64,000 bases of DNA from NCBI RefSeq assembly GCF_003633715.1, contig NZ_RBIE01000001.1, forward strand, positions 310,001 through 374,000, read 5' to 3'. This DNA comes from Thermovibrio guaymasensis. GTDB taxonomy: Bacteria > Aquificota > Aquificia > Desulfurobacteriales > Desulfurobacteriaceae. This document shows positions 1 to 64,000 of the stretch, one piece after another. The notes under the pieces were generated by a model. It had not been told where the DNA came from, made no database searches, and saw only the letters and a program-made list of their open reading frames with translations. Every line of letters begins with the position of its first letter. Within the stretch, counting starts at the first letter, position 1. Position numbers and translations under genes: made by a program.

Positions 1-804
1 AAGCTAACAGATAACTTTTCTGCAGGTTTTGGAATCTCTTTCGGCCGTTCAGATGCTGGAACACAGAGGAGAATTTACTCTCCGAGTGTACCTTCAGTTC
101 ACAACAGGATTATAAAGGGAGAACTCAGCGACGACTTTAATATCTCCTTTAACGTAGGTTTCCTTTATAAACCTTACGATAATCTTTCCTTGGGATTAAC
201 TTACCGTTCAAGGACTAAAACCGATTTTGATGGAACAGTTGAAGTTGTAGGTGTTGATAAAGTTCACGCTGAAACTTCAATAGACCATCCAGAGCAGCTT
301 CAGTTTGGAGTAAAGTATCAGCCTAACAGGAGGTTAATCCTAACGGCTGATGTTGTTTGGACAAGGTGGAGTGTTGTTGACGGTTATACTGTTCGTTTTG
401 ATAGACCTCTCCTTGGGAAGACAAAAGAGGAGTTTCCGAGGAATTGGGATGATACGAGACAGGTAAGGATTGGTGTAGAGTACAGACTTAATGATGTTAT
501 CAGCCTTAGAGGAGGCTATTTTTACGACCCTTCCCCAATTCCAGATAGTACCTTTGATATGTTGTGGCCGGATGCGGATAAGAAAACCTACTCTCTAGGT
601 GCTGGTTTTAACCTCTTCGGAGGAAAATTGACGCTAGATACTGTAGTTCAGTATACAGTTGCAGAGCAAAAGAGGGAAATTGGGGGGGAGAGTGAGAACC
701 TTAACAACAGTTACCCAGGGGTAAACGGTCAACCTGGAAGGGTTTCAATGTCGGCTGATGGCCACGTTTGGGGATACGGTTTAACTCTCACTTACCACTT
801 TTAG
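1..804 (+). CDS. FadL/OMPP1-family outer-membrane transporter, C-terminal part
   Basis: The frame is open from the first base, so this is the 3' part (267 residues) of a gene that begins upstream. The visible part alternates short polar and aromatic stretches typical of beta strands and ends in YHF, the aromatic C-terminus recognised by the BAM machinery. A stretch near residue 80 (QLQFGVKYQPNRRL...DVVWTRW) and the Asp/Pro-rich loop near residue 180 resemble FadL/TodX long-chain fatty acid channels, which pass hydrophobic compounds across the outer membrane. The next gene, 8 bases on, is a lipase-like lipoprotein, as in the Vibrio volA-fadL pair, which supports a role in lipid uptake. The plug domain lies outside the window and was not seen. 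Confidence 0.8.
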   Translation, partial: KLTDNFSAGFGISFGRSDAGTQRRIYSPSVPSVHNRIIKGELSDDFNISFNVGFLYKPYDNLSLGLTYRSRTKTDFDGTVEVVGVDKVHAETSIDHPEQLQFGVKYQPNRRLILTADVVWTRWSVVDGYTVRFDRPLLGKTKEEFPRNWDDTRQVRIGVEYRLNDVISLRGGYFYDPSPIPDSTFDMLWPDADKKTYSLGAGFNLFGGKLTLDTVVQYTVAEQKREIGGESENLNNSYPGVNGQPGRVSMSADGHVWGYGLTLTYHF

Positions 805-812
805 GGGGAGTT

Positions 813-2825
813 ATGAGGAAATTTCTTATATTTAGTCTTATTTCAAGTATTATTTTTTCCTGTGGAGGGAGCCTTCAAGATACTTCATCGGCTCCTTCTA
901 CAGTAGACCATAACCCCGTTGATAGGAGTTATCTGGTGTTTGACCCTCTTTCAAGGGACTCGGAGGCTTCCCTTGGAATACCCTTTCCTAATGATATTTT
1001 TTGGGAAGAAGGGGTTGTAAAGATAGATACAAGTAAAGTTGAAGACCCATCAAAACGGGTTTTCTACCAAGCTATAAATTCTCTAAACTTGAAAGGACTT
1101 TCTCCTAATACACCTATTTTTATTCCCCTTTCAAGGAGCAATCCTATAGATCTGAGTTCGTTAAAGGGGAAGTTCTTGCTGATTGATCTTACAAACCTCC
1201 AATCTCTTCAGAGTAAAGGAAGTTCTCCTTTACCTGTTCAATTGGTTCTTCAAACTTCAAGACTTAAACCTTTACAGGATGGAAATTACCTTAAGTTTTA
1301 TCCCATTAAACCCCTTGAAGCGGGCCATCGGTATCTATTTGTTATCTTTTCAGGAATAAGAGACTTAAATGGAAAAGAGGTTCTTCCTCCTCAAATTTAC
1401 AACCAACTTGAATCGGAAAAGCCTTTGGCCGATCCTCAGCTTGAGAAGTTAAGGGAGCTCTATAGGAAGGAAATTTACGATGGCCTATTTCCAACCTTAT
1501 CTCAGCTTTTGGGAGTAAAGCTGAATGAGGATACGGTAGCAGAGGCATTTACTTTTACTACTGCGGATAAAACTCTTTCTACGGCCGATTTAGGAGCAGT
1601 TAAGGCTTTCCTTGAGGGAGAGACTTCTACTTTAAAAATCTCCGGGCTTCCTTATTCTTCGGTTAATCAGGACTTTGCTTCTATCCTACAACCTCTTTCT
1701 AATCAGAACTTCGTTAACTTCTTGAAGGGACTTGCCCTTAGTTACAGCCAAAGGTATGGAAAAACTCTCTTTCCGGCATTGAGTATTAGAAAACTCAATG
1801 ACTTTTTAGAAGCCCTTCAAAAGGTTTCCTCCGGTGAGGTTTCCTTAGGTGACGTAAACTGGGAGGAGTTTATCAAGTTCATTCCAGTATTTATTGGCAA
1901 TCAAGAGCTTTATAGCGGTAAGGTTTATATTTTCCAGCACGGCCTTGGTAGTGTAAAGGAGAGGGCACTTAATTTACTTGAAGGTGTGAAACTTCCGGTA
2001 GTTGCTATAGACCTTCCACTCCATGGAGAATATACAACTTTAACCGGTTCTCAGGAAATTGACCCAAGTTGTACTGCTGAGGTAAATGGGAAAGTTGTTG
2101 GTAGTGGAAAGTGTTTCTTAACTTCAGATGTTACTTCAAATAGGCTTAATATTTATCAGGCCGCCTTTAATATCCTTCTCCTTGAAAAGCTCTTATCTCA
2201 AGGTACTTATGACCTTGACGGTGACGGTTCCCTTGATACTCCTAAAGAGATTAACTTTGTTGGTGTTTCAATGGGAGCTATTACGGGAGAGCTAGCTTAC
2301 GCAAACTCATCAGATATTAGCAGGGCGGTGTTTAGCGTTGGAGGAGGAAACTACGTTTCAATAATTGATAGTGCACAAAATGACCTTATAGAGGGACTTC
2401 TATCTGCAATGGGATTAAAGAAAAACTCAAACGCTTACGCCGTTACCTTAGGTTTGTTCCAGCTCATTCTTGACACAGCGGACCCTTCTTTCTTCTCTCT
2501 GAACTCAGAGAAGGCCTCAAAGACCCTTTTTCAGAGCGCCTGTTGTGATACTGTTGTTCCTCCTGTTTCAAACTCCTCCTTTGCAACTGCGCTCTTTGGA
2601 GAGGGAGCAACGCCTGTTTACCTTAAGGACTTTGAGGACTTTAATAGCCCTCCAGTAGAGCCTGGCTGGTACGTTTATGGATATAGTGATAACTGGGTTA
2701 TTCATAGTTTCCTAATTCACTGGAACCTTAAAAGTTATCCTGAAGTAGCTCCTCATACGAGTTTAGATTACCTTAAGGCTGCAACAGAGGGAGCTCAGAA
2801 GCAAGTTTATCTATTCCTTAAGTAA
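813..2825 (+). CDS. VolA/Pla-1-type surface lipase lipoprotein
   Basis: 670 residues starting at ATG 813 behind GGGGGAG. The N-terminus is a lipoprotein signal with the modified Cys at residue 17 (IIFSC). The next part, with VFDPLSRDSEASLGIPFPND, matches the N-terminal region of the bacterial virulence factor lipase family. The second half carries an alpha/beta-hydrolase core: IFQHGLGSVKE, then AIDLPLHGEY, then DLDGDGSLDTP just before the nucleophile elbow GVSMG (Ser about residue 486). That order is typical of VolA and Pla-1/cef extracellular lipases, which release fatty acids from lysophospholipids at the cell surface. The FadL-type channel directly upstream is the expected partner. The acid and His of the triad were not assigned. 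The 3' end overlaps the convergent ABC ATPase gene by 15 bases. Confidence 0.78.
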   Translation: MRKFLIFSLISSIIFSCGGSLQDTSSAPSTVDHNPVDRSYLVFDPLSRDSEASLGIPFPNDIFWEEGVVKIDTSKVEDPSKRVFYQAINSLNLKGLSPNTPIFIPLSRSNPIDLSSLKGKFLLIDLTNLQSLQSKGSSPLPVQLVLQTSRLKPLQDGNYLKFYPIKPLEAGHRYLFVIFSGIRDLNGKEVLPPQIYNQLESEKPLADPQLEKLRELYRKEIYDGLFPTLSQLLGVKLNEDTVAEAFTFTTADKTLSTADLGAVKAFLEGETSTLKISGLPYSSVNQDFASILQPLSNQNFVNFLKGLALSYSQRYGKTLFPALSIRKLNDFLEALQKVSSGEVSLGDVNWEEFIKFIPVFIGNQELYSGKVYIFQHGLGSVKERALNLLEGVKLPVVAIDLPLHGEYTTLTGSQEIDPSCTAEVNGKVVGSGKCFLTSDVTSNRLNIYQAAFNILLLEKLLSQGTYDLDGDGSLDTPKEINFVGVSMGAITGELAYANSSDISRAVFSVGGGNYVSIIDSAQNDLIEGLLSAMGLKKNSNAYAVTLGLFQLILDTADPSFFSLNSEKASKTLFQSACCDTVVPPVSNSSFATALFGEGATPVYLKDFEDFNSPPVEPGWYVYGYSDNWVIHSFLIHWNLKSYPEVAPHTSLDYLKAATEGAQKQVYLFLK

Positions 2826-3764
2826 TGGGAAAAAACACCTAAACTTATGCTCCCTTTCTTCAACTACCGGGGGCATTTCTTTCCTGCAGATCTCCCTTGC
2901 CTTTGGGCATCTTGGGTGGAATGGGCATCCTTCTATTTCCTCAGAGGGCTCTGGAACGTTTCCGGCCATTGTTTTAAGCTTTCTCTTTACTCCTCCGTTA
3001 AGCTTTGGCGAGCACTCAATTAGACCTTTTGTATAGGGGTGGCGGGGGTTGGCTAGAACTTCTTCGGTTTTACCTGACTCTACAGTGTAACCTCCGTAGA
3101 GGACGTAGGTTTTGTCCGATATTTCCTGAACTATTCCCATATCGTGGGTAATGAGAAGCGTTCCTAAGTTTTTCGTCTTTGATAGTTTTTTTAGGAGCTC
3201 CAGAATTTTCTTCTGAACCGTTACGTCAAGGGCTGTTGTCGGTTCATCTGCAAGTAGGTATGAAGGATTACAGGCAAGGGCCATAGCTATTGCGCACCTT
3301 TGCTTTAAACCTCCCGATAGGTGGTGGGGGTAGGAGTCTAACCTCTCCTCAGCCTTTGGAACCTGACACAGTTTTAAGAGCTCCAGAGCCCTTTCCCTTC
3401 CCTCCTCTTTACTTTTTACAGTTCTGTGGTATAGCATCGGTTCAATAATCTGCTCTCCAATCGTTAGAAGGGGGTTCAAGGAAGAGGAAGGGTCTTGAAA
3501 GACCATTGAAACCTTTTCCCAACGGAAGGAGGAGAGCTCCTTCTTATTAAGATTTAGTGGTTCTACTCCGTCAACTTCTACTTTTCCTGAGATTTTAAAG
3601 TTCTCAGGGAGTAACTTTAAAACGGAAAGGGCCGATATTGACTTTCCGCTTCCGCTCTCCCCTACGAGTGAAACGATCTCTCCCCTCTCTACTTCCCAAA
3701 AGACGTCCTTTAGGATTTTGAACTTTGGAGTTTCCACCTTAAGGTTTTCAACCTTTAAAGACAC
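2811..3764 (-). CDS. Oligopeptide/dipeptide-type ABC transporter ATPase (OppD/DppD-like)
   Basis: 317 residues from a GTG start behind GGAG. Walker A is GESGSGKS near residue 36, the signature is LSGGLKQR near 149, Walker B is LLADEPTTALD near 170, and the switch His is in LITHDMG. The C-terminal Cys-rich extension (GCPFHPRCPKAREIC) is the oligopeptide/dipeptide transporter C-terminal domain, so the family call is firm. It would power import of peptides or nickel-like substrates through inner-membrane permeases, but no permease or binding protein is encoded here. It is the last gene of the uvrB-argD-HIRAN run and overlaps the HIRAN gene by 10 bases. The substrate cannot be read from the sequence. 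Confidence 0.85.
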   Translation of the reverse strand: MSLKVENLKVETPKFKILKDVFWEVERGEIVSLVGESGSGKSISALSVLKLLPENFKISGKVEVDGVEPLNLNKKELSSFRWEKVSMVFQDPSSSLNPLLTIGEQIIEPMLYHRTVKSKEEGRERALELLKLCQVPKAEERLDSYPHHLSGGLKQRCAIAMALACNPSYLLADEPTTALDVTVQKKILELLKKLSKTKNLGTLLITHDMGIVQEISDKTYVLYGGYTVESGKTEEVLANPRHPYTKGLIECSPKLNGGVKRKLKTMAGNVPEPSEEIEGCPFHPRCPKAREICRKEMPPVVEEREHKFRCFFPLLKE

Positions 3765-5464
3765 TTTATCTCCACCCAGTAGGAGTTTTCTGTAAAAACG
3801 TCTGGTTCAAAGTAGAGTTCCCTTACCTTTAGCTTCTTTCCGCTCCTTTCCTTTGCAGCTAAGTAGTGGGAAATGACTTTCGGAATATAACCTAAGAACT
3901 TACCGTCTTCGCTCTGGATGACGTATGTAACGGGAGAGTTTGGATTGAGTGGTTCTGCTTTCAAGCTGAAGTCCACTTTTCCCTTTATTACCCTTTCCCA
4001 CTCTGCCCTTAAGTTTCTCCTCGCTATTACTGGGGTCCAGTAAGTTGAGGTTTTTGCAAGGAACTGATGGGGGCTTACCAGTCCCTTTATCTCCATTAAG
4101 AACTTACAGAGCTCCTTTGGAAGGGATTGGGTTCCTGCACATAGATACCCTATTAGAGACCAAAGTTCCTTTGAGTCAAGTATTTCCCTTAGCTGCTCTT
4201 TCTTGAGCTCAAAGAGTTTCCTGTTTTTGCTCCAGAGAGAGGAGAGTTTTGACTTGAGGGTAATTAGATTCTCAAGGTTAAAGTTGAAGTCCTTTAGAAA
4301 CTTTAGAAACTCAAGGAACTCTCCCTTCGTTCTCTTCCTTGATAGGAGCCTACTTAGGAGCCACTCTCTATTTATCCTGTTGTAAAGTTTAGTGGCAAGT
4401 TCTTTGTCAAGGAACCAGGATAGGTAGAGGTTGAACCTGCCCAGTTCCTTATCTGAGGTCCACTCAAATTGAGGCTTAAATGCATCTTTAAGGAGCGAAT
4501 TCTCAACTTCTTTAAGAGCTTTCTTTACTGTAAGAAAGAGCCTCTCAAAGTCCTTCTCTTTCTTAGTTTTTAGTGAAAACTCAACTACTACGTCTGCTCC
4601 GTTTAGCTCCTCTCTAACAGTTGGAACTATTAAGACCCCTTCCCTTTCAGTAATCTCATAGTTTGAGTAGGCAAGGGTAGTTGGAAAGTGGTACTCAAGC
4701 TCTTGAGCCATAAACTCTAAAAGGGAAGTAATAACCGAGCTCAGTATTTTATCTTTGACTTGAAAAAGCTTTTCCGGTTTAAACCGGATTTCTGGTTCCC
4801 TCTTAGGAAGTTCGGGATCAGTTAAGATTCCCTTTTTAAACCTCTCCCAGAGGGAGAGCTCAATGTCTGAATCAACGCTCTTTAAGGCTGTAAGCTCTTC
4901 ATCTTTTAGGTATCTCCTCGCAGAGTCCCTTATCCTCTTTACCCTTAAAAGGTTCTTAGCTTCAAGTTTTGCAAGTTCCCAGAGCTCTTGACTTATGTGG
5001 TTTATCTCTCCTCTAACTGGCCAGAAGAAGTTCTTCTTTGCCTCCTTTAAGAACCTGTAGGAGAAAATCCTCTCAAGGGGGGCTTTTAGGAGTTGAAAGT
5101 CCACTCCTTCTACCTCTTCCGGAGAGAGGGTGAGTAAAGAAGGGGAAAGGGGAAACCTCTCCCTGAACAGTTTTACCCTATCGTAGATAAACTGGGGTGA
5201 GACCTCTTCAAAGGGTAGAAAGGAAAAGAGGAGGAAAACCCTCTCCTCCTCTTTGAGGAAGCTCTCTCCCTTTATAGGAACGGATAGTTTATCTGATAGG
5301 AGCATTGCTACTGGAAGGACAAAAGGGTCCCCCGGGAAAATGGCATCAATTCTAAGCTTTAACCTTTTAATCCTGTCGCTTAAGAAGAAGAGGGCATCAA
5401 CTAAGTACTCCGGCTTTAGCTGGGAACTTTCAAATATAAGTGTTGGTTTAACTTTTACCTTCAT
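3755..5464 (-). CDS. HIRAN-domain protein of unknown function
   Basis: 569 residues. The C-terminal part, about residues 478-545, reads SLKAEPLNPNSPVTYVI, a short gap, then FLGYIPKVISHYLA, which fits the HIRAN pattern (EP-N-p-dpnA-V ... GYiPr). HIRAN domains bind DNA ends or stalled forks in HLTF/Rad5-like proteins and also occur alone in bacteria. The first 110 residues have a Rossmann-like rhythm (DAIFPGDPFVLPVAMLLSDKL, then VFLLFSFLPF) that loosely recalls phosphoribosyltransferase folds; this is only an impression. The middle is charged and helical with no motif I know. The gene overlaps argD by 4 bases and sits two genes downstream of uvrB, which suggests a nucleic-acid role. There is no helicase or nuclease motif, so the activity is unknown. 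Confidence 0.6.
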   Translation of the reverse strand: MKVKVKPTLIFESSQLKPEYLVDALFFLSDRIKRLKLRIDAIFPGDPFVLPVAMLLSDKLSVPIKGESFLKEEERVFLLFSFLPFEEVSPQFIYDRVKLFRERFPLSPSLLTLSPEEVEGVDFQLLKAPLERIFSYRFLKEAKKNFFWPVRGEINHISQELWELAKLEAKNLLRVKRIRDSARRYLKDEELTALKSVDSDIELSLWERFKKGILTDPELPKREPEIRFKPEKLFQVKDKILSSVITSLLEFMAQELEYHFPTTLAYSNYEITEREGVLIVPTVREELNGADVVVEFSLKTKKEKDFERLFLTVKKALKEVENSLLKDAFKPQFEWTSDKELGRFNLYLSWFLDKELATKLYNRINREWLLSRLLSRKRTKGEFLEFLKFLKDFNFNLENLITLKSKLSSLWSKNRKLFELKKEQLREILDSKELWSLIGYLCAGTQSLPKELCKFLMEIKGLVSPHQFLAKTSTYWTPVIARRNLRAEWERVIKGKVDFSLKAEPLNPNSPVTYVIQSEDGKFLGYIPKVISHYLAAKERSGKKLKVRELYFEPDVFTENSYWVEIKCL

Positions 5465-6642
5465 AGCTCTCTTAGTATATCCCTTAGAATTTCAATACCT
5501 TTTTCAATCTCCTCCTTTGTAATTACTAAAGGAGGGGTAAACCTTAATACCTTTCCTGCTGTACAGTTAATAATAAGCCCCCTTTCAAGGGCTTTGCCTG
5601 CTATTTGAGAGCACTCTACCTTCATAACTGCTCCAACCATGAGCCCCAGTCCCCTTACTCCTTCAATTAGGTAGGGGAACTCCCTTTGGAGCTCCTTTAA
5701 CTTCTCCACTAAGAACCTTCCCTTTTCCTTTACTTCCTCTAGAAATCCCAGTTTTGTAATTTCCTTTATGACTTCAACTCCTGCTCTCGTTGCTAGGAAG
5801 TTTCCTCCAAAGGTAGATGCGTGGAGCCCCGGCTTTAGAACGTTTGCAGCCTTCCCTTTTGCAACTATGGCCCCTATTGGAACTCCGTTTCCAAGGGCCT
5901 TTGCCAGCGTCATGACGTCAGGTTCAACGCCATAGTTCTGGTAGGCAAAGAGAGCTCCCGTCCTTCCAACTCCCGTTTGGACCTCGTCAAATATTAAAAG
6001 GGCATTTACCCTGTCTGCTATTTCCCTTAAGCCTTCAAGGAACTCCTTTTTGGCTGGAACGACTCCTCCTTCGCCCTGAACAGGTTCAACTATTATTGCA
6101 GCGGTTTTCTCAGATACTACTTCCTTAACAGAGTCAAGGTCGTTGAACTTTGCAAACTTTACGCCTGTAAGCATAGGTCCGAAACCTTGGTTGTACTTTC
6201 CCTGTCCGGTTATTGAAACAGATGCCATTGTCCTTCCGTGGAAGGAGTTTTCAAAGGCTATTATTTCAAACTTTTCTGGGTCAACTTCGGTTCCATAGCG
6301 CCTTGCAAGTTTTATTGCTCCCTCGTTTGCCTCTGCTCCGCTGTTGCAGAAGAAGACTTTTTCCCCAAATGAGTTCTCGCAGATTAACCTTGCAAGCTCA
6401 GCCTGGGGTTCAATGTGGAAGAGGTTTGAAGTGTGGATTAGGGTCTTTGCCTGCTTGCATATTGCCTCAGAGACTTTAGGGTGGCAGTGGCCGAGGTTGC
6501 AGACTGCGATTCCTGCAAGCATGTCAAGGTACTTCTTCCCCTCTTCATCGTAGAGCCAGCACCCTTCTCCCTTAACAAAGGATACGGGATAGCGGTTGTA
6601 GGTCTTCATTACGTACTTTTCTGTCTTTTCCTGTGTATTCAT
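5461..6642 (-). CDS. argD: Acetylornithine aminotransferase
   Basis: 393 residues, the normal ArgD length. It is a class III PLP aminotransferase: CNSGAEANEGAIKLAR binds the cofactor phosphate, FENSFHGRT, IVEPVQGEGGV and FDEVQTGVGRTG follow, and the PLP lysine lies in TLAKALGNGVPIGA. The enzyme converts N-acetylglutamate semialdehyde to N-acetylornithine in arginine synthesis and in many bacteria also serves as N-succinyl-DAP aminotransferase. A separate DapC-like gene at 25095 may cover the latter job here. The gene starts 10 bases after uvrB stops and its end overlaps the HIRAN gene by 4 bases, so it is co-transcribed and probably translationally coupled. Other ornithine-type class III enzymes are possible, but the motif set favours ArgD. 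Confidence 0.92.
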   Translation of the reverse strand: MNTQEKTEKYVMKTYNRYPVSFVKGEGCWLYDEEGKKYLDMLAGIAVCNLGHCHPKVSEAICKQAKTLIHTSNLFHIEPQAELARLICENSFGEKVFFCNSGAEANEGAIKLARRYGTEVDPEKFEIIAFENSFHGRTMASVSITGQGKYNQGFGPMLTGVKFAKFNDLDSVKEVVSEKTAAIIVEPVQGEGGVVPAKKEFLEGLREIADRVNALLIFDEVQTGVGRTGALFAYQNYGVEPDVMTLAKALGNGVPIGAIVAKGKAANVLKPGLHASTFGGNFLATRAGVEVIKEITKLGFLEEVKEKGRFLVEKLKELQREFPYLIEGVRGLGLMVGAVMKVECSQIAGKALERGLIINCTAGKVLRFTPPLVITKEEIEKGIEILRDILREL

Positions 6643-6652
6643 CTTCCAAACC

Positions 6653-8644
6653 TCACGCTGGAATTAATAGTTTTCTGAGCTCCTTTATTCTATCTCGAAG
6701 CTCTGCAGCCCTTTCAAACTCCCAGTTCTTTGCTGCCTCTTTCATCTCCTTTGTGAGCCTATCTATTTCGGCAAGGAGCTCCTCCTCGCTCTTTGGGACC
6801 TTCTCAACCCCCTTCTTCTTAAGCCTGAAGAGGGCCGAAAGGCCTGCGTCCTCAATGATGGAGCTCTCAATCTCCCTCTTAACGGTTTTTGGGGTTATTC
6901 CGTGCTTCCTGTTAAACTCCTCCTGAATCCTCCTCCTCCTTTCGGTCTCCTCAATTGCCTCCTTCATTGCCTTTGTCATTTTATCTGCAAATAGGATTAC
7001 CTTGCCGTTTACGTTCCTTGCTGCCCTTCCCATCGTTTGAATTAGTGCAGTTTTAGAGCGCAGGAAACCCTCCTTGTCTGCGTCTAAGATCGCTACGAGT
7101 GAAACTTCCGGTAGGTCTAAACCTTCCCTCAGGAGGTTAACTCCGACTAGAACGTCAAACTCGCCGCTCCTCAATCCCCTTATAATCTCAACCCTCTCAA
7201 CCGAATCAATCTCTGAGTGCATGTACTTTGCCTTTACTCCCTTCTCAAGGAGGTAGTTTGTAAGCTCCTCGGCACTCCTTTTGGTCAAAGTAGTTATTAA
7301 GACCCTCTCGTTCCTCTTAACCCTCTCTCTGATTTCTGAGAGGAGGTAGTCTATCTGGGCTTCAGTTGGTCTGACTTCAACTATCGGGTCTAGAAGTCCT
7401 GTAGGCCTTATTATCTGTTCAACTACTTTTTCCGAAACTGAGAGCTCAAACTCTCCGGGAGTTGCGGAGACGAAAATTGCCTGAGGGACTCTCTCTAAGA
7501 ACTCCTCAAAGTTTAGTGGACGGTTATCGTAGGCTGAGGGGAGCCTGAAACCGTGTTCAATGAGGTTGTACTTCCTGGCCCTATCTCCCCTCCACATTGC
7601 CTTAATCTGGGGAATCGTTACGTGGGACTCGTCTATTATCACCAGGAAGTCGTCTGGGAAGTAGTCAAGTAGGGTGTAGGGAGGTTGACCTGGCTTCCTC
7701 CCGTCAAGGTGGCGGGAGTAGTTCTCAATTCCTTTACAGTGGCCGATTTCAAGTAGGAGCTCTATGTCGTAGCGGGTTCTCTGTTCAATTCTCCTTGCCT
7801 CAAGCTCCTTTCCCTGACTTAAGAAGTACTCAATCCTCTCCTCAAGCTCCCTCTCTATTCCCTCAACTGTCCTTAAAATCTGCTGGTAGGGAGTTGCGTA
7901 GTGGGAAGCCGGGTAGACTGTGTAGGAGTCAAACTCCTTTAAAACCTTCTGGTTGAAGTAGTCGTGCATAGTTATCCTTTCAACTTCGTCTCCAAAGAGC
8001 TCCACCCTTATAAAGTGGTCTTCCTGGTCAGCAGGGTAGATGTCTATGGTATCTCCTCTCACTTTGAATATCCCCGCTCTTACCTCGTAGGAGCTCCTTT
8101 CATAACCTAGTGTAACTAACTTCCTTAAAACTTCGTCCCTGTCTATCTCCTCTCCTACTGTGAACCTTAGGGAGAGCTCCCTGTAGTGTTCGGGAGAACC
8201 TAGGCCGTAGATACAGGAGACTGAGGATACTATTATCGTATCTGGGCGGGTTAGAAGTGAGACCGTTGCGCTGTGGCGCATCCTGTCTATTACAGGGTTT
8301 ATTGAACAGTCCTTTTCAATGTAGATGTCTCGACTGGGTATGTAGGCTTCCGGCTGGTAGTAGTCGTAGTAGGAGATGAAGTACTCAACTGCGTTGTTTG
8401 GGAAGAAGTTCTTTAGCTCGTGGTAGAGCTGTGCTGCCAAAACTTTGTTGTGGGATATTACGAGGGTTGGCTTTTGAACCTCCTCAATAACCTTTGCAAT
8501 CGTGTAGGTTTTACCGCTTCCGGTTATACCCAGTAGAGTTTGGTACTTTAAGCCCTCTTTAATTCCTCTGCTGAGTTCCCTGATAGCCTTTGGCTGATCA
8601 CCCTTTGGAGTAAAGGGTGAAACTACTTTAAACCTTTTTCCCAT
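6653..8644 (-). CDS. uvrB: UvrABC excision nuclease subunit B
   Basis: 663 residues, close to the family's usual 670. UvrB loads on damaged DNA with UvrA, opens the strands with its helicase fold and recruits UvrC. Seen here: Walker A GITGSGKT near residue 40, the beta-hairpin [12 protein letters not shown], Walker [10 protein letters not shown], helicase motifs with [13 protein letters not shown], and a C-terminal UVR coiled coil ([17 protein letters not shown]) that binds UvrC. I chose ATG 8644 ([18 protein letters not shown]) because it matches the family N-terminus and has AAGGG just upstream. An in-frame ATG at 8677 lacks a ribosome site and would add 11 residues. It is the first gene of the uvrB-argD-HIRAN-ABC operon, divergent from the TPR gene. 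Confidence 0.96.
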
Positions 8645-8714
8645 TTTTCCCTTAAAATAGAGTTTCTCACCCACCATAATATAGACTTGAACCTTACATT
8701 TAAGGAGATGTTAA

Positions 8715-11429
8715 ATGAGGAAAGCCTTACTTACGGGGCTATTGGCCCTTACACTCTCTTTCCAGTCCTTCGGAGCAGACCTTAGTTTGGGAGTTAAGCT
8801 CTACTCCGACGGGCTTTACTCTTTAGCTGCAAAGACCTTTAGGGAGAACATAGACTCTCTAAGCAGAGATAAATTTAAAAAGTACTACAGATACGCCTAC
8901 CTATCTTTCTTAAAGAGCTCCGATTACTCTTCCCTTGAAAGGCTCGTTAAACTCTGGAAAGAGAAGTACCCAGATTTTAAGAGGGGGGAGCTCCTTGCCC
9001 TTGAAACCATAATTGCCCTTAGAAAGGGAGTTCCGATAGAGGAAGCCTTCCCCAAGGAAATCTCCTCTTTACCGATTGAAGAGAAAGTAGCCTTCTTTAA
9101 GGTTTTAGCTGGTGTTGACCTTAAGCCCGAAGAGACCCTCTTTATCTTAAACGTTGCCTCAAAGGATACAGAGTTAAAGGGAGCGGTAAAAGACAGCGGC
9201 TTTTTAAAGAGTGCCCTTGAAAGGGCAATAAGGGAGAACGATTACTCCCTCATAGATTTCATATTTGATAACTACGGAAGGTGGTTTAAGGGTAAAGATG
9301 AAGGCCTTCAGTTTGTAAGGTACCTTGAGAGGAAGAAGAGGTTTGCAGATGCCCTAGTTGAAGCTAGAAAACTCTACAAGAAGTATCCGGGCAAGGAGAC
9401 CAGGTTTGAGCTTGCAAGGGCTTACTACCTAAACGGTAAGTACGGTGAAGTTTTAAATCTGGTAAAAAGTCCTTCAACAGAGAAGGAGAAGTACTTACTT
9501 GCTTGGACCTACTTTAAACTGGGAAAACCTGAAAAGATTGCTCCACTTGTAGGTTTGAACGTTAACAGGCCTTCCCTTCCCCAGAAGTTGAAAGTACTTC
9601 TTGATTTCTACTCCTGCAATTTTGACCTTTCCCTCCTTAAGAAGTACTACCCTGAGCTCTACGTTAAAGCCCTCATCTTCTCATTCTCAGATTCCCTTCC
9701 AGAGGGAGAGGTCGGTCTCCCCCACGACTTAGCCTACATTTACGGGGAGAAGGGGCTCTTTGAGAAATCAAAGGAGGAGCTAGAAAAGGCCGTTCAAAAC
9801 CCCTTTGATAAGAACCTTACGGGAAGGTCCCTCTTTCTACTTGGAGAGGTAGGTACTCTGAACCTTCAGGTTGGAACGGTCGTTTACAATCAGTTAATGT
9901 CAGGTTATCAGGGAACGCCCTACTACACCGAATCTTTAGTTCCTGCAGCTAAGGTTTACCTCTACTCTGGAAGTCCAGAAGTTGCCCTTAAGCTCCTTTC
10001 CTACGCTTACTCACAGGTCGGAGTGAGGAGCGATGAGGTTAGAGAGCTTCTAGGGAGGACCTACCTTATAAAGGGAAACTTCAAAAAAGCCTCCCTTTAC
10101 CTCTCTAAAGTGAGAAGTCAAGAGGGGAGATCCCTCCTAGCTTACTCCCTCTACCAGTCTGGAGATAGAAAGGGGAGTTTTAAGGTTTTAAGGGAAATGT
10201 TCAAGGGGACTCCTCTCTTTCCGGAAGTTAACGGAGGAAGGCTTGTCTTCCTCTCTAACGAATTGGGGAGGGAAAGGGAGCTGAGGAAAGTTAAGGGGCT
10301 ACCGCTCCTCCCTTCTGTAATGGCTGTAGTTGTAAGTAAAGACTATAGAAGGGCTGAGGAGCTCTTTAAAAGGGCTAACCAGAGGGAGAAAGTTGCGTTA
10401 GCCCTGTTCCTAGCCGAAAGATACCAAGAGAAGGAACCTTTAAAGGCCTTAAACTACTTGACCGAGGTTGTCAACTCCTCCTCAGATGAGGAGATTGCAA
10501 GTTACGCTAAAACCTTGCTCAACTACCTAGCCTTTAAGACGAAAAACTACGCTCCTGTTCTCCTTAACGACCCTTACTTTATAGCCTATAACCCTGAAAA
10601 CGATGTAACGTCGGTTTCAACCCTCATATCAAAGGCTGATGATTACCTCTCTTCAGGAGAGGTTGGAAAGGCCTATGGCCTGCTGAAGTTGGCCCTTGAA
10701 AGGACCTCTTCCGAATCCTTTAGGAAGGAAATTGTAAGGAAGCTTGTTGAAATTGACTTAAAACAGAGGAACTTTAGCAGAGCTCTCCAGGACGTCTCCC
10801 TCCTTCCAGATTCAGACCTTAAGAACTACCTCCTCTTTAAAATCTACCTTGGAATGGGAAGGCTGGTTGATGCCTACCAGCACGCAAAGGAGGTTAAGTC
10901 TGTTAGTGAACTTCCAAAGGAGGAGAGAGTTCCATTCCTTGCAAAGCTTGCAAGGTACTACAAGCTTACTGGAAATAAGGAGGAGGCTTTAAAGCTTGTA
11001 AGTCAGCTGTTAAAGGAAGGAGACCTCAGTAAGGTTGATTATGACGACCTAATTAGCTTATCCCTCCTTGCTCAGGAAAAGGGAAGTACGGACGTTGCGA
11101 AAAGGTTAATTGATGAGGCCTTTAAGAGGGCTGAAACAAAGGAACAAAGAGCTGAAAGCCTCTTTTGGAAGGCCTCTATTGAGGCTCAGGAGGGGAAGGT
11201 TGATGATGCAATAATTGACTACATGAAGATAGCTTACGACTTTAAAGGGGTTGAACCTTGGTCTTCAACAGCCCTTTATAGGGCAGCACAGCTCTTTGAG
11301 GAAAAGGGGGACTACAGGCAGGCCTTTAAACTTTACAGGAAAGTTTCCAAGCTGAAGAGGGGAACTAAGGAAGGAGAAATTGCCGCTGAAAAGGTAAAAT
11401 CTCTCCTGAAAAAGATTAAGGAGGAGTAA
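8715..11429 (+). CDS. Large exported TPR-repeat protein
   Basis: 904 residues behind AAGGAG and starting with a clear Sec signal (MRKALLTGLLALTLSFQSFGA, cleavage near residue 21). The rest is almost wholly helix-turn-helix repeats of TPR type, for example KRFADALVEARKLYKKYPG near 210, KASLYLSKVRSQEG near 455 and KGDYRQAFKLYRKVSKLKRG near the C-terminus. Such periplasmic or outer-membrane TPR solenoids act as assembly scaffolds for envelope machines. No catalytic motif was seen. It leads a four-gene run with DUF507 and FtsB/DivIC-like genes (3-base gap to the next gene), so a link to envelope growth or division is possible, but that is inference from position. Confidence 0.75.
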   Translation: MRKALLTGLLALTLSFQSFGADLSLGVKLYSDGLYSLAAKTFRENIDSLSRDKFKKYYRYAYLSFLKSSDYSSLERLVKLWKEKYPDFKRGELLALETIIALRKGVPIEEAFPKEISSLPIEEKVAFFKVLAGVDLKPEETLFILNVASKDTELKGAVKDSGFLKSALERAIRENDYSLIDFIFDNYGRWFKGKDEGLQFVRYLERKKRFADALVEARKLYKKYPGKETRFELARAYYLNGKYGEVLNLVKSPSTEKEKYLLAWTYFKLGKPEKIAPLVGLNVNRPSLPQKLKVLLDFYSCNFDLSLLKKYYPELYVKALIFSFSDSLPEGEVGLPHDLAYIYGEKGLFEKSKEELEKAVQNPFDKNLTGRSLFLLGEVGTLNLQVGTVVYNQLMSGYQGTPYYTESLVPAAKVYLYSGSPEVALKLLSYAYSQVGVRSDEVRELLGRTYLIKGNFKKASLYLSKVRSQEGRSLLAYSLYQSGDRKGSFKVLREMFKGTPLFPEVNGGRLVFLSNELGRERELRKVKGLPLLPSVMAVVVSKDYRRAEELFKRANQREKVALALFLAERYQEKEPLKALNYLTEVVNSSSDEEIASYAKTLLNYLAFKTKNYAPVLLNDPYFIAYNPENDVTSVSTLISKADDYLSSGEVGKAYGLLKLALERTSSESFRKEIVRKLVEIDLKQRNFSRALQDVSLLPDSDLKNYLLFKIYLGMGRLVDAYQHAKEVKSVSELPKEERVPFLAKLARYYKLTGNKEEALKLVSQLLKEGDLSKVDYDDLISLSLLAQEKGSTDVAKRLIDEAFKRAETKEQRAESLFWKASIEAQEGKVDDAIIDYMKIAYDFKGVEPWSSTALYRAAQLFEEKGDYRQAFKLYRKVSKLKRGTKEGEIAAEKVKSLLKKIKEE

Positions 11430-11432
11430 TTA

Positions 11433-12011
11433 ATGGCCAAGAAAAACCGTTTTTTAAAGCTCCTTTCAGACAGGATTGTTGATAACCTCCTAGAGAGAGA
11501 ACTTGTAATAGCCGATAACCCTGAAAGTTTCAAAGAGAAGGTTTACGAGATACTCTATAGCGACTATAAGACTGAGAAGGAGCTTGAGGAAGAGGCTGAG
11601 AGGATAATTCAGGAGAACAGCGAAGAAGTCTTTTACAGGGGAGTTTCTCTCCACAAGGCGAGGAAGTTGATTAAGGAGAAGCTTGCAAAGGAGAGAGGAA
11701 TTCCCGTAATTGGTAGCGTTTTCAGTAGGGAAAAGGCAAACTACTTGGCGGGTAAGATACTAAAGCTGATTTTAACCGATGAGGAGCTTGACTATACGCA
11801 GGAAAGGGGAGTTATCAGGAACGCTATAGTGGGAAGCTTTGAGGAGGTTGCACAGCTCAGGAAGGAGATTGACCAGAGGGTGAGGGAGAAAATTGCATCC
11901 CACTCAAGGCCCATTTATGAGGGAACTCCTGAGTGGTACGCCCTCTACAGGCGCTACTACAACGAAGAGCTAATTGAGAGGGGCTTGGTTGAGCCCGAAA
12001 CTGAAGTGTAG
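11433..12011 (+). CDS. DUF507-family protein with two tandem copies
   Basis: 192 residues, highly charged and helical, no signal peptide. Residues 1-80 (LLSDRIVDNLLERELVIADN ... EEEAERII) and 100-180 (FSREKANYLAGKILKLILTD ... LRKEIDQRVREKI) look like two copies of the short DUF507 unit, which is usually about 90 residues long. DUF507 is widespread in Aquificota and some Proteobacteria and has no assigned function. It begins 3 bases after the TPR gene. Its 3' end overlaps the start region of the FtsB-like gene, so translation of the two is probably coupled. The family call is from memory of the pattern. Confidence 0.65.
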   Translation: MAKKNRFLKLLSDRIVDNLLERELVIADNPESFKEKVYEILYSDYKTEKELEEEAERIIQENSEEVFYRGVSLHKARKLIKEKLAKERGIPVIGSVFSREKANYLAGKILKLILTDEELDYTQERGVIRNAIVGSFEEVAQLRKEIDQRVREKIASHSRPIYEGTPEWYALYRRYYNEELIERGLVEPETEV

Positions 12012-12285
12012 TTTAAAGTGGCTAGTTCTTTTCTGGGCTCTCTTTGGGCCCTGGGCTTTCTACAGCTACTTCTTTGGGAACAATTCCCTATCTACTTTAG
12101 GTGAGCTTAAAAATACCCGTTTTAAGCTTGAAAGGGAGAGGGATTACTGGAGGAACAGGAACGAGTTCTTAAGGGAAAAGATAGAAGCTCTTAAAGAGAA
12201 CTCCGATTACCTCTACAACAAGCTAGGTAAGGAGCTCTTTGTAAGGGGAAAGGAGGGTGAAGAGGTTATCCTCTTCGTTAGATAG
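11989..12285 (+). CDS. FtsB/DivIC-like septum formation protein
   Basis: About 98 residues from TTG 11989, chosen because GAGAGGGG lies 5-10 bases upstream; another TTG at 11974 is possible. A short cytoplasmic N-terminus is followed by one membrane helix (LVLFWALFGPWAFYSYFF), then a periplasmic coiled coil (LKNTRFKLERERDYWRNRN to about residue 80), and the ending KLGKELFVRGKEGEEVILF. This helix, coiled coil and K-A/G-R-E-x-Y/F-V-R-K/x-GE ending is the pattern of FtsB/DivIC proteins, which bridge FtsL and FtsQ in the divisome. The start lies inside the DUF507 gene. The family is short and divergent, so the call is structural rather than by strong identity. Confidence 0.7.
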   Translation: MSPKLKCSLKWLVLFWALFGPWAFYSYFFGNNSLSTLGELKNTRFKLERERDYWRNRNEFLREKIEALKENSDYLYNKLGKELFVRGKEGEEVILFVR

Positions 12286-12703
12286 TCTGAGGGATTTCTT
12301 TCAGGAGTATGGCCGTTGGGAAGAGCCGTTTAGGGATTTCCTCTTCTACGGGAAGGTAAAGTTTACCACCGTTCACACAACCTTTTTTATGAAGGATTAC
12401 CAGATTGACCACTTCCTCTACCTTTTTGGAGTTAAAGAGCTCCAGGTTGGGCCTAAGGAAGCCTTCAGTAGGCTGAAAGAGCTCAGTAAGGGACTAATTT
12501 CCCTCTCTCCCGACCACTACCTATCCTCTTTTGTCCTCTTTGTTTTTGAGGGTAGAGTCCCTTCTCTTTACTCTTCAAAGAGCATCTGGTTAGGTTTTAG
12601 GGGGAAAGTTGAGTGGGGGATGTTCAGCTTTGAGGGTGGGAAATTGGTATACCCGCCCCAAATGGAAGGAGTGGGGCGTTTTATTTCCTCTTTCTTAAGT
12701 TAA
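12257..12703 (+). CDS. Hypothetical protein
   Basis: Up to 148 residues. A GTG at 12257 opens the frame, but the AAGGAGG just before it is too close to be ideal, so the true start may lie a few codons further in. The protein is soluble, aromatic-rich (FFQEYGRWEEPFRDFLFYG, HFLYLFGVKELQVGP) and has no signal peptide, membrane helix or motif I recognise. It overlaps the end of the FtsB-like gene and ends against the convergent UDP-sugar dehydrogenase with a 4-base overlap. The middle (IDHFLYLFGVKELQVGPKEAFSRLKEL) could form a small alpha/beta fold. Function unknown; the position suggests co-expression with the division-type genes before it. Confidence 0.6.
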   Translation: MKRLSSSLDSLRDFFQEYGRWEEPFRDFLFYGKVKFTTVHTTFFMKDYQIDHFLYLFGVKELQVGPKEAFSRLKELSKGLISLSPDHYLSSFVLFVFEGRVPSLYSSKSIWLGFRGKVEWGMFSFEGGKLVYPPQMEGVGRFISSFLS

Positions 12704-14016
12704 AGGCGCCATAGAACAACGTCTTTAAAGGCATTCCTATCGTAGATTCCCTTAACGTCAACGACTATCGGTTTAGATACGGAAATCCCTTTAAAGAAGT
12801 CCGGCTTAAGGTTGAGGAACTCTCTGTGTTTAACTGCTACAACGACTGCATCGTAGGGAGCCATCTCCTCTGGGTTTTTAATCATCTCTATTCCGTACTC
12901 CCTCTTTACCTCTTCGTGGTCGGCGTGGGGGTCGTAGATGTAGGGCTTTACTCCAAAGGACTCAAGTTCCCTGTATATATCTATTACTCTGCTGTTCCTA
13001 ATGTCCTTTATGTTTTCTTTAAAGGTTATTCCCATTATCAATACCTTAGAGTTTAGAATCTGTTTTCCCTCCTTAATCATCAGCTTAACTGTGCTTTCGG
13101 CTACAAACTTGCCCATGTAGTCGTTGATTCTCCTTCCAGCTAAGATTACTTCAGGGTGGTATCCGATTTCCTGGGCTTTAAAGGTTAAGTAGTAAGGGTC
13201 AACTCCTATACAGTGGCCTCCTACAAGTCCGGGCTCAAACTTTAGGAAGTTCCACTTTGTTGAGGCTGCTTCTAAAACATCCCTGGTATCTATTCCCAGT
13301 CTGTGGAAGATTAGTGCAAGTTCGTTTATTAGGGCTATGTTTAAGTCCCTCTGAGTGTTCTCTATGACCTTTGCAGCTTCAGCAGTCTTTATGTTTGGAG
13401 CTCTGTGGATTCCGGCCTCTATTACCTCACCGTAGATTCTGGCAAGGAGCCCCGTAGTCTCACTGTCACATCCTGAAACGACCTTTACTATCTTTTCCAC
13501 GGTGTGGTTCTTGTCTCCCGGGTTAACCCTCTCTGGGGAGTAGCCTACTTTAAAGTCTTCTAAGTACTTAAGGCCCGATTCCTCCTCAAGGATGGGGACG
13601 CAGATCTCTTCAGTTACTCCCGGGTAAACAGTTGATTCGTAAACGACAACCGTTCCCTTTGACATATTCCTTCCAACCGTCCTTGTAGCTGACTTTAGGG
13701 GCCTTAGGTCTGGGATCTTGTGCTTGTCTATCGGCGTTGGGACTGTAACTACTATTAGTCTGCACTCTTTTAAACTTTCAGGAGAGGATGTAAACTCTAT
13801 GCCTGAACTCTTTATCCTTTCACCTTCAACTTCTCCAGTTCTATCGTAACCCTCTTTTAACTCCCGAACTCTCCCTTCGTCTATGTCAAAGCCGACTACT
13901 TTAAACGCCTTTGAAAGCGCTACGGCAAGGGGTAAGCCTACGTAACCAAGTCCTACTACTCCTATTTTCTCCTTTCCCTCTTTAAAGTCCTTAAACTCTG
14001 GAAAGTCTCTTCTCAT
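12700..14016 (-). CDS. UDP-N-acetyl-hexosamine (TviB/WbpO-type) 6-dehydrogenase
   Basis: 438 residues. NAD-dependent nucleotide-sugar dehydrogenase: the N-terminal Rossmann motif is GVVGLGYVGLPLAVALS near residue 18, then YESTVYPGVTEE, GYSPERVNPGDK, the middle domain EAAKVIENTQRDLNIALINE with the catalytic Cys in GGHCIGVDPYYLT (about residue 268), and a C-terminal UDP-binding domain (GITFKENIKDIRNS). The GYSPERVNPGD and KIIENTQRDLNI signatures fit the TviB/WbpO branch that makes UDP-GalNAcA or UDP-GlcNAcA from the N-acetyl sugar, rather than UDP-glucose dehydrogenase. It would supply an acidic sugar for the surface polysaccharide built by the neighbouring glycosyltransferases. The downstream side faces the unknown gene at 12257. 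Confidence 0.85.
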   Translation of the reverse strand: MRRDFPEFKDFKEGKEKIGVVGLGYVGLPLAVALSKAFKVVGFDIDEGRVRELKEGYDRTGEVEGERIKSSGIEFTSSPESLKECRLIVVTVPTPIDKHKIPDLRPLKSATRTVGRNMSKGTVVVYESTVYPGVTEEICVPILEEESGLKYLEDFKVGYSPERVNPGDKNHTVEKIVKVVSGCDSETTGLLARIYGEVIEAGIHRAPNIKTAEAAKVIENTQRDLNIALINELALIFHRLGIDTRDVLEAASTKWNFLKFEPGLVGGHCIGVDPYYLTFKAQEIGYHPEVILAGRRINDYMGKFVAESTVKLMIKEGKQILNSKVLIMGITFKENIKDIRNSRVIDIYRELESFGVKPYIYDPHADHEEVKREYGIEMIKNPEEMAPYDAVVVAVKHREFLNLKPDFFKGISVSKPIVVDVKGIYDRNAFKDVVLWRL

Positions 14017-15094
14017 TTAGGAGCTCCTTGTAAAACTCAAGGGTCTTTTCTGCAACTCTCTTTATATCAAATTGGGCGGCCGTCCTTCTGGCCTCCTCCT
14101 TCATTTTTTCGTTTCCAATTTCCTTTACTCCCCTTTCCATTCCCTCTACTAAACTCTCAATACTCCCAGGTTCTACTCCTATACCGTTTAAGCCGTCTTT
14201 TAAGTAACTCTTTATTCCGCCGACTAATGAGGTTACAACGGTTTTCTCCATTGCCATTGCTTGAAGTAGAGAGCCTGCTATTCCTTCCTTTAGTGAAGGG
14301 AATACGAAGAGGTCGGCTCCCTTAAGGAGCTGAGGAACGTCTTTTCTGAATCCTAAGGGGATTACCTTTCCTTTTAATCCGAGTTTCTCTATCTCTAATT
14401 TTGCTTCTTCTGAGTCTGTATCCCTTCCTGCAAGTAGGAGGTAAGCCTTAAGTTTAGGGTTTCTCCTTAGGAAGTCCTTAAAGGCCGGAAGTAAAACGTG
14501 GTGGCCCTTAACTTCAGAGTAGTTTGCCACGTTCAGAATGAGGAGAGCTCCCTCCTCAATTCCCAACTCTTTCCTAATTTCAGACTTAACTTTCTGAGGG
14601 TTAAACCTTTCAAGCTCAACTCCAGAGGGGATGTACCTTACTTTTTTACCGAGGAAGGGTGTTTTCTTTAAGTAGTCGTGTATTTGGGGAGAGACTGCAA
14701 CTATTCCGTCTGTCCTTAGGTTGTACTTTGTTAACCTTGATGCTAGGGAGATTTTGAAAGGAACTCTCCTACTGTAAACGAGGATGGGCCTTTTCTTAGT
14801 GAAGAAGGAGGAGCTCCAGACCCACCAGTGGGCTTTAGAGATGTGGGTGTTCACTACGTCGTAGCTTTCCAGAACTTTTGCAAGTTTTTTAGCTTCAGAG
14901 AGGCTGAATTTCCTTGTGTTTGGGAAGTTAACAACCTCTATTCCAAGGGTTTTTGCTCTCCTTTCAAGCTCTGTTTCCTTTAGTGTAAGTATGTGAGTTT
15001 CAACTCCGAGTTTATTCATGTACTTTGCAAGCAGGAGGCACTGTTCAGTTCCTCCGCTCCAACCTCTGGCTGTAGTTGCCTGAAGAACCCGCAT
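13991..15094 (-). CDS. GT4-family glycosyltransferase
   Basis: 367 residues with ATG behind AAGGAGAG. GT-B fold: the N-terminal half starts MRVLQATTARGWSGGTEQ, the usual glycine-rich acceptor loop, and the C-terminal half holds ILNVANYSEVKGH, LLAGRDTD and the E-x7-E region FVFPSLKEGIAGSLLQAMA. GT4 enzymes move sugars from nucleotide donors onto LPS or polysaccharide chains at the cytoplasmic membrane. It overlaps the dehydrogenase downstream by 26 bases and the collapsed ArnT-like gene upstream by 50. The overall pattern recalls LPS core transferases, but donor and acceptor cannot be told. Confidence 0.85.
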   Translation of the reverse strand: MRVLQATTARGWSGGTEQCLLLAKYMNKLGVETHILTLKETELERRAKTLGIEVVNFPNTRKFSLSEAKKLAKVLESYDVVNTHISKAHWWVWSSSFFTKKRPILVYSRRVPFKISLASRLTKYNLRTDGIVAVSPQIHDYLKKTPFLGKKVRYIPSGVELERFNPQKVKSEIRKELGIEEGALLILNVANYSEVKGHHVLLPAFKDFLRRNPKLKAYLLLAGRDTDSEEAKLEIEKLGLKGKVIPLGFRKDVPQLLKGADLFVFPSLKEGIAGSLLQAMAMEKTVVTSLVGGIKSYLKDGLNGIGVEPGSIESLVEGMERGVKEIGNEKMKEEARRTAAQFDIKRVAEKTLEFYKELLNEKRLSRV

Positions 15095-15488
15095 AACTCT
15101 CCTTCACACAGTAATTGCCGAATTTCAGAAGGGCTTTTCCACCACATTCGTTTGAGATTAGAAATTTAGCTTTTTTACTCCAGTTATCAAAGTAGAAGAG
15201 GAAGAAAGGACTTAGTACCCCAAAGAGGGCAGAGTTGTTAAATCCGAAAACCTTAAAGGATGCGGCAATTAACCAGAAAAAGAGGGGAGGTTTCTTGTAG
15301 TAAGGTTCTTCTCCCAAATGGGGAAAGAGGAAGTTCCCCTCTTTTAGCATTGTCTTTCCAATTAGAGCATACTTTACCGAATCATCGCTTAGCGATGGTT
15401 CGTAGAGCCTTGATAGGAAAATTGTGGAGGATATTATGAGAACAAGTATGCTGAGCCTCTTTAAACTAAAATCCGTAATTCTGAGCAT
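15045..15488 (-). pseudogene. Collapsed ArnT/PMT-like (GT39/GT83) membrane glycosyltransferase
   Basis: The frame from ATG 15488 (behind AGGAAA) encodes only 147 residues. The first 90 are a good N-terminus for an ArnT or PMT-type transferase: a membrane helix (LSILVLIISSTIFLSRLYEP), then DDSVKYALIGKTML, then EPYYKKPPLFFWLIAASFKVFG with the typical K-P-P-L-x-x-W motif. After about residue 100 the remaining eight or more membrane helices are missing; the text jumps to a soluble stretch (NWSKKAKFLISNECGGKALL) that could be a remnant of the normal C-terminal domain. Family members are 450-600 residues. I read it as a gene shortened by internal deletion. The last 50 bases overlap the glycosyltransferase start. 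Confidence 0.6.
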
Positions 15489-15517
15489 TTTAGGTTTCCT
15501 GATAAGATTAGGATATA

Positions 15518-16225
15518 TTGATTGTATTAGCACTTAGAAGGTTTAGAGAGTTGAAGGTTCAGATTGAGAAGCTCTACTCTAGAAGTAAGACGTCGGGTTT
15601 TAAGGTTACTTTTGAGGGGAAAGCTCCTTTTTTCCTGAAGGTTTTTCATCATCCCTTGAACTTTAAAAGGCTTTTAACAGGCTTCTTCCTTACCCGCCCT
15701 CAGAGAGAGTTTAAGTTCTCCTCTGTTCTCAGGAAAAAGGGCTTTCCAGTTCCAGAAGTCGTTAGTTTTCGTTTAAAAAAAATCTGGGGTGTTCTACCTG
15801 CTAACGTAGGCTGTACAAAGTCTGTTTACCTTGAGGGCCTCATTCCTCTTGATAAACTTCTCGGAAGTGGAGATTTTGAAGTTTACTTTGAGGAGGCCAT
15901 TACCCTCTTGGCCAGACTTCACCGTGAAGGCTTTATCCATAGGGATGCCTCCCTTTCAAACTTTGCCCTTTATAGAGGAGAGGTTTACTTGATAGATTTA
16001 GAGGGAATAGTAGAGGTTTTTCCGCTTCTTCCCTTCTCTAGGTTCAGGAACTTCCTAAACTTCGTTAATGACGTTTTAAAGCACGGCTATAAGGTTAATC
16101 CTGAAAAGGTTCTTGAACTTTACTTGAAAGAATTTAGATTTCCCTTCGGACGGAAGTACCTTTCTTCAAAGCTTTCGGCTTTGCTTAGGAGAAGAGAAGT
16201 TGAAGGTTTTAATAATTCAGCTTAA
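15518..16225 (+). CDS. WaaP/Kdo-kinase-like LPS core kinase
   Basis: Up to 235 residues from TTG 15518 (AGGA about 5 bases upstream); an in-frame TTG at 15551 is an alternative. The C-terminal lobe has the protein-kinase-like catalytic loop GFIHRDASLSNFALY (HRD, then Asn) near residue 140 followed by VYLIDLEGI in the place of the DFG strand. The N-lobe has a candidate ATP lysine in APFFLKVFHHP. This arrangement is the WaaP/KdkA/InaA family, which phosphorylates heptose or Kdo of the LPS core and strengthens the outer membrane. The heptosyltransferase gene downstream overlaps it by 26 bases, as expected for a core locus. Substrate (Kdo or heptose) is not resolved. Confidence 0.75.
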   Translation: MIVLALRRFRELKVQIEKLYSRSKTSGFKVTFEGKAPFFLKVFHHPLNFKRLLTGFFLTRPQREFKFSSVLRKKGFPVPEVVSFRLKKIWGVLPANVGCTKSVYLEGLIPLDKLLGSGDFEVYFEEAITLLARLHREGFIHRDASLSNFALYRGEVYLIDLEGIVEVFPLLPFSRFRNFLNFVNDVLKHGYKVNPEKVLELYLKEFRFPFGRKYLSSKLSALLRRREVEGFNNSA

Positions 16226-17174
16226 ACAGTTGGGAGATATCCTGCTCTCTTCGCCCCTTGCAAAGGCGGTTAAGGAAAACCTTAAAGCTCAGGTTCATTT
16301 CCTTACTTCCCCTCTGGGTAGGGAAATACTGAAGGGTTCTCCCTATATTGACGAAATTGTTGTACTTGAAAGGGGAATTTTCCCCGAGTTAAGGTGCCTC
16401 CTTAAAGTTAGGAGTGAAAGGTACGATGCTGTTGTAGACTCTCAGAGGACCGGTCGTTCAAAGAGGATTACCCTCCTTTCAGGAGCTCCCCTTAGAGTGG
16501 CTTTTAAAAAGGGAGGAGAGAACTTCTACTATAACGCCTTGGTTGAGTGGAAGAACAGAGGCTATACGGTTTGGGAGAGGATGGAGCTCCTAAAACCCTT
16601 TGGGATAGAAAGTCCTCCTAAACTCCTTCCCGAGTTCTACTTGTCTGAGGATGAACTGGATAGGGGGAGGGAGCTCTTAAAAGGAATGGGGCTAACTGAA
16701 GGGAATTTCTTCGTAGTTTCTCCAACTGCCCGCTTAGAGAAGAAGAGCTGGGGAGCGGAGAAGTTTGGAGAGCTTGCAGAGAAGGTTTCCTCCTATACCG
16801 GTTTAACACCCCTTTTCGTTTACGCTCCAGGTGAAGAGAATCTTGCCAGAGTTTCATTTGAATCCTGCGGGAAGGGCGTTTTGCTCCCGTCTCCCCTCTC
16901 AATTAGGGAGTTTGCCTCTCTCGTTTTCTTTTCCTCATTCTTAATAGGGAATGACTCCTTCTCCTCCCACCTATCCCTGTCCTTGAGGAAGAAGACTTTC
17001 GTTATTCACGGACCGACCGAAGGGTGGTTCCCCAACGTTTCGCTGGTTGTAAAGGTGAAGAAAGGACTGGACTGTCAGCCTTGCGGTAGCTGGAAAAGGT
17101 GCGATAAAAATATTGCCTGCTACAGGGAACTCTCGGCGGAGGAAGCCTTTGAGAAGTTAAAGGGAGAACTGTAG
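16200..17174 (+). CDS. LPS heptosyltransferase, GT9 family (WaaF/RfaF-like)
   Basis: 324 residues from TTG 16200 with AGGAG about 10 bases upstream, overlapping the kinase gene. The N-terminus MKVLIIQLKQLGDILLSSPLAKAVKE is the classic ADP-heptose transferase start with the acceptor-side Asp. The C-terminal half has FVVSPTARLEKKSW, then the donor-binding GNDSFSSHLSLSLRKKTFVIHGPTEGWFPN, and a Cys-rich tail (LDCQPCGSWKRCDKNIACY) common in this family. GT9 enzymes add L-glycero-D-manno-heptose to Kdo-lipid A or to the first heptose. The gene ends 18 bases inside the convergent msbA-like gene. Whether it adds heptose I or II is not clear. Confidence 0.85.
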   Translation: MKVLIIQLKQLGDILLSSPLAKAVKENLKAQVHFLTSPLGREILKGSPYIDEIVVLERGIFPELRCLLKVRSERYDAVVDSQRTGRSKRITLLSGAPLRVAFKKGGENFYYNALVEWKNRGYTVWERMELLKPFGIESPPKLLPEFYLSEDELDRGRELLKGMGLTEGNFFVVSPTARLEKKSWGAEKFGELAEKVSSYTGLTPLFVYAPGEENLARVSFESCGKGVLLPSPLSIREFASLVFFSSFLIGNDSFSSHLSLSLRKKTFVIHGPTEGWFPNVSLVVKVKKGLDCQPCGSWKRCDKNIACYRELSAEEAFEKLKGEL

Positions 17175-18884
17175 GTCAACGAGCCTCTTGTAGTCTGGAA
17201 TTTTTGAGTAGAGCTCCTTGTGGCTTCCCTTTCCTATAACCCTACCTTCCTTTATAAAGATTATCTCGTCACTGTTTAGAACGGTTGATAACCTGTGGGC
17301 TACGGTTATTAGGATTCTATCTCTAAACCTTTCGTCTATTGCCTTCTGGATTGCCCTTTCAGTTTCGCTGTCAAGTGCGCTTGTGGCCTCATCAAGTATT
17401 AAAACGTCCGGATCCTTCAAAACAGCCCTTGCTATTGCTATCCTCTGCCTCTGTCCTCCAGATAGCTGAATTCCACCTTCTCCAATTAGCGTGTCGTAGC
17501 CCTTAGGTAAAGAGGTTATAAAGTCGTGAATGTTCGCAATTTTAGCTGCTTCAACTACTTCTTCTAAGGTTGCCTCCGGCTTCCCTATTGAGATGTTTTC
17601 CTTTACAGTTCCTCTAAATAGGATTATTTCCTGGGACACCATTCCTATTCTCTTCCTTAAGGGTAAGAGTTTGTAGTTCCTGTAGTCTTTCCCGTTAACT
17701 TCTACTTTCCCCTCAGTCGGCTCGTAGAACCTTGGAATAAAGTTTACCAGTGTGCTTTTTCCGCTTCCGCTCTTTCCTACTATGGCGTACTTTTTCCCCT
17801 TTAGAAATGATATGTTAACTCCTTCAAGAGCCTTCCTTTTGGAGTTGGGATAGGAGAAGGAGACATCCTTAAACTTGATTTCTGATATACCTTCCTCTAA
17901 CTCCTCTTTTCCGTCCTTAATCTGATATTCGTCGGGGAGAGATAGGATTTCTTTAACCCTCTGGGCAACGGCACTTGACTGTTGAATCCTGTTGTAGTTC
18001 TGCCCCAACTTCCTTATCGGCTCGTAGGCCATTATGAGGGCTATGATGAAGGAGAAGAAGGCGCCGGGAGTTGTATGGCCAAGGAGTACTTCCCTTCCTC
18101 CGTAAAAAATTAGGAAACCTACTAAGAGAGCTCCCGTCATTTCAACAAGGGGAGGATATATTCCTTCTACTAGCTTTATCTTCATGAAGTCTTTCAGGTA
18201 CTTTTCGTTGTCTAACTTAAACAACCCTGAAAACTTTCCTTCAAGGCCGAAGAGTTTAATTTCCTTGATGTTCTTTACGCCTTCAAAGAGGTGGTTTGTA
18301 ATTATTGCCAACTTGTCCTGCACTCTATCTGTGTAGCGTTTTATCCTCTTTCCTATTTTTGAGATTGTGTAGCCTATTAAAGGCAGTCCGACAAAGCCGA
18401 TGAATGCCAGTTTAAAGTCTTGGTAGAAAACTACTCCGATTAAACCTATTGCTGTTAAGAGATTCCTTATAAAGGTCGCTACCTGTCTTGAGGTAAAGTC
18501 CTGAAGGAGGGAGGTGTCGTTTATCACCCTTGAAACAAAAGTTCCCGGAGGCTCTTTCTGGAAGTACTCTAGGGGGAGTCTAATTATCCTCTCGTAAAGT
18601 TCCTGCCTTAGATTTGTAATGACCTTCTGTCCCATGTACGACATTGAGTAGTAATTTGCAAAGAAGACTATCCCTTTAAGGAAGACTAGGCCTATGAGGA
18701 TTAGGGGAATTAACTTAATCATCTGGGGGTCTTTATTTACAAAGACTGAGTTGACAACGACCTTAACGAAGTAGGCAAGGTAAGAGGTAATGGCAGCGTT
18801 TAATATTAAAGTTATAACGGCTATTACTACTAGAAGTTTATGTTCCTTTAAGTATTTAAAGAGCCACCAGGGAACGTTTTTCAA
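17157..18884 (-). CDS. msbA: MsbA-type lipid A/oligosaccharide ABC exporter (fused TM and ATPase)
   Basis: 575 residues, the normal size for MsbA half-transporters. Residues 1-310 hold six membrane helices with the coupling-helix region FQKEPPGTFVSRVINDTSLLQDF. The C-terminal ATPase has Walker A GKSGSGKST, the signature LSGGQRQRIAIARA, Walker B VLILDEATSALDSE and the switch His in VAHRLSTV. As a homodimer it flips lipid A-core or another lipid-linked sugar from the inner to the outer leaflet of the inner membrane. Its place among LPS core genes favours lipid A export. The next gene, 9 bases upstream on the same strand order, is the polysaccharide deacetylase. A more general multidrug half-transporter cannot be fully excluded. 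Confidence 0.82.
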   Translation of the reverse strand: MKNVPWWLFKYLKEHKLLVVIAVITLILNAAITSYLAYFVKVVVNSVFVNKDPQMIKLIPLILIGLVFLKGIVFFANYYSMSYMGQKVITNLRQELYERIIRLPLEYFQKEPPGTFVSRVINDTSLLQDFTSRQVATFIRNLLTAIGLIGVVFYQDFKLAFIGFVGLPLIGYTISKIGKRIKRYTDRVQDKLAIITNHLFEGVKNIKEIKLFGLEGKFSGLFKLDNEKYLKDFMKIKLVEGIYPPLVEMTGALLVGFLIFYGGREVLLGHTTPGAFFSFIIALIMAYEPIRKLGQNYNRIQQSSAVAQRVKEILSLPDEYQIKDGKEELEEGISEIKFKDVSFSYPNSKRKALEGVNISFLKGKKYAIVGKSGSGKSTLVNFIPRFYEPTEGKVEVNGKDYRNYKLLPLRKRIGMVSQEIILFRGTVKENISIGKPEATLEEVVEAAKIANIHDFITSLPKGYDTLIGEGGIQLSGGQRQRIAIARAVLKDPDVLILDEATSALDSETERAIQKAIDERFRDRILITVAHRLSTVLNSDEIIFIKEGRVIGKGSHKELYSKIPDYKRLVDLQFSL

Positions 18885-18893
18885 CCGAACCTC

Positions 18894-19700
18894 CTAGGGA
18901 GAGTAGAGGAGGCTTCTTATTTTAAACCACCTTAAGCTCTTTTTCTCTCCTACTGCTAGCCTTTTTATTTCGCAAGAAGCCCTTCTGTTCCACCCCCTAA
19001 CTGTTGTGAAACAATATCTGTATCCAAACTTCTTTGCCGTTTCAAGGAGCTCCCCGTTGTAAATTCCCCAGGGAAATGCCAATGAATTTACTTTAATTCC
19101 TAAGTTTTTCTCAATTATCTCCTTAGAGAGTGAAAGCTCCCTCTCAGCCTCCCTTTTATCTTTTACCAGAATGCTAGTTAGTGATGTTCCAACTTTTACC
19201 TTTTTTCTCTCCTCTTCAGATAGGGAAAAGATTCTCCAGTCTTTTCCCTCCTCTTTAAAGGGCTTTCCTCCCCCTCCTACTGTTGCCCTGTGGGTTAGTC
19301 CGTGGGACTGGATGGAGAAGACGTCCTTCATTTCCTTCAGCTCTCCCCAGCTTAAAAATGCAGAGTTGTCCTTATTCAGAAATGAGTTTTTAAAGGCTTC
19401 ATAAGTTGATACGTTTGAGTAGTGGGGAGCTGTTCTAACTACTTGGGAGTTAAGGAGCCTTTCGGGGGAGACGAAGATAACTGCCGGAATGGAGAGCTCC
19501 TTTAAAATGGGGTAGGCGTAGTGGAATACGTCGTAAAAGCCGTCATCGAAAGTCACTAAAGCAGAAAAAGGGGGAGGATTCTCAGCCTCTTTAAGAGAAA
19601 CTAACCTTAACCTCCTCTTTAAGAAGAGCATCTGCTCTCTAAAGAGTTCTGGGTGAACTCCAAACTTAGGGTGAACCCTGTGGTAGAGTAAGACTAACAT
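18894..19700 (-). CDS. Polysaccharide deacetylase (NodB homology, CE4)
   Basis: 268 residues. The NodB fold is shown by motif 1 ALVTFDDGFYDV (about residue 48, catalytic and metal Asp), motif 2 SIQSHGLTHRA (metal His-x3-His, about 133) and the later segment LAFPWGIYN that matches the R/P-F-P-x-G motif 3. There is no signal peptide, so it probably acts on the cytoplasmic side on a lipid-linked or nucleotide-linked sugar. CE4 enzymes remove N- or O-acetyl groups. It overlaps the glycosyltransferase gene by 7 bases and precedes msbA by 9, so it belongs to the envelope polysaccharide operon. The exact substrate is unknown. Confidence 0.82.
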   Translation of the reverse strand: MLVLLYHRVHPKFGVHPELFREQMLFLKRRLRLVSLKEAENPPPFSALVTFDDGFYDVFHYAYPILKELSIPAVIFVSPERLLNSQVVRTAPHYSNVSTYEAFKNSFLNKDNSAFLSWGELKEMKDVFSIQSHGLTHRATVGGGGKPFKEEGKDWRIFSLSEEERKKVKVGTSLTSILVKDKREAERELSLSKEIIEKNLGIKVNSLAFPWGIYNGELLETAKKFGYRYCFTTVRGWNRRASCEIKRLAVGEKKSLRWFKIRSLLYSP

Positions 19701-20776
19701 TTAACCTTCTCTAAATCAGAGAGTATCCTTTTAATTACTTCCTTCCAGTGAAACTGTTTTCCGTACTCTTTAGATTCTATCATTACCCTCCTTGTCCTTT
19801 CGGGATTTTCAGTAACTTCTCGGAAAGCTTCAGTAAAGGACTTTTCATCCTTTGGCTTAAAGTAAAAGAAGTAGTCCTTCGCAACGATCCTAACCGGCCC
19901 TATGTCAGAAGCTATCGTAGGAATTCCGACAGCAAGGTACTCGTAGACCTTTAGAGGAATCGTTTTCTGCTCATCAGTAAAGGGTGCTACCATTATGTCA
20001 ACCTCAGAGAGCTCCGAGGGGATAAGGTTTTGGGGTACAAACCCTGTAAACTTTACTTTATGGATAACCCCGTACTCCTTTGCCAACTTACGGGCCTTTT
20101 CTAATTTGTCGCTTTTTCCTCCTATTATTTTTAGCTTTGAGGGTAAGTTTTTAATCGCTCTTAAGAGGAAATCTATTCCCTTTTCGGGGTTAAGGCTTCC
20201 TAAGTACCCGAGAGTGTATACTTCCTTTTCCCTGAATTCAGGAGAAAAGTTTATAAGCTCATCTTTAACCGGATAGTGGTAGGTCCAGAGTTTAACTTTA
20301 GGAAACCCTTTAAGCTTGTCGTAAACTTTTGGAGAAACCGTGTATACGACGTCTGCTTTTTTAACTGCTTCAATAAAAGTTTTGTCTTGGTGATTCTCAA
20401 AAACGATTTTGAAATTTAGCAAATTCTTAAGTCTGGAAAGTTTTACAACATGGTCTGCTTTTGAAAGGAAAACCCAGTTGTTAGAACCTAGATTCTTCTT
20501 AAGGTCTTTTAATAAAGTTATGAAGTTTTGTAGAGAAGATAGCCCTTTATGTTTTGAAGATAGTCTTACGTGTAATTTGTCTTGAAATTTAATTCCTATA
20601 AATGAACTAAGTTCCTTTTCTCCCTTGGTTGGCCTAAGATTCCTTAAGTAGATGTACGAATCAATACCGTACTTGGCGAAATAAGCAGACATTAGTATTT
20701 GATGAACAGAGTGAGCACTTGAGTCAAAGGCGGCTATCGGTCCTAACCTGTAGACCTTGAAGTCGGTTCTTAACAA
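19694..20776 (-). CDS. GT4-family glycosyltransferase
   Basis: 360 residues from TTG 20776 with GGGAGG about 10 bases upstream. The C-terminal half is clearly GT4: LGYLGSLNPEKGIDFLLRAI near residue 190, VKFTGFVPQNLIPSELSEVDIMVAPF and the E-x7-E site IPLKVYEYLAVGIPTIASD. The N-terminal half (residues 1-170) is less typical, and its DNA (about 20300-20776) looks richer in A+T than the neighbours, with more AAA/TTT runs, which may mark a more recently gained or fast-changing acceptor domain. Only 17 bases separate it from the divergent glycosyltransferase at 20794. Donor and acceptor sugars are unknown. Confidence 0.8.
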   Translation of the reverse strand: MLRTDFKVYRLGPIAAFDSSAHSVHQILMSAYFAKYGIDSYIYLRNLRPTKGEKELSSFIGIKFQDKLHVRLSSKHKGLSSLQNFITLLKDLKKNLGSNNWVFLSKADHVVKLSRLKNLLNFKIVFENHQDKTFIEAVKKADVVYTVSPKVYDKLKGFPKVKLWTYHYPVKDELINFSPEFREKEVYTLGYLGSLNPEKGIDFLLRAIKNLPSKLKIIGGKSDKLEKARKLAKEYGVIHKVKFTGFVPQNLIPSELSEVDIMVAPFTDEQKTIPLKVYEYLAVGIPTIASDIGPVRIVAKDYFFYFKPKDEKSFTEAFREVTENPERTRRVMIESKEYGKQFHWKEVIKRILSDLEKVKC

Positions 20777-20785
20777 CTTTAAAAT
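20757..20785 (+). promoter_or_regulatory. Sigma70-type promoter for the glycosyltransferase at 20794, probably leaderless
   Basis: TTGAAG at 20757-20762 and TAAAAT at 20780-20785 are separated by 17 bases. The start codon follows the -10 box by only 8 bases and has no ribosome site (TTCCTCCCT precedes it), so the predicted transcript would begin at or next to the ATG. The -35 box lies inside the divergent gene's first codons. Confidence 0.5.
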
Positions 20786-20793
20786 TCCTCCCT

Positions 20794-21939
20794 ATGAAGA
20801 AAGTTGCGATATTCTATAAAACTTTTAGTACTTTCGGTGGCCAGGAAAAGGTTGTATACAACTTCTCCCACTTCCTTGCACAGAAAGGTTACTTGGTTGA
20901 AGTTTATGCATATAAAGTAAAATCTCCCTCTAAACTTCCAAACTTGGTTGTTAGGAAAGTTTTCGTTCCGAATTTGGGAAGGGCCTTTAGGAACCTGTTC
21001 TTTTCTCTTTTGTCATACCTTATCGCTAAGAAGTTGAAGGAGGAAGGTTTTATTACTTTAGGCTTTGGAAAGACCTTCTATCAGGATATCTTTAGGGCCG
21101 GAGGAGGAATTCATAAGTATTACATTGAGAGGGCGAAGTATAAGTACGAGTCTTCCGTTGGGAGAGCTCTTTACACTTTAAAGAAGAAGTTTCTACCCTC
21201 TTACTGGGTTACTTCTTTTATTGAGAAGTTAACCTTTGAGAGTCCTAACTTAAAGGCAATTATCGTTCCTACCAATTTTGTTAAGGATCAAATACTTACT
21301 TTCTACTCTCCAAAGGCCGATTTAGTCCTGATAAGGAACGGGGTTAACCTTTTGAGGTTTTCTCCCGAAAAGGGATATTTGGGGGATAAACTTAGGGAGG
21401 AACTTGGAATTTCTAAAAGTGAATTTGTCTTTTCTTACGTCTCTTCAAACTTTGAACTCAAAGGGTTTCAGTATCTTTTAAAGGCGTGTCAAATTTTAAA
21501 GGAAAGGGGAATTAATTTTAAGCTGATTGCTGCGGGAGATAGCAGTAAGAGGTGGATGGAGGAGTTAAAGGGGAGGGGACTCGAAGGTAGAGTTTACCTA
21601 CTTGGAAAAGTTAGTAATGTAGAGTCTGTTTACCTTGCGAGTGACTTTTTCGTATACCCTACTCTCTTTGACGCTTCCTCAAACGCCGTTCTTGAGGCTA
21701 TGGCCTGCGGTATTCCCGTTATTGCCAGTAAGTACTCAGGAACTGGGGAGCTTATTACAGAGGGAGTTTCCGGTTTTCTGATAAGTTCTCCAGAAAACCC
21801 TGAAGAAATTGCCCTGAAGATGGAGCTTGCCCTTAAGAGCTCCTTTAAAGAGATGGGGCTTGCCGCTAGGAAGGAGGCTGAAAAGTACCCAGAGGAAAAG
21901 GTCTTTGATGAGTACGAGAAAGTTCTACGAAGCATTTAA
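20794..21939 (+). CDS. GT4-family glycosyltransferase (WaaG-like)
   Basis: 381 residues from ATG 20794. GT-B fold with MKKVAIFYKTFSTFGGQEKVVYNFSHFLAQKG at the start, a RAGGGIHKYYIERAKY stretch near residue 105 that resembles the D/G-R-x-x-GGxH region of WaaG, and the C-terminal donor site VLLIRNGVNLLRFSP, VSSNFELKGFQYLLKAC, then DASSNAVLEAMACGIPVIASKYSGTGELI with the E-x7-E pair. WaaG adds the first hexose to the inner heptose of the LPS core, which suits the presence of heptosyltransferase and ligase genes. The start has no ribosome site, and the promoter box ends 8 bases before it. The assignment to WaaG rather than another GT4 is tentative. Confidence 0.82.
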   Translation: MKKVAIFYKTFSTFGGQEKVVYNFSHFLAQKGYLVEVYAYKVKSPSKLPNLVVRKVFVPNLGRAFRNLFFSLLSYLIAKKLKEEGFITLGFGKTFYQDIFRAGGGIHKYYIERAKYKYESSVGRALYTLKKKFLPSYWVTSFIEKLTFESPNLKAIIVPTNFVKDQILTFYSPKADLVLIRNGVNLLRFSPEKGYLGDKLREELGISKSEFVFSYVSSNFELKGFQYLLKACQILKERGINFKLIAAGDSSKRWMEELKGRGLEGRVYLLGKVSNVESVYLASDFFVYPTLFDASSNAVLEAMACGIPVIASKYSGTGELITEGVSGFLISSPENPEEIALKMELALKSSFKEMGLAARKEAEKYPEEKVFDEYEKVLRSI

Positions 21940-23131
21940 GTTCCTTTGGGATGAAAGGTTCTGGGCTTATCTGTTCCTCTTTTCAATTCCCGTCTCTGTT
22001 CCTCTAGCACGAACGTCTTTAAAATTATTTTTGCTCGTTTTCTTTCTAAATGTTTTGTTTAGGTTAAGGAAGTTAAAACTTGAGAAGGTTGACTTCATAG
22101 TTTTATCCTTTCCAGCCTATCAGTTTATTACTCTTTTGTTTAAGGGAGAGCTTATCAATTTCCTGAGAGTTCCTAACGGAATTCTTCCTTCCCTTTCCTA
22201 CTTACTAAGGTTTTCAGCCGTGGATGTGGTTAGGGCTCTTAAAATTTTCCTAATAGGCTCAAGTGTTCTCTCTTTTGCGGTTATACTTCAATCCCTCCTT
22301 CCAATCCCCGACTACATCATTCTTCTTCGCGGAGATTTCCAATTCCACTTTCACTTTTCCGTAGTTCGTCCCCTCCATACCTTTGTCGGACATCCTTTGA
22401 CTGCGGGAGCCCTATCCTCAACAGGTTTTATATTATCTGTAATCCTGTACTTAAAGTTTAAGAGGTTCCTTTACCTATTTTCTGCTTTTTTAAACCTGCT
22501 AGCTGTAATTTTGCTCTTTGATAGGACTTACTGGTTGGCCGTCTCTCTCGTTTGTTTTGTAATTTTCTTCTTAGTTTTGAGGAACTTTAGGCTTTTTATT
22601 CCCTTCGCTTTAATATTTATCCTCTCTGTTTTAACCGTTCCTCAAATTAAAGAGAGGTTTACTTCTATTTTTGACGTTAAGCACAACGCGAGTAACAGGT
22701 ATAGGCTTGCAATGTGGGTAGGAGCTCTTGAGTTTTACTCTCAAGCTCCTATAGAGGAAAAGCTTTTTGGAGTTGGAAGGGAAGGTTATAAGAGTGAAGT
22801 AAGACCTTTTGTAGAGAGGGCGGAGAAAAAGTTTAATTTAAGCCCTCACCTCTTTTCGCACCTTCACAGTGACTACGTAACAGTTTTGGTCTGGTACGGC
22901 CTTTTAGGTTTAGTTATCTTCCTTTTTGTCTTCTTCTACCTGCTCTTTCTTAACTTAAGGGCCTTTAGGGAAACTTCCGACTACCTTTATCTCTTCTTCT
23001 TTTCCTTTTACCTTCTGATTTTGATTGGTGGCATTTTCGAGTACAACTTTGAGGATGGAGTTGTGAAGTGTACGATCTATTCACTGATGGGCCTTAACGT
23101 TAAGCTCTTAAAAGGAGGGAGAGCTCTCTAA
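21908..23131 (+). CDS. waaL: O-antigen ligase (WaaL/RfaL-like) membrane protein
   Basis: 407 residues from ATG 21908 (AGGAAAAGG upstream), overlapping the glycosyltransferase by 32 bases. About 10-12 membrane helices are seen. Between the later helices is a large periplasmic loop containing KLFGVGREGYKSEVRPF and then LFSHLHSDYVTVLVWYGLLGL, the H-x-H-[ND]-x-[YF]-x8-GxxGL motif of the Wzy_C/O-antigen ligase family. WaaL transfers undecaprenyl-linked O-polysaccharide to the lipid A core in the periplasm. An O-antigen polymerase (Wzy) has the same domain, but the core-gene context favours a ligase. The 3' end overlaps convergent thiE by 32 bases. Confidence 0.75.
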   Translation: MSTRKFYEAFKFLWDERFWAYLFLFSIPVSVPLARTSLKLFLLVFFLNVLFRLRKLKLEKVDFIVLSFPAYQFITLLFKGELINFLRVPNGILPSLSYLLRFSAVDVVRALKIFLIGSSVLSFAVILQSLLPIPDYIILLRGDFQFHFHFSVVRPLHTFVGHPLTAGALSSTGFILSVILYLKFKRFLYLFSAFLNLLAVILLFDRTYWLAVSLVCFVIFFLVLRNFRLFIPFALIFILSVLTVPQIKERFTSIFDVKHNASNRYRLAMWVGALEFYSQAPIEEKLFGVGREGYKSEVRPFVERAEKKFNLSPHLFSHLHSDYVTVLVWYGLLGLVIFLFVFFYLLFLNLRAFRETSDYLYLFFFSFYLLILIGGIFEYNFEDGVVKCTIYSLMGLNVKLLKGGRAL

Positions 23132-23741
23132 CATTCTCGTAAGGATCCCCCTTTTCAAAGGCAGCCCTTACAACGGCAATTCCTGAAGGTTTGCACTTAG
23201 CCACTTCCTTAACGTTCTCTTTAAAAATCCCTCCAATTGCTACCACTGGAAGTTCTGAAACCTCAACAGCCCTACACAGGTTTTCAACTCCCGTTACAGG
23301 GTCGGGATTTTCTTTCGTCGTTGTAGGGAATACCGGTCCAAAGCCTATGTAGTCAATGAACTCCTTCTTCCTGTTTGCCTCTTTTACCTGGTTCAAGTTG
23401 TGGGTGGAGAGTCCGACTATGAAGTCTTCTCCTGCAATCTCTTTGGCGTACTTAACCGGTAAGTCGTCCTGCCCGAGGTGAACTCCGTCGGCATCGGCGG
23501 CAATTGCAAGGTCAAGCCTGTCGTTGACTATAAAGAGGGCGTTGTGGTGTTTTGTTGCTTCCCTTACTAGCAAGGCCTCTTCAAGCATCTCCTTTGCTGT
23601 TTTTCTCTTTGCCCTATACTGGACTACCTTTGCTCCGCCGAGGATTGCCCTCTCAACGGCTTCGTAGATATTAAAGACGTTTAAAAAGCGCTCGTCGGTT
23701 ATTACGTAGAGGAACTGCCTTTCGGCGGGGAGCTCTTTCAT
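23100..23741 (-). CDS. thiE: Thiamine-phosphate synthase
   Basis: 213 residues from ATG 23741 (MKELPAERQFLYVITD), chosen because any longer frame would run through the tRNA gene. TIM barrel with VVQYRAKRKT (pyrophosphate binding), FIVNDRLDLAIAADADGVHLGQDDL and FGPVFPTTTKENPDPVTGVE, ending in PVVAIGGIFKEN. It joins hydroxymethylpyrimidine diphosphate and thiazole phosphate to thiamine phosphate. It lies downstream of rpsT and tRNA-Val on the same strand, and no THI-box (TPP riboswitch) was recognised in front of it. The last 32 bases overlap the end of waaL. Confidence 0.93.
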   Translation of the reverse strand: MKELPAERQFLYVITDERFLNVFNIYEAVERAILGGAKVVQYRAKRKTAKEMLEEALLVREATKHHNALFIVNDRLDLAIAADADGVHLGQDDLPVKYAKEIAGEDFIVGLSTHNLNQVKEANRKKEFIDYIGFGPVFPTTTKENPDPVTGVENLCRAVEVSELPVVAIGGIFKENVKEVAKCKPSGIAVVRAAFEKGDPYENVRELSLLLRA

Positions 23742-23774
23742 AGGTGGGTTTTCTCCCGGGGGGATTTTTATTAA

Positions 23775-23849
23775 TGGTAGGGCCGAGGGGTTTCGAACCC
23801 CTGACCTCCACCGCGTCAAGGTGGCGCTCTCCCACTGAGCTACGGCCCT
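23775..23849 (-). tRNA. tRNA-Val (GAC)
   Basis: On the minus strand the cloverleaf starts AGGGCCG (acceptor), TA, GCTC D-stem, anticodon stem CCACC/GGTGG around loop TTGACGC giving anticodon GAC, variable AGGTC, T-arm AGGGG-TTCGAAC-CCCT and 3' CGGCCCT. The discriminator A and CCA are encoded (23775-23778). It sits between rpsT and thiE, all on the same strand, so it is likely cut from a longer transcript. Confidence 0.96.
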
Positions 23850-23871
23850 ACTTCACGGGTGAAATATAGGC

Positions 23872-24159
23872 TTACTGCTGCTGTCCTGCAAGCTCCTTTT
23901 CTAGTTTAGCAACTGCAGAGGCTACCCTTGACTGTCTCCTTGCAGCTTCGTTCTTGTGGATAGCTCCCCTTGCAGCAGCCCTTTCAATCCACTTCATTGC
24001 AACTCTAAGCTGCTCCTTGGCCCTTTCTAGGTCTTTTTGAGCTACTGCCTCAAGTACTTTCTTGGCTTCAGTTTTCATTCTCCTTACGTAGTACCTGTTC
24101 CTTTCCCTTCTCTTTATGTTCTGGCGAAGCCTCTTCTTTGCAGACTTAGTGTTGGGCAT
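23872..24159 (-). CDS. rpsT: 30S ribosomal protein S20
   Basis: 95 residues. The N-terminus MPNTKSAKKRLRQNIKRRERN and the later IHKNEAARRQSRVASAVAKL match S20, a helical protein that binds 16S rRNA early in small-subunit assembly. It is a little longer than the E. coli protein because of a short GQQQ tail. The start has GGAGGAAGGT upstream. It is divergent from the outer-membrane protein gene at 24287 and lies upstream of tRNA-Val and thiE on the same strand. Confidence 0.96.
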   Translation of the reverse strand: MPNTKSAKKRLRQNIKRRERNRYYVRRMKTEAKKVLEAVAQKDLERAKEQLRVAMKWIERAAARGAIHKNEAARRQSRVASAVAKLEKELAGQQQ

Positions 24160-24237
24160 TACCTTCCTCCGGCTGAGTTTGAGTTTGCAGGGTGAAGTTT
24201 ATAGCAAACTTTTATAGAAGGCAAGGCGTCAAGTAAG

Positions 24238-24243
24238 TATAAT
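24238..24243 (+). promoter_or_regulatory. Putative -10 box for the outer-membrane protein gene
   Basis: A perfect TATAAT lies 44 bases before the ATG at 24287. No good -35 box is seen 16-18 bases upstream (TAGAAG at best), so the call is weak. A GGAGGAGG ribosome site precedes the start codon. Confidence 0.35.
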
Positions 24244-24286
24244 AAGTGACCAAAGACCCCCTATTAAGTAAAGACCGGAGGAGGCT

Positions 24287-25081
24287 ATGAAAAGATTTCT
24301 TGTAGTTCTTACTTCCGTTTTTGCTTTAACTACAACTGCCGGTGCTGTTACAATTTCAGGCGGTGCAGGTGCGTGGAAGGAAAAGCCTTCAGGCTGGATA
24401 GAGTATACGGAGAATAAGGGAGCAGGAGTTTCTGCTAAAACTAATGTTGATGTAAAGGATGACCTTCACATTGACGATGAAACAAAGGCCTTTGGCTGGT
24501 TTAAGATTTCAGATATTCCCTTCTTACCGGATGTTAAAGTGAGATACACCCCCATGAAGTTTACAGGTAGTGGTATTGCAACTACCACTTTTACCTTCGG
24601 TAAGCTTACTGTTCCTGCCAAATCAAAAGTTAGTAGTAAGGTAGAAGCTAACCAATATGATGTAATCCTCACTTATAACTTTCCATTTATCAAAACGGCT
24701 ACTGCTAACAAATTGAACCTTCAGTGGGGTATTAACGTTAAGGTTATAGATGGTTATGCTAAGGTTAAGTACTCTGATCCAACCTCTCCTGGTGGCTGGA
24801 GGGAGGATAGTAAGAGTGCAACTATTCCGGTTCCTATGGCTCACCTTGAAGGAGAAGTTAGACCAGTTTCCCTCTTTGGACTCTCCTTTGAAGGTAACTG
24901 GGTAGGTTATTCCGGAAGCCAGTTTTACGATGTGGTCGGTGAGTTTAAGGTCTACCCTCATAAGAACCTCTTTGTAGGTGTAGGTTACAGGTATCAGAGG
25001 CTAAAACTTGATGACATAAGCGACGTTTCTTCAGACTTAAAAGTTAAAGGTGCTTTTGCAGAGGCTGGATTTACCTTTTAG
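24287..25081 (+). CDS. Outer-membrane beta-barrel protein (TIGR04219-like)
   Basis: 264 residues. Sec signal peptide MKRFLVVLTSVFALTTTAGAV with cleavage near residue 20, then about eight alternating strands with Gly/Tyr/Phe turns and a C-terminal AEAGFTF that ends in Phe, as outer-membrane barrels do. The early GGAGAWKEKPSGWIEY stretch and overall length fit the TIGR04219 outer-membrane family found in Campylobacterota and Gammaproteobacteria, function unknown. It has its own likely promoter and a strong ribosome site, so it may be well expressed. The aminotransferase gene follows after 13 bases but is probably unrelated in function. Confidence 0.65.
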   Translation: MKRFLVVLTSVFALTTTAGAVTISGGAGAWKEKPSGWIEYTENKGAGVSAKTNVDVKDDLHIDDETKAFGWFKISDIPFLPDVKVRYTPMKFTGSGIATTTFTFGKLTVPAKSKVSSKVEANQYDVILTYNFPFIKTATANKLNLQWGINVKVIDGYAKVKYSDPTSPGGWREDSKSATIPVPMAHLEGEVRPVSLFGLSFEGNWVGYSGSQFYDVVGEFKVYPHKNLFVGVGYRYQRLKLDDISDVSSDLKVKGAFAEAGFTF

Positions 25082-25094
25082 GTAAAGGGATGAG

Positions 25095-26258
25095 ATGAAC
25101 AGGAGAGTTAAGGAGTTGAAGGCCTATCCAATGGATAGGCTCGTTAAGGCTAAGGAGGAGCTCCGCCAGAAAGGGATAAAGATTTACGACTTTGGAACTG
25201 GAGACCCGAAGGAGCCCACAGCTCCTTTTATCAGGGAGGCTTTAAAGAGGGCCGTTCCGGAGGTCAGCCAGTACCCTACGGTTAAGGGTAAGCCAGAGCT
25301 CCGGAGGGCAATTTCAAGCTGGTTCTTCAACCGATTTGGAGTTGAGCTTGATCCAGAGACTGAAGTTATTCCAAGCGCAGGCTCTAAGGAGGCCATCTTC
25401 CACTTTCCATTAGTCTTTGTTGATACTGATACTCCAAAAACTAAGGTTATTTTTGGAACTCCCGGTTATCCTGTCTACGAGAGGGGAGCTCTCTTTGCAG
25501 GTGGAGAGGCGGTAGGAGTTGAACTTAAGGAGGAAGATGGTTTCCTCCTGAGAATTGACCGCCTTCCAAGGTCTCTCCTTAAGGAAACTGCAATAGTTTG
25601 GATTAACTACCCCCACAACCCTACCGGAGCTGTTGCTCCACTTTCGTACCTTGAGGAGGTTTACGGAATCTGCAGGGAATACGGAATAATCCTGTGTTCC
25701 GATGAGTGTTATACGGAGATTTACTTTGAAGAACCTCCCCACTCTGCACTTGAAGTAGGTAAGGAAGGGATTGTTGTCTTCCACTCCCTTTCAAAGAGGA
25801 GTGGTTTAACGGGCTACCGTTCTGGGTTTGTGGCCGGTGATAGGGAAATTGTTCAGACTTACCTAAAGTACCGCTCTTCTTTTGGAGTCGCCTCGCCTGA
25901 TTTCATCCAGGAGGCAGCTAGAGTTGCCTGGCTTGATGAGGAGCACGTTAAAGAGAGGAGAGAGATTTTTAAAAGGAAGAAAGAGATATTTGAGGATTTC
26001 TTTAAGAAAATCGGCCTAAAACACCTTCCGGTTGAAGCTACTTTCTACTTCTGGGTGAGACTTCCACAGGGCATTGACAGTGAAGAGTACGCCTTTCACC
26101 TTCTTAAGTACGGAATAGTTATCTCCCCAGGTCAGTTCTTCGGTAGGGGAGGAGAGGGTTACTTTAGGATTGCTCTCGTTCCCACTCCTAGTGAGTGTTT
26201 AGAGGCGGTGGAAGTTTGGGAGAAGGCCCATAAAGAGTTTATGGAGAAGAGAAGTTGA
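25095..26258 (+). CDS. dapC: Succinyldiaminopimelate aminotransferase-type (DapC) class I aminotransferase
   Basis: 387 residues. PLP fold type I: IYDFGTGDPKEPTAPFIREAL at the start, VIPSAGSKEAIFHFPLVFVD for the phosphate region, WINYPHNPTGA, CSDECYTEIYFE and the PLP lysine in HSLSKRSGLTGYRSGFVAGD (about residue 231). The GTGDPKEPTAP start and length resemble DapC of Helicobacter and Aquifex, which makes N-succinyl-LL-diaminopimelate for lysine and peptidoglycan synthesis. An LL-DAP or aspartate aminotransferase cannot be excluded. The downstream ExbD gene overlaps it by 4 bases. Confidence 0.75.
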   Translation: MNRRVKELKAYPMDRLVKAKEELRQKGIKIYDFGTGDPKEPTAPFIREALKRAVPEVSQYPTVKGKPELRRAISSWFFNRFGVELDPETEVIPSAGSKEAIFHFPLVFVDTDTPKTKVIFGTPGYPVYERGALFAGGEAVGVELKEEDGFLLRIDRLPRSLLKETAIVWINYPHNPTGAVAPLSYLEEVYGICREYGIILCSDECYTEIYFEEPPHSALEVGKEGIVVFHSLSKRSGLTGYRSGFVAGDREIVQTYLKYRSSFGVASPDFIQEAARVAWLDEEHVKERREIFKRKKEIFEDFFKKIGLKHLPVEATFYFWVRLPQGIDSEEYAFHLLKYGIVISPGQFFGRGGEGYFRIALVPTPSECLEAVEVWEKAHKEFMEKRS

Positions 26259-26633
26259 AGTTAAGGGGAAGGAGGAGTTTAATTTCCGATATTAACCTCT
26301 CTCCTATTCTTGACCTTTCCCTCATGCTTGTAATCTTTTTGGCAGTCACTACAGAGTTTATAAGTGGTGGAGAGATAAAAGTTCAAGTTCCAAAGGGAGG
26401 AGCGGCGGTAAGGGCTTCCAGTGAGGCTGTGAAAGTTTTGATTGATAAATGGGGGAAAATCTACTACAGAGGAAAGGAGTTTAAGGATCCCCTTGAGCTT
26501 GTAAAGGTTCTACCAAAGGACAGGAGGATCTTTATAAAGGCAGATAAGGAGACTCCGTATCAGTTTGTATTTAACCTCCTTGATACTTTGAGGAAAGCAG
26601 GAGTTAAAAAGGTCTCTTTAGTGGGGCAGAGGG

Positions 26634-26641
<8 letters not shown>
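26255..26641 (+). CDS. ExbD/TolR-family energy-transfer protein
   Basis: 128 residues. N-terminus RGRRSLISDINLSPILDLSLMLVIFLAVTTEF: the single membrane helix carries the conserved Asp (N-L-S-P-I-L-D) that takes part in proton movement in ExbB/ExbD and TolQ/TolR. The periplasmic part has VPKGGAAV and VKVLIDKWGKIYYRGKEF, the usual small alpha/beta domain, ending KVSLVGQRVD. It would need an ExbB/TolQ partner, which is not in this window. It overlaps dapC by 4 bases and tsaE by 8 bases. Confidence 0.85.
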
Positions 26642-28377
<1,736 letters not shown>

Positions 28378-28384
28378 ATTCTTT

Positions 28385-28402
28385 GGGGGCTTTGCCCCCT
28401 TT
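28385..28402 (+). terminator. GC-rich hairpin after eno
   Basis: GGGGGC (28385-28390), loop TTT, GCCCCC (28394-28399), then TTT. It lies 8 bases after the eno stop. The stem is strong but the U-tract is short, so it may end transcription only partly. Confidence 0.5.
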
Positions 28403-28454
28403 CCTGGCTTTCCAACCTAAATTTCTGCTTCCAAAATCTCATGGAGGTTCTTTT

Positions 28455-29000
28455 ATGGAAATTTCACAAATCCTTGAAAACATGAACTTTATTAGAGAGA
28501 GTTTTGGGGAGCGTACCTTAAGAAGCTTTGACCTAAAGAGGATTGGGGAGCTTTCCTTTAGCTTCTACTGGGAGTATAACTGTGAGTACGGGGTAGTTAC
28601 GGCCTTTAGCGAGGAGGCCGGTCTTAAACTTGATTACTTGGAAGTAAAGAGTTTCACCTCACTTTTACCTTACAGGTGGAATAAGGTTTGCGGTGCACTT
28701 ACCGGAGCTTTCTGGGTTTTTGCACTTACTTTAGAACCTTCCGAGTTTAAAACGGCTGTAGAGAGGCTTGTTGACTTTCACAATGAGACTCCGCTTCCTC
28801 TCTTTAAACCTCCCCAAATGGCTAGACTTCCAAAGGCACCTGCCAGGTCAATACTGTGTAGGAACTCTATTATTAACTGGTGTAAGGCTACGGGAATTAG
28901 TCCCAGGAGCAGGGAGAGGAACTTCAGGTGTGCTGCAATTACTGCCGATGTTGCGCTAAAGTGCGGTCAAATAGTGAGGGAGTTAAGCCCTGTAGGTTAG
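28455..29000 (+). CDS. C_GCAxxG_C_C-type multi-cysteine protein
   Basis: 181 residues from ATG 28455 behind GGAGG. Six cysteines are spaced as in the C_GCAxxG_C_C family: C43 (NCEYGVVTAF), C79 in VCGALTGAFWVFAL, C135 and C143 (CRNSIINWC), C159 and C170 (RCAAITADVALKC). The CGALTGAF element corresponds to CGA/CGAxxG. The family is common in anaerobes and is thought to be redox-active or to bind a metal centre; its function is not known. No signal peptide is seen. A gate-type membrane protein gene follows after 1 base, which suggests the two work together. Confidence 0.7.
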   Translation: MEISQILENMNFIRESFGERTLRSFDLKRIGELSFSFYWEYNCEYGVVTAFSEEAGLKLDYLEVKSFTSLLPYRWNKVCGALTGAFWVFALTLEPSEFKTAVERLVDFHNETPLPLFKPPQMARLPKAPARSILCRNSIINWCKATGISPRSRERNFRCAAITADVALKCGQIVRELSPVG

Positions 29001-29001
29001 T

Positions 29002-29922
29002 ATGAGCTTTACAGAACTTTACCTCTTTATAGTGGCAGCCGTAGTTTTTGGTTACGTTCTGGCTGCCGTTTTAGTTGAAACGGGTTTGGTTAACTGGCTT
29101 GGCCTTAAGACCCTTCCTCTTGCAAAGTTTGGAATTCACCCGCTTTTAACACAGGTTCCTGTGATTTACCTCGTCTCTCCCAGGGCTGCCCACGTTGTTG
29201 CCTCTAAGCTCTTAAAGGAGGGAAGGGTTAAACCGGCTGATCTCTACTTAACCATCCTTGCAACCAACTTTCCCATGAGGTTAATGTTCCTATACAGGTA
29301 CTACTTTCCGGTTTTACTTCCTCTCATTGGGGTTATTGCCCTCTACTATGCCCTCTTAAGGCTTGCCTTTGACGTTCTTCTTCTAGTTTTAGTTTCTGTT
29401 TTCGGAAGGCTTAGGTATAAGAGCCTTCCTCCTGTTAGTTATGCTTTTGAGAGCGCTAAAGTGAACTTTTCATTTGAATCTATAAGCTTTGGTCTAAAGA
29501 GAGGTCTTAAAGAGGGCTTCCTCTTTACCTTGAAGTTTACTCCCCTCTTTCTCTTAGTCGTTCTTCTCATAAAGGCTGGAGCTATGGACTGGTTAACTTT
29601 GAAGCTGAAGCCTTACTTTGGAAGCTTAGGTTTTAACTCACTTGAGATAACTTACATAACTACGGCTGCGATAAGTCCCCCTGTTGCTTACGGTCTGATA
29701 AAGGTAATGGTTAAGGAGGGTATTAAGACTTCCCATATCCTCGGGACTATGGCAGTTGGAAACGCTATGTTCTCCCTTTTAAGGAGCTGGTGGTCTTACC
29801 TTCTACCCTACTACCTCGGCCTTTACCCTTTGAGAATTACGGCTGTTTTGCTCCTCCTTCAGGCTGGCCTTCCAATTTTATATAACTTTACTGTTGGAAT
29901 TATTTTAGTTAGGTTCTTTTAA
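29002..29922 (+). CDS. Nucleoside-recognition (Gate) domain membrane protein
   Basis: 306 residues with about eight membrane helices. The C-terminal half (LKEGFLFTLKFTPLFLLVVLLIKAGAMDWL, then EITYITTAAISPPVAYGLIK and ILGTMAVGNAMFSLLRSW) has the look of the nucleoside-recognition Gate family, also found in SpmA/SpmB, FeoB and nucleoside transporters. The first half repeats the theme (GLVNWLGLKTLPLAKFGIHPL). Substrate unknown. It follows the multi-cysteine gene by 1 base and precedes a TOPRIM gene by 2, so all three are probably co-transcribed. Confidence 0.7.
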   Translation: MSFTELYLFIVAAVVFGYVLAAVLVETGLVNWLGLKTLPLAKFGIHPLLTQVPVIYLVSPRAAHVVASKLLKEGRVKPADLYLTILATNFPMRLMFLYRYYFPVLLPLIGVIALYYALLRLAFDVLLLVLVSVFGRLRYKSLPPVSYAFESAKVNFSFESISFGLKRGLKEGFLFTLKFTPLFLLVVLLIKAGAMDWLTLKLKPYFGSLGFNSLEITYITTAAISPPVAYGLIKVMVKEGIKTSHILGTMAVGNAMFSLLRSWWSYLLPYYLGLYPLRITAVLLLLQAGLPILYNFTVGIILVRFF

Positions 29923-29924
29923 AG

Positions 29925-30293
29925 ATGGATGGAGAGCTTAAGAGGTTTCTCTACAGGTTAAAGAGGTTTATGCTCGGTAAAGAGGGGTGGGTCGTTTTGG
30001 TGGAGGGGAAGAGGGATAAGATGGCCCTTGAGCGTTTTGACATTGGACCTGTTTATACGATGAAGGGAAGGAAGTTTCACGATATAGCCGAAGAACTCTC
30101 GGAAAAGTACGAAGGAGTAGTTATCCTGACAGACCTTGATAGGACAGGAGAGGATATTTACAGGAAGCTTTCAAAGATCCTTGAGAGTTATGGCCTTAAA
30201 GTTGATGGTTCTTTTAGGGAAGATTTAAAGAGGAGTGGTGTTAAATTTGTAGAGAAAATACCACAAAGAGTTTTGGAGGAAGGATGGAACTAG
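29925..30293 (+). CDS. Small TOPRIM-domain protein
   Basis: 122 residues. The TOPRIM fold shows its two acidic motifs: Glu in VVLVEGKRDKMALE (about residue 30) and Asp-x-Asp in VVILTDLDRTGEDIYRKL (about 66). Proteins of this size belong with OLD-type, RNase M5-like or DnaG-like TOPRIM enzymes, which cut or join nucleic acids using Mg2+. RNase M5 (RnmV) is longer (about 185 residues) and matures 5S rRNA. This gene overlaps RNase R by 10 bases, pointing to an RNA-processing role. Activity unknown. Confidence 0.75.
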   Translation: MDGELKRFLYRLKRFMLGKEGWVVLVEGKRDKMALERFDIGPVYTMKGRKFHDIAEELSEKYEGVVILTDLDRTGEDIYRKLSKILESYGLKVDGSFREDLKRSGVKFVEKIPQRVLEEGWN

Positions 30294-32437
30294 ATAACGT
30301 TGAGAGGGAGTTTAAGAAGGAAAAGGAGCTTGAGAGGGGAATATTTGAAGCCCTTGAGAGGTTTAATAAGCCCTTAAGGGCCAGGGAAATTGCAAAGTAC
30401 CTGAAGATTCCTCCTGAGGAGAGGGAGGCTTTAAGGGCAAAGTTAAAGGAGCTTGCAAAGGGTGGAAAGCTTGTTAAGTTAAGGGGCTCAAAGTTTGCCC
30501 TTCCTGAGAAGTTAGGGCTCGTTGTAGGAAAGCTCTGCGTCTACAGAGAAGGTTACGGTTTCGTTGATCCTCTTGAGGGAGGAAAGGGGGTTTTCGTTCC
30601 CGGTAGGAGTATGGCAGGGGCGATGAACGGAGATATAGTTGCAGTTGAGATAGTTAAGGAAGGGAGGGAAGGTAGGAGAGAGGGAAAGATAGTTTCTGTG
30701 ATTGAAAGGGCTGTGAAAAAGGTTGTAGGAAGGGTTGAAAAGAGTAAGGGACACTGTTTTGTCGTTCCTGAGGATAAGAGGATTCGCTACGACATAATCC
30801 TTACCCACGCCGACTGTAAGAAGGTTGAAGATGGGGATTACGTAGTTGTTGAAATAGTTTCCTACCCTTCAGAGACCAGGGGGCCTGTAGGGAAAGTAAT
30901 TGAGAACCTTGGGAAGAGCGGTCCTAAGTTTGATATAGAGCTGATTATAAGGAAGTACGACCTTCCAACGGAGTTCCCTCCTGAGGTACTTGAGGAAGCT
31001 GAGAAAATTCCAGATGAGGTTAGGCCTGAGGATATTGAAGGAAGGGTTGACCTGAGGGATCAGCTCTGCTTTACGATAGATGGCGAGAACGCAAGGGACT
31101 TTGACGATGCCGTTGCGATTGAAGAGCTCCCTAACGGCCACTACAAGCTCTACGTTCACATAGCCGACGTTTCCTACTACGTAAAGCCGGGAAGCGCCCT
31201 TGATAAGGAGGCCTACAGGAGGGGGACCAGCGTTTACTTCCCCGACCGCTGTATTCCGATGCTTCCAGAGAGGCTTTCAAACGGAATCTGTTCGTTAAAC
31301 CCTAACGTTGATAGGTTAACCTTTACCTGTGAGATGGAGATAAACAAGAAGGGAATTGTCGTTGACTATAAAATCTACGAGAGCGTGATTCACAGTAAGG
31401 CAAGGTTAACCTACACAATTGCTCAGAAGATAATAGACGGAGATGAGGAGGCAGTAGAGAAGTTCCCTCACGTTGTTGATTCACTCAAGAAGATGTACCA
31501 GCTTGCACAGATCCTCTATAAGAAGCGTTACAAGAGGGGTTCTCTTGACTTTGACCTTCCAGAGCCGGTTGTAGTTCTTAATGCAGAGGGAGAGCCTATA
31601 GATATTTACAAGGCTGAGAGGCTCTGGAGCCACAGGATAATTGAGGAATTTATGATTGCTGCAAATGAAACTGTTGCCGAGTTTATGTTCTGGACAGACT
31701 ACCCGAGCGTTTATAGGGTTCACGAATCCCCCGATAGGGATAAACTTCAGGAGTTCTTGAACTTCGTTCGCTCCTTAGGACTTAGGGTTCCTTCTGTTAA
31801 GAACGATATTCAGCCTAAGATCCTTCAGAGGATTTTAGAACAGGTTGAAGGAAGGCCTGAGGAGAAGTTGGTTAACTATCTAATGCTCAGGACTATGGCA
31901 AGGGCCAAGTACTCGCCAGATAACATCGGCCACTTCGGCCTTGCTTCAACTTACTACACCCACTTTACCTCTCCCATTAGACGTTACGCGGACCTTACCC
32001 TCCACAGGCTTGTTAAGATGGCCCAGAAAGGCCTGTTTAAGCCCGACAGCATTCCCGCCTGGGAGGAGAAGTTAGAGGTAATCTGTAAGCACATAACTGA
32101 AAGGTCTGTCCTTGCAGATGAGGCTGAGAGGGACGTTATTGAGCTTAAGAAGTTACAGTTTGCCTCCAACCACGTAGGCGAGGTGTTTGAAGCAGTAATT
32201 ACCGGAGTCTCAGAACAGGGACTCTACGTTGAAACTATTGAACAGGTAATTCCCGGTTTTGTCCACGTTTCCAGCCTAAAGAATGACTACTACATTTGCG
32301 TTCCAAAGCAGTACTGTTTAGTTGGTGAAAAGACTGGAACTGTTTTCAGGATTGGAGATAGGGTTTTAGTAAAGCTCCTTTCTGTGGATATTGAAAATCG
32401 AAAGGCCGAATTTGAAATTGTAAGGAAGTTGAAGTGA
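30284..32437 (+). CDS. rnr: Ribonuclease R (RNB family exoribonuclease)
   Basis: 717 residues. Domain order: an N-terminal winged-helix-like part (RAREIAKYLKIPPEEREALRAKL), two cold-shock OB domains (about 75-220, with GFVDPLEGGKGVFVPGR), the RNB catalytic domain (DLRDQLCFTIDGENARDFDDAVAIE with the metal Asp cluster near 265-275, then HFGLASTYYTHFTSPIRRYADL near 545) and a C-terminal S1 domain (EAVITGVSEQGLYVETIEQVIPGFVHVS). It degrades structured RNA 3' to 5' and takes part in rRNA quality control. It overlaps the TOPRIM gene and the HDAC-family gene (4 bases), so the three are translationally linked. Confidence 0.96.
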   Translation: MELDNVEREFKKEKELERGIFEALERFNKPLRAREIAKYLKIPPEEREALRAKLKELAKGGKLVKLRGSKFALPEKLGLVVGKLCVYREGYGFVDPLEGGKGVFVPGRSMAGAMNGDIVAVEIVKEGREGRREGKIVSVIERAVKKVVGRVEKSKGHCFVVPEDKRIRYDIILTHADCKKVEDGDYVVVEIVSYPSETRGPVGKVIENLGKSGPKFDIELIIRKYDLPTEFPPEVLEEAEKIPDEVRPEDIEGRVDLRDQLCFTIDGENARDFDDAVAIEELPNGHYKLYVHIADVSYYVKPGSALDKEAYRRGTSVYFPDRCIPMLPERLSNGICSLNPNVDRLTFTCEMEINKKGIVVDYKIYESVIHSKARLTYTIAQKIIDGDEEAVEKFPHVVDSLKKMYQLAQILYKKRYKRGSLDFDLPEPVVVLNAEGEPIDIYKAERLWSHRIIEEFMIAANETVAEFMFWTDYPSVYRVHESPDRDKLQEFLNFVRSLGLRVPSVKNDIQPKILQRILEQVEGRPEEKLVNYLMLRTMARAKYSPDNIGHFGLASTYYTHFTSPIRRYADLTLHRLVKMAQKGLFKPDSIPAWEEKLEVICKHITERSVLADEAERDVIELKKLQFASNHVGEVFEAVITGVSEQGLYVETIEQVIPGFVHVSSLKNDYYICVPKQYCLVGEKTGTVFRIGDRVLVKLLSVDIENRKAEFEIVRKLK

Positions 32438-33339
32438 AGACGGCAGTAATTTACGATGATGTTTACCTTAAGCACGATTTACCCTCTCATCCTGAAAATG
32501 CCCTGAGGCTGAAGTATTTTATGGAGCCGGTTTACGAGCTCGGAATTCCCATTCTAAAGCCAAAGCAGGTTTCCTATGAACTTTTAACTGCAGTCCATGA
32601 AGAGTCTTACGTTCAAGACGTGATAATTTCCTGCCGGGAGAGGGCTCCCGGCTTCTTTGACCCAGATACTTACTATAACTCGTTTACCTGTGATTCTGCT
32701 TTAATGGCTGCAGGGGCAAATGAGTTTGGAGTGGAGCTCCTTTTAGAAGGTAAGTATGAAGCAGTTTTCTGTGCGGTTCGTCCTCCCGGTCACCACGCAG
32801 AGAGGAATAGGGCTATGGGTTTTTGCATCTTTAACAACGTTGCTATTAGTGCTTTAAAGGCCCTTTCAATGGGAGTTGAGAAGGTTTTTATAGTTGACTT
32901 TGACGCTCACCATGGAAACGGAACTCAGCACGCCTTTTATGACGAAGAGAGGGTATTCTACTTCTCAACCCACCAGTACCCTTTTTACCCTGGAACCGGT
33001 TCTGTTTCTGAGAATAACTCCCACGTTTTAAACGTTCCTATGGCTGAAGGTTCATCAGACAGGGAGTTTTTAGAGGTCTACTCAACCCTTTTCAAAAGGG
33101 CAGTTGAGGACTTTTCTCCAGAAATTATCCTTGTATCTGCCGGTTACGACCTTCATGAAGATGATCCTTTAACAGACCTTAAGGTCTCAGATAGAGGTGT
33201 AGAGGGAATAGTTACCGAAATTGTTGATTCTGCGCTTTCTCTCGGTGTTCCTCTCCTATTTACCTTAGAAGGTGGATACAACCTTAATGCCTTAAGAAGA
33301 TGTAGTTCAATTACTTTTAAACTTCTAATTCATTCTTAA
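32434..33339 (+). CDS. Histone-deacetylase-superfamily amidohydrolase (AcuC/APAH-like)
   Basis: 301 residues from GTG 32434, overlapping rnr by 4 bases. The arginase/deacetylase fold has its tunnel and zinc motifs: RPPGHHAERNRAMGFCIFNNVAI, VFIVDFDAHHGNGTQHAFY (Asp and His zinc ligands), STHQYPFYPGTG, and SAGYDLHEDDPL, ending FTLEGGYNL. Bacterial members remove acetyl groups from lysine residues, acetylpolyamines or small metabolites. The natural substrate is not known. The linkage with RNase R is odd. The 3' end overlaps the convergent EAL gene by 23 bases. Confidence 0.88.
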   Translation: MKTAVIYDDVYLKHDLPSHPENALRLKYFMEPVYELGIPILKPKQVSYELLTAVHEESYVQDVIISCRERAPGFFDPDTYYNSFTCDSALMAAGANEFGVELLLEGKYEAVFCAVRPPGHHAERNRAMGFCIFNNVAISALKALSMGVEKVFIVDFDAHHGNGTQHAFYDEERVFYFSTHQYPFYPGTGSVSENNSHVLNVPMAEGSSDREFLEVYSTLFKRAVEDFSPEIILVSAGYDLHEDDPLTDLKVSDRGVEGIVTEIVDSALSLGVPLLFTLEGGYNLNALRRCSSITFKLLIHS

Positions 33340-35626
33340 TCTCGGGGCTCGGTTTTCCAAAGTAGTAACCTTGACCGTAGTCAATTCCAATTTCTTTGGC
33401 CTTTTCGTATAGTTCCTTACTGGATATGAATTCTGCTACCGTTTTTATTTGGAGGTCCTTACAGAAGGCAACAATATGCCTTACCAGCTTCTCCACTTCC
33501 TTTGAGGTGGATATTTTAGATATTAGACTTCCATCAATCTTAACTACATCAGGTTTAACGGTTGCTAGGTATTCGTAGTTTGAATAACCGCTTCCGAAGT
33601 CGTCAATTGCTAGGAGAGCTCCTATATCCTTAATTCTGCGGTAGAAGTTTTCAAGGATCTTAAGATCGCTAAAAGCTTCTGTTTCAACTACTTCAAAGCA
33701 GACTTTCTCTGCTATTTTGTATTCCTCAAGTTTACCTATGATCCAGTTAACCATTCTGTTTGATGCCAGGTCTTCTGTTGATAGGTTTACCGATATGTCA
33801 GTTCCCGTTTCTGCACACTTTTTGAAGGCCTTTTCAAGGACTGATTGTGATAGCTTTTTATAAATAGAGATTTTCTTTGCAACTTCTAAAAACTGTCCCG
33901 GATTTAGGATTCCTTCAGGAGTTTCAACTCTCATTAGTGCTTCGTGTTTAACGACTTTAAGGCTTTTAAGTTCAACTATCGGCTGGAAGAAGGGAACAAC
34001 TTTGTCGTTTTCCAGTGCATCTTTAAGTAAGATAGCAATCTTAAGGTTTTCCTCAAGCTTTTTAAACTTATTTTCAAGCTCCTTATCAAATACGTATAGT
34101 TTAAAGTCTCTTTTCTTAGCTTCTTCTTCTGCCATTTCAGCTTCAATAAGGAGGTTGTCTCTGTTTTTGGAAATTCCGGCAATAACGTCAAGTTTGAACT
34201 TTATGTTGTTTACCTCAAATTCGTGGTTTTCTAGCTTCTGAATTATTTTTTCTATAAGTTCGATGAACTGGGTATCGTTAAGGCCACAGCTGAGGACTCC
34301 AAATTTGTCTCCCCTTATTCTATAAACGATGCAGCTTTTACAGAGCTTTTTCACTTCTCTTTTAAGGTTTTGAGCAAAAGCCTTTAGGATTTTGTTTCCG
34401 TCGTCAAAACCGAAGAGTTCGTTGAGTTCCCTGAAGTTCCTTATGTTTATAAGAGCAAAGTGAATGTTTTTTGAAGGGTCTATCTTTATAAGGTCTTCTA
34501 TAAGTTTTTTACTGTTAGGGAGGTCCGTTATTTCATCTTTGTAAGCAATGATTTTTAGGTTTCTGGTTAACTTTATTAATTTCCCTTCTTTTTCCTTAAG
34601 TTCCTTAATAGATTCAGCCAATTTTCTGTTGTAGTTAAAAAGTGCAAAAGACGAAAGTGTGATTATTATTAAAATAACTGCCGATGTTAATACAATGGTT
34701 TTGTTAGCCTTTGTTAGAAATTCCTTCTGAAGGTAGAAAGTATCCTTCACCATTTCTGATTTTGAGATGTAGCTTCCTACTATCCAGTTCCATTCTGGGT
34801 AAAGTTTCAGGTAATAGAGTTTGTCTTTCGTATACACGAAAACGCCTTCTCTTAAGTCTTCAGGCTTTAAACCTTTTAAAACAGCAGGTTTCTCCTTTTG
34901 AGAGCTGGGATCGTAAATGAAGGCGTTAATAGCTTTTCCAACAGAGAGGGCATGCTTTTTTATCTTTTCTTTTATCTGGAAGGAATAAACGCCTCCTCCT
35001 ATTATCCAGTTGTAAGGTTTAAAGAGTTTTATGTATGAAATCTTTTTATCAACTTCTTTACTGTTTGGTTTGTACCAGTAGTAGGTTATGAACCCTTCGC
35101 CGTTAGGTGAGTAGAGGACTATTCTTTCAAATTCCCTGTGAACAAACTTTCCTTTTAGGTCTTTCCAGTTCCACATACTTTTCCCTTCAATCTGGGGGTG
35201 AGCAGGGTTCAGAACGACCCTTCCTTTTACCTTGTCTATGAAGATGTAGCCCAGCCCGTTGAAAAACCTGTAATTTTGGAGGGCGTTTTTGATTAGGAGC
35301 TTTATTGTTTCATCTCTACACCCTCTCCTTTTGCAGAAGTGATAGATGGAGTTGGCTATAACCCAGGCGTTCTTTACCTCCTCTTTAATCTCTTCTTTGC
35401 TTTCCTTCAGGTTTAAATGGCCCTCCTCTTTAAGCAATGACTCGTAGGAGGAAGTGGTATACTTTAGCCTGTTCTTTGCCTGTGTTAGGACCGATTTGTA
35501 GATGGCCTGGTTAAGCTCAGATTTGTAAAATGTGTAAAAGAAGATTACTAGCCCAAACAACCCTACGAGCATTGAAATAATTAAAAGTGTAGGCGTAGTA
35601 GATAGTGTTTTTTTATCACCCTTCAA
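33317..35626 (-). CDS. Cache-sensor GGDEF-EAL protein, likely c-di-GMP phosphodiesterase
   Basis: 769 residues from TTG 35626 (AGGTGG 5 bases upstream); a GTG at 35635 would add three residues. Domain order: membrane helix (LLIISMLVGLFGLVIFFYTF), a periplasmic sensor with two Cache-like units (each with a W-K/N-W element and IGGGVYSF or VGSYISK), a second helix near 300 (TIVLTSAVILIIITLSSFAL), a GGDEF domain, then EAL. The GGDEF signature is RGDKF (VYRIRGDKFGVL), so cyclase activity is doubtful. The EAL domain keeps EALMR, VNLS, VETEAF, IDDFGSGYSNYEYL, KIDGSLI and VAEF, so it should hydrolyse c-di-GMP. The PilB-type gene at 58812 is a possible downstream system. Confidence 0.88.
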   Translation of the reverse strand: MKGDKKTLSTTPTLLIISMLVGLFGLVIFFYTFYKSELNQAIYKSVLTQAKNRLKYTTSSYESLLKEEGHLNLKESKEEIKEEVKNAWVIANSIYHFCKRRGCRDETIKLLIKNALQNYRFFNGLGYIFIDKVKGRVVLNPAHPQIEGKSMWNWKDLKGKFVHREFERIVLYSPNGEGFITYYWYKPNSKEVDKKISYIKLFKPYNWIIGGGVYSFQIKEKIKKHALSVGKAINAFIYDPSSQKEKPAVLKGLKPEDLREGVFVYTKDKLYYLKLYPEWNWIVGSYISKSEMVKDTFYLQKEFLTKANKTIVLTSAVILIIITLSSFALFNYNRKLAESIKELKEKEGKLIKLTRNLKIIAYKDEITDLPNSKKLIEDLIKIDPSKNIHFALINIRNFRELNELFGFDDGNKILKAFAQNLKREVKKLCKSCIVYRIRGDKFGVLSCGLNDTQFIELIEKIIQKLENHEFEVNNIKFKLDVIAGISKNRDNLLIEAEMAEEEAKKRDFKLYVFDKELENKFKKLEENLKIAILLKDALENDKVVPFFQPIVELKSLKVVKHEALMRVETPEGILNPGQFLEVAKKISIYKKLSQSVLEKAFKKCAETGTDISVNLSTEDLASNRMVNWIIGKLEEYKIAEKVCFEVVETEAFSDLKILENFYRRIKDIGALLAIDDFGSGYSNYEYLATVKPDVVKIDGSLISKISTSKEVEKLVRHIVAFCKDLQIKTVAEFISSKELYEKAKEIGIDYGQGYYFGKPSPEIKNELEV

Positions 35627-35640
35627 CTTTGCCACCTAAC

Positions 35641-35649
35641 TGGTACAAT
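35641..35649 (+). promoter_or_regulatory. Extended -10 promoter element for the operon starting at 35677
   Basis: TGGTACAAT has the TGn extension and a 5-of-6 -10 box. A weak TTCAAC at 35622-35627 lies 16 bases upstream. The element sits in the 50-base gap between the divergent EAL gene and the TPR gene, so it probably starts the long plus-strand run. Confidence 0.4.
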
Positions 35650-35676
35650 TCTCCAAAACCTTCTGGAGGTTTCTAC

Positions 35677-36333
35677 TTGAAAAGGCCACCGTATAGAGTG
35701 TATAGAGGTAAAGGGAAAGAGGAACCTAAAGTTCAGATTCCTGAGGAAATTGACACTCCACAGGCCGAACAGCTCGTCTCCGACCTTTATAAGCTCCTTC
35801 ACTTTATTTCTAAGCACAGGGCTAAGCTCCTATCGTTTTTACTTTTTGCTCTTACTATCGGAGGATTTTACGTTGGTTATAAATTTTACACCATGAAAGC
35901 TGAAATGAAAGCTGCAGAGCTTGTTGATAGAGGAATTTATTACCTTGATAGGGGTAAAGAAGAGAAGGCTCTGAGCTACTTTGAGAGAGCGGTAAAGGAG
36001 TATGGGGGAGCTCCCTCCTCAAGGCTTGCCAAGTTCCTGATAGGGAAGATTAAGGGTGAAAGTAGTTACTTGAAAGGCCTTGCCTCCTCAAAGAGTTACC
36101 TACTCTCTCCTCCGTCAAAGACTACCCTTTTAACCTGGAGCCTTGATGGAGGTAAACTTCCGAACTACAAAGTTGAGAGGCAGGAGTGGACTCACCCCGA
36201 ATACTTATACGATAAACTCCTCTTTGCCCTTAAAAGGGGAAATAGGGAAGAGGCTTTTAACATATACAGTGCAATTAAAGGGGACTACGGTTTTCTGCCA
36301 ATATCCTCACTTGCTGAGAGGTTGATGAAGTGA
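35677..36333 (+). CDS. Single-pass membrane protein with TPR-like domain
   Basis: 218 residues from TTG 35677, chosen because GGAGGT lies 6 bases before it; an ATG-free longer frame upstream has no ribosome site. A basic cytoplasmic N-terminus (KRPPYRVYRGKGKEEP) is followed by a membrane helix (LLSFLLFALTIGGFYVGYKFY, near residue 60) and a periplasmic TPR-like part (AAELVDRGIYYLDRGKEEKALSYFERAVKEYGG). This layout resembles YfgM-type proteins, which pair with hisS/bamB genes in other bacteria. hisS lies two genes downstream here, which fits. Function is inferred only. Confidence 0.6.
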   Translation: MKRPPYRVYRGKGKEEPKVQIPEEIDTPQAEQLVSDLYKLLHFISKHRAKLLSFLLFALTIGGFYVGYKFYTMKAEMKAAELVDRGIYYLDRGKEEKALSYFERAVKEYGGAPSSRLAKFLIGKIKGESSYLKGLASSKSYLLSPPSKTTLLTWSLDGGKLPNYKVERQEWTHPEYLYDKLLFALKRGNREEAFNIYSAIKGDYGFLPISSLAERLMK

Positions 36334-36983
36334 ATTTAAAAGTAGTTGAGGGAGCTCTTAAGGAAGACCTTTTAACGGTTCTCAGGAAGAAAGACACTCC
36401 CCACTGGCTCTTTAGGGAGACTTTAGAGAAGCTCGGCCTGCTCCTCATACCTGAAGCTTTAAAGGGGCTTGAACTTAAAAGGGTAGAGGTTGAAACTCCC
36501 GTTTCAGAGGGTTTCTCGTACCAGGTTAGCCAAGAGGTTGTCTTTATAGCTATTTTAAGGGCTGGCCTTTCCCTAATACCTCCCGCTATTGGCCTTTATC
36601 CTAAGGGAAGGATCGGCTTTATGGGAGTTTACAGGAATGAGGAGACTTTAGAGCCGGTTCCTTACTATAAGAAGTACCCTTTAGTTAGGGGAGCAAGGTA
36701 CGTCCTCCTTGACCCTATGCTTGCAACCGGTGGGACTGCAAGTTACTGTATAGAGGAGCTCCTTTCTAAGGGTATTAAGGCCGAGCAGTTAACCTTCGTC
36801 TCTGTAGTTTCCGCACCTGAAGGGATTGATAGGCTGAAGAGATTTGAGGGTTTAACTTTAGTTACTGCTGCCGTTGATGAAAGGTTAAACGACTACGGCT
36901 ACATAGTTCCCGGCCTTGGTGATGCCGGAGATAGGTTCTGCGGAACAGACGATGTGGAGGTAGTAGAGGGCTATGGAGTATAG
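36330..36983 (+). CDS. upp: Uracil phosphoribosyltransferase
   Basis: 217 residues from GTG 36330, overlapping the upstream gene by 4 bases. The PRPP-binding loop is YVLLDPMLATGGTASYCIEELL (about residue 126) and the C-terminal GLGDAGDRFCGTDDV is the uracil-site signature of Upp. Converts uracil and PRPP into UMP in pyrimidine salvage. The N-terminal KEDLLTVLRKKDTPHWLFRETLEKLGLLL is also typical. The end overlaps hisS by 11 bases. Confidence 0.94.
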   Translation: MNLKVVEGALKEDLLTVLRKKDTPHWLFRETLEKLGLLLIPEALKGLELKRVEVETPVSEGFSYQVSQEVVFIAILRAGLSLIPPAIGLYPKGRIGFMGVYRNEETLEPVPYYKKYPLVRGARYVLLDPMLATGGTASYCIEELLSKGIKAEQLTFVSVVSAPEGIDRLKRFEGLTLVTAAVDERLNDYGYIVPGLGDAGDRFCGTDDVEVVEGYGV

Positions 36984-38205
36984 AGCTCTAAGAGGGGTGG
37001 AAGACCTTATTCCGCCTGAGAGTTTAAAGTATGAGAGAGTCGTAGATACATTTAAGGAAGTTGTTGAAAGGGCGGGGTTTAGTGAGGTAATCCTTCCTAT
37101 TTTTGAGGAAGCCAGGCTCTTTACCAGGAGCGTTGGAGAAAGTTCCGACATAGTAAACAAGGAGATGTACGTTTTTGAAGATAAGGGCGGAAGGGTTGTT
37201 GCCCTTAGGCCTGAAGGAACTGCTTCAGCCGTAAGGGCTTACGTTGAGCACGGCGTTTACGCTAAGGAGCCCTTTACAAAGTGGTTCTACGTTGGCCCTA
37301 TGTTCAGGTTTGAAAGGCCTCAAGCAGGGAGGAAGAGGCAGTTTTTCCAGGCTGGGGCCGAGGTCTTCGGCTTTTCACAGCCTGGAGCCGATGCTGAACT
37401 GATAAAGGTTGCAGATACGGTTTTGAAGGAGCTCTCAGTTGAGGCGGTCCTTGAGGTTAACTCTATCGGGTGTAGGGAGTGTAGGCCTGCTTACAGGGAA
37501 GCTCTCATTAACTTCTTAATGAGTAAGCTTAATTTTCTCTGTCCAGATTGTGTTAGGAGGTTTGAAAAGAATCCTTTAAGGGTCCTCGACTGTAAGAATG
37601 AAAGTTGCCAAAAAGTTGTTTCCCAGGCTCCTAAGATTACAGATTACCTCTGTTCTGAATGCAGGGAGCACTACGAGAAGGTTAAAGAGTACCTAAATCT
37701 CTTTAAAGTTGAATTTAAAGAGAACCCGTTCCTCGTTAGGGGCCTTGATTACTACACGAGAACGGTCTTTGAGTTTAAGAGCTCCCAACTTGGAGCCCAG
37801 AGTACAGTCCTTGCAGGGGGAAGGTACGACTACCTCGTAGAGGAAATTGGAGGCCCTCAGGTTCCGGCCCTTGGCTTTGCCATGGGAATAGATAGGGTTA
37901 TGCTCCTCATTCCTGAACTTGAGGTTGAAAGGAGAGGAGTTTTCGTAGTAACCAGGGGAGAGGAGGCTTACAGAAGGGGCCTTGAAGTTGTCAACTTCTT
38001 AAGGAGTAAAGGTATAAGGGCTGAGATTGACCACAGACAGGGAAGCTTTAAGGCTCAGATGAAGGCTGCAGACCGTTTAAAGGTTAAGTTTGCAGTGATA
38101 ATAGGCCAGGATGAAGTTGAGGGAGAGTTCTATTCCCTTAAAGAGCTCTCAACCGGTAAACAGGAGAGGGTAGAAAGTCTCAAGGAGCTCCTTGCAAGGT
38201 TATGA
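36973..38205 (+). CDS. hisS: Histidyl-tRNA synthetase
   Basis: 410 residues, class II aminoacyl-tRNA synthetase. Motif 1 is in ILPIFEEARLFTRSVGESSDIVNKEMYVF, motif 2 in KWFYVGPMFRFERPQAGRKRQFFQAGAEVFG, the histidine-binding loop in LVRGLDYYTRTVFEF, and motif 3 in ALGFAMGIDRVMLL. A Cys-rich insert (CRECRP, CPDC, CSECRE) near residue 165-235 probably binds zinc and is seen in several thermophile enzymes. The C-terminal anticodon-binding domain has the expected alpha/beta pattern. It overlaps upp by 11 bases and dxr by 4. Confidence 0.97.
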   Translation: MEYRALRGVEDLIPPESLKYERVVDTFKEVVERAGFSEVILPIFEEARLFTRSVGESSDIVNKEMYVFEDKGGRVVALRPEGTASAVRAYVEHGVYAKEPFTKWFYVGPMFRFERPQAGRKRQFFQAGAEVFGFSQPGADAELIKVADTVLKELSVEAVLEVNSIGCRECRPAYREALINFLMSKLNFLCPDCVRRFEKNPLRVLDCKNESCQKVVSQAPKITDYLCSECREHYEKVKEYLNLFKVEFKENPFLVRGLDYYTRTVFEFKSSQLGAQSTVLAGGRYDYLVEEIGGPQVPALGFAMGIDRVMLLIPELEVERRGVFVVTRGEEAYRRGLEVVNFLRSKGIRAEIDHRQGSFKAQMKAADRLKVKFAVIIGQDEVEGEFYSLKELSTGKQERVESLKELLARL

Positions 38206-39329
38206 AGAGGGTTTTAGTTCTTGGTTCAACAGGCTCTATCGGGGAGAGTACTCTAAAAGTTGTAGAGGCTTTTCCTGAAGAGTTTAAAGTTGTAGGTCTT
38301 GTTGCCGGTAGGAATAGGGACTCTCTCCTATCCCAGTCTAAAAAGTTTAAACCTGAAGCGGTAGCCCTTTTTGAAGGGGAACTTCCAAATAACCTTCCGT
38401 TTAAGGCATTTACAGGCATTGAAGGGATAAGGAGGTTAATTGAGGAGCTTGATTTTGACGTATGCGTAGCTGCAATTTCAGGTTCAGCTGGAATTCTCCC
38501 TACCTACTGGGCCGCTAGAAAGGGTAAGAGACTTGCCCTTGCAAATAAGGAGGCCCTAGTCTGTGCCGGTCCTTTTGTAAAGTCAGTTTCTAGGGAGATT
38601 ATTCCTGTTGATAGTGAACACTCTGCCATTTTCCAGTGCTTAAACGGTGAGAGGCGAGAGAGCGTAGAGGAAATTATCCTTACAGCTTCGGGAGGACCCT
38701 TTAGAGAGAGGGAAGACCTTGATAAAGTTAAGCCTGAAGAAGCCCTTAAACATCCTAACTGGAATATGGGAAAGAAGGTAACCATAGATTCTGCCACTTT
38801 AATGAATAAAGGGCTTGAGGTAATAGAGGCTTACTGGTTATTTGGATTTCCCTTAGAGAAGATAAAGGCGGTTATTCACCCTCAGAGTATAGTTCACTCA
38901 ATGGTTAGGTTTGTAGACGGTTCTGTGATCTCCCAGATGGGCGTTCCGGATATGAAGATTCCTATAGTCTATGCCCTTTCCTATCCGGAGAGACTCCCCC
39001 TTGGAGAGAAGTTTCCCTCTTTGAACCTTCACTTTTCAGGCTTAAAGCTTGATTTTTACGAGCCGGATACCGGAAAGTTCCCCTGCTTGAAACTTGCCTA
39101 TGAGAGTTTAGAGAGGGGATACCCTTACCCAATAGTTTTAAACGCTGCAGATGAGGTTGCTGTGGAGCTCTTCTTAAAAGGGAAGATTAAGTTTACCCAG
39201 ATTCCCGTTCTGATAGAAGAGGTCCTTGAAAGGTCAAACTTCCCAAAACCAGAAAGCATTGAGGATGTTGTTGAAGTAGATAGAAGGGCTAAAGAACTTG
39301 CCTGGAAGGTAGCCCGAAAATGGCTTTAG
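38202..39329 (+). CDS. dxr: 1-deoxy-D-xylulose 5-phosphate reductoisomerase
   Basis: 375 residues. Second step of the MEP isoprenoid pathway: converts DXP to MEP using NADPH and Mg2+. Seen: NADPH-binding VLGSTGSIGESTLKVVEAF, LALANKEALVCAG, PVDSEHSAIFQCL (metal and substrate), LTASGGPFRERE, HPNWNMGKKVTIDSATLMNKGLEVIEA and IHPQSIVHSMVRFVDGS. The start is coupled to hisS by a 4-base overlap. It is a little shorter than the 398-residue E. coli protein, with all core motifs in place. Confidence 0.97.
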   Translation: MKRVLVLGSTGSIGESTLKVVEAFPEEFKVVGLVAGRNRDSLLSQSKKFKPEAVALFEGELPNNLPFKAFTGIEGIRRLIEELDFDVCVAAISGSAGILPTYWAARKGKRLALANKEALVCAGPFVKSVSREIIPVDSEHSAIFQCLNGERRESVEEIILTASGGPFREREDLDKVKPEEALKHPNWNMGKKVTIDSATLMNKGLEVIEAYWLFGFPLEKIKAVIHPQSIVHSMVRFVDGSVISQMGVPDMKIPIVYALSYPERLPLGEKFPSLNLHFSGLKLDFYEPDTGKFPCLKLAYESLERGYPYPIVLNAADEVAVELFLKGKIKFTQIPVLIEEVLERSNFPKPESIEDVVEVDRRAKELAWKVARKWL

Positions 39330-39832
39330 AAAGGGGTATGATTCACGTCTATACCGGGAACGGTAAGGGAAAGACGTCTGCGGCTTTAGGCCTCTGCTTA
39401 AGGGCAGTTGGTAGGGGTTTAAGGTGCTGTTTTATCCAGTTTATTAAAGGTGTTCCAACCGGAGAGGTAGAGGCTGCAAAGTACCTTCCGAACTTTGAGT
39501 TCTACCAGACTGGAAGGCCCGGTTACGACTTTAGGGTTACTCCGGAGGATTACGAAAGGGCTCAGGAAGGTTTTAAGCTGGCCTGTATGAAAGCTGAGGA
39601 GTTTGACGTCCTCGTCCTTGATGAGATTAACGTTGCCGTTCACCTCGGTTTACTGGAGGTTTCTCAGGTCGTTTCCTTCGTTAAAGGAAAACCAACTGAA
39701 CTTGAGCTTATACTAACTGGCAGGTATGCAAAGCCTGAAGTTATTGAACTTGCAGACTACGTTACTTACTTTCAGCTCCTTAAACACCCTTACTACCAAG
39801 GTTTGAAAGCTAGGAAAGGAATTGATTACTAG
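39320..39832 (+). CDS. cobO: Cob(I)yrinic acid a,c-diamide adenosyltransferase (CobA/CobO/BtuR type)
   Basis: 170 residues. The P-loop-like GNGKGKTSAALGLCLRAVGRG near the start and CCFIQFIKG, then DVLVLDEINVAVHLGLL and the late LTGRYAKPEVIELADYVTYFQ, are the CobA/CobO/BtuR pattern. The enzyme adds the adenosyl group to the corrin cobalt. I kept ATG 39320, which overlaps dxr by 10 bases; ATG 39338 (MIHVYTGNG) is a second option, but its AAAGGGG would lie almost against the start. No other cobalamin gene is in the window. Confidence 0.9.
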   Translation: MALERGMIHVYTGNGKGKTSAALGLCLRAVGRGLRCCFIQFIKGVPTGEVEAAKYLPNFEFYQTGRPGYDFRVTPEDYERAQEGFKLACMKAEEFDVLVLDEINVAVHLGLLEVSQVVSFVKGKPTELELILTGRYAKPEVIELADYVTYFQLLKHPYYQGLKARKGIDY

Positions 39833-39840
39833 GAGGTGGT

Positions 39841-39996
39841 ATGAAGTTTTTATCCCTCCTTCTTACACTTCCTCTCTTAACCGGTTGTGTTCCAATCCTT
39901 GTTGCTGCTGGTGCCGGAGCGGCCGGAGGTTACGTTGTAGGTAAGAATTACGACGTTAAGGTCAAGTCTCCCGTTGAGGTGAAAAAGAGGAAATGA
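39841..39996 (+). CDS. Small lipoprotein, 51 residues
   Basis: ATG 39841 is preceded by the strong site AGGAGGTGGT. The product begins with a lipoprotein signal (MKFLSLLLTLPLLTGC, modified Cys at residue 16), then CVPILVAAGAGAAGG, YVVGKNYDV and a basic tail ending KKRK. The mature part would be only 36 residues. Its first part recalls the beginning of BON-domain lipoproteins such as YraP, but no BON domain follows, so it may be a short relative or a cut-down gene. The stop overlaps the queE start as ATGA, which argues for real translation. Confidence 0.65.
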   Translation: MKFLSLLLTLPLLTGCVPILVAAGAGAAGGYVVGKNYDVKVKSPVEVKKRK

Positions 39997-40652
39997 GGAT
40001 CTGTGAGGTTTTTGAGTCAATTCAGGGGGAAGGGCTAACCGTTGGAACTCCTTCCTTCTTTATAAGGACCGGAAGGTGTTCTGTAGGCTGTCTCTTCTGC
40101 GATACTAAGTACTCCTGGAGTAGCGGTAGAGAGTTAAGAGTTGATGAGATCGTAGATTTAGTTGTTTCTTCAGGTCTACCTGAAGTTGTGATAACCGGTG
40201 GAGAACCCTTTGAGGAGGAAGAGCTCCCAGATCTGGTGGAGCTCCTTACGTCGCTTCCTTCCGTTAGGAGAGTTACAGTTGAGACGTGCAGTTACATCTT
40301 TAGGGAGCTTCCAAAAAATAAGCTCCACCTCGTCCTCTCTCCCAAACCTCCAACTATGGGGGTTGAGTTCCCCTTGGAGACCCTTTTGAAGTTCCTTGAG
40401 TCCTATGAGGACGTTGAGCTTAAGTACACCCTCTATGATGAGAGGGACCTTGACCTCTTTGAGGGTTTCCTCTTTTCCAACTCTAACTTAATTCCTCAAC
40501 CTGTCGTTCTTCAACCTATCCACCACCCGAAAGAGGACTACGCTGAAACCTTTAAAAGGGTATGGGATATGGTTAGGAGAAGGGAGAGACTGCTTAAATC
40601 CTTTGAGGTTCGTTTAATTCCACAAGTTCATAAACTCCTAGGAATGAGGTAG
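39993..40652 (+). CDS. queE: 7-carboxy-7-deazaguanine synthase
   Basis: 219 residues. Radical SAM enzyme of queuosine and preQ0 synthesis, converting CPH4 to CDG. The start MRICEVFESIQGEGLTVGTPSFFIRTGRC contains the E-S-I-Q-G-E-G signature, and the cluster cysteines C29, C33 and C36 lie in CSVGCLFC, the usual C-x3-C-x2-C. ITGGEPFEE binds SAM. It overlaps the lipoprotein gene by 4 bases and is followed directly by waaA. Other que genes are not in the window. Confidence 0.95.
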   Translation: MRICEVFESIQGEGLTVGTPSFFIRTGRCSVGCLFCDTKYSWSSGRELRVDEIVDLVVSSGLPEVVITGGEPFEEEELPDLVELLTSLPSVRRVTVETCSYIFRELPKNKLHLVLSPKPPTMGVEFPLETLLKFLESYEDVELKYTLYDERDLDLFEGFLFSNSNLIPQPVVLQPIHHPKEDYAETFKRVWDMVRRRERLLKSFEVRLIPQVHKLLGMR

Positions 40653-41834
40653 ATGTTCTGGCTCTATAACCTTTTCCTGTTAATCTCTATTCCCTTCTTC
40701 CCCCTTTTGAAGTTTTTAACAAGGAAGAGGGGAGAAGTTTCACTCATTCGGAGGTTTAGTTCCTCCTTTCCTGGAGGAAGGGGAAAGGTTTTAATTCACT
40801 CTTCAAGCGTTGGAGAGGTAAACACTATTAAGCCCCTCGTTGATAAGTTAAGGGGAGAAGTGGCAATTACCACTTTTACTGACTACGGGCTGAGGAGGGC
40901 TGGGAAGCTCTATCCCGCTGTTCCAAAGAGGTTGTTGCCTATAGACCTTTACCCGGTTGTCCTTCGGTTCTTAAAGAAAGTAAGGCCTAGGAAAATACTA
41001 ATCTACGAGACTGAAATTTGGCCCTCCCTTTTAAAGGGAGCTACCGATCTTGGAATTCCCGTTTACTTTGTCAGCGGAAAGGTGGGAGAGAGGACATTCA
41101 GAAGGTTAAAGAGGTTTAACTTCCTAAAGGGTTACTTTGAAAAGTGTTACTTCCTCTCCCGTAGTTCCTACGATGCAGAGAGGGCTAAAGAGCTCGGCTT
41201 TAAAAAGGTAACTGTTGTTGGAGACTTGAAACTTGACTACTCCCCTCCGAGGGAAGTTCCTCCCCTTGAAATTGAGGGGAAGAGGAAAGTTATTATCTGG
41301 GGAAGCACCCATCCGGGGGAGGAGGAGATAGCTGGAGAGCTCCACTTTAAGCTTAAAAAGAGTTTTCCCAACCTCCTAACTGTTATAGCTCCAAGGCACG
41401 TTGGCAGGAAGTTTGAGCTCCCCGGGAAGGTTTTAAGGAGGAGCGAGAGTTTAAGGGTTCCAGAAGGGATTGACTTTTACGTTGTCAATACAGTTGGGGA
41501 GCTCTCAGGCCTTTACTACTACGCAGACCTGTGCGTAATCGGGGGAAGTTTCGTTCCGGGGATTGGTGGCCACAACCCGGTTGAGAGCGTTGCATTTAGA
41601 AAACCTACAGTTATGGGGGAGTTTTCAGATGACTTTAAGGAGCTCGCCCTTGAGCTTAACGTTCCCATTCTAAGAAGGGAGGAGCTCCTTCAGTTCCTCT
41701 CTTCTCTTTTAAAGAATCCTGAACTATCTTCAGACCTTGCAGGTTCCTCCTTTAAGCTCTGGAAGGAGAAGAGGGGAGTTTCCGATAGAATTCTCTCTCT
41801 AATTGGGGAAGAAGGTGAGTTTAAACGAGATTAG
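40653..41834 (+). CDS. waaA: Kdo transferase
   Basis: 393 residues starting the base after queE ends. GT30 enzyme that adds one or more Kdo residues to lipid IVA at the inner membrane. Seen: an N-terminal membrane anchor (LYNLFLLISIPFFPLLKFL), VLIHSSSVGEVNTIKPLV (acceptor-side Glu), RKILIYETEIWPSLLKGA, VIIWGSTHPGEEEI and IGGSFVPGIGGHNPVESVAFRKP for CMP-Kdo binding. It is the first gene of a waaA-lpxK-lpxL run, and lpxK starts inside its 3' end. Confidence 0.95.
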   Translation: MFWLYNLFLLISIPFFPLLKFLTRKRGEVSLIRRFSSSFPGGRGKVLIHSSSVGEVNTIKPLVDKLRGEVAITTFTDYGLRRAGKLYPAVPKRLLPIDLYPVVLRFLKKVRPRKILIYETEIWPSLLKGATDLGIPVYFVSGKVGERTFRRLKRFNFLKGYFEKCYFLSRSSYDAERAKELGFKKVTVVGDLKLDYSPPREVPPLEIEGKRKVIIWGSTHPGEEEIAGELHFKLKKSFPNLLTVIAPRHVGRKFELPGKVLRRSESLRVPEGIDFYVVNTVGELSGLYYYADLCVIGGSFVPGIGGHNPVESVAFRKPTVMGEFSDDFKELALELNVPILRREELLQFLSSLLKNPELSSDLAGSSFKLWKEKRGVSDRILSLIGEEGEFKRD

Positions 41835-42897
41835 AAGAAAAGTTTTAAATAGAGAAGGCCTTTTCTCACTCCTCTACCCTCTACTCTGGCTTCTTTCAAA
41901 GCTCTACTGTGGAGTTTCCTCTTTAAGAAACTACCTTTACGATTCTGGTTTTTTGAACTCAACCTCTTTTGGCCTTCCGGTAGTATCTGTTGGGAATATC
42001 GTTGCAGGAGGTAGCGGTAAGACTCCCCTAGTAGAGAGCCTTTACCTATACCTTGAAGAGGCGGGTTTCTCTCCCGCAATAGTTACCAGAGGTTACAGGG
42101 GAAAGGAGAAGGGACCTGCTTTTGCAAAACCACAGCCTGAAGTGTTTGGAGATGAGGCTTCAGTTTACGCTCTAAAGGGTTACAGGACTGTTGTATCAAA
42201 GGACAAACTGAAAGGTATTGAGTTTGCATTTGAAAAGGGTTCAAATGTAGTTATCCTTGATGACGGCTTTCAGTACAGGAAGGTTAGGCCTACGCTAAAC
42301 CTAGTTTCAGTTGACCCATTTAACCCCTTTGGAGACGAACACTGCCTTCCCCTTGGTCTTCTGAGGGAGCCGATTTCTTCCCTTGAAAGGGCGGATGCCT
42401 TCGTTATAACCAGGGCAAACTTGGTCAGCTCTGAGAGGCTGGAGAGTCTGGAGCTCTTTTTAAAGACCTTTAAAAAGCCGATATTTATCGCACAGCAGCA
42501 CTTTAAGTTCTGGGTTGACGGTGAGTTTAAGAGGACCCACCCTCCTCAAGGGGAGTTTGTTGACGTCTTCTGCGGAATAGGGAACCCGGACCAGTTTTTA
42601 AAGATGATTGTTGATATGGGTTACAGAGTTCGCAACTACTTAGTCTTTGAGGACCACCACGTTTACACCGATGAGGACTTAAAGAGACTATCAGAACTTG
42701 AAAACCCTGTAACTACTGAGAAGGACTTAATAAAGCTGAAGGGAAGGTTGAGGAGAGTGAGAGCTCCCGTCTTAAAACTTGAAGCTTACGGTCTTAAAGA
42801 GTTTATCCTGGCAAACGTTAAAAACGCACAAAGGAGTAAAGAGGAAAAGCTTGAAGGAGACCTTGCACCTTCTGGAGTATCTAGCTTTAAGCTTTAG
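41815..42897 (+). CDS. lpxK: Tetraacyldisaccharide 4'-kinase
   Basis: 360 residues from GTG 41815 (GGGGAAG upstream); a TTG at 41803 is also possible. LpxK phosphorylates the 4' position of lipid A disaccharide. Seen: N-terminal membrane-associated helix (LFSLLYPLLWLLSKLYCG), P-loop VGNIVAGGSGKTPLVESL, GYRGKEKGPA, GDEASVYAL and the DDGFQYRKV motif, then FCGIGNPDQFLKMI and TTEKDLIKL. It overlaps waaA by 20 bases and the acyltransferase by 47, so the three lipid A genes are tightly coupled. Confidence 0.94.
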   Translation: MSLNEIRRKVLNREGLFSLLYPLLWLLSKLYCGVSSLRNYLYDSGFLNSTSFGLPVVSVGNIVAGGSGKTPLVESLYLYLEEAGFSPAIVTRGYRGKEKGPAFAKPQPEVFGDEASVYALKGYRTVVSKDKLKGIEFAFEKGSNVVILDDGFQYRKVRPTLNLVSVDPFNPFGDEHCLPLGLLREPISSLERADAFVITRANLVSSERLESLELFLKTFKKPIFIAQQHFKFWVDGEFKRTHPPQGEFVDVFCGIGNPDQFLKMIVDMGYRVRNYLVFEDHHVYTDEDLKRLSELENPVTTEKDLIKLKGRLRRVRAPVLKLEAYGLKEFILANVKNAQRSKEEKLEGDLAPSGVSSFKL

Positions 42898-43720
42898 CCT
42901 AAAGGGTTTGAGGAGCTTAAAGAGAGAAAGGGCAATTTCTATTGCAAGGGGACTTGGAGAACTCCTTTATAACTACCCGCGAGTTAAGAGGGTCTGTCGA
43001 GAGAACCTTGAGTTTACCGGTTTTCCCCTTAAGGTCGGTAAGGAGAGCTTTAAGAACTTCCTTGTCTGTGCCGTTGATTTTCTAAAGTCTCCAGATTACT
43101 CCCTTTCCTACCTTAAATCTCTCTTTTACCCGGTTGATATTTCCTCCCTTCCCGCAGAAGGGGGAATTTTCCTAACTGCCCACATCGGCAACTGGGAGCT
43201 TATGGGAGCTCTGTGTTCTAAGCTATCAGGGGGTAGGCTCTCAGTAGTTGCAAAGCCTATGAAGAACAGAAGGGTTGACTCCCTTATAAACTCAATTCGC
43301 AGTAGCTGGGGGATAAAGGTTATTCCAACCGGCAGGGGAGTTGAGGTTTTAAGGGACTTAAAGAGGAGGCGATTTGTTGGAATTCTCCTTGACCAGAGGC
43401 CAAAGGTGAGTGAAGGAGTTTTAACCCAGTTCCTCGGTAGGAAAACCTATACAAATAAAGGAGTTGCCTTAATTTCTTTAAAGAGCGGAAAGCCCGTAAT
43501 TCCAGCCTTCTGCTTTATTGAAAACGGCAGGTACAAGGTTGAGATTGGAGAGCCCATATACCCTGATGGTAGCGTTGAAGAGCTGACCCAAAAGTACACG
43601 AGTGCAATTGAAGAGGCTGTTAGAAAGCACCCTGAACAGTGGTTCTGGTTCCATAGGAGGTGGAAGAACTCCCCAGAGTTTAAGGAGTGGAGAAGTGAAA
43701 GGTTTTCTAAGGAACGTTAG
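42851..43720 (+). CDS. lpxL: Lipid A biosynthesis late acyltransferase (LpxL/HtrB type)
   Basis: 289 residues if TTG 42851 is used (GAGG 6 bases upstream); TTG 42863 with AAGGAG close by is an alternative. The catalytic HX4E motif is HIGNWELMG (about residue 118). Also seen are VVAKPMKNRRVDSLINSIR and GILLDQRPKVSEGVLTQFLGRKTYTNKG, which belong to the LpxL/LpxM family that adds secondary acyl chains to Kdo2-lipid IVA. It is the last of the lipid A genes, and the 88-residue partner gene overlaps its end. Confidence 0.87.
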   Translation: MKETLHLLEYLALSFSLKGLRSLKRERAISIARGLGELLYNYPRVKRVCRENLEFTGFPLKVGKESFKNFLVCAVDFLKSPDYSLSYLKSLFYPVDISSLPAEGGIFLTAHIGNWELMGALCSKLSGGRLSVVAKPMKNRRVDSLINSIRSSWGIKVIPTGRGVEVLRDLKRRRFVGILLDQRPKVSEGVLTQFLGRKTYTNKGVALISLKSGKPVIPAFCFIENGRYKVEIGEPIYPDGSVEELTQKYTSAIEEAVRKHPEQWFWFHRRWKNSPEFKEWRSERFSKER

Positions 43721-43961
43721 GCTCTTCTTTATCGGGGCTCTCGGCTTTGATAACGCAACTGATAAACTCAGAAAGAGAGCCCTATACAAAGACCTTGACC
43801 TTCTAACCCTGATTTTGAGTGACGAGATTGGAATTCCAAATCCACTCTACTATCACACTGTGGAGCTCCTTCCCTACCTATCTTCGGAAGTTGATGCCTG
43901 GAGGGAGAGTGAGAAGGCTTCAATCCTGTGGAGGGTCTTAGGTGAAATCGGTGAACCTTAA
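43695..43961 (+). CDS. Small protein paired with an ArsA-like ATPase
   Basis: 88 residues from GTG 43695, with AGGAG 7 bases upstream; a longer in-frame extension inside lpxL lacks such a site. The core DLLTLILSDEIGIPNPLYYHTVELLPYLSSEVDAW stands out: from memory it resembles the core of the small cory-CC-star proteins that sit beside ArsA-like ATPases in Actinobacteria (a G-x-P-N-P, then Y-T-x-E-L-x-P stretch), but it lacks their terminal Cys-Cys. The N-terminus KGFLRNVRLFFIGALGFDNATDKLRKRALYKDL is basic and helical. It overlaps the ATPase by 20 bases. Function unknown. Confidence 0.6.
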   Translation: MKGFLRNVRLFFIGALGFDNATDKLRKRALYKDLDLLTLILSDEIGIPNPLYYHTVELLPYLSSEVDAWRESEKASILWRVLGEIGEP

Positions 43962-44814
43962 AGGTTTTAACGTCTTTTTCCTCTCTGGAAAGGGAGGAGT
44001 CGGTAAATCAACACTTTCAACTTCCTTAGCCCTTTCCCTATCAAAGAAAGGATTTAAAACTCTCTTAGTTTCCCTTGACCCCGCCCACTCCCTCTCAATC
44101 CTCCTTAAAGAGGAACTTGGGGGCTCCCCGACGCAAGTAATTCAAAACCTTTTTTCACTTGAGGTTGACCTTGAAAGGAGTATGAGGGAGTACCTAAAGA
44201 GAGTTGAGAAAGAGGCTGAGAAGATAGTTAGCCCTGCTTTAATTGGGAACGTAAAGAACCAGATAGAGCTTGCCTACTACTCTCCAGGAGCTCTTGAGCT
44301 TGCAGCTGTTGACTCAATATACCAGATAATGAGGAAATATGAGGGGAACTTTGAGAAGTTCGTCTTTGATACTGCCCCTTCGGGCTATACAGTTCGCCTT
44401 ATGGCCTCTCCCGATAAGCTTTTAAACTGGGTTGATTCCCTAATAAAGATGAGGGAGGAATCTCTAAAGTATAGGAAGATGGCAGGGGAACCGGTTGGGA
44501 GGGACCCTGTAGTAGAAGTCCTTAGGAGAAGGAGGGAGGAGTACAGTTTCCTTGGGAAGGTCTTTAAGAGCCCTAAAACCTTCTTTGGAGTTGTTGTAAA
44601 TCCGGGAAAACTTTCACTTGAGATAGGAAAGAGGACAGTTGAAGAGCTTGAGAGGGCGGGAGTTAGGGTAAATCTAATCCTTGCAAACAGATTCCAAGGG
44701 AAAGGAGGAAACCTCTTTGGTAAGCCTACCCTTTACTTTCCTCCTTTAAAGGAGGAGCCGATAGGGATTGAATCTTTAGAGCCCTTTGTTGAGCTCTTTC
44801 TAAAAGTCCTTTAA
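43942..44814 (+). CDS. ArsA/Get3-type P-loop ATPase
   Basis: 290 residues from GTG 43942 (GGAGGG 6 bases upstream). Deviant Walker A GKGGVGKST at residues 16-24, switch I LDPAHS at 45-50 and DTAPSGYTVRL at 143-153 match ArsA/Get3, which work as dimers to move tail-anchored proteins or metal ions. It is a single-domain form. It contains no cysteine, so neither the ArsA metal site nor the Get3 zinc site is present. It lies at the end of the lipid A run, behind the 88-residue protein, which suggests an envelope or membrane-protein delivery job. The client is unknown. Confidence 0.85.
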   Translation: MKSVNLKGFNVFFLSGKGGVGKSTLSTSLALSLSKKGFKTLLVSLDPAHSLSILLKEELGGSPTQVIQNLFSLEVDLERSMREYLKRVEKEAEKIVSPALIGNVKNQIELAYYSPGALELAAVDSIYQIMRKYEGNFEKFVFDTAPSGYTVRLMASPDKLLNWVDSLIKMREESLKYRKMAGEPVGRDPVVEVLRRRREEYSFLGKVFKSPKTFFGVVVNPGKLSLEIGKRTVEELERAGVRVNLILANRFQGKGGNLFGKPTLYFPPLKEEPIGIESLEPFVELFLKVL

Positions 44815-44876
44815 AGTTTGCAAATTTTCCCCTTTTGCCTACCCTTAATGGTAAAGACTTTAGGTAAGGAGAGGCT

Positions 44877-46175
44877 TTGAAGAGAGTAGCTTTCTATACT
44901 CTAGGCTGTAAGATGAACTTCCATGAGACCGCCTACATGGAGGAGAGGTTTAAGGACGCTGGGTACAGGATAGTTCCCTTTAGCGAGGAGGCTGACGTTT
45001 ACGTCATAAATACCTGTACGGTTACCTCAGTTGCAGATTCAAAGTCAAGGAAGGCGATAAGGAGAGCAAAGAGTAGGAACCCTAACGCTTTAGTTGTCGT
45101 TACCGGGTGTTACAGTGAAGTTTACCCTGAGGAAGTTGAGAAAGTTAAAGAGGCCGACTTTATAACCGGGAACGTTGAGAAGTTCAATATCGTTGATCTT
45201 GTTGAGAGGAGGTTAAAGGGAGAACTTCCAAGGACTTACGTTAAAGGAGTTTGGAAGGAGAAAATATTTTACCCTTTAACAATTCGCCACTACGAGGGTA
45301 AGAGTAGGGCTTTCCTCAAAGTTCAGCAGGGGTGTGAGCTCTTCTGTACGTACTGCATAATTCCAAAGGCAAGGGGGAGAATGGTTAGCCTTCCGCCTGA
45401 GGAGGTCTTAAGGCAGGTAAAGGAGCTCGTTGATTCAGGCTATAAAGAGATAGTCCTTACCGGTACTCACCTTGGAGCTTATGGAAGGGAGTTCCCCGGC
45501 TGGAGTTTGGCAAGGCTGGTTGAGGAGATCGTTAAACTCCCCCTTTACAGGTTAAGGCTCTCTTCGGTAGAGCCTATAGAGTTTACCCCTCACCTTGTAG
45601 ACGTTGTGACCAGTTCAGAGAAGGTTGCTCCCCACTTCCACATTCCCCTCCAGAGCGGAAGTAGAACGGTTCTTGAGAGGATGAAAAGGCGCTACTCACC
45701 TGAGGACTACGTAAAGGTTGTTGAGGAAATCCTTAAGAGGAGGCCCGATTCCTGCATAGGAACCGACGTTATGGTCGGATTTCCCGGTGAAACAGAGGAG
45801 GAGTTTAAAGGGACTTTAGAGCTTGTTGAGTCCCTTCCCTTTGGATACCTCCACGTTTTCCCCTACTCAAAGAGGAAGGGAACTGTTGCTGCAAAGTTAA
45901 AGGACTCGGTTCCTCCTGAAGTTAAAAAGGAGAGGGCTTCAGTTTTGAGGGGGATCGGCAGGGAGAAGAGCTTAGAGTATAGAAGGAGGTTTTTAGGAAG
46001 GGAGCTCCCTGCAGTAGTCCTTTCTGAAGTGGAGGGAGGTAAGAGTACCGCCCTTACTGATAACTATATAAGGGTCATTTTAGATAGGAGGTTTGAACCG
46101 GGGAAAGTTGTTAAGGTAAGGCTGAAAGAGGTAGGCCAGAAGAGAGAGGAGAACTATGGAGAGGTCGTTAGTTGA
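44877..46175 (+). CDS. mtaB: tRNA t6A37 methylthiotransferase
   Basis: 432 residues from TTG 44877 behind AAGGAGAGG. Methylthiotransferase layout: N-terminal domain with three cluster cysteines (YTLGCKMNFHE, INTCTVTSVADSKSRK, VTGCYSE), radical SAM motif CELFCTYC near residue 152-159 and a C-terminal TRAM-like part. MtaB adds the methylthio group to t6A to form ms2t6A in tRNAs reading ANN codons. The YTLGCKxNxxE and TSVADSKSRK texts favour MtaB over MiaB or RimO. The next gene overlaps it by 20 bases. Confidence 0.93.
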   Translation: MKRVAFYTLGCKMNFHETAYMEERFKDAGYRIVPFSEEADVYVINTCTVTSVADSKSRKAIRRAKSRNPNALVVVTGCYSEVYPEEVEKVKEADFITGNVEKFNIVDLVERRLKGELPRTYVKGVWKEKIFYPLTIRHYEGKSRAFLKVQQGCELFCTYCIIPKARGRMVSLPPEEVLRQVKELVDSGYKEIVLTGTHLGAYGREFPGWSLARLVEEIVKLPLYRLRLSSVEPIEFTPHLVDVVTSSEKVAPHFHIPLQSGSRTVLERMKRRYSPEDYVKVVEEILKRRPDSCIGTDVMVGFPGETEEEFKGTLELVESLPFGYLHVFPYSKRKGTVAAKLKDSVPPEVKKERASVLRGIGREKSLEYRRRFLGRELPAVVLSEVEGGKSTALTDNYIRVILDRRFEPGKVVKVRLKEVGQKREENYGEVVS

Positions 46176-47265
46176 GCCCTTTTACGTTATGAGAGTCCTT
46201 GAAAAGGCGAAGGAGATTGAGAAGGAGGGGAAGGAGGTTATCCACCTTGAAATAGGAGAACCGGATTTACCGGTTCCAAAGAGAGTTAAGGAAAAGGCTA
46301 AGGAGTTCTTGAGTAGATTTGAGCAGAAGTACACTGAAAGCGCTGGAATTTACCCCCTCAGGGAGGAGATAGCCAGGTATTACTGTGAAACTTACCAAGT
46401 AGAAGTAGAGCCTGAGAACGTTGTTATTACTCCCGGTAGTTCTCCCGGGCTTTTAGCCGTTTTAAAGGTAGTTTCTGAGAGAATTGGACAAATCTCCTAT
46501 TCAGATCCCGGTTATCCCTGCTATAAGAACATGCTTAACCTACTCTTTTCTGAAGGGAGGGCGGTTCCTGTTTCCCCTGAGAGTTCCTTTAAAGTTCTGC
46601 CTCAGCAGGTTGAAACTCCAGCCCTCATAGTTAACTCTCCCTCTAACCCAACCGGTGTTGTATATACGTTAGAAGAACTCAAAGCCCTTTCGGAGAAGGC
46701 CTTTTTGGTAAGCGATGAGATTTACCACGGCCTTACCTACTTTGAGAGGGCTCCAAGCGTCCTGGAAGTTACAGATAGGTGCGTAGTTGTAAACGGCTTT
46801 TCAAAGTTTTTCCTCATGACAGGTTGGAGGTTAGGGTGGTTAATCCTCCCTGATGAGCTCGTTTCAGACGTAACGGCAATCCTTCAGAACACCGTAATAT
46901 CACCTTCTACCCTCTCCCAGTACTCTGCACTTGCCTGCTTTGAAAAGGAGGTCCTTGAAGAGTTAAGGTCGAACGTTGAAGTCTTTAAGGAGAGAAGGGA
47001 GGTCCTCTTAAAGGGCTTAAAGGAGGTGGGCTTTAAAGTTCCTTCAGAGCCACAGGGAGCTTTCTACGTTTACGCTGACGTTTCAGATTTTACGGAGGAC
47101 TCCTTTAGTTTTGCCTTTGAGCTCCTTGAGAAAGTTGGAGTTGCTGTAACTCCAGGTAGGGATTTCGGTTACAATAGAACCAACGAATTTATAAGGTTTT
47201 CCTTCTGTACGTCTGTTGAAAATATAGAAAAAGCCCTTGAGAGGCTCTACTCTTACTTGAGGTAG
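46156..47265 (+). CDS. Class I aminotransferase
   Basis: 369 residues, PLP fold type I. Landmarks: VIHLEIGEPDLPVPKRVKEKAK, YTESAGIYPLREEIARYY, VITPGSSPGLLAVLKV, LIVNSPSNPTGVVY, LVSDEIYHGLTYFE and the PLP lysine in VVNGFSKFFLMTGWRLGWLI (about residue 217). This set fits the aspartate/aromatic aminotransferase family of thermophiles, but the substrate cannot be named. It overlaps mtaB by 20 bases. A second class I enzyme is at 25095, of the DapC type. Confidence 0.83.
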   Translation: MERSLVEPFYVMRVLEKAKEIEKEGKEVIHLEIGEPDLPVPKRVKEKAKEFLSRFEQKYTESAGIYPLREEIARYYCETYQVEVEPENVVITPGSSPGLLAVLKVVSERIGQISYSDPGYPCYKNMLNLLFSEGRAVPVSPESSFKVLPQQVETPALIVNSPSNPTGVVYTLEELKALSEKAFLVSDEIYHGLTYFERAPSVLEVTDRCVVVNGFSKFFLMTGWRLGWLILPDELVSDVTAILQNTVISPSTLSQYSALACFEKEVLEELRSNVEVFKERREVLLKGLKEVGFKVPSEPQGAFYVYADVSDFTEDSFSFAFELLEKVGVAVTPGRDFGYNRTNEFIRFSFCTSVENIEKALERLYSYLR

Positions 47266-47268
47266 GGA

Positions 47269-48414
47269 GTGGGAAGGAAAAGGGAAATAGAGAGGGTAAT
47301 TCCTCGCCAGTACAGCCAGGAAAAGGTCCTTGAAATCTTAATGAAGTTCAGAGCTCCCCTCATCGTCGGCCTCATTACCATAATGGTCTCAACTGTTGGT
47401 TACATGTTGATTTCGGGGGTTGACCTCTTAAAGGCCTTTTACATGACGATCCTTACCGTTACGACGATAGGCTACGGTGAGATGTGGGATATGTCTGTCA
47501 AGGACAGGGTTTTTAACCTTGCCGTGATGACTATCGGCGTCGGCGCTGTAATGGGATACTCAATTGCAGTTCTGATCAACATAGTAACGAGCGGTGAAGT
47601 GAAAAAAATTTTGAGGTTCAGGAAGATGGTTTCGGATATATCTGCTTTAAAGGGCCACTACATAATATTTGGTTTTAACGACTACGTTGTTCACCTTTTA
47701 AAGGAGCTCCGCTACCACAAAATTCCGGTAGTTATAGTTGACCCTTCAGACGGCCTTGAAGAGTTTGCAAAGGAGCACTCAATAAAGTACTACTTAAAGC
47801 TTGACCCTACAGATGAGAACTCACTTATCCTTGCAAACGTTCAGTCTGCAGTCGGAGCTATTGTAGCGACGAAGGATGACTATAAAAACCTTGCTATAAC
47901 CCTCACAGTTAAGAACGTTGTTTCCAAGTACAACATCTACCCCTTCTTCATTATAGGCCTTGTTAAGAGGGAAGAGTTTAAGGATAAGTTAAAGCTCGTA
48001 GGGGCAGACTACGTAGAGACTATTCCTGCAATAATCTCAAAGAGGGTGGCAATCCTTGCTAGGAAGCCCCCAATATTTGGTGAAAGGTCCCTCCTAGAAG
48101 AAATCTTCTTCGGGGAGCGTACTTACATAGATATTGAAGAGCTCGTAGTTCAGCCTGACTCTCCGGTAATAGGTAAAAGTTTAAAGGAACTTGAGCTGAG
48201 GAAGAGGTTTGGAATAACCGTTGTAGCCATTAAAAAGAGGGACGGCAAAATAATTTACACTCCCGGAGGGGACGTTGTTATAGAACCCTTGGACGTTCTG
48301 GTTATAGTGGCTCCTAAGAAGATGATAGATGAGGCGGTCAAGAAGCTATTTAAGGGGAGGATAGTTTCAAGGAGTGCAATGCTTAAGAGGAAACTTAAGG
48401 AGAGGTTAGGATAG
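47269..48414 (+). CDS. Two-helix potassium channel with RCK/TrkA domains
   Basis: 381 residues from GTG 47269. A first membrane helix (LIVGLITIMVSTVGYMLISG), a pore loop with the selectivity filter TTIGYGE (TIGYG at residues 66-70) and a second helix (FNLAVMTIGVGAVMGYSIAVLINIV) form an MthK-type pore. A TrkA-N domain follows (HYIIFGFNDYVVHLL, VVIVDPSDG), then TrkA-C (about 290-370, ELVVQPDSPVIGKSLKELEL). Such channels conduct K+ and are gated by Ca2+ or nucleotides at the RCK ring. The small membrane protein gene follows with no gap. Confidence 0.9.
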   Translation: MGRKREIERVIPRQYSQEKVLEILMKFRAPLIVGLITIMVSTVGYMLISGVDLLKAFYMTILTVTTIGYGEMWDMSVKDRVFNLAVMTIGVGAVMGYSIAVLINIVTSGEVKKILRFRKMVSDISALKGHYIIFGFNDYVVHLLKELRYHKIPVVIVDPSDGLEEFAKEHSIKYYLKLDPTDENSLILANVQSAVGAIVATKDDYKNLAITLTVKNVVSKYNIYPFFIIGLVKREEFKDKLKLVGADYVETIPAIISKRVAILARKPPIFGERSLLEEIFFGERTYIDIEELVVQPDSPVIGKSLKELELRKRFGITVVAIKKRDGKIIYTPGGDVVIEPLDVLVIVAPKKMIDEAVKKLFKGRIVSRSAMLKRKLKERLG

Positions 48415-48762
48415 ATGGACTGGGGTAAAGTAGGAACTGCATTCTTTGTGATGATGTCCCTTACAACTACTGTGGGCTTCGTTTACGACGGAGATCCTTA
48501 CGAACTTTTGGCTTCAGTTATCTTTAACCTCGTTGCAACACTTTTGAAGCTTGGGAGTAAAAAAACCTTAAGTGCAGAGCTCCTTGCAACGAGCCTTGCT
48601 GCCGACCTCCACCTTATACCCGCCTTAATTTTCTACCAGATGGGTTCAAGAGCCTCCTTAGTTGAGGCCCTTGCTTGGGGAGCTCTCGTAGCAAACGTCT
48701 TTTCTGTAGTTCTCCTTATAGTGGAGACCGTCATGGAGGCTAGAGAGGAGGAGTGGTGGTAA
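48415..48762 (+). CDS. Small membrane protein, DUF6394-like
   Basis: 115 residues with three or four hydrophobic helices: VGTAFFVMMSLTTTVGFVY, YELLASVIFNLVATLLKLG, LLATSLAADLHLIPALIF and ALVANVFSVVLLIVETVM. The stretch YELLAxVxFNLVATxLKLG ... LLATSLAADLHLIPA ... NVFSVVLLIVETVM matches my memory of DUF6394, proteins found next to K+ channels. It begins right after the channel stop. It may be an accessory subunit of the channel; that is inference from adjacency. Confidence 0.6.
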   Translation: MDWGKVGTAFFVMMSLTTTVGFVYDGDPYELLASVIFNLVATLLKLGSKKTLSAELLATSLAADLHLIPALIFYQMGSRASLVEALAWGALVANVFSVVLLIVETVMEAREEEWW

Positions 48763-48797
48763 AATCTTAGCCCTGAGAGAAAAAGCGGAGGTTAAAG

Positions 48798-49796
48798 ATG
48801 TTAACAGGGAACTTTCCCCAGCTAAGGCTTAGAAGGTTGAGGAAGAACGAAAACATTAGGAGAATGGTTAGAGAAACAATTTTAACTCCTAACGACTTCA
48901 TCTACCCAATCTTTGTAGTTGACGGGGAGAATATCAAGGAAGAGATTCCTTCAATGCCCGGGCAGTTTAGGTACTCAATAGATAGACTTCCCGAGATCCT
49001 GTCTCAAGTTGAGGAACTTGGAATACCTGCCGTAATTCTCTTTGGAATTCCATCCCACAAGGACGAGCTAGGTTCTGACTCCTACTCTGAAAGGGGAATA
49101 ATTCAGAGGGCCGTAAGGAAAATAAAGCAGGAGTTTCCTAACATCTACGTTATAACTGACGTCTGTTTCTGTGAGTATACAACTCACGGCCACTGCGGTT
49201 ATCTTGCCTGTTCTGGGGAGGTCTGCGACGTTGATAACGATAGGACCTTGGAGCTCCTAAAGAAACAGGTTGTTTCCCACGCCCAGGCAGGGGCAGACAT
49301 GGTTGCCCCTTCTGGAATGATGGACGGAATGATAAAGGCAATTAGGGAAGCTCTTGATGGAGCTGGTTTTACGGATATTCCGATAATGTCATACGCCGCA
49401 AAGTACGCCTCAGCCTACTACGGTCCCTTTAGGGACGCTGCAGAGTCGGCTCCGGCCTTTGGGGATAGGCGTTCCTACCAGATGGATCCTGCAAACTCCG
49501 ACGAGGCTTTAAGGGAGGTTGCCCTTGATATTAAAGAGGGAGCAGATATAGTTATGGTTAAGCCGGCCCTTGCATACCTTGACGTGATAAGGAGGGTTAA
49601 GAATACGTTTAAGTACCCGACTGCTGCCTACAACGTAAGCGGTGAGTACTCAATGGTTAAGGCTGCGGCCCTTAAAGGCTGGGTAGATGAAAGGAGAATA
49701 GTTATTGAAACTTTAACTTCCATAAAGAGGGCTGGTGCCGATTTAATCCTTACTTACCATGCCCTTGATGCTGCAAGGTGGCTTAGAGAGGGGTAG
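48798..49796 (+). CDS. hemB: Porphobilinogen synthase (ALA dehydratase)
   Basis: 332 residues behind GGAGG. Condenses two 5-aminolevulinate into porphobilinogen. Seen: N-terminal arm [31 protein letters not shown], zinc-type cysteines in [53 protein letters not shown] with one Schiff-base lysine and [13 protein letters not shown] with the other. The three-cysteine site means the zinc-dependent form. The other heme genes hemA and hemC are near the end of the window. Confidence 0.97.
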
Positions 49797-49799
49797 TTC

Positions 49800-49828
49800 T
49801 TGCTATTGTCCCCCTTAAAGCATATAAT
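49800..49828 (+). promoter_or_regulatory. Sigma70-type promoter for rpsU
   Basis: TTGCTA at 49800-49805 and a perfect TATAAT at 49823-49828 are spaced by exactly 17 bases. The start of transcription would be near 49835, giving a 30-base leader with AAAGGAGG before rpsU. Confidence 0.72.
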
Positions 49829-49865
49829 TGCCTGCGAAAAACCTAAAGAAAGGAGGCGATGCTTT

Positions 49866-50093
49866 ATGGCAACAGTTTACGTCCGCGACGGTGAGCCCTT
49901 TGAGAAGGCCTTAAAGAGGTTTAAGAAGCTCTGCGAAAGAGAAGGAATCCTCACAGAGATTAAGAGGAGAGAGTACTACGAGAAGCCCTCTGAGAAGAGA
50001 AAGAGAAAGGCTATGGCGGCCAGGAAGAGGTTAATTAAGGCCCTCAAGAAGCGCGGACTCTTACCACCTAAGGGTAAGAAGAAGAAAAAGTAA
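49866..50093 (+). CDS. rpsU: 30S ribosomal protein S21
   Basis: 75 residues from ATG 49866 ([21 protein letters not shown]), chosen over an upstream in-frame start that would lie in front of the promoter. The AAAGGAGG site precedes it. S21 sits near the anti-Shine-Dalgarno end of 16S rRNA and helps initiation. The basic tail (ending PPKGKKKKK) is longer than usual. It has its own strong promoter and yqeY follows after 9 bases. Confidence 0.95.
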
Positions 50094-50102
50094 GGAGAGA
50101 GA

Positions 50103-50552
50103 ATGAGCCTTAAGGAAAGGTTGAAAGAGGATATGAAGGCAGCCTTAAAGGCCAAGGATAAGGAGAAGCTCTCTGTAATTAGGATGCTTCAGGCTCTAAT
50201 AAAGAACGCTGAGATTGATAAGAGAGGAGAGCTTACCGACGAAGAGATTATCTCTCTCCTCCAGAAGTACGCAAAGCAGAGGAGAGAGTCTATAGAGATG
50301 TACGAAAAGGGCGGAAGGCAGGACCTTGTTGAGAAGGAGAAGAGGGAGCTTGAGATTGTAGAGAGCTACCTCCCCAAGCAGATGAGCGAAGAGGAGATAA
50401 GGGAGCTTGTAGCTGAGGTTATTAAGGAAGTTGGAGCTTCCTCTCCTAAAGACCTCGGCAAGGTTATGCAGGCTGTAATGCCGAAGGTAAAAGGCAGGGC
50501 TAATGGTTCACTGGTTAACAGAGTTGTTAGGGAACTTCTTGCCCAAGGTTAG
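50103..50552 (+). CDS. yqeY: GatB/YqeY-domain protein
   Basis: 149 residues behind AAGGAGAGA. YqeY family: LKERLKEDMKAALKAKDKEKLSVIRMLQALIKNAEID at the start, ELTDEEIISLLQKYAKQRRESIEMYEKGGRQDLVEKE in the middle and KDLGKVMQAVMPKVKGRANGSLVNRVVRELL at the end, the tail domain shared with GatB that probably contacts tRNA. The rpsU-yqeY order is widely conserved in bacteria (rpsU-yqeY-dnaG or similar). The function of free YqeY is unclear. Confidence 0.93.
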   Translation: MSLKERLKEDMKAALKAKDKEKLSVIRMLQALIKNAEIDKRGELTDEEIISLLQKYAKQRRESIEMYEKGGRQDLVEKEKRELEIVESYLPKQMSEEEIRELVAEVIKEVGASSPKDLGKVMQAVMPKVKGRANGSLVNRVVRELLAQG

Positions 50553-50565
50553 GTTTTGTTATACT
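50539..50565 (+). promoter_or_regulatory. Promoter upstream of mutS2
   Basis: TTGCCC at 50539-50544 and TATACT at 50560-50565, spacing 15 bases. Transcription would begin near 50572, so the 60-base leader would contain the first arm of the stem-loop around the mutS2 start. Confidence 0.45.
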
Positions 50566-50589
50566 ATCTATTTAGAAGTGGTTAGTTCC

Positions 50590-50655
50590 GGCGCCTTCAC
50601 TCCTTTGGTGATTGGAGGGGGGTCTTCATACTGATGTTCAAAGGAGTGGGGCGCC
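50590..50655 (+). promoter_or_regulatory. Long stem-loop enclosing the mutS2 ribosome site and start codon
   Basis: Arm 1 is GGCGCC-T-TC-ACTCCTTT (50590-50606), arm 2 is AAAGGAGT-GG-GGCGCC (50640-50655). They pair over 16 positions with one bulged T (50596) and one G-U pair. The 33-base loop holds GGAGGGGGG (50614-50622) and the ATG at 50634. The CTCC in arm 1 could instead pair with the GGAG in the loop, giving a second shape that hides the ribosome site. Confidence 0.5.
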
Positions 50656-52895
50656 AACTTGAATACGATAAGCTCCTCTATGAAACTTCTCGCCTTGCAA
50701 AAAGTTCTGCAGGAAAGGATAGGGTTCTTTCACTTCAACCTTCGGTAAACTACCAGGAAGTTAATAGGAACTTAGAGCTAACAGACTCTTTCGTTAAACT
50801 CCTAAAAGAGAGGACTCTACCCCTTGAGACCTTTCCCGACGTTTCACCTCTAATTGAAAAGCTGAAAGTTGAAGGGTCCGTTCTATCGGTTGAGGAGCTC
50901 TTAAACCTCCTTAAACTCCTTGAGCAGTCAAGGGTTTTGAAGAACTTCTTTAAAAACCTTCCTGAGCACCTTTCCAGGATCTCCTTCTACTCTGAAAGGT
51001 TAACAGGTGGTGGTGAGCTCCTAGAAAGGTTAAGGGAAAGCGTAGACGAAAGCGGTGAGATACTTGATACAGCTTCGCCACAGCTGAGGAGCATAAGAAA
51101 AAACATCTCTACAGTCTCATCACGGATAAAAGAGAGGTTAAACTCATTAGTTAATCGCCACGAGGATATCTGTCCAGACAGGATTATTACGGAGAGGGAA
51201 GGTAGGTACGTTATTCTCGTTAAGCCCCACTTTAGGAAGAGGTTTCAGGCAATAGTTCACGACCGCTCTTCAAGTGGCCAAACCTTCTACGTTGAGCCTC
51301 TGAGTGTCGTTGAGCTGAACAACAGGCTCAGGGAGCTTAAGAGGGAAGAGGCTGAGGAGGTAAGGAGGGTTTTAAGGGAGCTCTCAAACCTTGCCCGCTC
51401 CTACTTATCTGAAATTGAGAGTTCCTTTAAGGCTTTAGTAGAGATTGACTTCCGATACGCCGTTGCTTACATGAGCTTAAAGTTGTCGGGAACTTTTCCG
51501 ACCTTTGGCAGGGAGTTTAACCTTAAAGGAGCAAAGCACCCTCTATTAATCCTTACAGGTAAAGAAGTTGTTCCGGTTGACCTAAAGCTTAAAAGGGGCC
51601 TTGTTATAACCGGTCCAAACACAGGAGGTAAAACTGTCTCCCTTAAGACTCTCGGCCTTCTATCAATGATGGCTCAGAGCGGCTTTTTAATTCCTGCCCA
51701 GGAAGGGAGCTCCCTCCTCTTTGTAAGAAAGTGGTTTTCTGATATCGGAGATGAGCAGAGTATAGAGCAGTCCCTCTCAACTTTCAGCTCCCACGTTAAG
51801 AGGATAGGTGAGATTTTGAGGGAAGTTGATGAGGACTCACTAGTCCTCCTTGACGAGCTTGGGGCCGGGACGGATCCCGTTGAAGGTTCAGCCCTTGCAG
51901 TTGCGATCCTTAAGTACTTAAAAGATAAGAAGGCAAAGGTAGTTGCAACTACCCACTTTACTCCGGTAAAGCTCTACGCCTATAAGGACGATTACTACGA
52001 CGTTGCCTCAGTTCTCTTTGATGAAGAGAGCCTAAAGCCCCTCTATAAGCTTGCCTACGGCGTTGTAGGTAAGAGCTACGCTCTCATAGTAGCTAAGAGG
52101 TACGGTATCCCCGAAGAGGTTGTAGAGACCGCAAGGTCTTTGATGGGGGCTGAGGATAGAATGGCTGAAGAGATAATTGAGGCCCTTGAGAGAGAGTATA
52201 AGAAACTCGTTGAGGAGAGGAGGGAGGTTGAGAGGTTAAAGAGGGAGCTTAAGGAGAAAGAGGAGGAGCTCTTTAGGAAGGAGAGGACTTTAAGGGAAGA
52301 GCACTCAAGGAAGCTAAAGGAGTTTATTGAGGAGTTAAGGAGTAAGACTGAGGAGATACTAAAGGAGAGGGAAGCTTCAAAGGCAAGGGAAAAGCTTAGG
52401 AAGTTGGTTATAACTGCGAAAAACAGGGCAAAACTTGAGGAAGAGGTTAAGCCTAAGGGGGAGATTAAGGTTGGTGATTTGGTAAAGGTTCTCCCTTCAG
52501 GGAGGAAAGGAAGGGTTATTGAGGTATCTGGAAAGAAGGCAAAGGTCTTGATAGGTCCTATGAAGGTTGACGTTAAGCTTTCAAACTTAGTTAAAGTTGA
52601 AGAAGTTCCAAAGGAAGAGAGTTTAGGAGTTAGCGTTCCGGTTCCGAATAGATTCTTCCCTGAGATTAAGCTTCTTGGTATGAGGGGGGAAGAGGCCATA
52701 AGGGCCCTTGAGGAGTTCCTTGACGATGCTTTGATTGTGGGAGCTAAAGAGGTAAAAGTCGTTCACGGTTACGGTGAGGGAATTCTAAAGAGGCTTGTAA
52801 GGGAGTATTTAAAGGAGTCTCCCTACGTTAAGTCCTTCCGTTCCGGAGGCCCTCAGGAGGGAGGAGATGGAGTAACTATCGTTGAGCTCAAGTAG
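50634..52895 (+). CDS. mutS2: Endonuclease MutS2
   Basis: 753 residues. ATP-dependent relative of MutS that acts on branched DNA or on collided ribosomes rather than mismatches. Seen: a helical clamp region (residues 1-300), Walker A TGPNTGGKTVSLKTLG near 325-335, DEQSIEQSLSTFSSH and the Walker B LVLLDELGAGTDPVEGSAL, a long charged coiled coil (about 510-610), then a KOW-like part (GDLVKVLPSGRKGRVIEV) and a C-terminal Smr domain (KLLGMRGEEAIRALEEFLDD, VVHGYGEGILKRLVREYL). The Smr loop reads HGYGEG where HGKGTG is usual. The start codon lies inside a stem-loop. Confidence 0.95.
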   Translation: MFKGVGRQLEYDKLLYETSRLAKSSAGKDRVLSLQPSVNYQEVNRNLELTDSFVKLLKERTLPLETFPDVSPLIEKLKVEGSVLSVEELLNLLKLLEQSRVLKNFFKNLPEHLSRISFYSERLTGGGELLERLRESVDESGEILDTASPQLRSIRKNISTVSSRIKERLNSLVNRHEDICPDRIITEREGRYVILVKPHFRKRFQAIVHDRSSSGQTFYVEPLSVVELNNRLRELKREEAEEVRRVLRELSNLARSYLSEIESSFKALVEIDFRYAVAYMSLKLSGTFPTFGREFNLKGAKHPLLILTGKEVVPVDLKLKRGLVITGPNTGGKTVSLKTLGLLSMMAQSGFLIPAQEGSSLLFVRKWFSDIGDEQSIEQSLSTFSSHVKRIGEILREVDEDSLVLLDELGAGTDPVEGSALAVAILKYLKDKKAKVVATTHFTPVKLYAYKDDYYDVASVLFDEESLKPLYKLAYGVVGKSYALIVAKRYGIPEEVVETARSLMGAEDRMAEEIIEALEREYKKLVEERREVERLKRELKEKEEELFRKERTLREEHSRKLKEFIEELRSKTEEILKEREASKAREKLRKLVITAKNRAKLEEEVKPKGEIKVGDLVKVLPSGRKGRVIEVSGKKAKVLIGPMKVDVKLSNLVKVEEVPKEESLGVSVPVPNRFFPEIKLLGMRGEEAIRALEEFLDDALIVGAKEVKVVHGYGEGILKRLVREYLKESPYVKSFRSGGPQEGGDGVTIVELK

Positions 52896-52955
52896 CCTTC
52901 CCCAAGTTCCACTTCAGGAAATAAATTTTCAACTGCAAATTGTTTAGGAGGTTTT

Positions 52956-54188
52956 ATGAGAAAGCCTGAAGTTCTTTCTCCTGCAGGGAACCTTGAGAAG
53001 TTGAAGTTTGCAGTTGACTTTGGGGCCGATGCAGTTTACCTGGGAGGTAAGCTCTTTAACTTAAGGGCTAAGGCGGGTAACTTTACCTTAGAAGAGATGG
53101 CTGAGGCCATTGAGTACGCCCACAGTAGGGGTGTTAAGGTTTACGTTACTCTTAACGCATTTGCAAGGAATTTTGACTTTAAGGCAATTGAGGAGTTTGT
53201 TAAGGAGGTTAAAGAGCTCTCTCCCGACGCTTTTATAGTCTCAGACTTGGGAGTCCTTTCAACTGTTAAGGAGGTAGCTCCTGAGATTGACGTTCATATA
53301 AGTACTCAGGCAAACGTTACAAATTATAGGGCTGTAAAGGTTTATAAGGAACTTGGAGCTTCAAGGGTTGTCCTAGCAAGGGAGCTCTCCATTCCCGAGA
53401 TAAGGGAAATTAAGGAGAGAGTCCCTGAAGTGGAGATTGAGGTCTTCGTCCACGGTGCAATGTGTATGGCCTACTCTGGAAGGTGTCTCCTTTCCAACTA
53501 CCTCTCATACAGGGAGAGCAACAAGGGAGCCTGTTCCCAGAGCTGCCGCTGGAAGTTCTACTTAGTTGAGGAGACCCGCCCAGGGGAGTATATCCCGATT
53601 GAGGAGGACTCAAGCGGGACTTACATCTTTAACTCTAAGGATCTCTGTGCCCTACCCTTACTTCCCCAGCTCATTGAGGCCGGAGTTGACTCACTGAAGA
53701 TTGAAGGTAGGGTGAAGAGCTCTTACTACACAGCGATAACGACAAGCGTTTACAGGAGAGCCGTTGACCTTTTGGTTTCACAGGGGAAGGAGGCCTTTGA
53801 AGGGGAACTTCCGCTCTTAATGGAAGAGTTGAAAAAGGTTAGCCACAGGCCCTACACAACCGGCTTTTTAGACGGAAAGGAAGAAATCCTCCAGCACTAC
53901 GAGTCAAGTTCCTACATAAGGAACTACAAATTCCTCGGAATTTACAGAGAAGGCTTCTGGGAGGTTAGGAATAAAGTAGAGGTTGGAGATGAGGTAGAAG
54001 TTTTTCTGCCGGAGGTTAAGAGCTTTACCGCCAAGGTTGAGAAGATAGAGGTTTTAAAGAAGGGGAAGCTCCAGGAAACAGCCTCAACAAACCCCAACCA
54101 GAGGGCAAGGATCTACTTTGATAGGGAGCTCCCCTTAGCAGAAAAGGCAATTCTAAGGAAAAGGGTAGGGGTTACGGCCGGGGTTTAG
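52956..54188 (+). CDS. U32-family peptidase-like protein (tRNA hydroxylation TrhP/YegQ type)
   Basis: 410 residues from ATG 52956 behind TTAGGAGG. The N-terminal TIM barrel (EVLSPAGNLEKLKFAVDFGADAVYLGGKLFNLRA) and the Cys region VFVHGAMCMAYSGRCLLSNYLS, then GACSQSCRW and NSKDLCAL, give the four cysteines of the U32 family, which bind a 4Fe-4S cluster. Members include TrhP and RlhA, which make 5-hydroxyuridine in tRNA or hydroxycytidine in 23S rRNA. Length and the C-terminal SFTAKVEKIEVL beta domain fit the TrhP type. RlhA or a true collagenase-type peptidase is less likely. It ends 4 bases into the convergent zinc-ribbon gene. Confidence 0.85.
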   Translation: MRKPEVLSPAGNLEKLKFAVDFGADAVYLGGKLFNLRAKAGNFTLEEMAEAIEYAHSRGVKVYVTLNAFARNFDFKAIEEFVKEVKELSPDAFIVSDLGVLSTVKEVAPEIDVHISTQANVTNYRAVKVYKELGASRVVLARELSIPEIREIKERVPEVEIEVFVHGAMCMAYSGRCLLSNYLSYRESNKGACSQSCRWKFYLVEETRPGEYIPIEEDSSGTYIFNSKDLCALPLLPQLIEAGVDSLKIEGRVKSSYYTAITTSVYRRAVDLLVSQGKEAFEGELPLLMEELKKVSHRPYTTGFLDGKEEILQHYESSSYIRNYKFLGIYREGFWEVRNKVEVGDEVEVFLPEVKSFTAKVEKIEVLKKGKLQETASTNPNQRARIYFDRELPLAEKAILRKRVGVTAGV

Positions 54189-54442
54189 CCCCTCCAGCCG
54201 AACCAGCCTCTACCCCAGCCTCTTCCTCTACCTCTTCCCCAGCCCCTTCCTCCAAATCCAGGGCCTTTTCCAGCTCTACAGTAGCCCCAACCTCTTCCCC
54301 ATCCTTGGGGAACGTCTGCCCTAACTACGTTCTCACTTCCACACTTGGGGCACTTAATCATCCAGCGGGGCTTTCCAAAGGGCTCCTCAAACTCATGTCC
54401 ACAGTCAAGGCACTTAAATTTCCTCTTGGGTATTACTTCCAT
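54185..54442 (-). CDS. Zinc-ribbon protein with Gly-Arg-Trp tail
   Basis: 85 residues behind TTAGGAGGTACTAACA. The first 40 residues form a zinc ribbon (CLDCGHEFEEPF, then CPKCGSENV, cysteines 11, 14, 31, 34), a layout like rubredoxin-type or transcription zinc ribbons. The rest is a low-complexity tail of GWGRGWG, GRGWGRGRGRG and WFGWRG with one more Cys. Similar small proteins lie next to NifX/Mrp-like genes in other anaerobes, but no such gene is near here. The tail suggests RNA or surface binding. Function unknown. Confidence 0.7.
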   Translation of the reverse strand: MEVIPKRKFKCLDCGHEFEEPFGKPRWMIKCPKCGSENVVRADVPQGWGRGWGYCRAGKGPGFGGRGWGRGRGRGWGRGWFGWRG

Positions 54443-54505
54443 TGTTAGTACCTCCTAATTAAGGTTCAATTTAAATCTAATATTTTGAATTACTCTTTTC
54501 AACTT

Positions 54506-55627
54506 CTACCTGAGTTTAAAAGTTAACGCTGAAGAAGTGAGGGAAAGGAGTGCCAATATTCCGAGGGTTACTCCCTGGTAGGAGCTCCAAGTTGCTCCAA
54601 CAATGACATTTCCTACAAGGGCAGAAGTGCCGGTTAAAAAGTGAAAGAGGCCGTAGTGGGTTCCCCTCTTTGCCCTTCCCGTTAAAAGGCCTACTGCAGA
54701 CCTCTGTCCTGCGTCGGTTATCCCTGATGAGATTCCAAATAGAACCGCTGCTACTACCAGAAGGGCAATTGAGTTTGATAGGGAGAGTATTATCAAGTAG
54801 AGGGAGAAGAGAGCGTAGCCAATTGATAGGGCTTTAAAGGGAGAGGTGAGGTTTGAGAAGTTTTTAAAGAGGAGGGCAGATAGGGCGTAAATAAGGTTGT
54901 AGAAGGCGTACAGGAGGAGGGCTGAAGAAGAACTTCCTGTGATTTCCTTTCCTTTTAGGATGAAGAACATAAATGAGATGTAGGAGAGGGAAAATAGGGT
55001 TGAAGCAAGTAAAAATCTCTTAAAGTAGGGGCTCTCTACTTTGACTTTTAACTTCTTCTTTAGCTTGACTTTTGGTTCTTCAATTAGGAGGAGCAGGGGA
55101 AGGCTTAGAAGGGATAAGAGAGCTCCGAAAATTAGGGCTTCCCTAACCGGAACTTTTGATATTAAAAAAAGGGCAAACAGGGAGCCGGCAAGAGCTCCGA
55201 ACGTATCAAAGGCCCTGTGGATTGAGAAGTTCCTCTCAACTTTTCCTGAGAGGGAGAGGATTGCATCCCTTGGGGCTGTTCTGATTCCCTTTCCCAACCT
55301 CTCTAAGGAAGAGAAAATTACAACTTGAGAGGGGCTGTTTGAGAAAGGAATCAGTAGTTTAAAGAGGGCTGAAACTCCGTAGCCTGCAATTACAAAGGGC
55401 TTCTTCCTGTTGAACCTATCAGAGAGGTAGCCTGATAGGATCTTCAGGAAGTTTGATACTGCTTCCCTGAGACCTCCGAGGAGGCCTACAGAAAGGGCTC
55501 CCCCTCCGAGCTCCGTGATAAAGAGGGGAAGTAGAGCCCCCATTAGCTCCGATGAAGTATCGTTTAAGAAGGAGACTGCAGAAAGTATTAAGAGGTTTTT
55601 ACCTAAGGAGCTTTTTAAGGTCATCAA
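54506..55627 (-). CDS. MFS transporter
   Basis: 373 residues with about eleven or twelve membrane helices. MFS hallmarks: a loop between helices 2 and 3 with GYLSDRFNRKKPFVIAGYG (the G-x3-D-R-x-G-R-K/R motif A) and a matching late segment FGISSGITDAGQRSAVGLLTGRAKRGTHYGLF. The N-terminal AVSFLNDTSSELMGALLPLFITELGG resembles the branch of tetracycline/quinolone-type exporters seen in Aquificota. Substrate unknown. The first 29 bases overlap the end of aroA, so it is expressed with it. Confidence 0.8.
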   Translation of the reverse strand: MMTLKSSLGKNLLILSAVSFLNDTSSELMGALLPLFITELGGGALSVGLLGGLREAVSNFLKILSGYLSDRFNRKKPFVIAGYGVSALFKLLIPFSNSPSQVVIFSSLERLGKGIRTAPRDAILSLSGKVERNFSIHRAFDTFGALAGSLFALFLISKVPVREALIFGALLSLLSLPLLLLIEEPKVKLKKKLKVKVESPYFKRFLLASTLFSLSYISFMFFILKGKEITGSSSSALLLYAFYNLIYALSALLFKNFSNLTSPFKALSIGYALFSLYLIILSLSNSIALLVVAAVLFGISSGITDAGQRSAVGLLTGRAKRGTHYGLFHFLTGTSALVGNVIVGATWSSYQGVTLGILALLSLTSSALTFKLR

Positions 55628-56891
55628 AGAACCCTGGATATGACGTTGATACTGATTCTACCTCATCTATCTCAACAGGTCCTTCAGTTATTAGTGAAGC
55701 AACTGTAAAGGTCATTACGATCCTGTGGTCTCCAAATGAGCAGACCTTACCCCCTTTAAGGGGAGTTTTACCCCTTATTACCATTCCATCGGGGAGTTCC
55801 TCAACGTCTGCACCTATGTTTCTCAGGTTGGTTACTGTGCTCTTTATCCTGTCGCTCTCCTTAACCCTCAGTTCCGAGGCGTCCTTTATTACAGTTTTCC
55901 CTTCAGACTGAGTTGCAAGGAGTGCTATTACAGGTATTTCATCTATGAGTGTTGGGATTTCTTCTCCACCAATTTCCGTTGCCTTAAGGTTTGGTGTGTA
56001 CCTTACAACTATATCCCCTACCTCCTCTCCAGAAGTTTCCCTCCTGTTTACAACCTCAAAGTCTGCTCCCATTCTCTTAATAACTTTTAAGATTCCAGTT
56101 CTTGTAGGGTTTAAAATAACTTCCTTAAGGAGGACTTCAGAGTCGGGGGTTATTAGAGCTCCAACTATAAAGAAGGCGGCAGAGGATATGTCCGCCGGAA
56201 CTGAGATTTCAAGGTCTTTCTCAAGTTCCCTGTTCTTCCCGAGCTTTACCGTTAAACCTTCCTCTATTACATCAACTCCAAAGGCCCTTAGCATCCTCTC
56301 TGTGTGGTCTCTGCTCTTTGCAGGTTCAGTTACTTCAACCTCTTCGTCTGTAAACAGGCCTGCAAGGAGTATTGAGGACTTTACCTGAGCTGAAGCCTTA
56401 GGGCTTTTGTACTTTATCCCCTTAAGCTTTTCTTTTCCTATTATTGTTAGTGGAGGGTACTTCCCTCCTTCCCTTCCGTAAATTTGAGCTCCCATCATCC
56501 TTAGGGGAACTGCAATTCTGTCCATCGGGCGCCTTCTTAAGTACTTATCACCTGTTAAAACAGAGTAGAAAGGTTGACCTGCTAGGATTCCTGAAATGAG
56601 CCTTATTGAAGTTCCTGAGTTTCCAAGGTCTATAACGTTGAAAGGTTCCTTTAGGGAACGTTTACCCCTTCCCCTTACTAGAATCTCATCACTTCTCTTC
56701 TCTATATCTGCTCCGAGCTCTAAAAAGGCCTTTAGTGTGTTTAAACAGTCCTCTGAAGGAAGGAAATTTTTAATAATGACTTCGCCCCTGTTTATTGAGG
56801 ATAGCATTATGCTCCTGTGGGAAATTGATTTGTCTGAAGGGACTCTCAGTTCTCCCTTTAGCTTCTTTCCTTTAAGGTGAAAAACTGCCAT
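55599..56891 (-). CDS. aroA: 3-phosphoshikimate 1-carboxyvinyltransferase (EPSP synthase)
   Basis: 430 residues. Joins shikimate 3-phosphate and phosphoenolpyruvate on the way to chorismate. Seen: VPSDKSISHRSIMLSSINRGEV (substrate lysine), IDLGNSGTSIRLISGILAGQPF, GDKYLRRRPMDRI, SAQVKSSILLAGLF, DISSAAFFIVGALI, LIDEIPVIALLAT, LRVKESDRIKS and FGDHRIVMTFTVASL. All the active-site stretches are present. The aroD gene is on the other strand at 60862. It follows the amidase gene after 2 bases and overlaps the MFS gene. Confidence 0.97.
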   Translation of the reverse strand: MAVFHLKGKKLKGELRVPSDKSISHRSIMLSSINRGEVIIKNFLPSEDCLNTLKAFLELGADIEKRSDEILVRGRGKRSLKEPFNVIDLGNSGTSIRLISGILAGQPFYSVLTGDKYLRRRPMDRIAVPLRMMGAQIYGREGGKYPPLTIIGKEKLKGIKYKSPKASAQVKSSILLAGLFTDEEVEVTEPAKSRDHTERMLRAFGVDVIEEGLTVKLGKNRELEKDLEISVPADISSAAFFIVGALITPDSEVLLKEVILNPTRTGILKVIKRMGADFEVVNRRETSGEEVGDIVVRYTPNLKATEIGGEEIPTLIDEIPVIALLATQSEGKTVIKDASELRVKESDRIKSTVTNLRNIGADVEELPDGMVIRGKTPLKGGKVCSFGDHRIVMTFTVASLITEGPVEIDEVESVSTSYPGFFDDLKKLLR

Positions 56892-56893
56892 TT

Positions 56894-58060
56894 TTACCTC
56901 ACGAAAGCTACTTTGTTGAGTGAGTTTAGGTACTCTTCAATTCCCCTTGCTATTCCCTTTGCAATCTCTTCCTGATACCACCTCTTAGTTAACCTTCTTC
57001 TATCAAGGGAGTTTGTTAGGAAACCGCTTTCAATCAGTACGGCTGGCCTTCCGGGGGTTTTAAGGACTACTATGTTCCTGTGCATGTCCTTTATTCCATT
57101 TATTAGGTCGTCGTTAACTTGGGCCTTGAGGTTGTCCACAATGTATCGGGCAAGGCGGGAGCTCTCGGCAAAAGTGACGGTTGTTGCCATGTTAATCAGC
57201 AGAGGGCTTATACTCCAGCACATAACGTCGCTACACAGCTTAACTCTCTTTGCAACCTCCTTTGCAGTCCTTTGGGCCTTTGCAAATAGACTTGGTGAAG
57301 CCTTAAAAACTGTTACTCCGCTCCACTGAGGGTAGTTTGGCATTGAGTCGGCATGGATACTTACAAAGGCATCTGCACAGGACTTTGCAGCGATTTCAGC
57401 CCTTTTAAGTAGGGGAACGTAAGTGTCCCTCGTTCTAGTCATGACGACCTTTATGTCGGGGGATTTCCTGAGGTACTTCCTTACCTTTAGGGCTATTGAA
57501 AGGGTAATGTCCTTTTCCCTTATCTTTGGATGTTTTGAGCGTGGGGGCCAAACGGCTCCAGGGTCCTTACCGCCGTGGCCCGGGTCTAGAACTACAATTC
57601 TCTTTGGAAACTTCCTAACTTGACAAGATATCGGGACGAACTCGGGAAAGACGTCAATTACTATCCTAAACGGTTTACTTCCACAGGAACGGAGTCCAAA
57701 AATTTTAAACTTATGGCTTTCCTTAAAAGTTACTTTAACTTTTGTTCTGCTTGAGGTGATTGGGATTACTTTAACTTCTGAAACTAAAGGGCTTTTAATT
57801 CTCCTTGTAAGTTTTCTTACAGCTCCTGTATTCCTAATATCAAGCCAGAGCACCTTGCCTGATAAGTGCTCCTTTATGTTTTTCCTATCTACTTCCCCTT
57901 TGCAGTCAAGTACTAGCCTTGTCCTATCAGTTGTATTTGAGTACCTGATTCTATATATGACTGCCCTCTTCCTAGCTAGAGCTTGGTACGGGATACTTGA
58001 CATGAAAATTGAGCCCAAGAGGGTTTTTAGGAGCTCTCTCCTGCCTTCCATTCCTCTCAT
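56894..58060 (-). CDS. N-acetylmuramoyl-L-alanine amidase (AmiC-like, Tat signal)
   Basis: 388 residues. The N-terminus MRGMEGRRELLKTLLGSIFMSS has a twin-arginine signal (RRELLK), as do AmiA and AmiC of E. coli. Residues 35-140 look like an AMIN domain (VIYRIRYSNTTDRTRLVLDC, LSGKVLWLDIRNT), which binds the cell wall. The C-terminal Amidase_3 domain has VVLDPGHGGKDPGAV, IREKDITLSIALK, FVSIHADSMPN and VLIESGFLTNS, giving His, Glu, His and Glu for zinc and catalysis. It cleaves the amide between MurNAc and the stem peptide at cell separation. Either ATG 58060 or ATG 58051 could be the start. Confidence 0.9.
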   Translation of the reverse strand: MRGMEGRRELLKTLLGSIFMSSIPYQALARKRAVIYRIRYSNTTDRTRLVLDCKGEVDRKNIKEHLSGKVLWLDIRNTGAVRKLTRRIKSPLVSEVKVIPITSSRTKVKVTFKESHKFKIFGLRSCGSKPFRIVIDVFPEFVPISCQVRKFPKRIVVLDPGHGGKDPGAVWPPRSKHPKIREKDITLSIALKVRKYLRKSPDIKVVMTRTRDTYVPLLKRAEIAAKSCADAFVSIHADSMPNYPQWSGVTVFKASPSLFAKAQRTAKEVAKRVKLCSDVMCWSISPLLINMATTVTFAESSRLARYIVDNLKAQVNDDLINGIKDMHRNIVVLKTPGRPAVLIESGFLTNSLDRRRLTKRWYQEEIAKGIARGIEEYLNSLNKVAFVR

Positions 58061-58109
58061 ACCCCAGACTTGTTGTCTTCATTCTATCAACTATTTTGCA
58101 GACTAGATA

Positions 58110-58115
58110 TATAAT
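58110..58115 (+). promoter_or_regulatory. -10 box for the regulator gene at 58156
   Basis: A perfect TATAAT in the 95-base gap between the divergent amidase and regulator genes. A good -35 was not seen 17 bases upstream (TCAACT). The leader would be about 35 bases and holds AGGAGG 6 bases before the ATG. Confidence 0.4.
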
Positions 58116-58155
58116 TAATAACCGAGGTAGAAAATACACAAACAGGAGGGAGAGG

Positions 58156-58809
58156 ATGGTTATTGAGGTAAAGCCACAGGAAGTTGACTACGATGCACTT
58201 GCTTTAAGGGTTTTCTTAAAGGCCCTAGAGCTTATAGGAGGTCCTAGGAAGCTCTTTGAGTACAGGAACTTAACTTGGGTTCCGAGCCTCATGGAAGCTG
58301 CTTATGCCGTTGTTCTTAAAAATGAGGCATTTAAGACAGAAGACGAGATTGCTGAGTTTATAGGAATTACAAAGCAGACAGTAAGGAACATGTTATCGGC
58401 AGATCCAGAGCTTGTTATGATGAAGCTCCAAGGGGAACTTGAGGGGAAAGAGGTCAAAGTTCATACTGCCGGCGGTTTGGCAAAGCTTGCATACGAAGAA
58501 GTTAAGAAGGGTAACGACTACATTGCCTTTGTTGCTTCCGTCTGTGAAGACTATGTTAAAAAGCATATGGAAACTGCTGAAACCTGTCCCGATATAGGTT
58601 TAGTATGGCCCGTTTACGTTCTTAAGGCAATTAAGGGAATGGACTTTCCAGTTGACGAGAGTAAGAAAGAGGAACTTAAAAAGCGTTTAGAGAACGTGAA
58701 AGTTAAGGATGTTCCTGCAACTGAACTTATTGAAAGGATAGAGTTTCCGATTAAAAGTCCAGCAGACCTTCTTCACAAACTTGCTGAAGCTGTAAAGAGT
58801 AGGGGTTAG
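58156..58809 (+). CDS. HTH regulatory protein (KaiC-neighbour domain-like)
   Basis: 217 residues from ATG 58156 behind AGGAGG. A helix-turn-helix is seen near residues 61-82 (TEDEIAEFIGITKQTVRNML), inside an N-terminal region (about 10-90) that from memory resembles the TIGR03879 regulatory domain found near KaiC-type ATPases in archaea and Aquificota. Residues 95-217 are charged and helical (KVHTAGGLAKLAYEEVKKGNDYIAF, VWPVYVLKAIKGMDFPVD). No sensory motif is known to me. The PilB/GspE ATPase gene starts 2 bases later, so the two are probably co-expressed. No KaiC gene is in the window. Confidence 0.6.
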   Translation: MVIEVKPQEVDYDALALRVFLKALELIGGPRKLFEYRNLTWVPSLMEAAYAVVLKNEAFKTEDEIAEFIGITKQTVRNMLSADPELVMMKLQGELEGKEVKVHTAGGLAKLAYEEVKKGNDYIAFVASVCEDYVKKHMETAETCPDIGLVWPVYVLKAIKGMDFPVDESKKEELKKRLENVKVKDVPATELIERIEFPIKSPADLLHKLAEAVKSRG

Positions 58810-58811
58810 TT

Positions 58812-60521
58812 TTGGTTAGGGCTGATGAGGTAAAGTTAAAGCAGTTTATAGCTGAAAGGTTAGGTATTCCTCTCCAGCTTTTAAAAGGCGATAACTGGGA
58901 GGAGGAGCTTATAAAGAGGAAGGTAGTCTCTGAAGAGAAGCTCCTCTCCCTCCTTTCTGAGTTCTTCGGAGTTCCCTACGTTGACCTAAGGAAAGTAGAG
59001 ATACCTTCTGACGTAATAAAGATCGTTCCAAGGAGTACAGCTGAAAAGTCCCTGGTGATTCCATTTGAGAAGAAAGGCCCAGTCTTAAGGCTTGCTATGG
59101 CAGATCCTTCAGACGTTCAAACGAGGGAGAGAATCAGGTTTACTACGGGCTTTAAAATTCAGCCTTACGTTGCTCTTCCCTTCAGAATAAAGGAGAAGTT
59201 GGAAGAGGTTTACGGTAAAGCTGAGGAGGAGTTCTTCTCAAAGTTAAAGAGTGAAATCCTAAAAGAGAGTACTTCCTCTAAGGAAGAAGGGGAACTTGAG
59301 GAAATAACAATTTCTTCTCAAGTAATCTCTCTTGATAACTTAAAGAGCCTTGCCAATCAGGCACCCATTGTAAAACTCGTTAATGCCCTGATAATGGAGG
59401 CTTTAAAAAAGGGAGCCTCTGATATTCACATTGAACCTTTTGAAAAGGAGTTAAGGATTCGCTACAGGATAGACGGTGTCCTCCATGAGGTTGGAAAGTA
59501 TCAGCCCAGCATTAAGGATGCTGTTGTTGCCAGGATAAAAGTCTTAAGTGGTCTTGATATAGCTGAAAAGAGGCTTCCTCAGGATGGTAGAATGAAGGCC
59601 AAGTACCAGGGGAGAGAGATAGACTTTAGGGTTTCAACCGTTCCTACAATTTATGGAGAGAAAGTTGTTTTAAGGATTCTTGATAAAGGCTCTCTCAAAC
59701 TTGACCTTTCTGAGCTTGGCCTTGAAGATAGGGAATACGAGCTCCTTAAAAAAGCAATATTTTCTCCTTACGGAATGGTTCTCGTTACAGGTCCTACCGG
59801 TTCAGGTAAGACAACTACCCTTTACTCTTGCCTCTTAACAGTTAATAGGCCTGAAGTGAACATAATGACCGTTGAAGATCCTGTTGAGTATAACCTCTAC
59901 GGGATAAACCAGGTACAGGTTAACCCTGAAATAGGCCTTACTTTTGCAAGGGTCCTGAGGGCCTTCTTAAGGCAGGATCCCGATATTATAATGGTTGGAG
60001 AGATTAGGGATACTGAAACTGCAGAGATTGCAATTGAAGCTGCCCTTACAGGGCACTTGGTTCTATCAACCCTTCATACAAACGATGCTCCGAGTACTGT
60101 AACAAGGCTTGTTGATATGGGGATTGAACCTTTCTTGGTTTCTTCATCTGTAATTTTAGTTATAGCTCAAAGGCTTGCTAGAAGGATATGTCCTTACTGT
60201 AAGGCCCCTTATACTTACCCCGAGGAAGTTTTACTTGAGGTAGGTTTTACTCCAGAGGAGATAGAAAAGTTACAAACTTACAAAGGTATGGGATGTGAAA
60301 AGTGTGACTTTACCGGTTATAAGGGTAGGGTTGCCCTCTATGAGGTTATGGAGGTTGTTCCAGAGATAAGGGATGCAGTAGTAAAGGGTAAAAACGCAGA
60401 TGAGATAAGGAAGATTGCTAAAAAATACGGAATGAGAACCCTTAGGGAAATTGGGAAAATAAAGATAGCAAAGGGAATTACGACTCCTGAGGAAGTTCTT
60501 AGGGTCACTAGGAGCTATTAA
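58812..60521 (+). CDS. pilB: Type IV pilus/type II secretion assembly ATPase (PilB/GspE)
   Basis: 569 residues from TTG 58812 with GGGG 8 bases upstream. An N-terminal MshEN-like domain (about 1-140, ERLGIPLQLLKGDNWEEELI, FFGVPYVDLRKVEIPSDVIKIVPRS) may bind c-di-GMP. The ATPase core has SDIHIEPFEKELRIRYRIDG, Walker A GPTGSGKTTT at residues 327-336, the Asp box TVEDPVEYN, Walker B VGEIRDTETAEIA and the His box STLHTNDAPSTVTRL. Four cysteines (CPYC, CEKC) after residue 455 form the PilB/GspE zinc site. No pilin, PilC or secretin gene is next to it, so the system it serves is elsewhere. Confidence 0.92.
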   Translation: MVRADEVKLKQFIAERLGIPLQLLKGDNWEEELIKRKVVSEEKLLSLLSEFFGVPYVDLRKVEIPSDVIKIVPRSTAEKSLVIPFEKKGPVLRLAMADPSDVQTRERIRFTTGFKIQPYVALPFRIKEKLEEVYGKAEEEFFSKLKSEILKESTSSKEEGELEEITISSQVISLDNLKSLANQAPIVKLVNALIMEALKKGASDIHIEPFEKELRIRYRIDGVLHEVGKYQPSIKDAVVARIKVLSGLDIAEKRLPQDGRMKAKYQGREIDFRVSTVPTIYGEKVVLRILDKGSLKLDLSELGLEDREYELLKKAIFSPYGMVLVTGPTGSGKTTTLYSCLLTVNRPEVNIMTVEDPVEYNLYGINQVQVNPEIGLTFARVLRAFLRQDPDIIMVGEIRDTETAEIAIEAALTGHLVLSTLHTNDAPSTVTRLVDMGIEPFLVSSSVILVIAQRLARRICPYCKAPYTYPEEVLLEVGFTPEEIEKLQTYKGMGCEKCDFTGYKGRVALYEVMEVVPEIRDAVVKGKNADEIRKIAKKYGMRTLREIGKIKIAKGITTPEEVLRVTRSY

Positions 60522-60862
60522 TGAGGGGACTCGTTGGTAAGAGGAAACTCCTAAGGATCTTTATAAGCCTTGAGGATAAGTTTAAGGGAAAACCCCTTTG
60601 GGAGTATATACTTGAACTTGTAAAAAAGGAAGGTCTTGCAGGTGCTACAGTCTTTAAAGCCGCTGCAGGTATAGGGGCCCACTCTGAGCTTAAAACTTTT
60701 AGTGTCTGGAGATTGTCTCAGGACCTTCCAGTCGTTATAGAGATAATAGATAGGGAAGAAAAGGTGAGGGAGCTCTTAAAAGTTCTTGACGAAGTTATAG
60801 AAGAGGGTCTGGTTGTTCTTGAGGATGTTGAGGTTATAACCTACAGGCACAGGGGGAAGTAG
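60521..60862 (+). CDS. DUF190-family PII-like protein
   Basis: 113 residues. LLRIFISLEDKFKGKPLWEYILELVKKEGLAGATVFKAAAGIGAHS and the later LPVVIEIIDREEKVRELLKVLDEVIEEGLVVLEDVEVI match DUF190, a ferredoxin-like fold related to PII signal proteins. The family often lies beside the fluoride channel CrcB; no crcB is here. It overlaps pilB by 1 base and aroD by 1 base. A nucleotide-sensing role is possible by analogy but is not shown. Confidence 0.85.
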   Translation: MRGLVGKRKLLRIFISLEDKFKGKPLWEYILELVKKEGLAGATVFKAAAGIGAHSELKTFSVWRLSQDLPVVIEIIDREEKVRELLKVLDEVIEEGLVVLEDVEVITYRHRGK

Positions 60863-61602
60863 TGCAGATTGGGACTGTAGAGCTTGGAAATAGGCCTGCT
60901 GTTATCCTCGTTCCTAACTGGAATAACCTAGAGAAGGAGCTTGAGAGAGCAAGGGATTTGAGAATTGACTTAGTTGAGGCAAGGGTTGACTTAATGGAGA
61001 GGGAAAATATAAAGGAAAACCTTGACCTTATAGCCGATTACGGGTTCTACTCTGTTTTAACCATTAGACCTACTTGGGAGGGAGGAAGTTATAAAAGTTC
61101 TGAAGGGGAGAGGTTGGCGCTTTTTGAAGAACTTATTCCTCACCCAGCTGTAGGTTGTGTTGACGTTGAGTTAAGGGCAGAGATACTACCTGATGTAAGG
61201 GAAATTGTTAGAAGTGAAGGGAAGAAGCTTATAGTTTCCTACCACGACTTTAGGAGGACTCCTGATAGGGAGGAAATAGAAGGGGTTTTTAACGGGGCAG
61301 TTAGTAAGGGAGCCGATATTGTAAAGCTTGCCTTTATGGGGAACAGCCGTAGTGATGCTGCAAGAGTTTGTTCGGTAATGGCTGACTTTTCCCACCCAAA
61401 AATCTTCATGGTAATGGGTGAGTACGGCAAATTTACAAGGGTTGTTGGCTTTTCCTTCGGATCCCTTTTAACCTACACTTTCTTTGGAGAACCGGTTGCT
61501 CCCGGTCAGATTGAGGCTGAGACTTTGATAGAGCTCCTTATCCAGTTCTATCCTGAGTACAGGAGAGAGAGGGAGAAGTTTTTAAAGGGAGCTCTCCTTT
61601 AG
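60862..61602 (+). CDS. aroD: Type I 3-dehydroquinate dehydratase
   Basis: 246 residues from GTG 60862. TIM barrel; third step of the shikimate pathway. Seen: DLVEARVDLME (substrate-binding Glu), VLTIRPTWEGGSYKSSEGERLALFEEL, LIVSYHDFRRTP with the catalytic His and VKLAFMGNSRSDAARV with the Schiff-base Lys. The end FGEPVAPGQIEAETLIELL also fits the type I family. It overlaps the DUF190 gene by 1 base; the heme genes follow after a likely promoter. Confidence 0.94.
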   Translation: MQIGTVELGNRPAVILVPNWNNLEKELERARDLRIDLVEARVDLMERENIKENLDLIADYGFYSVLTIRPTWEGGSYKSSEGERLALFEELIPHPAVGCVDVELRAEILPDVREIVRSEGKKLIVSYHDFRRTPDREEIEGVFNGAVSKGADIVKLAFMGNSRSDAARVCSVMADFSHPKIFMVMGEYGKFTRVVGFSFGSLLTYTFFGEPVAPGQIEAETLIELLIQFYPEYRREREKFLKGALL

Positions 61603-61608
61603 TATAAT
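61603..61608 (+). promoter_or_regulatory. -10 box directly before the CcsA/HemX gene
   Basis: TATAAT ends 8 bases before the ATG at 61617, and no ribosome site lies between (CCCAAACT). If used, the transcript would start at or next to the ATG. The -35 region is weak (TTTAAA). Confidence 0.4.
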
Positions 61609-61616
61609 CCCAAACT

Positions 61617-62435
61617 ATGGAACCGAAAGCTTTTATCTACACTTCAGCGGTCCTCTATGGAGTATCTGCTTTTCACTACCTCCTCTATCTTCTATTTAGG
61701 AAGGAGAAACTTGCAGTTGTCGGCCTCTATTCTGCCCGTTTTGGTTTCCTTACAAACCTCTTTGGTCTCCTCTTAGAAGTTTTTAATGGAGGAACTGTAA
61801 CTCTTTTTACTCCTAAAGGAGCCTTCCTAATCTTTTCACTTACCCTAGTTAGCGTTTTCCTCTATTTCTCAACTAAGCATAAGCTCTCGCTTTCAGGTGC
61901 ATTTTTGATGCCCTGGGCCACTCTCTTTTCAATTCTCTCTTGCGTCTCCTCTGGAGCTCCAAAGACAGAACTTCCAGTAGGTATAGTAGGAGTTGTTCAC
62001 ATAGTCTCAGCCTTTTTCGGCTACAGTGCTTTTATGTTTTCGGCCATTCTCTCTGTTATATATCTAATCTTTGAGAGGCACTTAAAGAGGAAGAAGTTCT
62101 CTATTTTCTTCTTTAAGCTTCCTTCTTTAACAAAACTTGAAAGTATTATCTACACCTCAATAACCGTCGGGTTTGTATTTATAACTATTTCCATGTTCGT
62201 TGGAGCCGTTTGGAGTGAGGAGCTCTTTGGAACTTACTGGAGCTGGCACCCTAAACAGGTTGCAACTCTCATTTCCTGGTTTACTTACGCCGGAATAATC
62301 CACCTTTACCTCTATGGAAACTGGAAGGGAAAAAGAATTTGTTATTTAAGCATTTTAGGATTTTCTATAATACTTCTAAACTTTCTGGGGGTGAATCTCC
62401 TTTCAAAGAAGGACGTTCACTCTTTTAAGGGGTAG
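61617..62435 (+). CDS. CcsA/HemX-type cytochrome c assembly membrane protein
   Basis: 272 residues with about eight membrane helices. The segment FGTYWSWHPKQVATLISWFTYAGIIHLYLYG near residue 205 is the tryptophan-rich W-x-W-x-P-K-x motif of the CcmC/CcsA/HemX family that handles heme. HVVSAFFGYSAFMFSAILSVIYL with a His may be a heme ligand helix. Because hemA follows after 2 bases, this is the HemX type known in Bacillus and in Aquificota, where it sits before hemA; a role in cytochrome c maturation is also possible. The absence of a ribosome site and the -10 box so close to the ATG suggest leaderless translation. Confidence 0.8.
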   Translation: MEPKAFIYTSAVLYGVSAFHYLLYLLFRKEKLAVVGLYSARFGFLTNLFGLLLEVFNGGTVTLFTPKGAFLIFSLTLVSVFLYFSTKHKLSLSGAFLMPWATLFSILSCVSSGAPKTELPVGIVGVVHIVSAFFGYSAFMFSAILSVIYLIFERHLKRKKFSIFFFKLPSLTKLESIIYTSITVGFVFITISMFVGAVWSEELFGTYWSWHPKQVATLISWFTYAGIIHLYLYGNWKGKRICYLSILGFSIILLNFLGVNLLSKKDVHSFKG

Positions 62436-62437
62436 AG

Positions 62438-63709
62438 ATGGGAGATTTAAAGCTCTGCTGTTTGGGTCTCAGCCATAAAACGGCTCCTGTATCTGTAAGG
62501 GAGAAGTTCGCCTTTAAGGGGGAAGGTTTAGAAGAGGCCCTTTTGAAACTCAACTCAATGGAGGGAGTTGACGAGTGTATGATCCTCTCAACCTGTAACA
62601 GGGTTGAGATCTACTTTACTTCAAGGAGCGCCAATCCTTTCAAGGATCCCATTTCCTTCCTTCAGGAGGTAAAGGGAGCAACCCTTGATGAGCTTAACTC
62701 CTTCTTCTACAGGAAGGTTGATAGAGATGCTGTTCGCCACGGCTTTTACGTTGCTTCAAGCCTTGATTCCCTCGTTGTTGGGGAGCCTCAGATAGTGGGC
62801 CAGTTTAAGGATGCCTTTTTTACCGCTAAGGAGCTTGGAACTGTTGGAACCGTCCTGTGTCGCTTCTGTGAGACCGCCCTAAAGGTATCCAAGAGGGTAA
62901 GGACAGAGACAGGAATTTCAAAGAACGCTGTTTCAATAAGCTTTGCTGCAGTTGAGCTTGCAAAGAAGATATTTGGCGATTTAAGGGGCACAAAGGTTGC
63001 AATTGTTGGCGCTGGAGAGATGGCTGAGCTTGCAGTTAAGCACCTTATTACAAACGGAGCTAGCGACGTCTTTGTTGTAAATAGGACCCTTGAGAGGGCA
63101 AGGGCCCTTGCTGAAGAGTTTGGGGGGAAACCTTATCCCCTTACTGAACTCGCTAGCGTCTTAAAGCTTTCAGATATAGTAATAAGTTCAACTGGAGCTC
63201 CCGGCTACGTTATTACGAAGGACTTAGTTGAGGGAGCTCTAAAGAGTAGGGGAGGAAGACCTATTTTCCTCATAGATATTGCTGTTCCAAGGGACATAGA
63301 GCCTGAAGTAGATTCCCTTGACGGAGTTTACCTCTACGACATAGACGACCTTCAGCAGGTAGTTGAAGCCAACATTAAGGAGAGGTTGAGGGAAGCTGAG
63401 GTAGCAAAAGAAATTATTGAGGACTACGTTGAGCGTTTCATAAAGTGGATGAGGGAGTTAGAAATTGCTCCCCTTATCGCCGAACTTAAGCAGAAGGCCG
63501 AGGAGATAAGGAGGGAGGTTCTTGAGAAGCGCCTTCATAAGCTCAACTTAACTCCTGAGCAGGAGGCTGAGGTAGAGAACATAACTAGGATAATAATTAA
63601 CAAGCTCCTCCATCAGCCAATTACCAGCGTTAAGAAGAAGGCAGTAGAGGAGAGCCAAAATCAGGTTGTTCAAATCTTCAGGGAAATTTTCGGTCTTGGG
63701 AAGGAGTAA
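62438..63709 (+). CDS. hemA: Glutamyl-tRNA reductase
   Basis: 423 residues. First committed step of C5 heme synthesis, reducing Glu-tRNA to glutamate 1-semialdehyde. Seen: LGLSHKTAPVSVREKFAF, the nucleophile Cys53 in STCNRVEIY, SLDSLVVGEPQIVGQFKDAF, the NADPH-binding VAIVGAGEMAELAVKHL (about residue 187-205) and the C-terminal dimerisation helices. It follows the HemX-type gene and precedes hemC by 3 bases. Confidence 0.97.
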   Translation: MGDLKLCCLGLSHKTAPVSVREKFAFKGEGLEEALLKLNSMEGVDECMILSTCNRVEIYFTSRSANPFKDPISFLQEVKGATLDELNSFFYRKVDRDAVRHGFYVASSLDSLVVGEPQIVGQFKDAFFTAKELGTVGTVLCRFCETALKVSKRVRTETGISKNAVSISFAAVELAKKIFGDLRGTKVAIVGAGEMAELAVKHLITNGASDVFVVNRTLERARALAEEFGGKPYPLTELASVLKLSDIVISSTGAPGYVITKDLVEGALKSRGGRPIFLIDIAVPRDIEPEVDSLDGVYLYDIDDLQQVVEANIKERLREAEVAKEIIEDYVERFIKWMRELEIAPLIAELKQKAEEIRREVLEKRLHKLNLTPEQEAEVENITRIIINKLLHQPITSVKKKAVEESQNQVVQIFREIFGLGKE

Positions 63710-63712
63710 AGA

Positions 63713-64000
63713 ATGAAAATAAGAATCGGAACTAGAAAGAGTAAACTAGCCCTTTGGCAGTCTGAGTGGGTTAAGGCCCAGATAGAGAAGAAGTTTCCCG
63801 ACGTTGAAGTTGATCTGGTAAAGATAACCACCAAGGGAGACAAGATTTTAGACGTTCCACTTGCAAAAATCGGAGATAAGGGCCTCTTTACTAAAGAGAT
63901 TGAAGAGGCAATGCTAAGGGGAGAAGTTGATATAGCAGTTCACAGCTTAAAGGACGTTCCGAGTAAACTTCCCGAAGGTTTGAAGTTGATAGCCTATTCG
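63713..64000 (+). CDS. hemC: Hydroxymethylbilane synthase, N-terminal part
   Basis: Begins at ATG 63713 with AAGGAG upstream and runs off the window after 96 residues. The start [20 protein letters not shown] is the HemC signature, followed by [28 protein letters not shown] and [13 protein letters not shown]. It joins four porphobilinogen units into hydroxymethylbilane. The dipyrromethane-binding Cys lies beyond the window end. It is the third gene of the hemX-hemA-hemC run. Confidence 0.96.

Follow-up and report, generated by a model that had tools for sequence, protein, structure and literature searches.

The mutS2 start codon in the window, a stretch of 64,000 nucleotides (positions 310001-374000 of a contig in a 1.6-Mb genome, G000), lies in the loop of a hairpin that is an RNA element specific to the heat-loving Desulfurobacteriaceae, tied to mutS2 and without an Rfam match at gathering score. 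The hairpin in the window was confirmed. Its stem is almost certainly selected as RNA, and the element, apparently undescribed so far, probably controls the amount of MutS2 made. A conserved RNA placed on the mutS2 start would give a direct handle on how bacteria adjust their MutS2 level.

The hairpin (50590-50655; 17 pairs, one bulge; Table 1) was predicted with a minimum free energy of -35.9 kcal/mol for 50580-50665 (z -3.47), and none of 200 shuffles was equally stable. A stem-loop at the mutS2 start had been proposed in an earlier note on this DNA and was borne out by fold, shuffles and family alignment; the sixteen pairs and one bulge counted there were found as well, and become 17 pairs if U-G is included. 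As also described there, the ribosome-site-like run (GGAGGGGGG, 50614-50622) and the ATG (50634) were located in the loop, and the leader arm pairs with codons 3-8; precisely, the 3' arm opens on the third base of codon 2 and closes on the first of codon 8. Genes are ordered rpsU (bS21), yqeY, hairpin and mutS2. The mutS2 product carries MutS_V, MSSS SH3 and Smr domains (Pfam PF00488, PF20297 and PF01713) and passed the TIGR01069 equivalog cut-off.

Table 1. Coordinates of the hairpin and adjoining features (window positions unless a contig is named).
Feature	Coordinates	Strand	Basis and remarks
yqeY (YqeY-like protein), next gene upstream of hairpin	50103..50552	+	Pfam PF09424, E 2.8e-57
-10-like element TATACT	50560..50565	+	Sequence; TGT at 50557-50559 just before (extended -10)
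Possible leader frame with GTG start, through 5' arm and loop (tentative)	50578..50634	+	TGA overlaps mutS2 ATG
Hairpin 5' arm, one bulged base	50590-50607	+	Fold prediction, family alignment
Hairpin loop, 31 nt, conserved core ATTGGAGGGGGG...TTCATACT, with G-rich run and mutS2 ATG inside	50608-50638	+	Alignment of 18
Hairpin 3' arm, mutS2 codon 2 (last base) to codon 8 (first base)	50639-50655	+	Fold, alignment, codon control
mutS2, start codon in hairpin loop	50634..52895	+	NCBIfam TIGR01069, 829 bits (cut-off 400)
G008 hairpin, without mutS2	G008:C2 (L048) 1501-1564	-	TATAAT before, TTTCTATTTTTTT after, rpoD convergent

The element was found just after yqeY in 18 of 22 Desulfurobacteriaceae genomes, and mutS2 follows it directly in 17 of the 18 copies, the exception being genome G008. 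MutS2 itself was found in 60 of the 61 genomes searched. Covariance model R1, for which 10 rows with arms and loops of equal length were taken out of an initial 16, was run over 136 Aquificota genomes. One strong match (E 2e-9 or better) was obtained in each of 18 of the 22 family genomes, and weak matches only in the 114 others (best E 0.06); five matches outside the family with E 0.06-0.86 were treated as noise. With model R2 (all 18 rows), searched over 24 genomes of the order, the same 18 were positive, G015 gave only E 0.61, and neither of the two sister-family genomes was positive. In three of the four family genomes without the hairpin (G010, G015, G020) the 5' end of mutS2 lies off the contig; the fourth, G012, has no mutS2 match in an assembly that is 62% complete. 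yqeY was also not found in G010, G012 and G015.

Apart from the hairpin and the opposite strand of it, G000 yielded only three R1 matches (E 2.07-5.83) at E up to 10. A second match in G005 (C1:95921, E 0.0075) was rejected as a short inverted repeat in which the loop letters recur only in part. Viral contigs contained no exact match to one hairpin pattern. Two matches, both Desulfurobacteriaceae, were returned from public contigs by a pattern with a fixed spacing of three bases from TTGG to ATT, which the variant in the window does not fit. With Rfam 15 and its gathering scores, one tRNA only was found in the whole window, with the hairpin matching no family or riboswitch class; at E up to 10, region 50500-50720 gave only sroH (E 7.9), a match that stops short of the stem.

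Selection on the stem was assessed from pairing, covariation and codon use. In an alignment fitted to the structure by covariance model, bases paired in 99.2% of 255 cells (15 distinct rows of the 18, 17 pairs), and pairing dropped to 36-61% when the structure was slid by 1-3 columns as a control. Against a shuffle control that leaves row relatedness in, the covariation score was 0.334 versus 0.212 +/- 0.018 (0 of 500 shuffles as high). The earlier note had held that uncompensated substitutions in relatives would speak against the hairpin; the substitutions found were compensated, with 8 of the 17 pairs changed on both sides, a count reached by 2 of 500 shuffles. An independent simple register (fixed arm lengths, one gap) paired 271 of 272 cells on 16 rows, and RNAalifold on the model-fitted alignment returned the same stem plus one pair. 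MAFFT alignments A1 and A2, in which some stems were one base off register, were left out of the counts.

Hairpin identity between genomes was 0.76-0.85, against 0.34-0.47 in the 20-nt flanks; the loop, with 0.78 over all row pairs, is about as conserved as the stem. Identity at four-fold sites of MutS2 was 0.36-0.85 (ten pairs computed). For the codon control, 11 genomes whose loop carries the ATG were compared over 227 MutS2 columns with an invariant residue other than M or W. A single codon was kept in 6 columns, three of which are mutS2 codons 2-4, in or touching the hairpin (chance about 1e-5 by hand arithmetic). G011, the twelfth such genome, was excluded with its gene split over contigs; its codon 4 is GGG, and when it is counted two of the three hairpin codons stay invariant.

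The mutS2 ATG lies in the loop in 12 of the 18 genomes, at 44 nt from the stem base in all 12 despite indels. The start is outside the loop in five genomes from two lineages. In the g6 genomes G013, G016, G018 and G021 the loop has ACG, and the first letter of the ATG is the sixth base past the stem. G002 lacks an ATG in its loop; its old frame hits TAG, and the likely start is >70 nt past the hairpin end. The GGAGGGGG run and the following TT(C/T)ATA are kept in all start-codon states and in G008 (in G009 the A of ATA has C after it, consistent with ATC). Because the loop letters persist after loss of the ATG, the loop is used for more than start-codon placement, which is not the conserved function of the hairpin. 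A MutS2 tree was computed from 17 family members with full-length MutS2 and two outgroup rows, and excludes G011, G010, G015 and G020 (split or partial) and G012 (none). On it, the family's deepest split has ATG-in-loop genomes in each of its two branches, so this arrangement is likely ancestral. The tree needs two changes, and its strongly supported branches alone force only one. The series of start in the loop, after the loop, far away and gene gone constitutes a natural experiment on the role of the loop.

The end of yqeY precedes the hairpin in all 18 upstream flanks (ends outside the computed neighbour set were recognised by eye), and in 16 of the 18 genomes the stretch from there to the stem contains TATAAT or TATACT. 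The script counted 15, versus 1.7 expected from shuffles; the sixteenth is the window's own element, skipped because a later GGTTAG was taken as the yqeY stop. TGn precedes the match in at least 9 genomes. In G009, G014, G017 and G019 the only match is 3 nt before the stem, and because of this spacing either RNA starts inside the stem or the match is not a promoter. A consensus scan of the window and G008 gave no full -35 plus -10 promoter. Taken from motif positions, transcription would start close before the stem. At L037, L034, L035, L036 and L039, from genera g3 (G005) and g7, a similar ATGG....ATAAT(C/T)G was seen just upstream of the stem; it may serve as leader start codon, as -10 element, or in both roles.

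We consider it about an even chance that the mutS2 transcript begins with the hairpin as a leader RNA particular to this family, which would influence mutS2 initiation in cis by way of a putative loop-reading factor. A covarying structure conserved across species 5' of one gene, as found here before mutS2 in 17 of 18 copies, is what characterises cis-regulatory leaders. A promoter between yqeY and the hairpin would produce a mutS2 RNA led by the hairpin. In the presumed ancestral form, where the loop holds the start codon and the 3' arm holds codons 3-7, the folded stem would fall within the ribosome footprint and limit initiation. A putative factor recognising the conserved loop would stabilise or open the stem and thereby set MutS2 output. 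Candidate readers are MutS2 itself, bS21, or the 30S subunit via the GGAGGGGG run; what makes bS21 attractive is solely the position of its gene. Self-control by MutS2, raised in the earlier note, may operate, judging from gene neighbourhood only. In lineages with a moved start, the hairpin would remain upstream in the same transcript. Against such a cis-acting leader stand G002, whose hairpin is too far from the likely start for a direct block, and G008, which keeps the hairpin without mutS2. Control by CsrA was also considered and rejected: PF02599 was found in none of 22 genomes, 14 of them Desulfurobacteriaceae, and was positive in 3 of 14 control genomes.

Spacing of the initiation signals was compared within the window, taking the first ATG as start and the universal sequence as anti-SD. 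RF00177 gave no 16S rRNA match in the G000 genome, rated 99.98% complete; the gene is probably missing from the sequence used. GGAGG in the loop lies 15 nt from the mutS2 ATG. Among 37 window genes with an SD match the spacing was 0-8 in 25 and above 8 in 12; 7 of 44 genes had no match. Initiation of mutS2 therefore looks non-standard, and the spacing argument alone is weak. In G008, where mutS2 has no hairpin, GGAG is found at a distance of four bases from the ATG of the gene; together with the 15 nt in the window, this is what one would expect of a leader restricting ordinary initiation.

The earlier note had further suggested two exclusive shapes, acting as a switch or an RNA thermometer, since CTCC of the 5' arm can pair with GGAG in the loop instead. 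GGAG does occur in both loop and 3' arm, which gives CTCC two partners, and the alternative can be drawn on paper; computed on the window sequence alone, however, it is 11.7 kcal/mol (37 °C) or 9.9 kcal/mol (70 °C) less stable, so that the two helices are not comparable in stability. A thermometer is unlikely by the same modelling, in which the window stem stays folded to about 85 °C (mean pair probability at this temperature 0.82 in the upper and 0.96 in the lower stem), with the SD-like run and ATG in the loop rather than in the stem. We take the source organism to grow near 70 °C. Substitutions in relatives show no clear preference for the alternative. G008 has CTTC in the 5' and GAAG in the 3' arm, which restores a Watson-Crick stem, and keeps the loop GGAG, with which the alternative needs U-G; in G002 and G011, the 3' arm has GGGG, a change that makes the stem weaker but leaves the alternative unaffected. 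With an energy gap of 10-12 kcal/mol and the predicted heat stability, switch and thermometer were rejected as main explanations, and we regard this proposal as very improbable.

The hairpin of genome G008 has yqeY upstream, TATAAT 9 nt before the stem, TTTCTATTTTTTT after it and a convergent rpoD; mutS2 lies on a different contig, behind a transposase-like end (assigned by eye). Six further genomes were inspected and have different sequence after rpoD, so G008 is the rearranged one. Near-identical C-terminal fragments, transposase-like by eye, lie beside rpsU (L048 2335-2535) and beside mutS2 (L012 2-217), which suggests that hairpin and mutS2 were separated with the involvement of an insertion element. 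The G008 copy is possibly a stand-alone small RNA gene. This would agree with a trans-acting small RNA of about 80 nt, released or separately transcribed, whose loop binds a protein, the 16S anti-SD or mRNAs, and to which mutS2 merely adjoins, having borrowed the loop for its start codon. All 17 pairs are kept in G008 and 55 of 65 columns match each of four g6 rows, while MutS2 four-fold identity between G008 and three g6 genomes is 0.36-0.39; the loop core also outlives the ATG in G002 and the four g6 genomes. We nevertheless hold such a small RNA to be rather unlikely. The other 17 copies directly precede mutS2, G008 is one genome whose divergence may partly predate the separation, and its seemingly specific stem changes are transitions, which easily keep pairing. 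No conserved complement was found: ACCCCCTCCAAT occurs 13 times in the 22 genomes, 9 of them the hairpin itself, in a search with one exact 12-mer that does not fit the GGAGGGGGG variant. A standard terminator scan did not score the G008 hairpin, whose loop is longer than the scan permits. A role at the 3' end of the rpsU-yqeY operon that has nothing to do with mutS2, whether in end protection, processing or termination, would explain the element's place after yqeY in every flank, including that of G008 with a T-run and no mutS2. The T-run that with a GC-rich stem makes an intrinsic terminator is absent after the other 17 hairpins, though; a 31-nt loop conserved about as well as the stem is not needed by a terminator or end-protector, and the -10 element that in 16 of 18 genomes comes after yqeY and ahead of the hairpin fits poorly. 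We consider a 3' element quite improbable.

MutS2 is a factor clearing stalled ribosomes, and ribosomes stalled in a leader could keep the stem open and raise MutS2, as in a leader-peptide attenuator. In 10 of the 18 genomes a frame opens with an ATG located after yqeY and ahead of the stem, and continues across 5' arm and loop; its stop overlaps the mutS2 ATG (TAATG or TGATG) in 9 of these (in G014 it ends 3 nt earlier), and in the four g6 genomes it extends to the relocated mutS2 start. The constant distance from stem base to ATG would be in keeping with this as well. The leader ATG is, however, absent in the remaining 8 genomes (G000 has GTG only; G007 and G011 have ATG only at or before the -10), so that a conserved upstream frame with a start codon was not seen across the family. 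The peptide also differs between groups (LVIGGGSSY versus LGNWRGYLY) owing to a frame shift in the middle, so conservation is of the RNA rather than of the peptide. The supposed frame conflicts with the only -10 match in G009, G014, G017 and G019, which it encloses, and an in-frame ATG is not rare by chance (p about 0.03 for 4 of 9 lineages in a rough hand estimate). Attenuation is improbable on this evidence. A more elaborate self-sensing collision circuit, in which leader ribosomes would be the sensor, a stall would keep the hairpin open so that MutS2 is made, and the G008 hairpin would be a free small RNA, is improbable in our estimation.

Among known systems, the preferred cis-acting leader comes close to the autogenous leader hairpins of ribosomal-protein and translation-factor mRNAs. 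Here too, the gene encodes a protein that acts on the ribosome, its start region is overlapped by a 5' hairpin, and the conserved loop is a possible protein site; unlike in that class, the mutS2 start codon itself is in the loop, the loop was kept after the start had left, and no Rfam leader matches. Translational attenuators of the erm/cat type have a leader frame through a hairpin containing the start region. The mutS2 hairpin shares this layout and differs in those genomes that have no ATG-started frame.

In the open-access literature, nothing was found on a mutS2/yqeY hairpin or on structured RNA of such kind in Desulfurobacteriaceae. The main text of a paper on Aquificales ncRNAs that covers two Desulfurobacteriaceae does not contain mutS, yqeY or rpsU (PMC4227106), and 'autoregulat' and 'leader' each have 0 occurrences in the main text of a MutS2 paper (PMC10897456). 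As far as searches of this literature showed, regulation of the amount of a collision-rescue factor such as MutS2 is undescribed in bacteria. Excerpts on arfA of E. coli, which encodes a ribosome-rescue factor, describe an mRNA stem-loop that yields non-stop mRNA by termination or RNase III cleavage, with ArfA synthesis regulated by trans-translation (PMC8012679); both hairpins lie in the mRNA of a ribosome-rescue protein, but that of mutS2 is at the 5' end of the gene. For Flavobacterium, sections of PMC9976891 report that rpsU is autoregulated through strong SD sequences, which ribosomes lacking bS21 favour. A strong SD-like run and bS21 are common to both cases, with rpsU two genes upstream of mutS2; in contrast to Flavobacterium rpsU, which acts on itself and for which those sections mention no hairpin, the target here would be mutS2, and the link is positional only.

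As a separate observation, rpsU stands two genes before mutS2 in the window (49800-50552). This neighbourhood may be functional, because bS21 in B. subtilis would, according to excerpts of PMC10897456, clash with the Smr domain of MutS2 on disomes or collided ribosomes.
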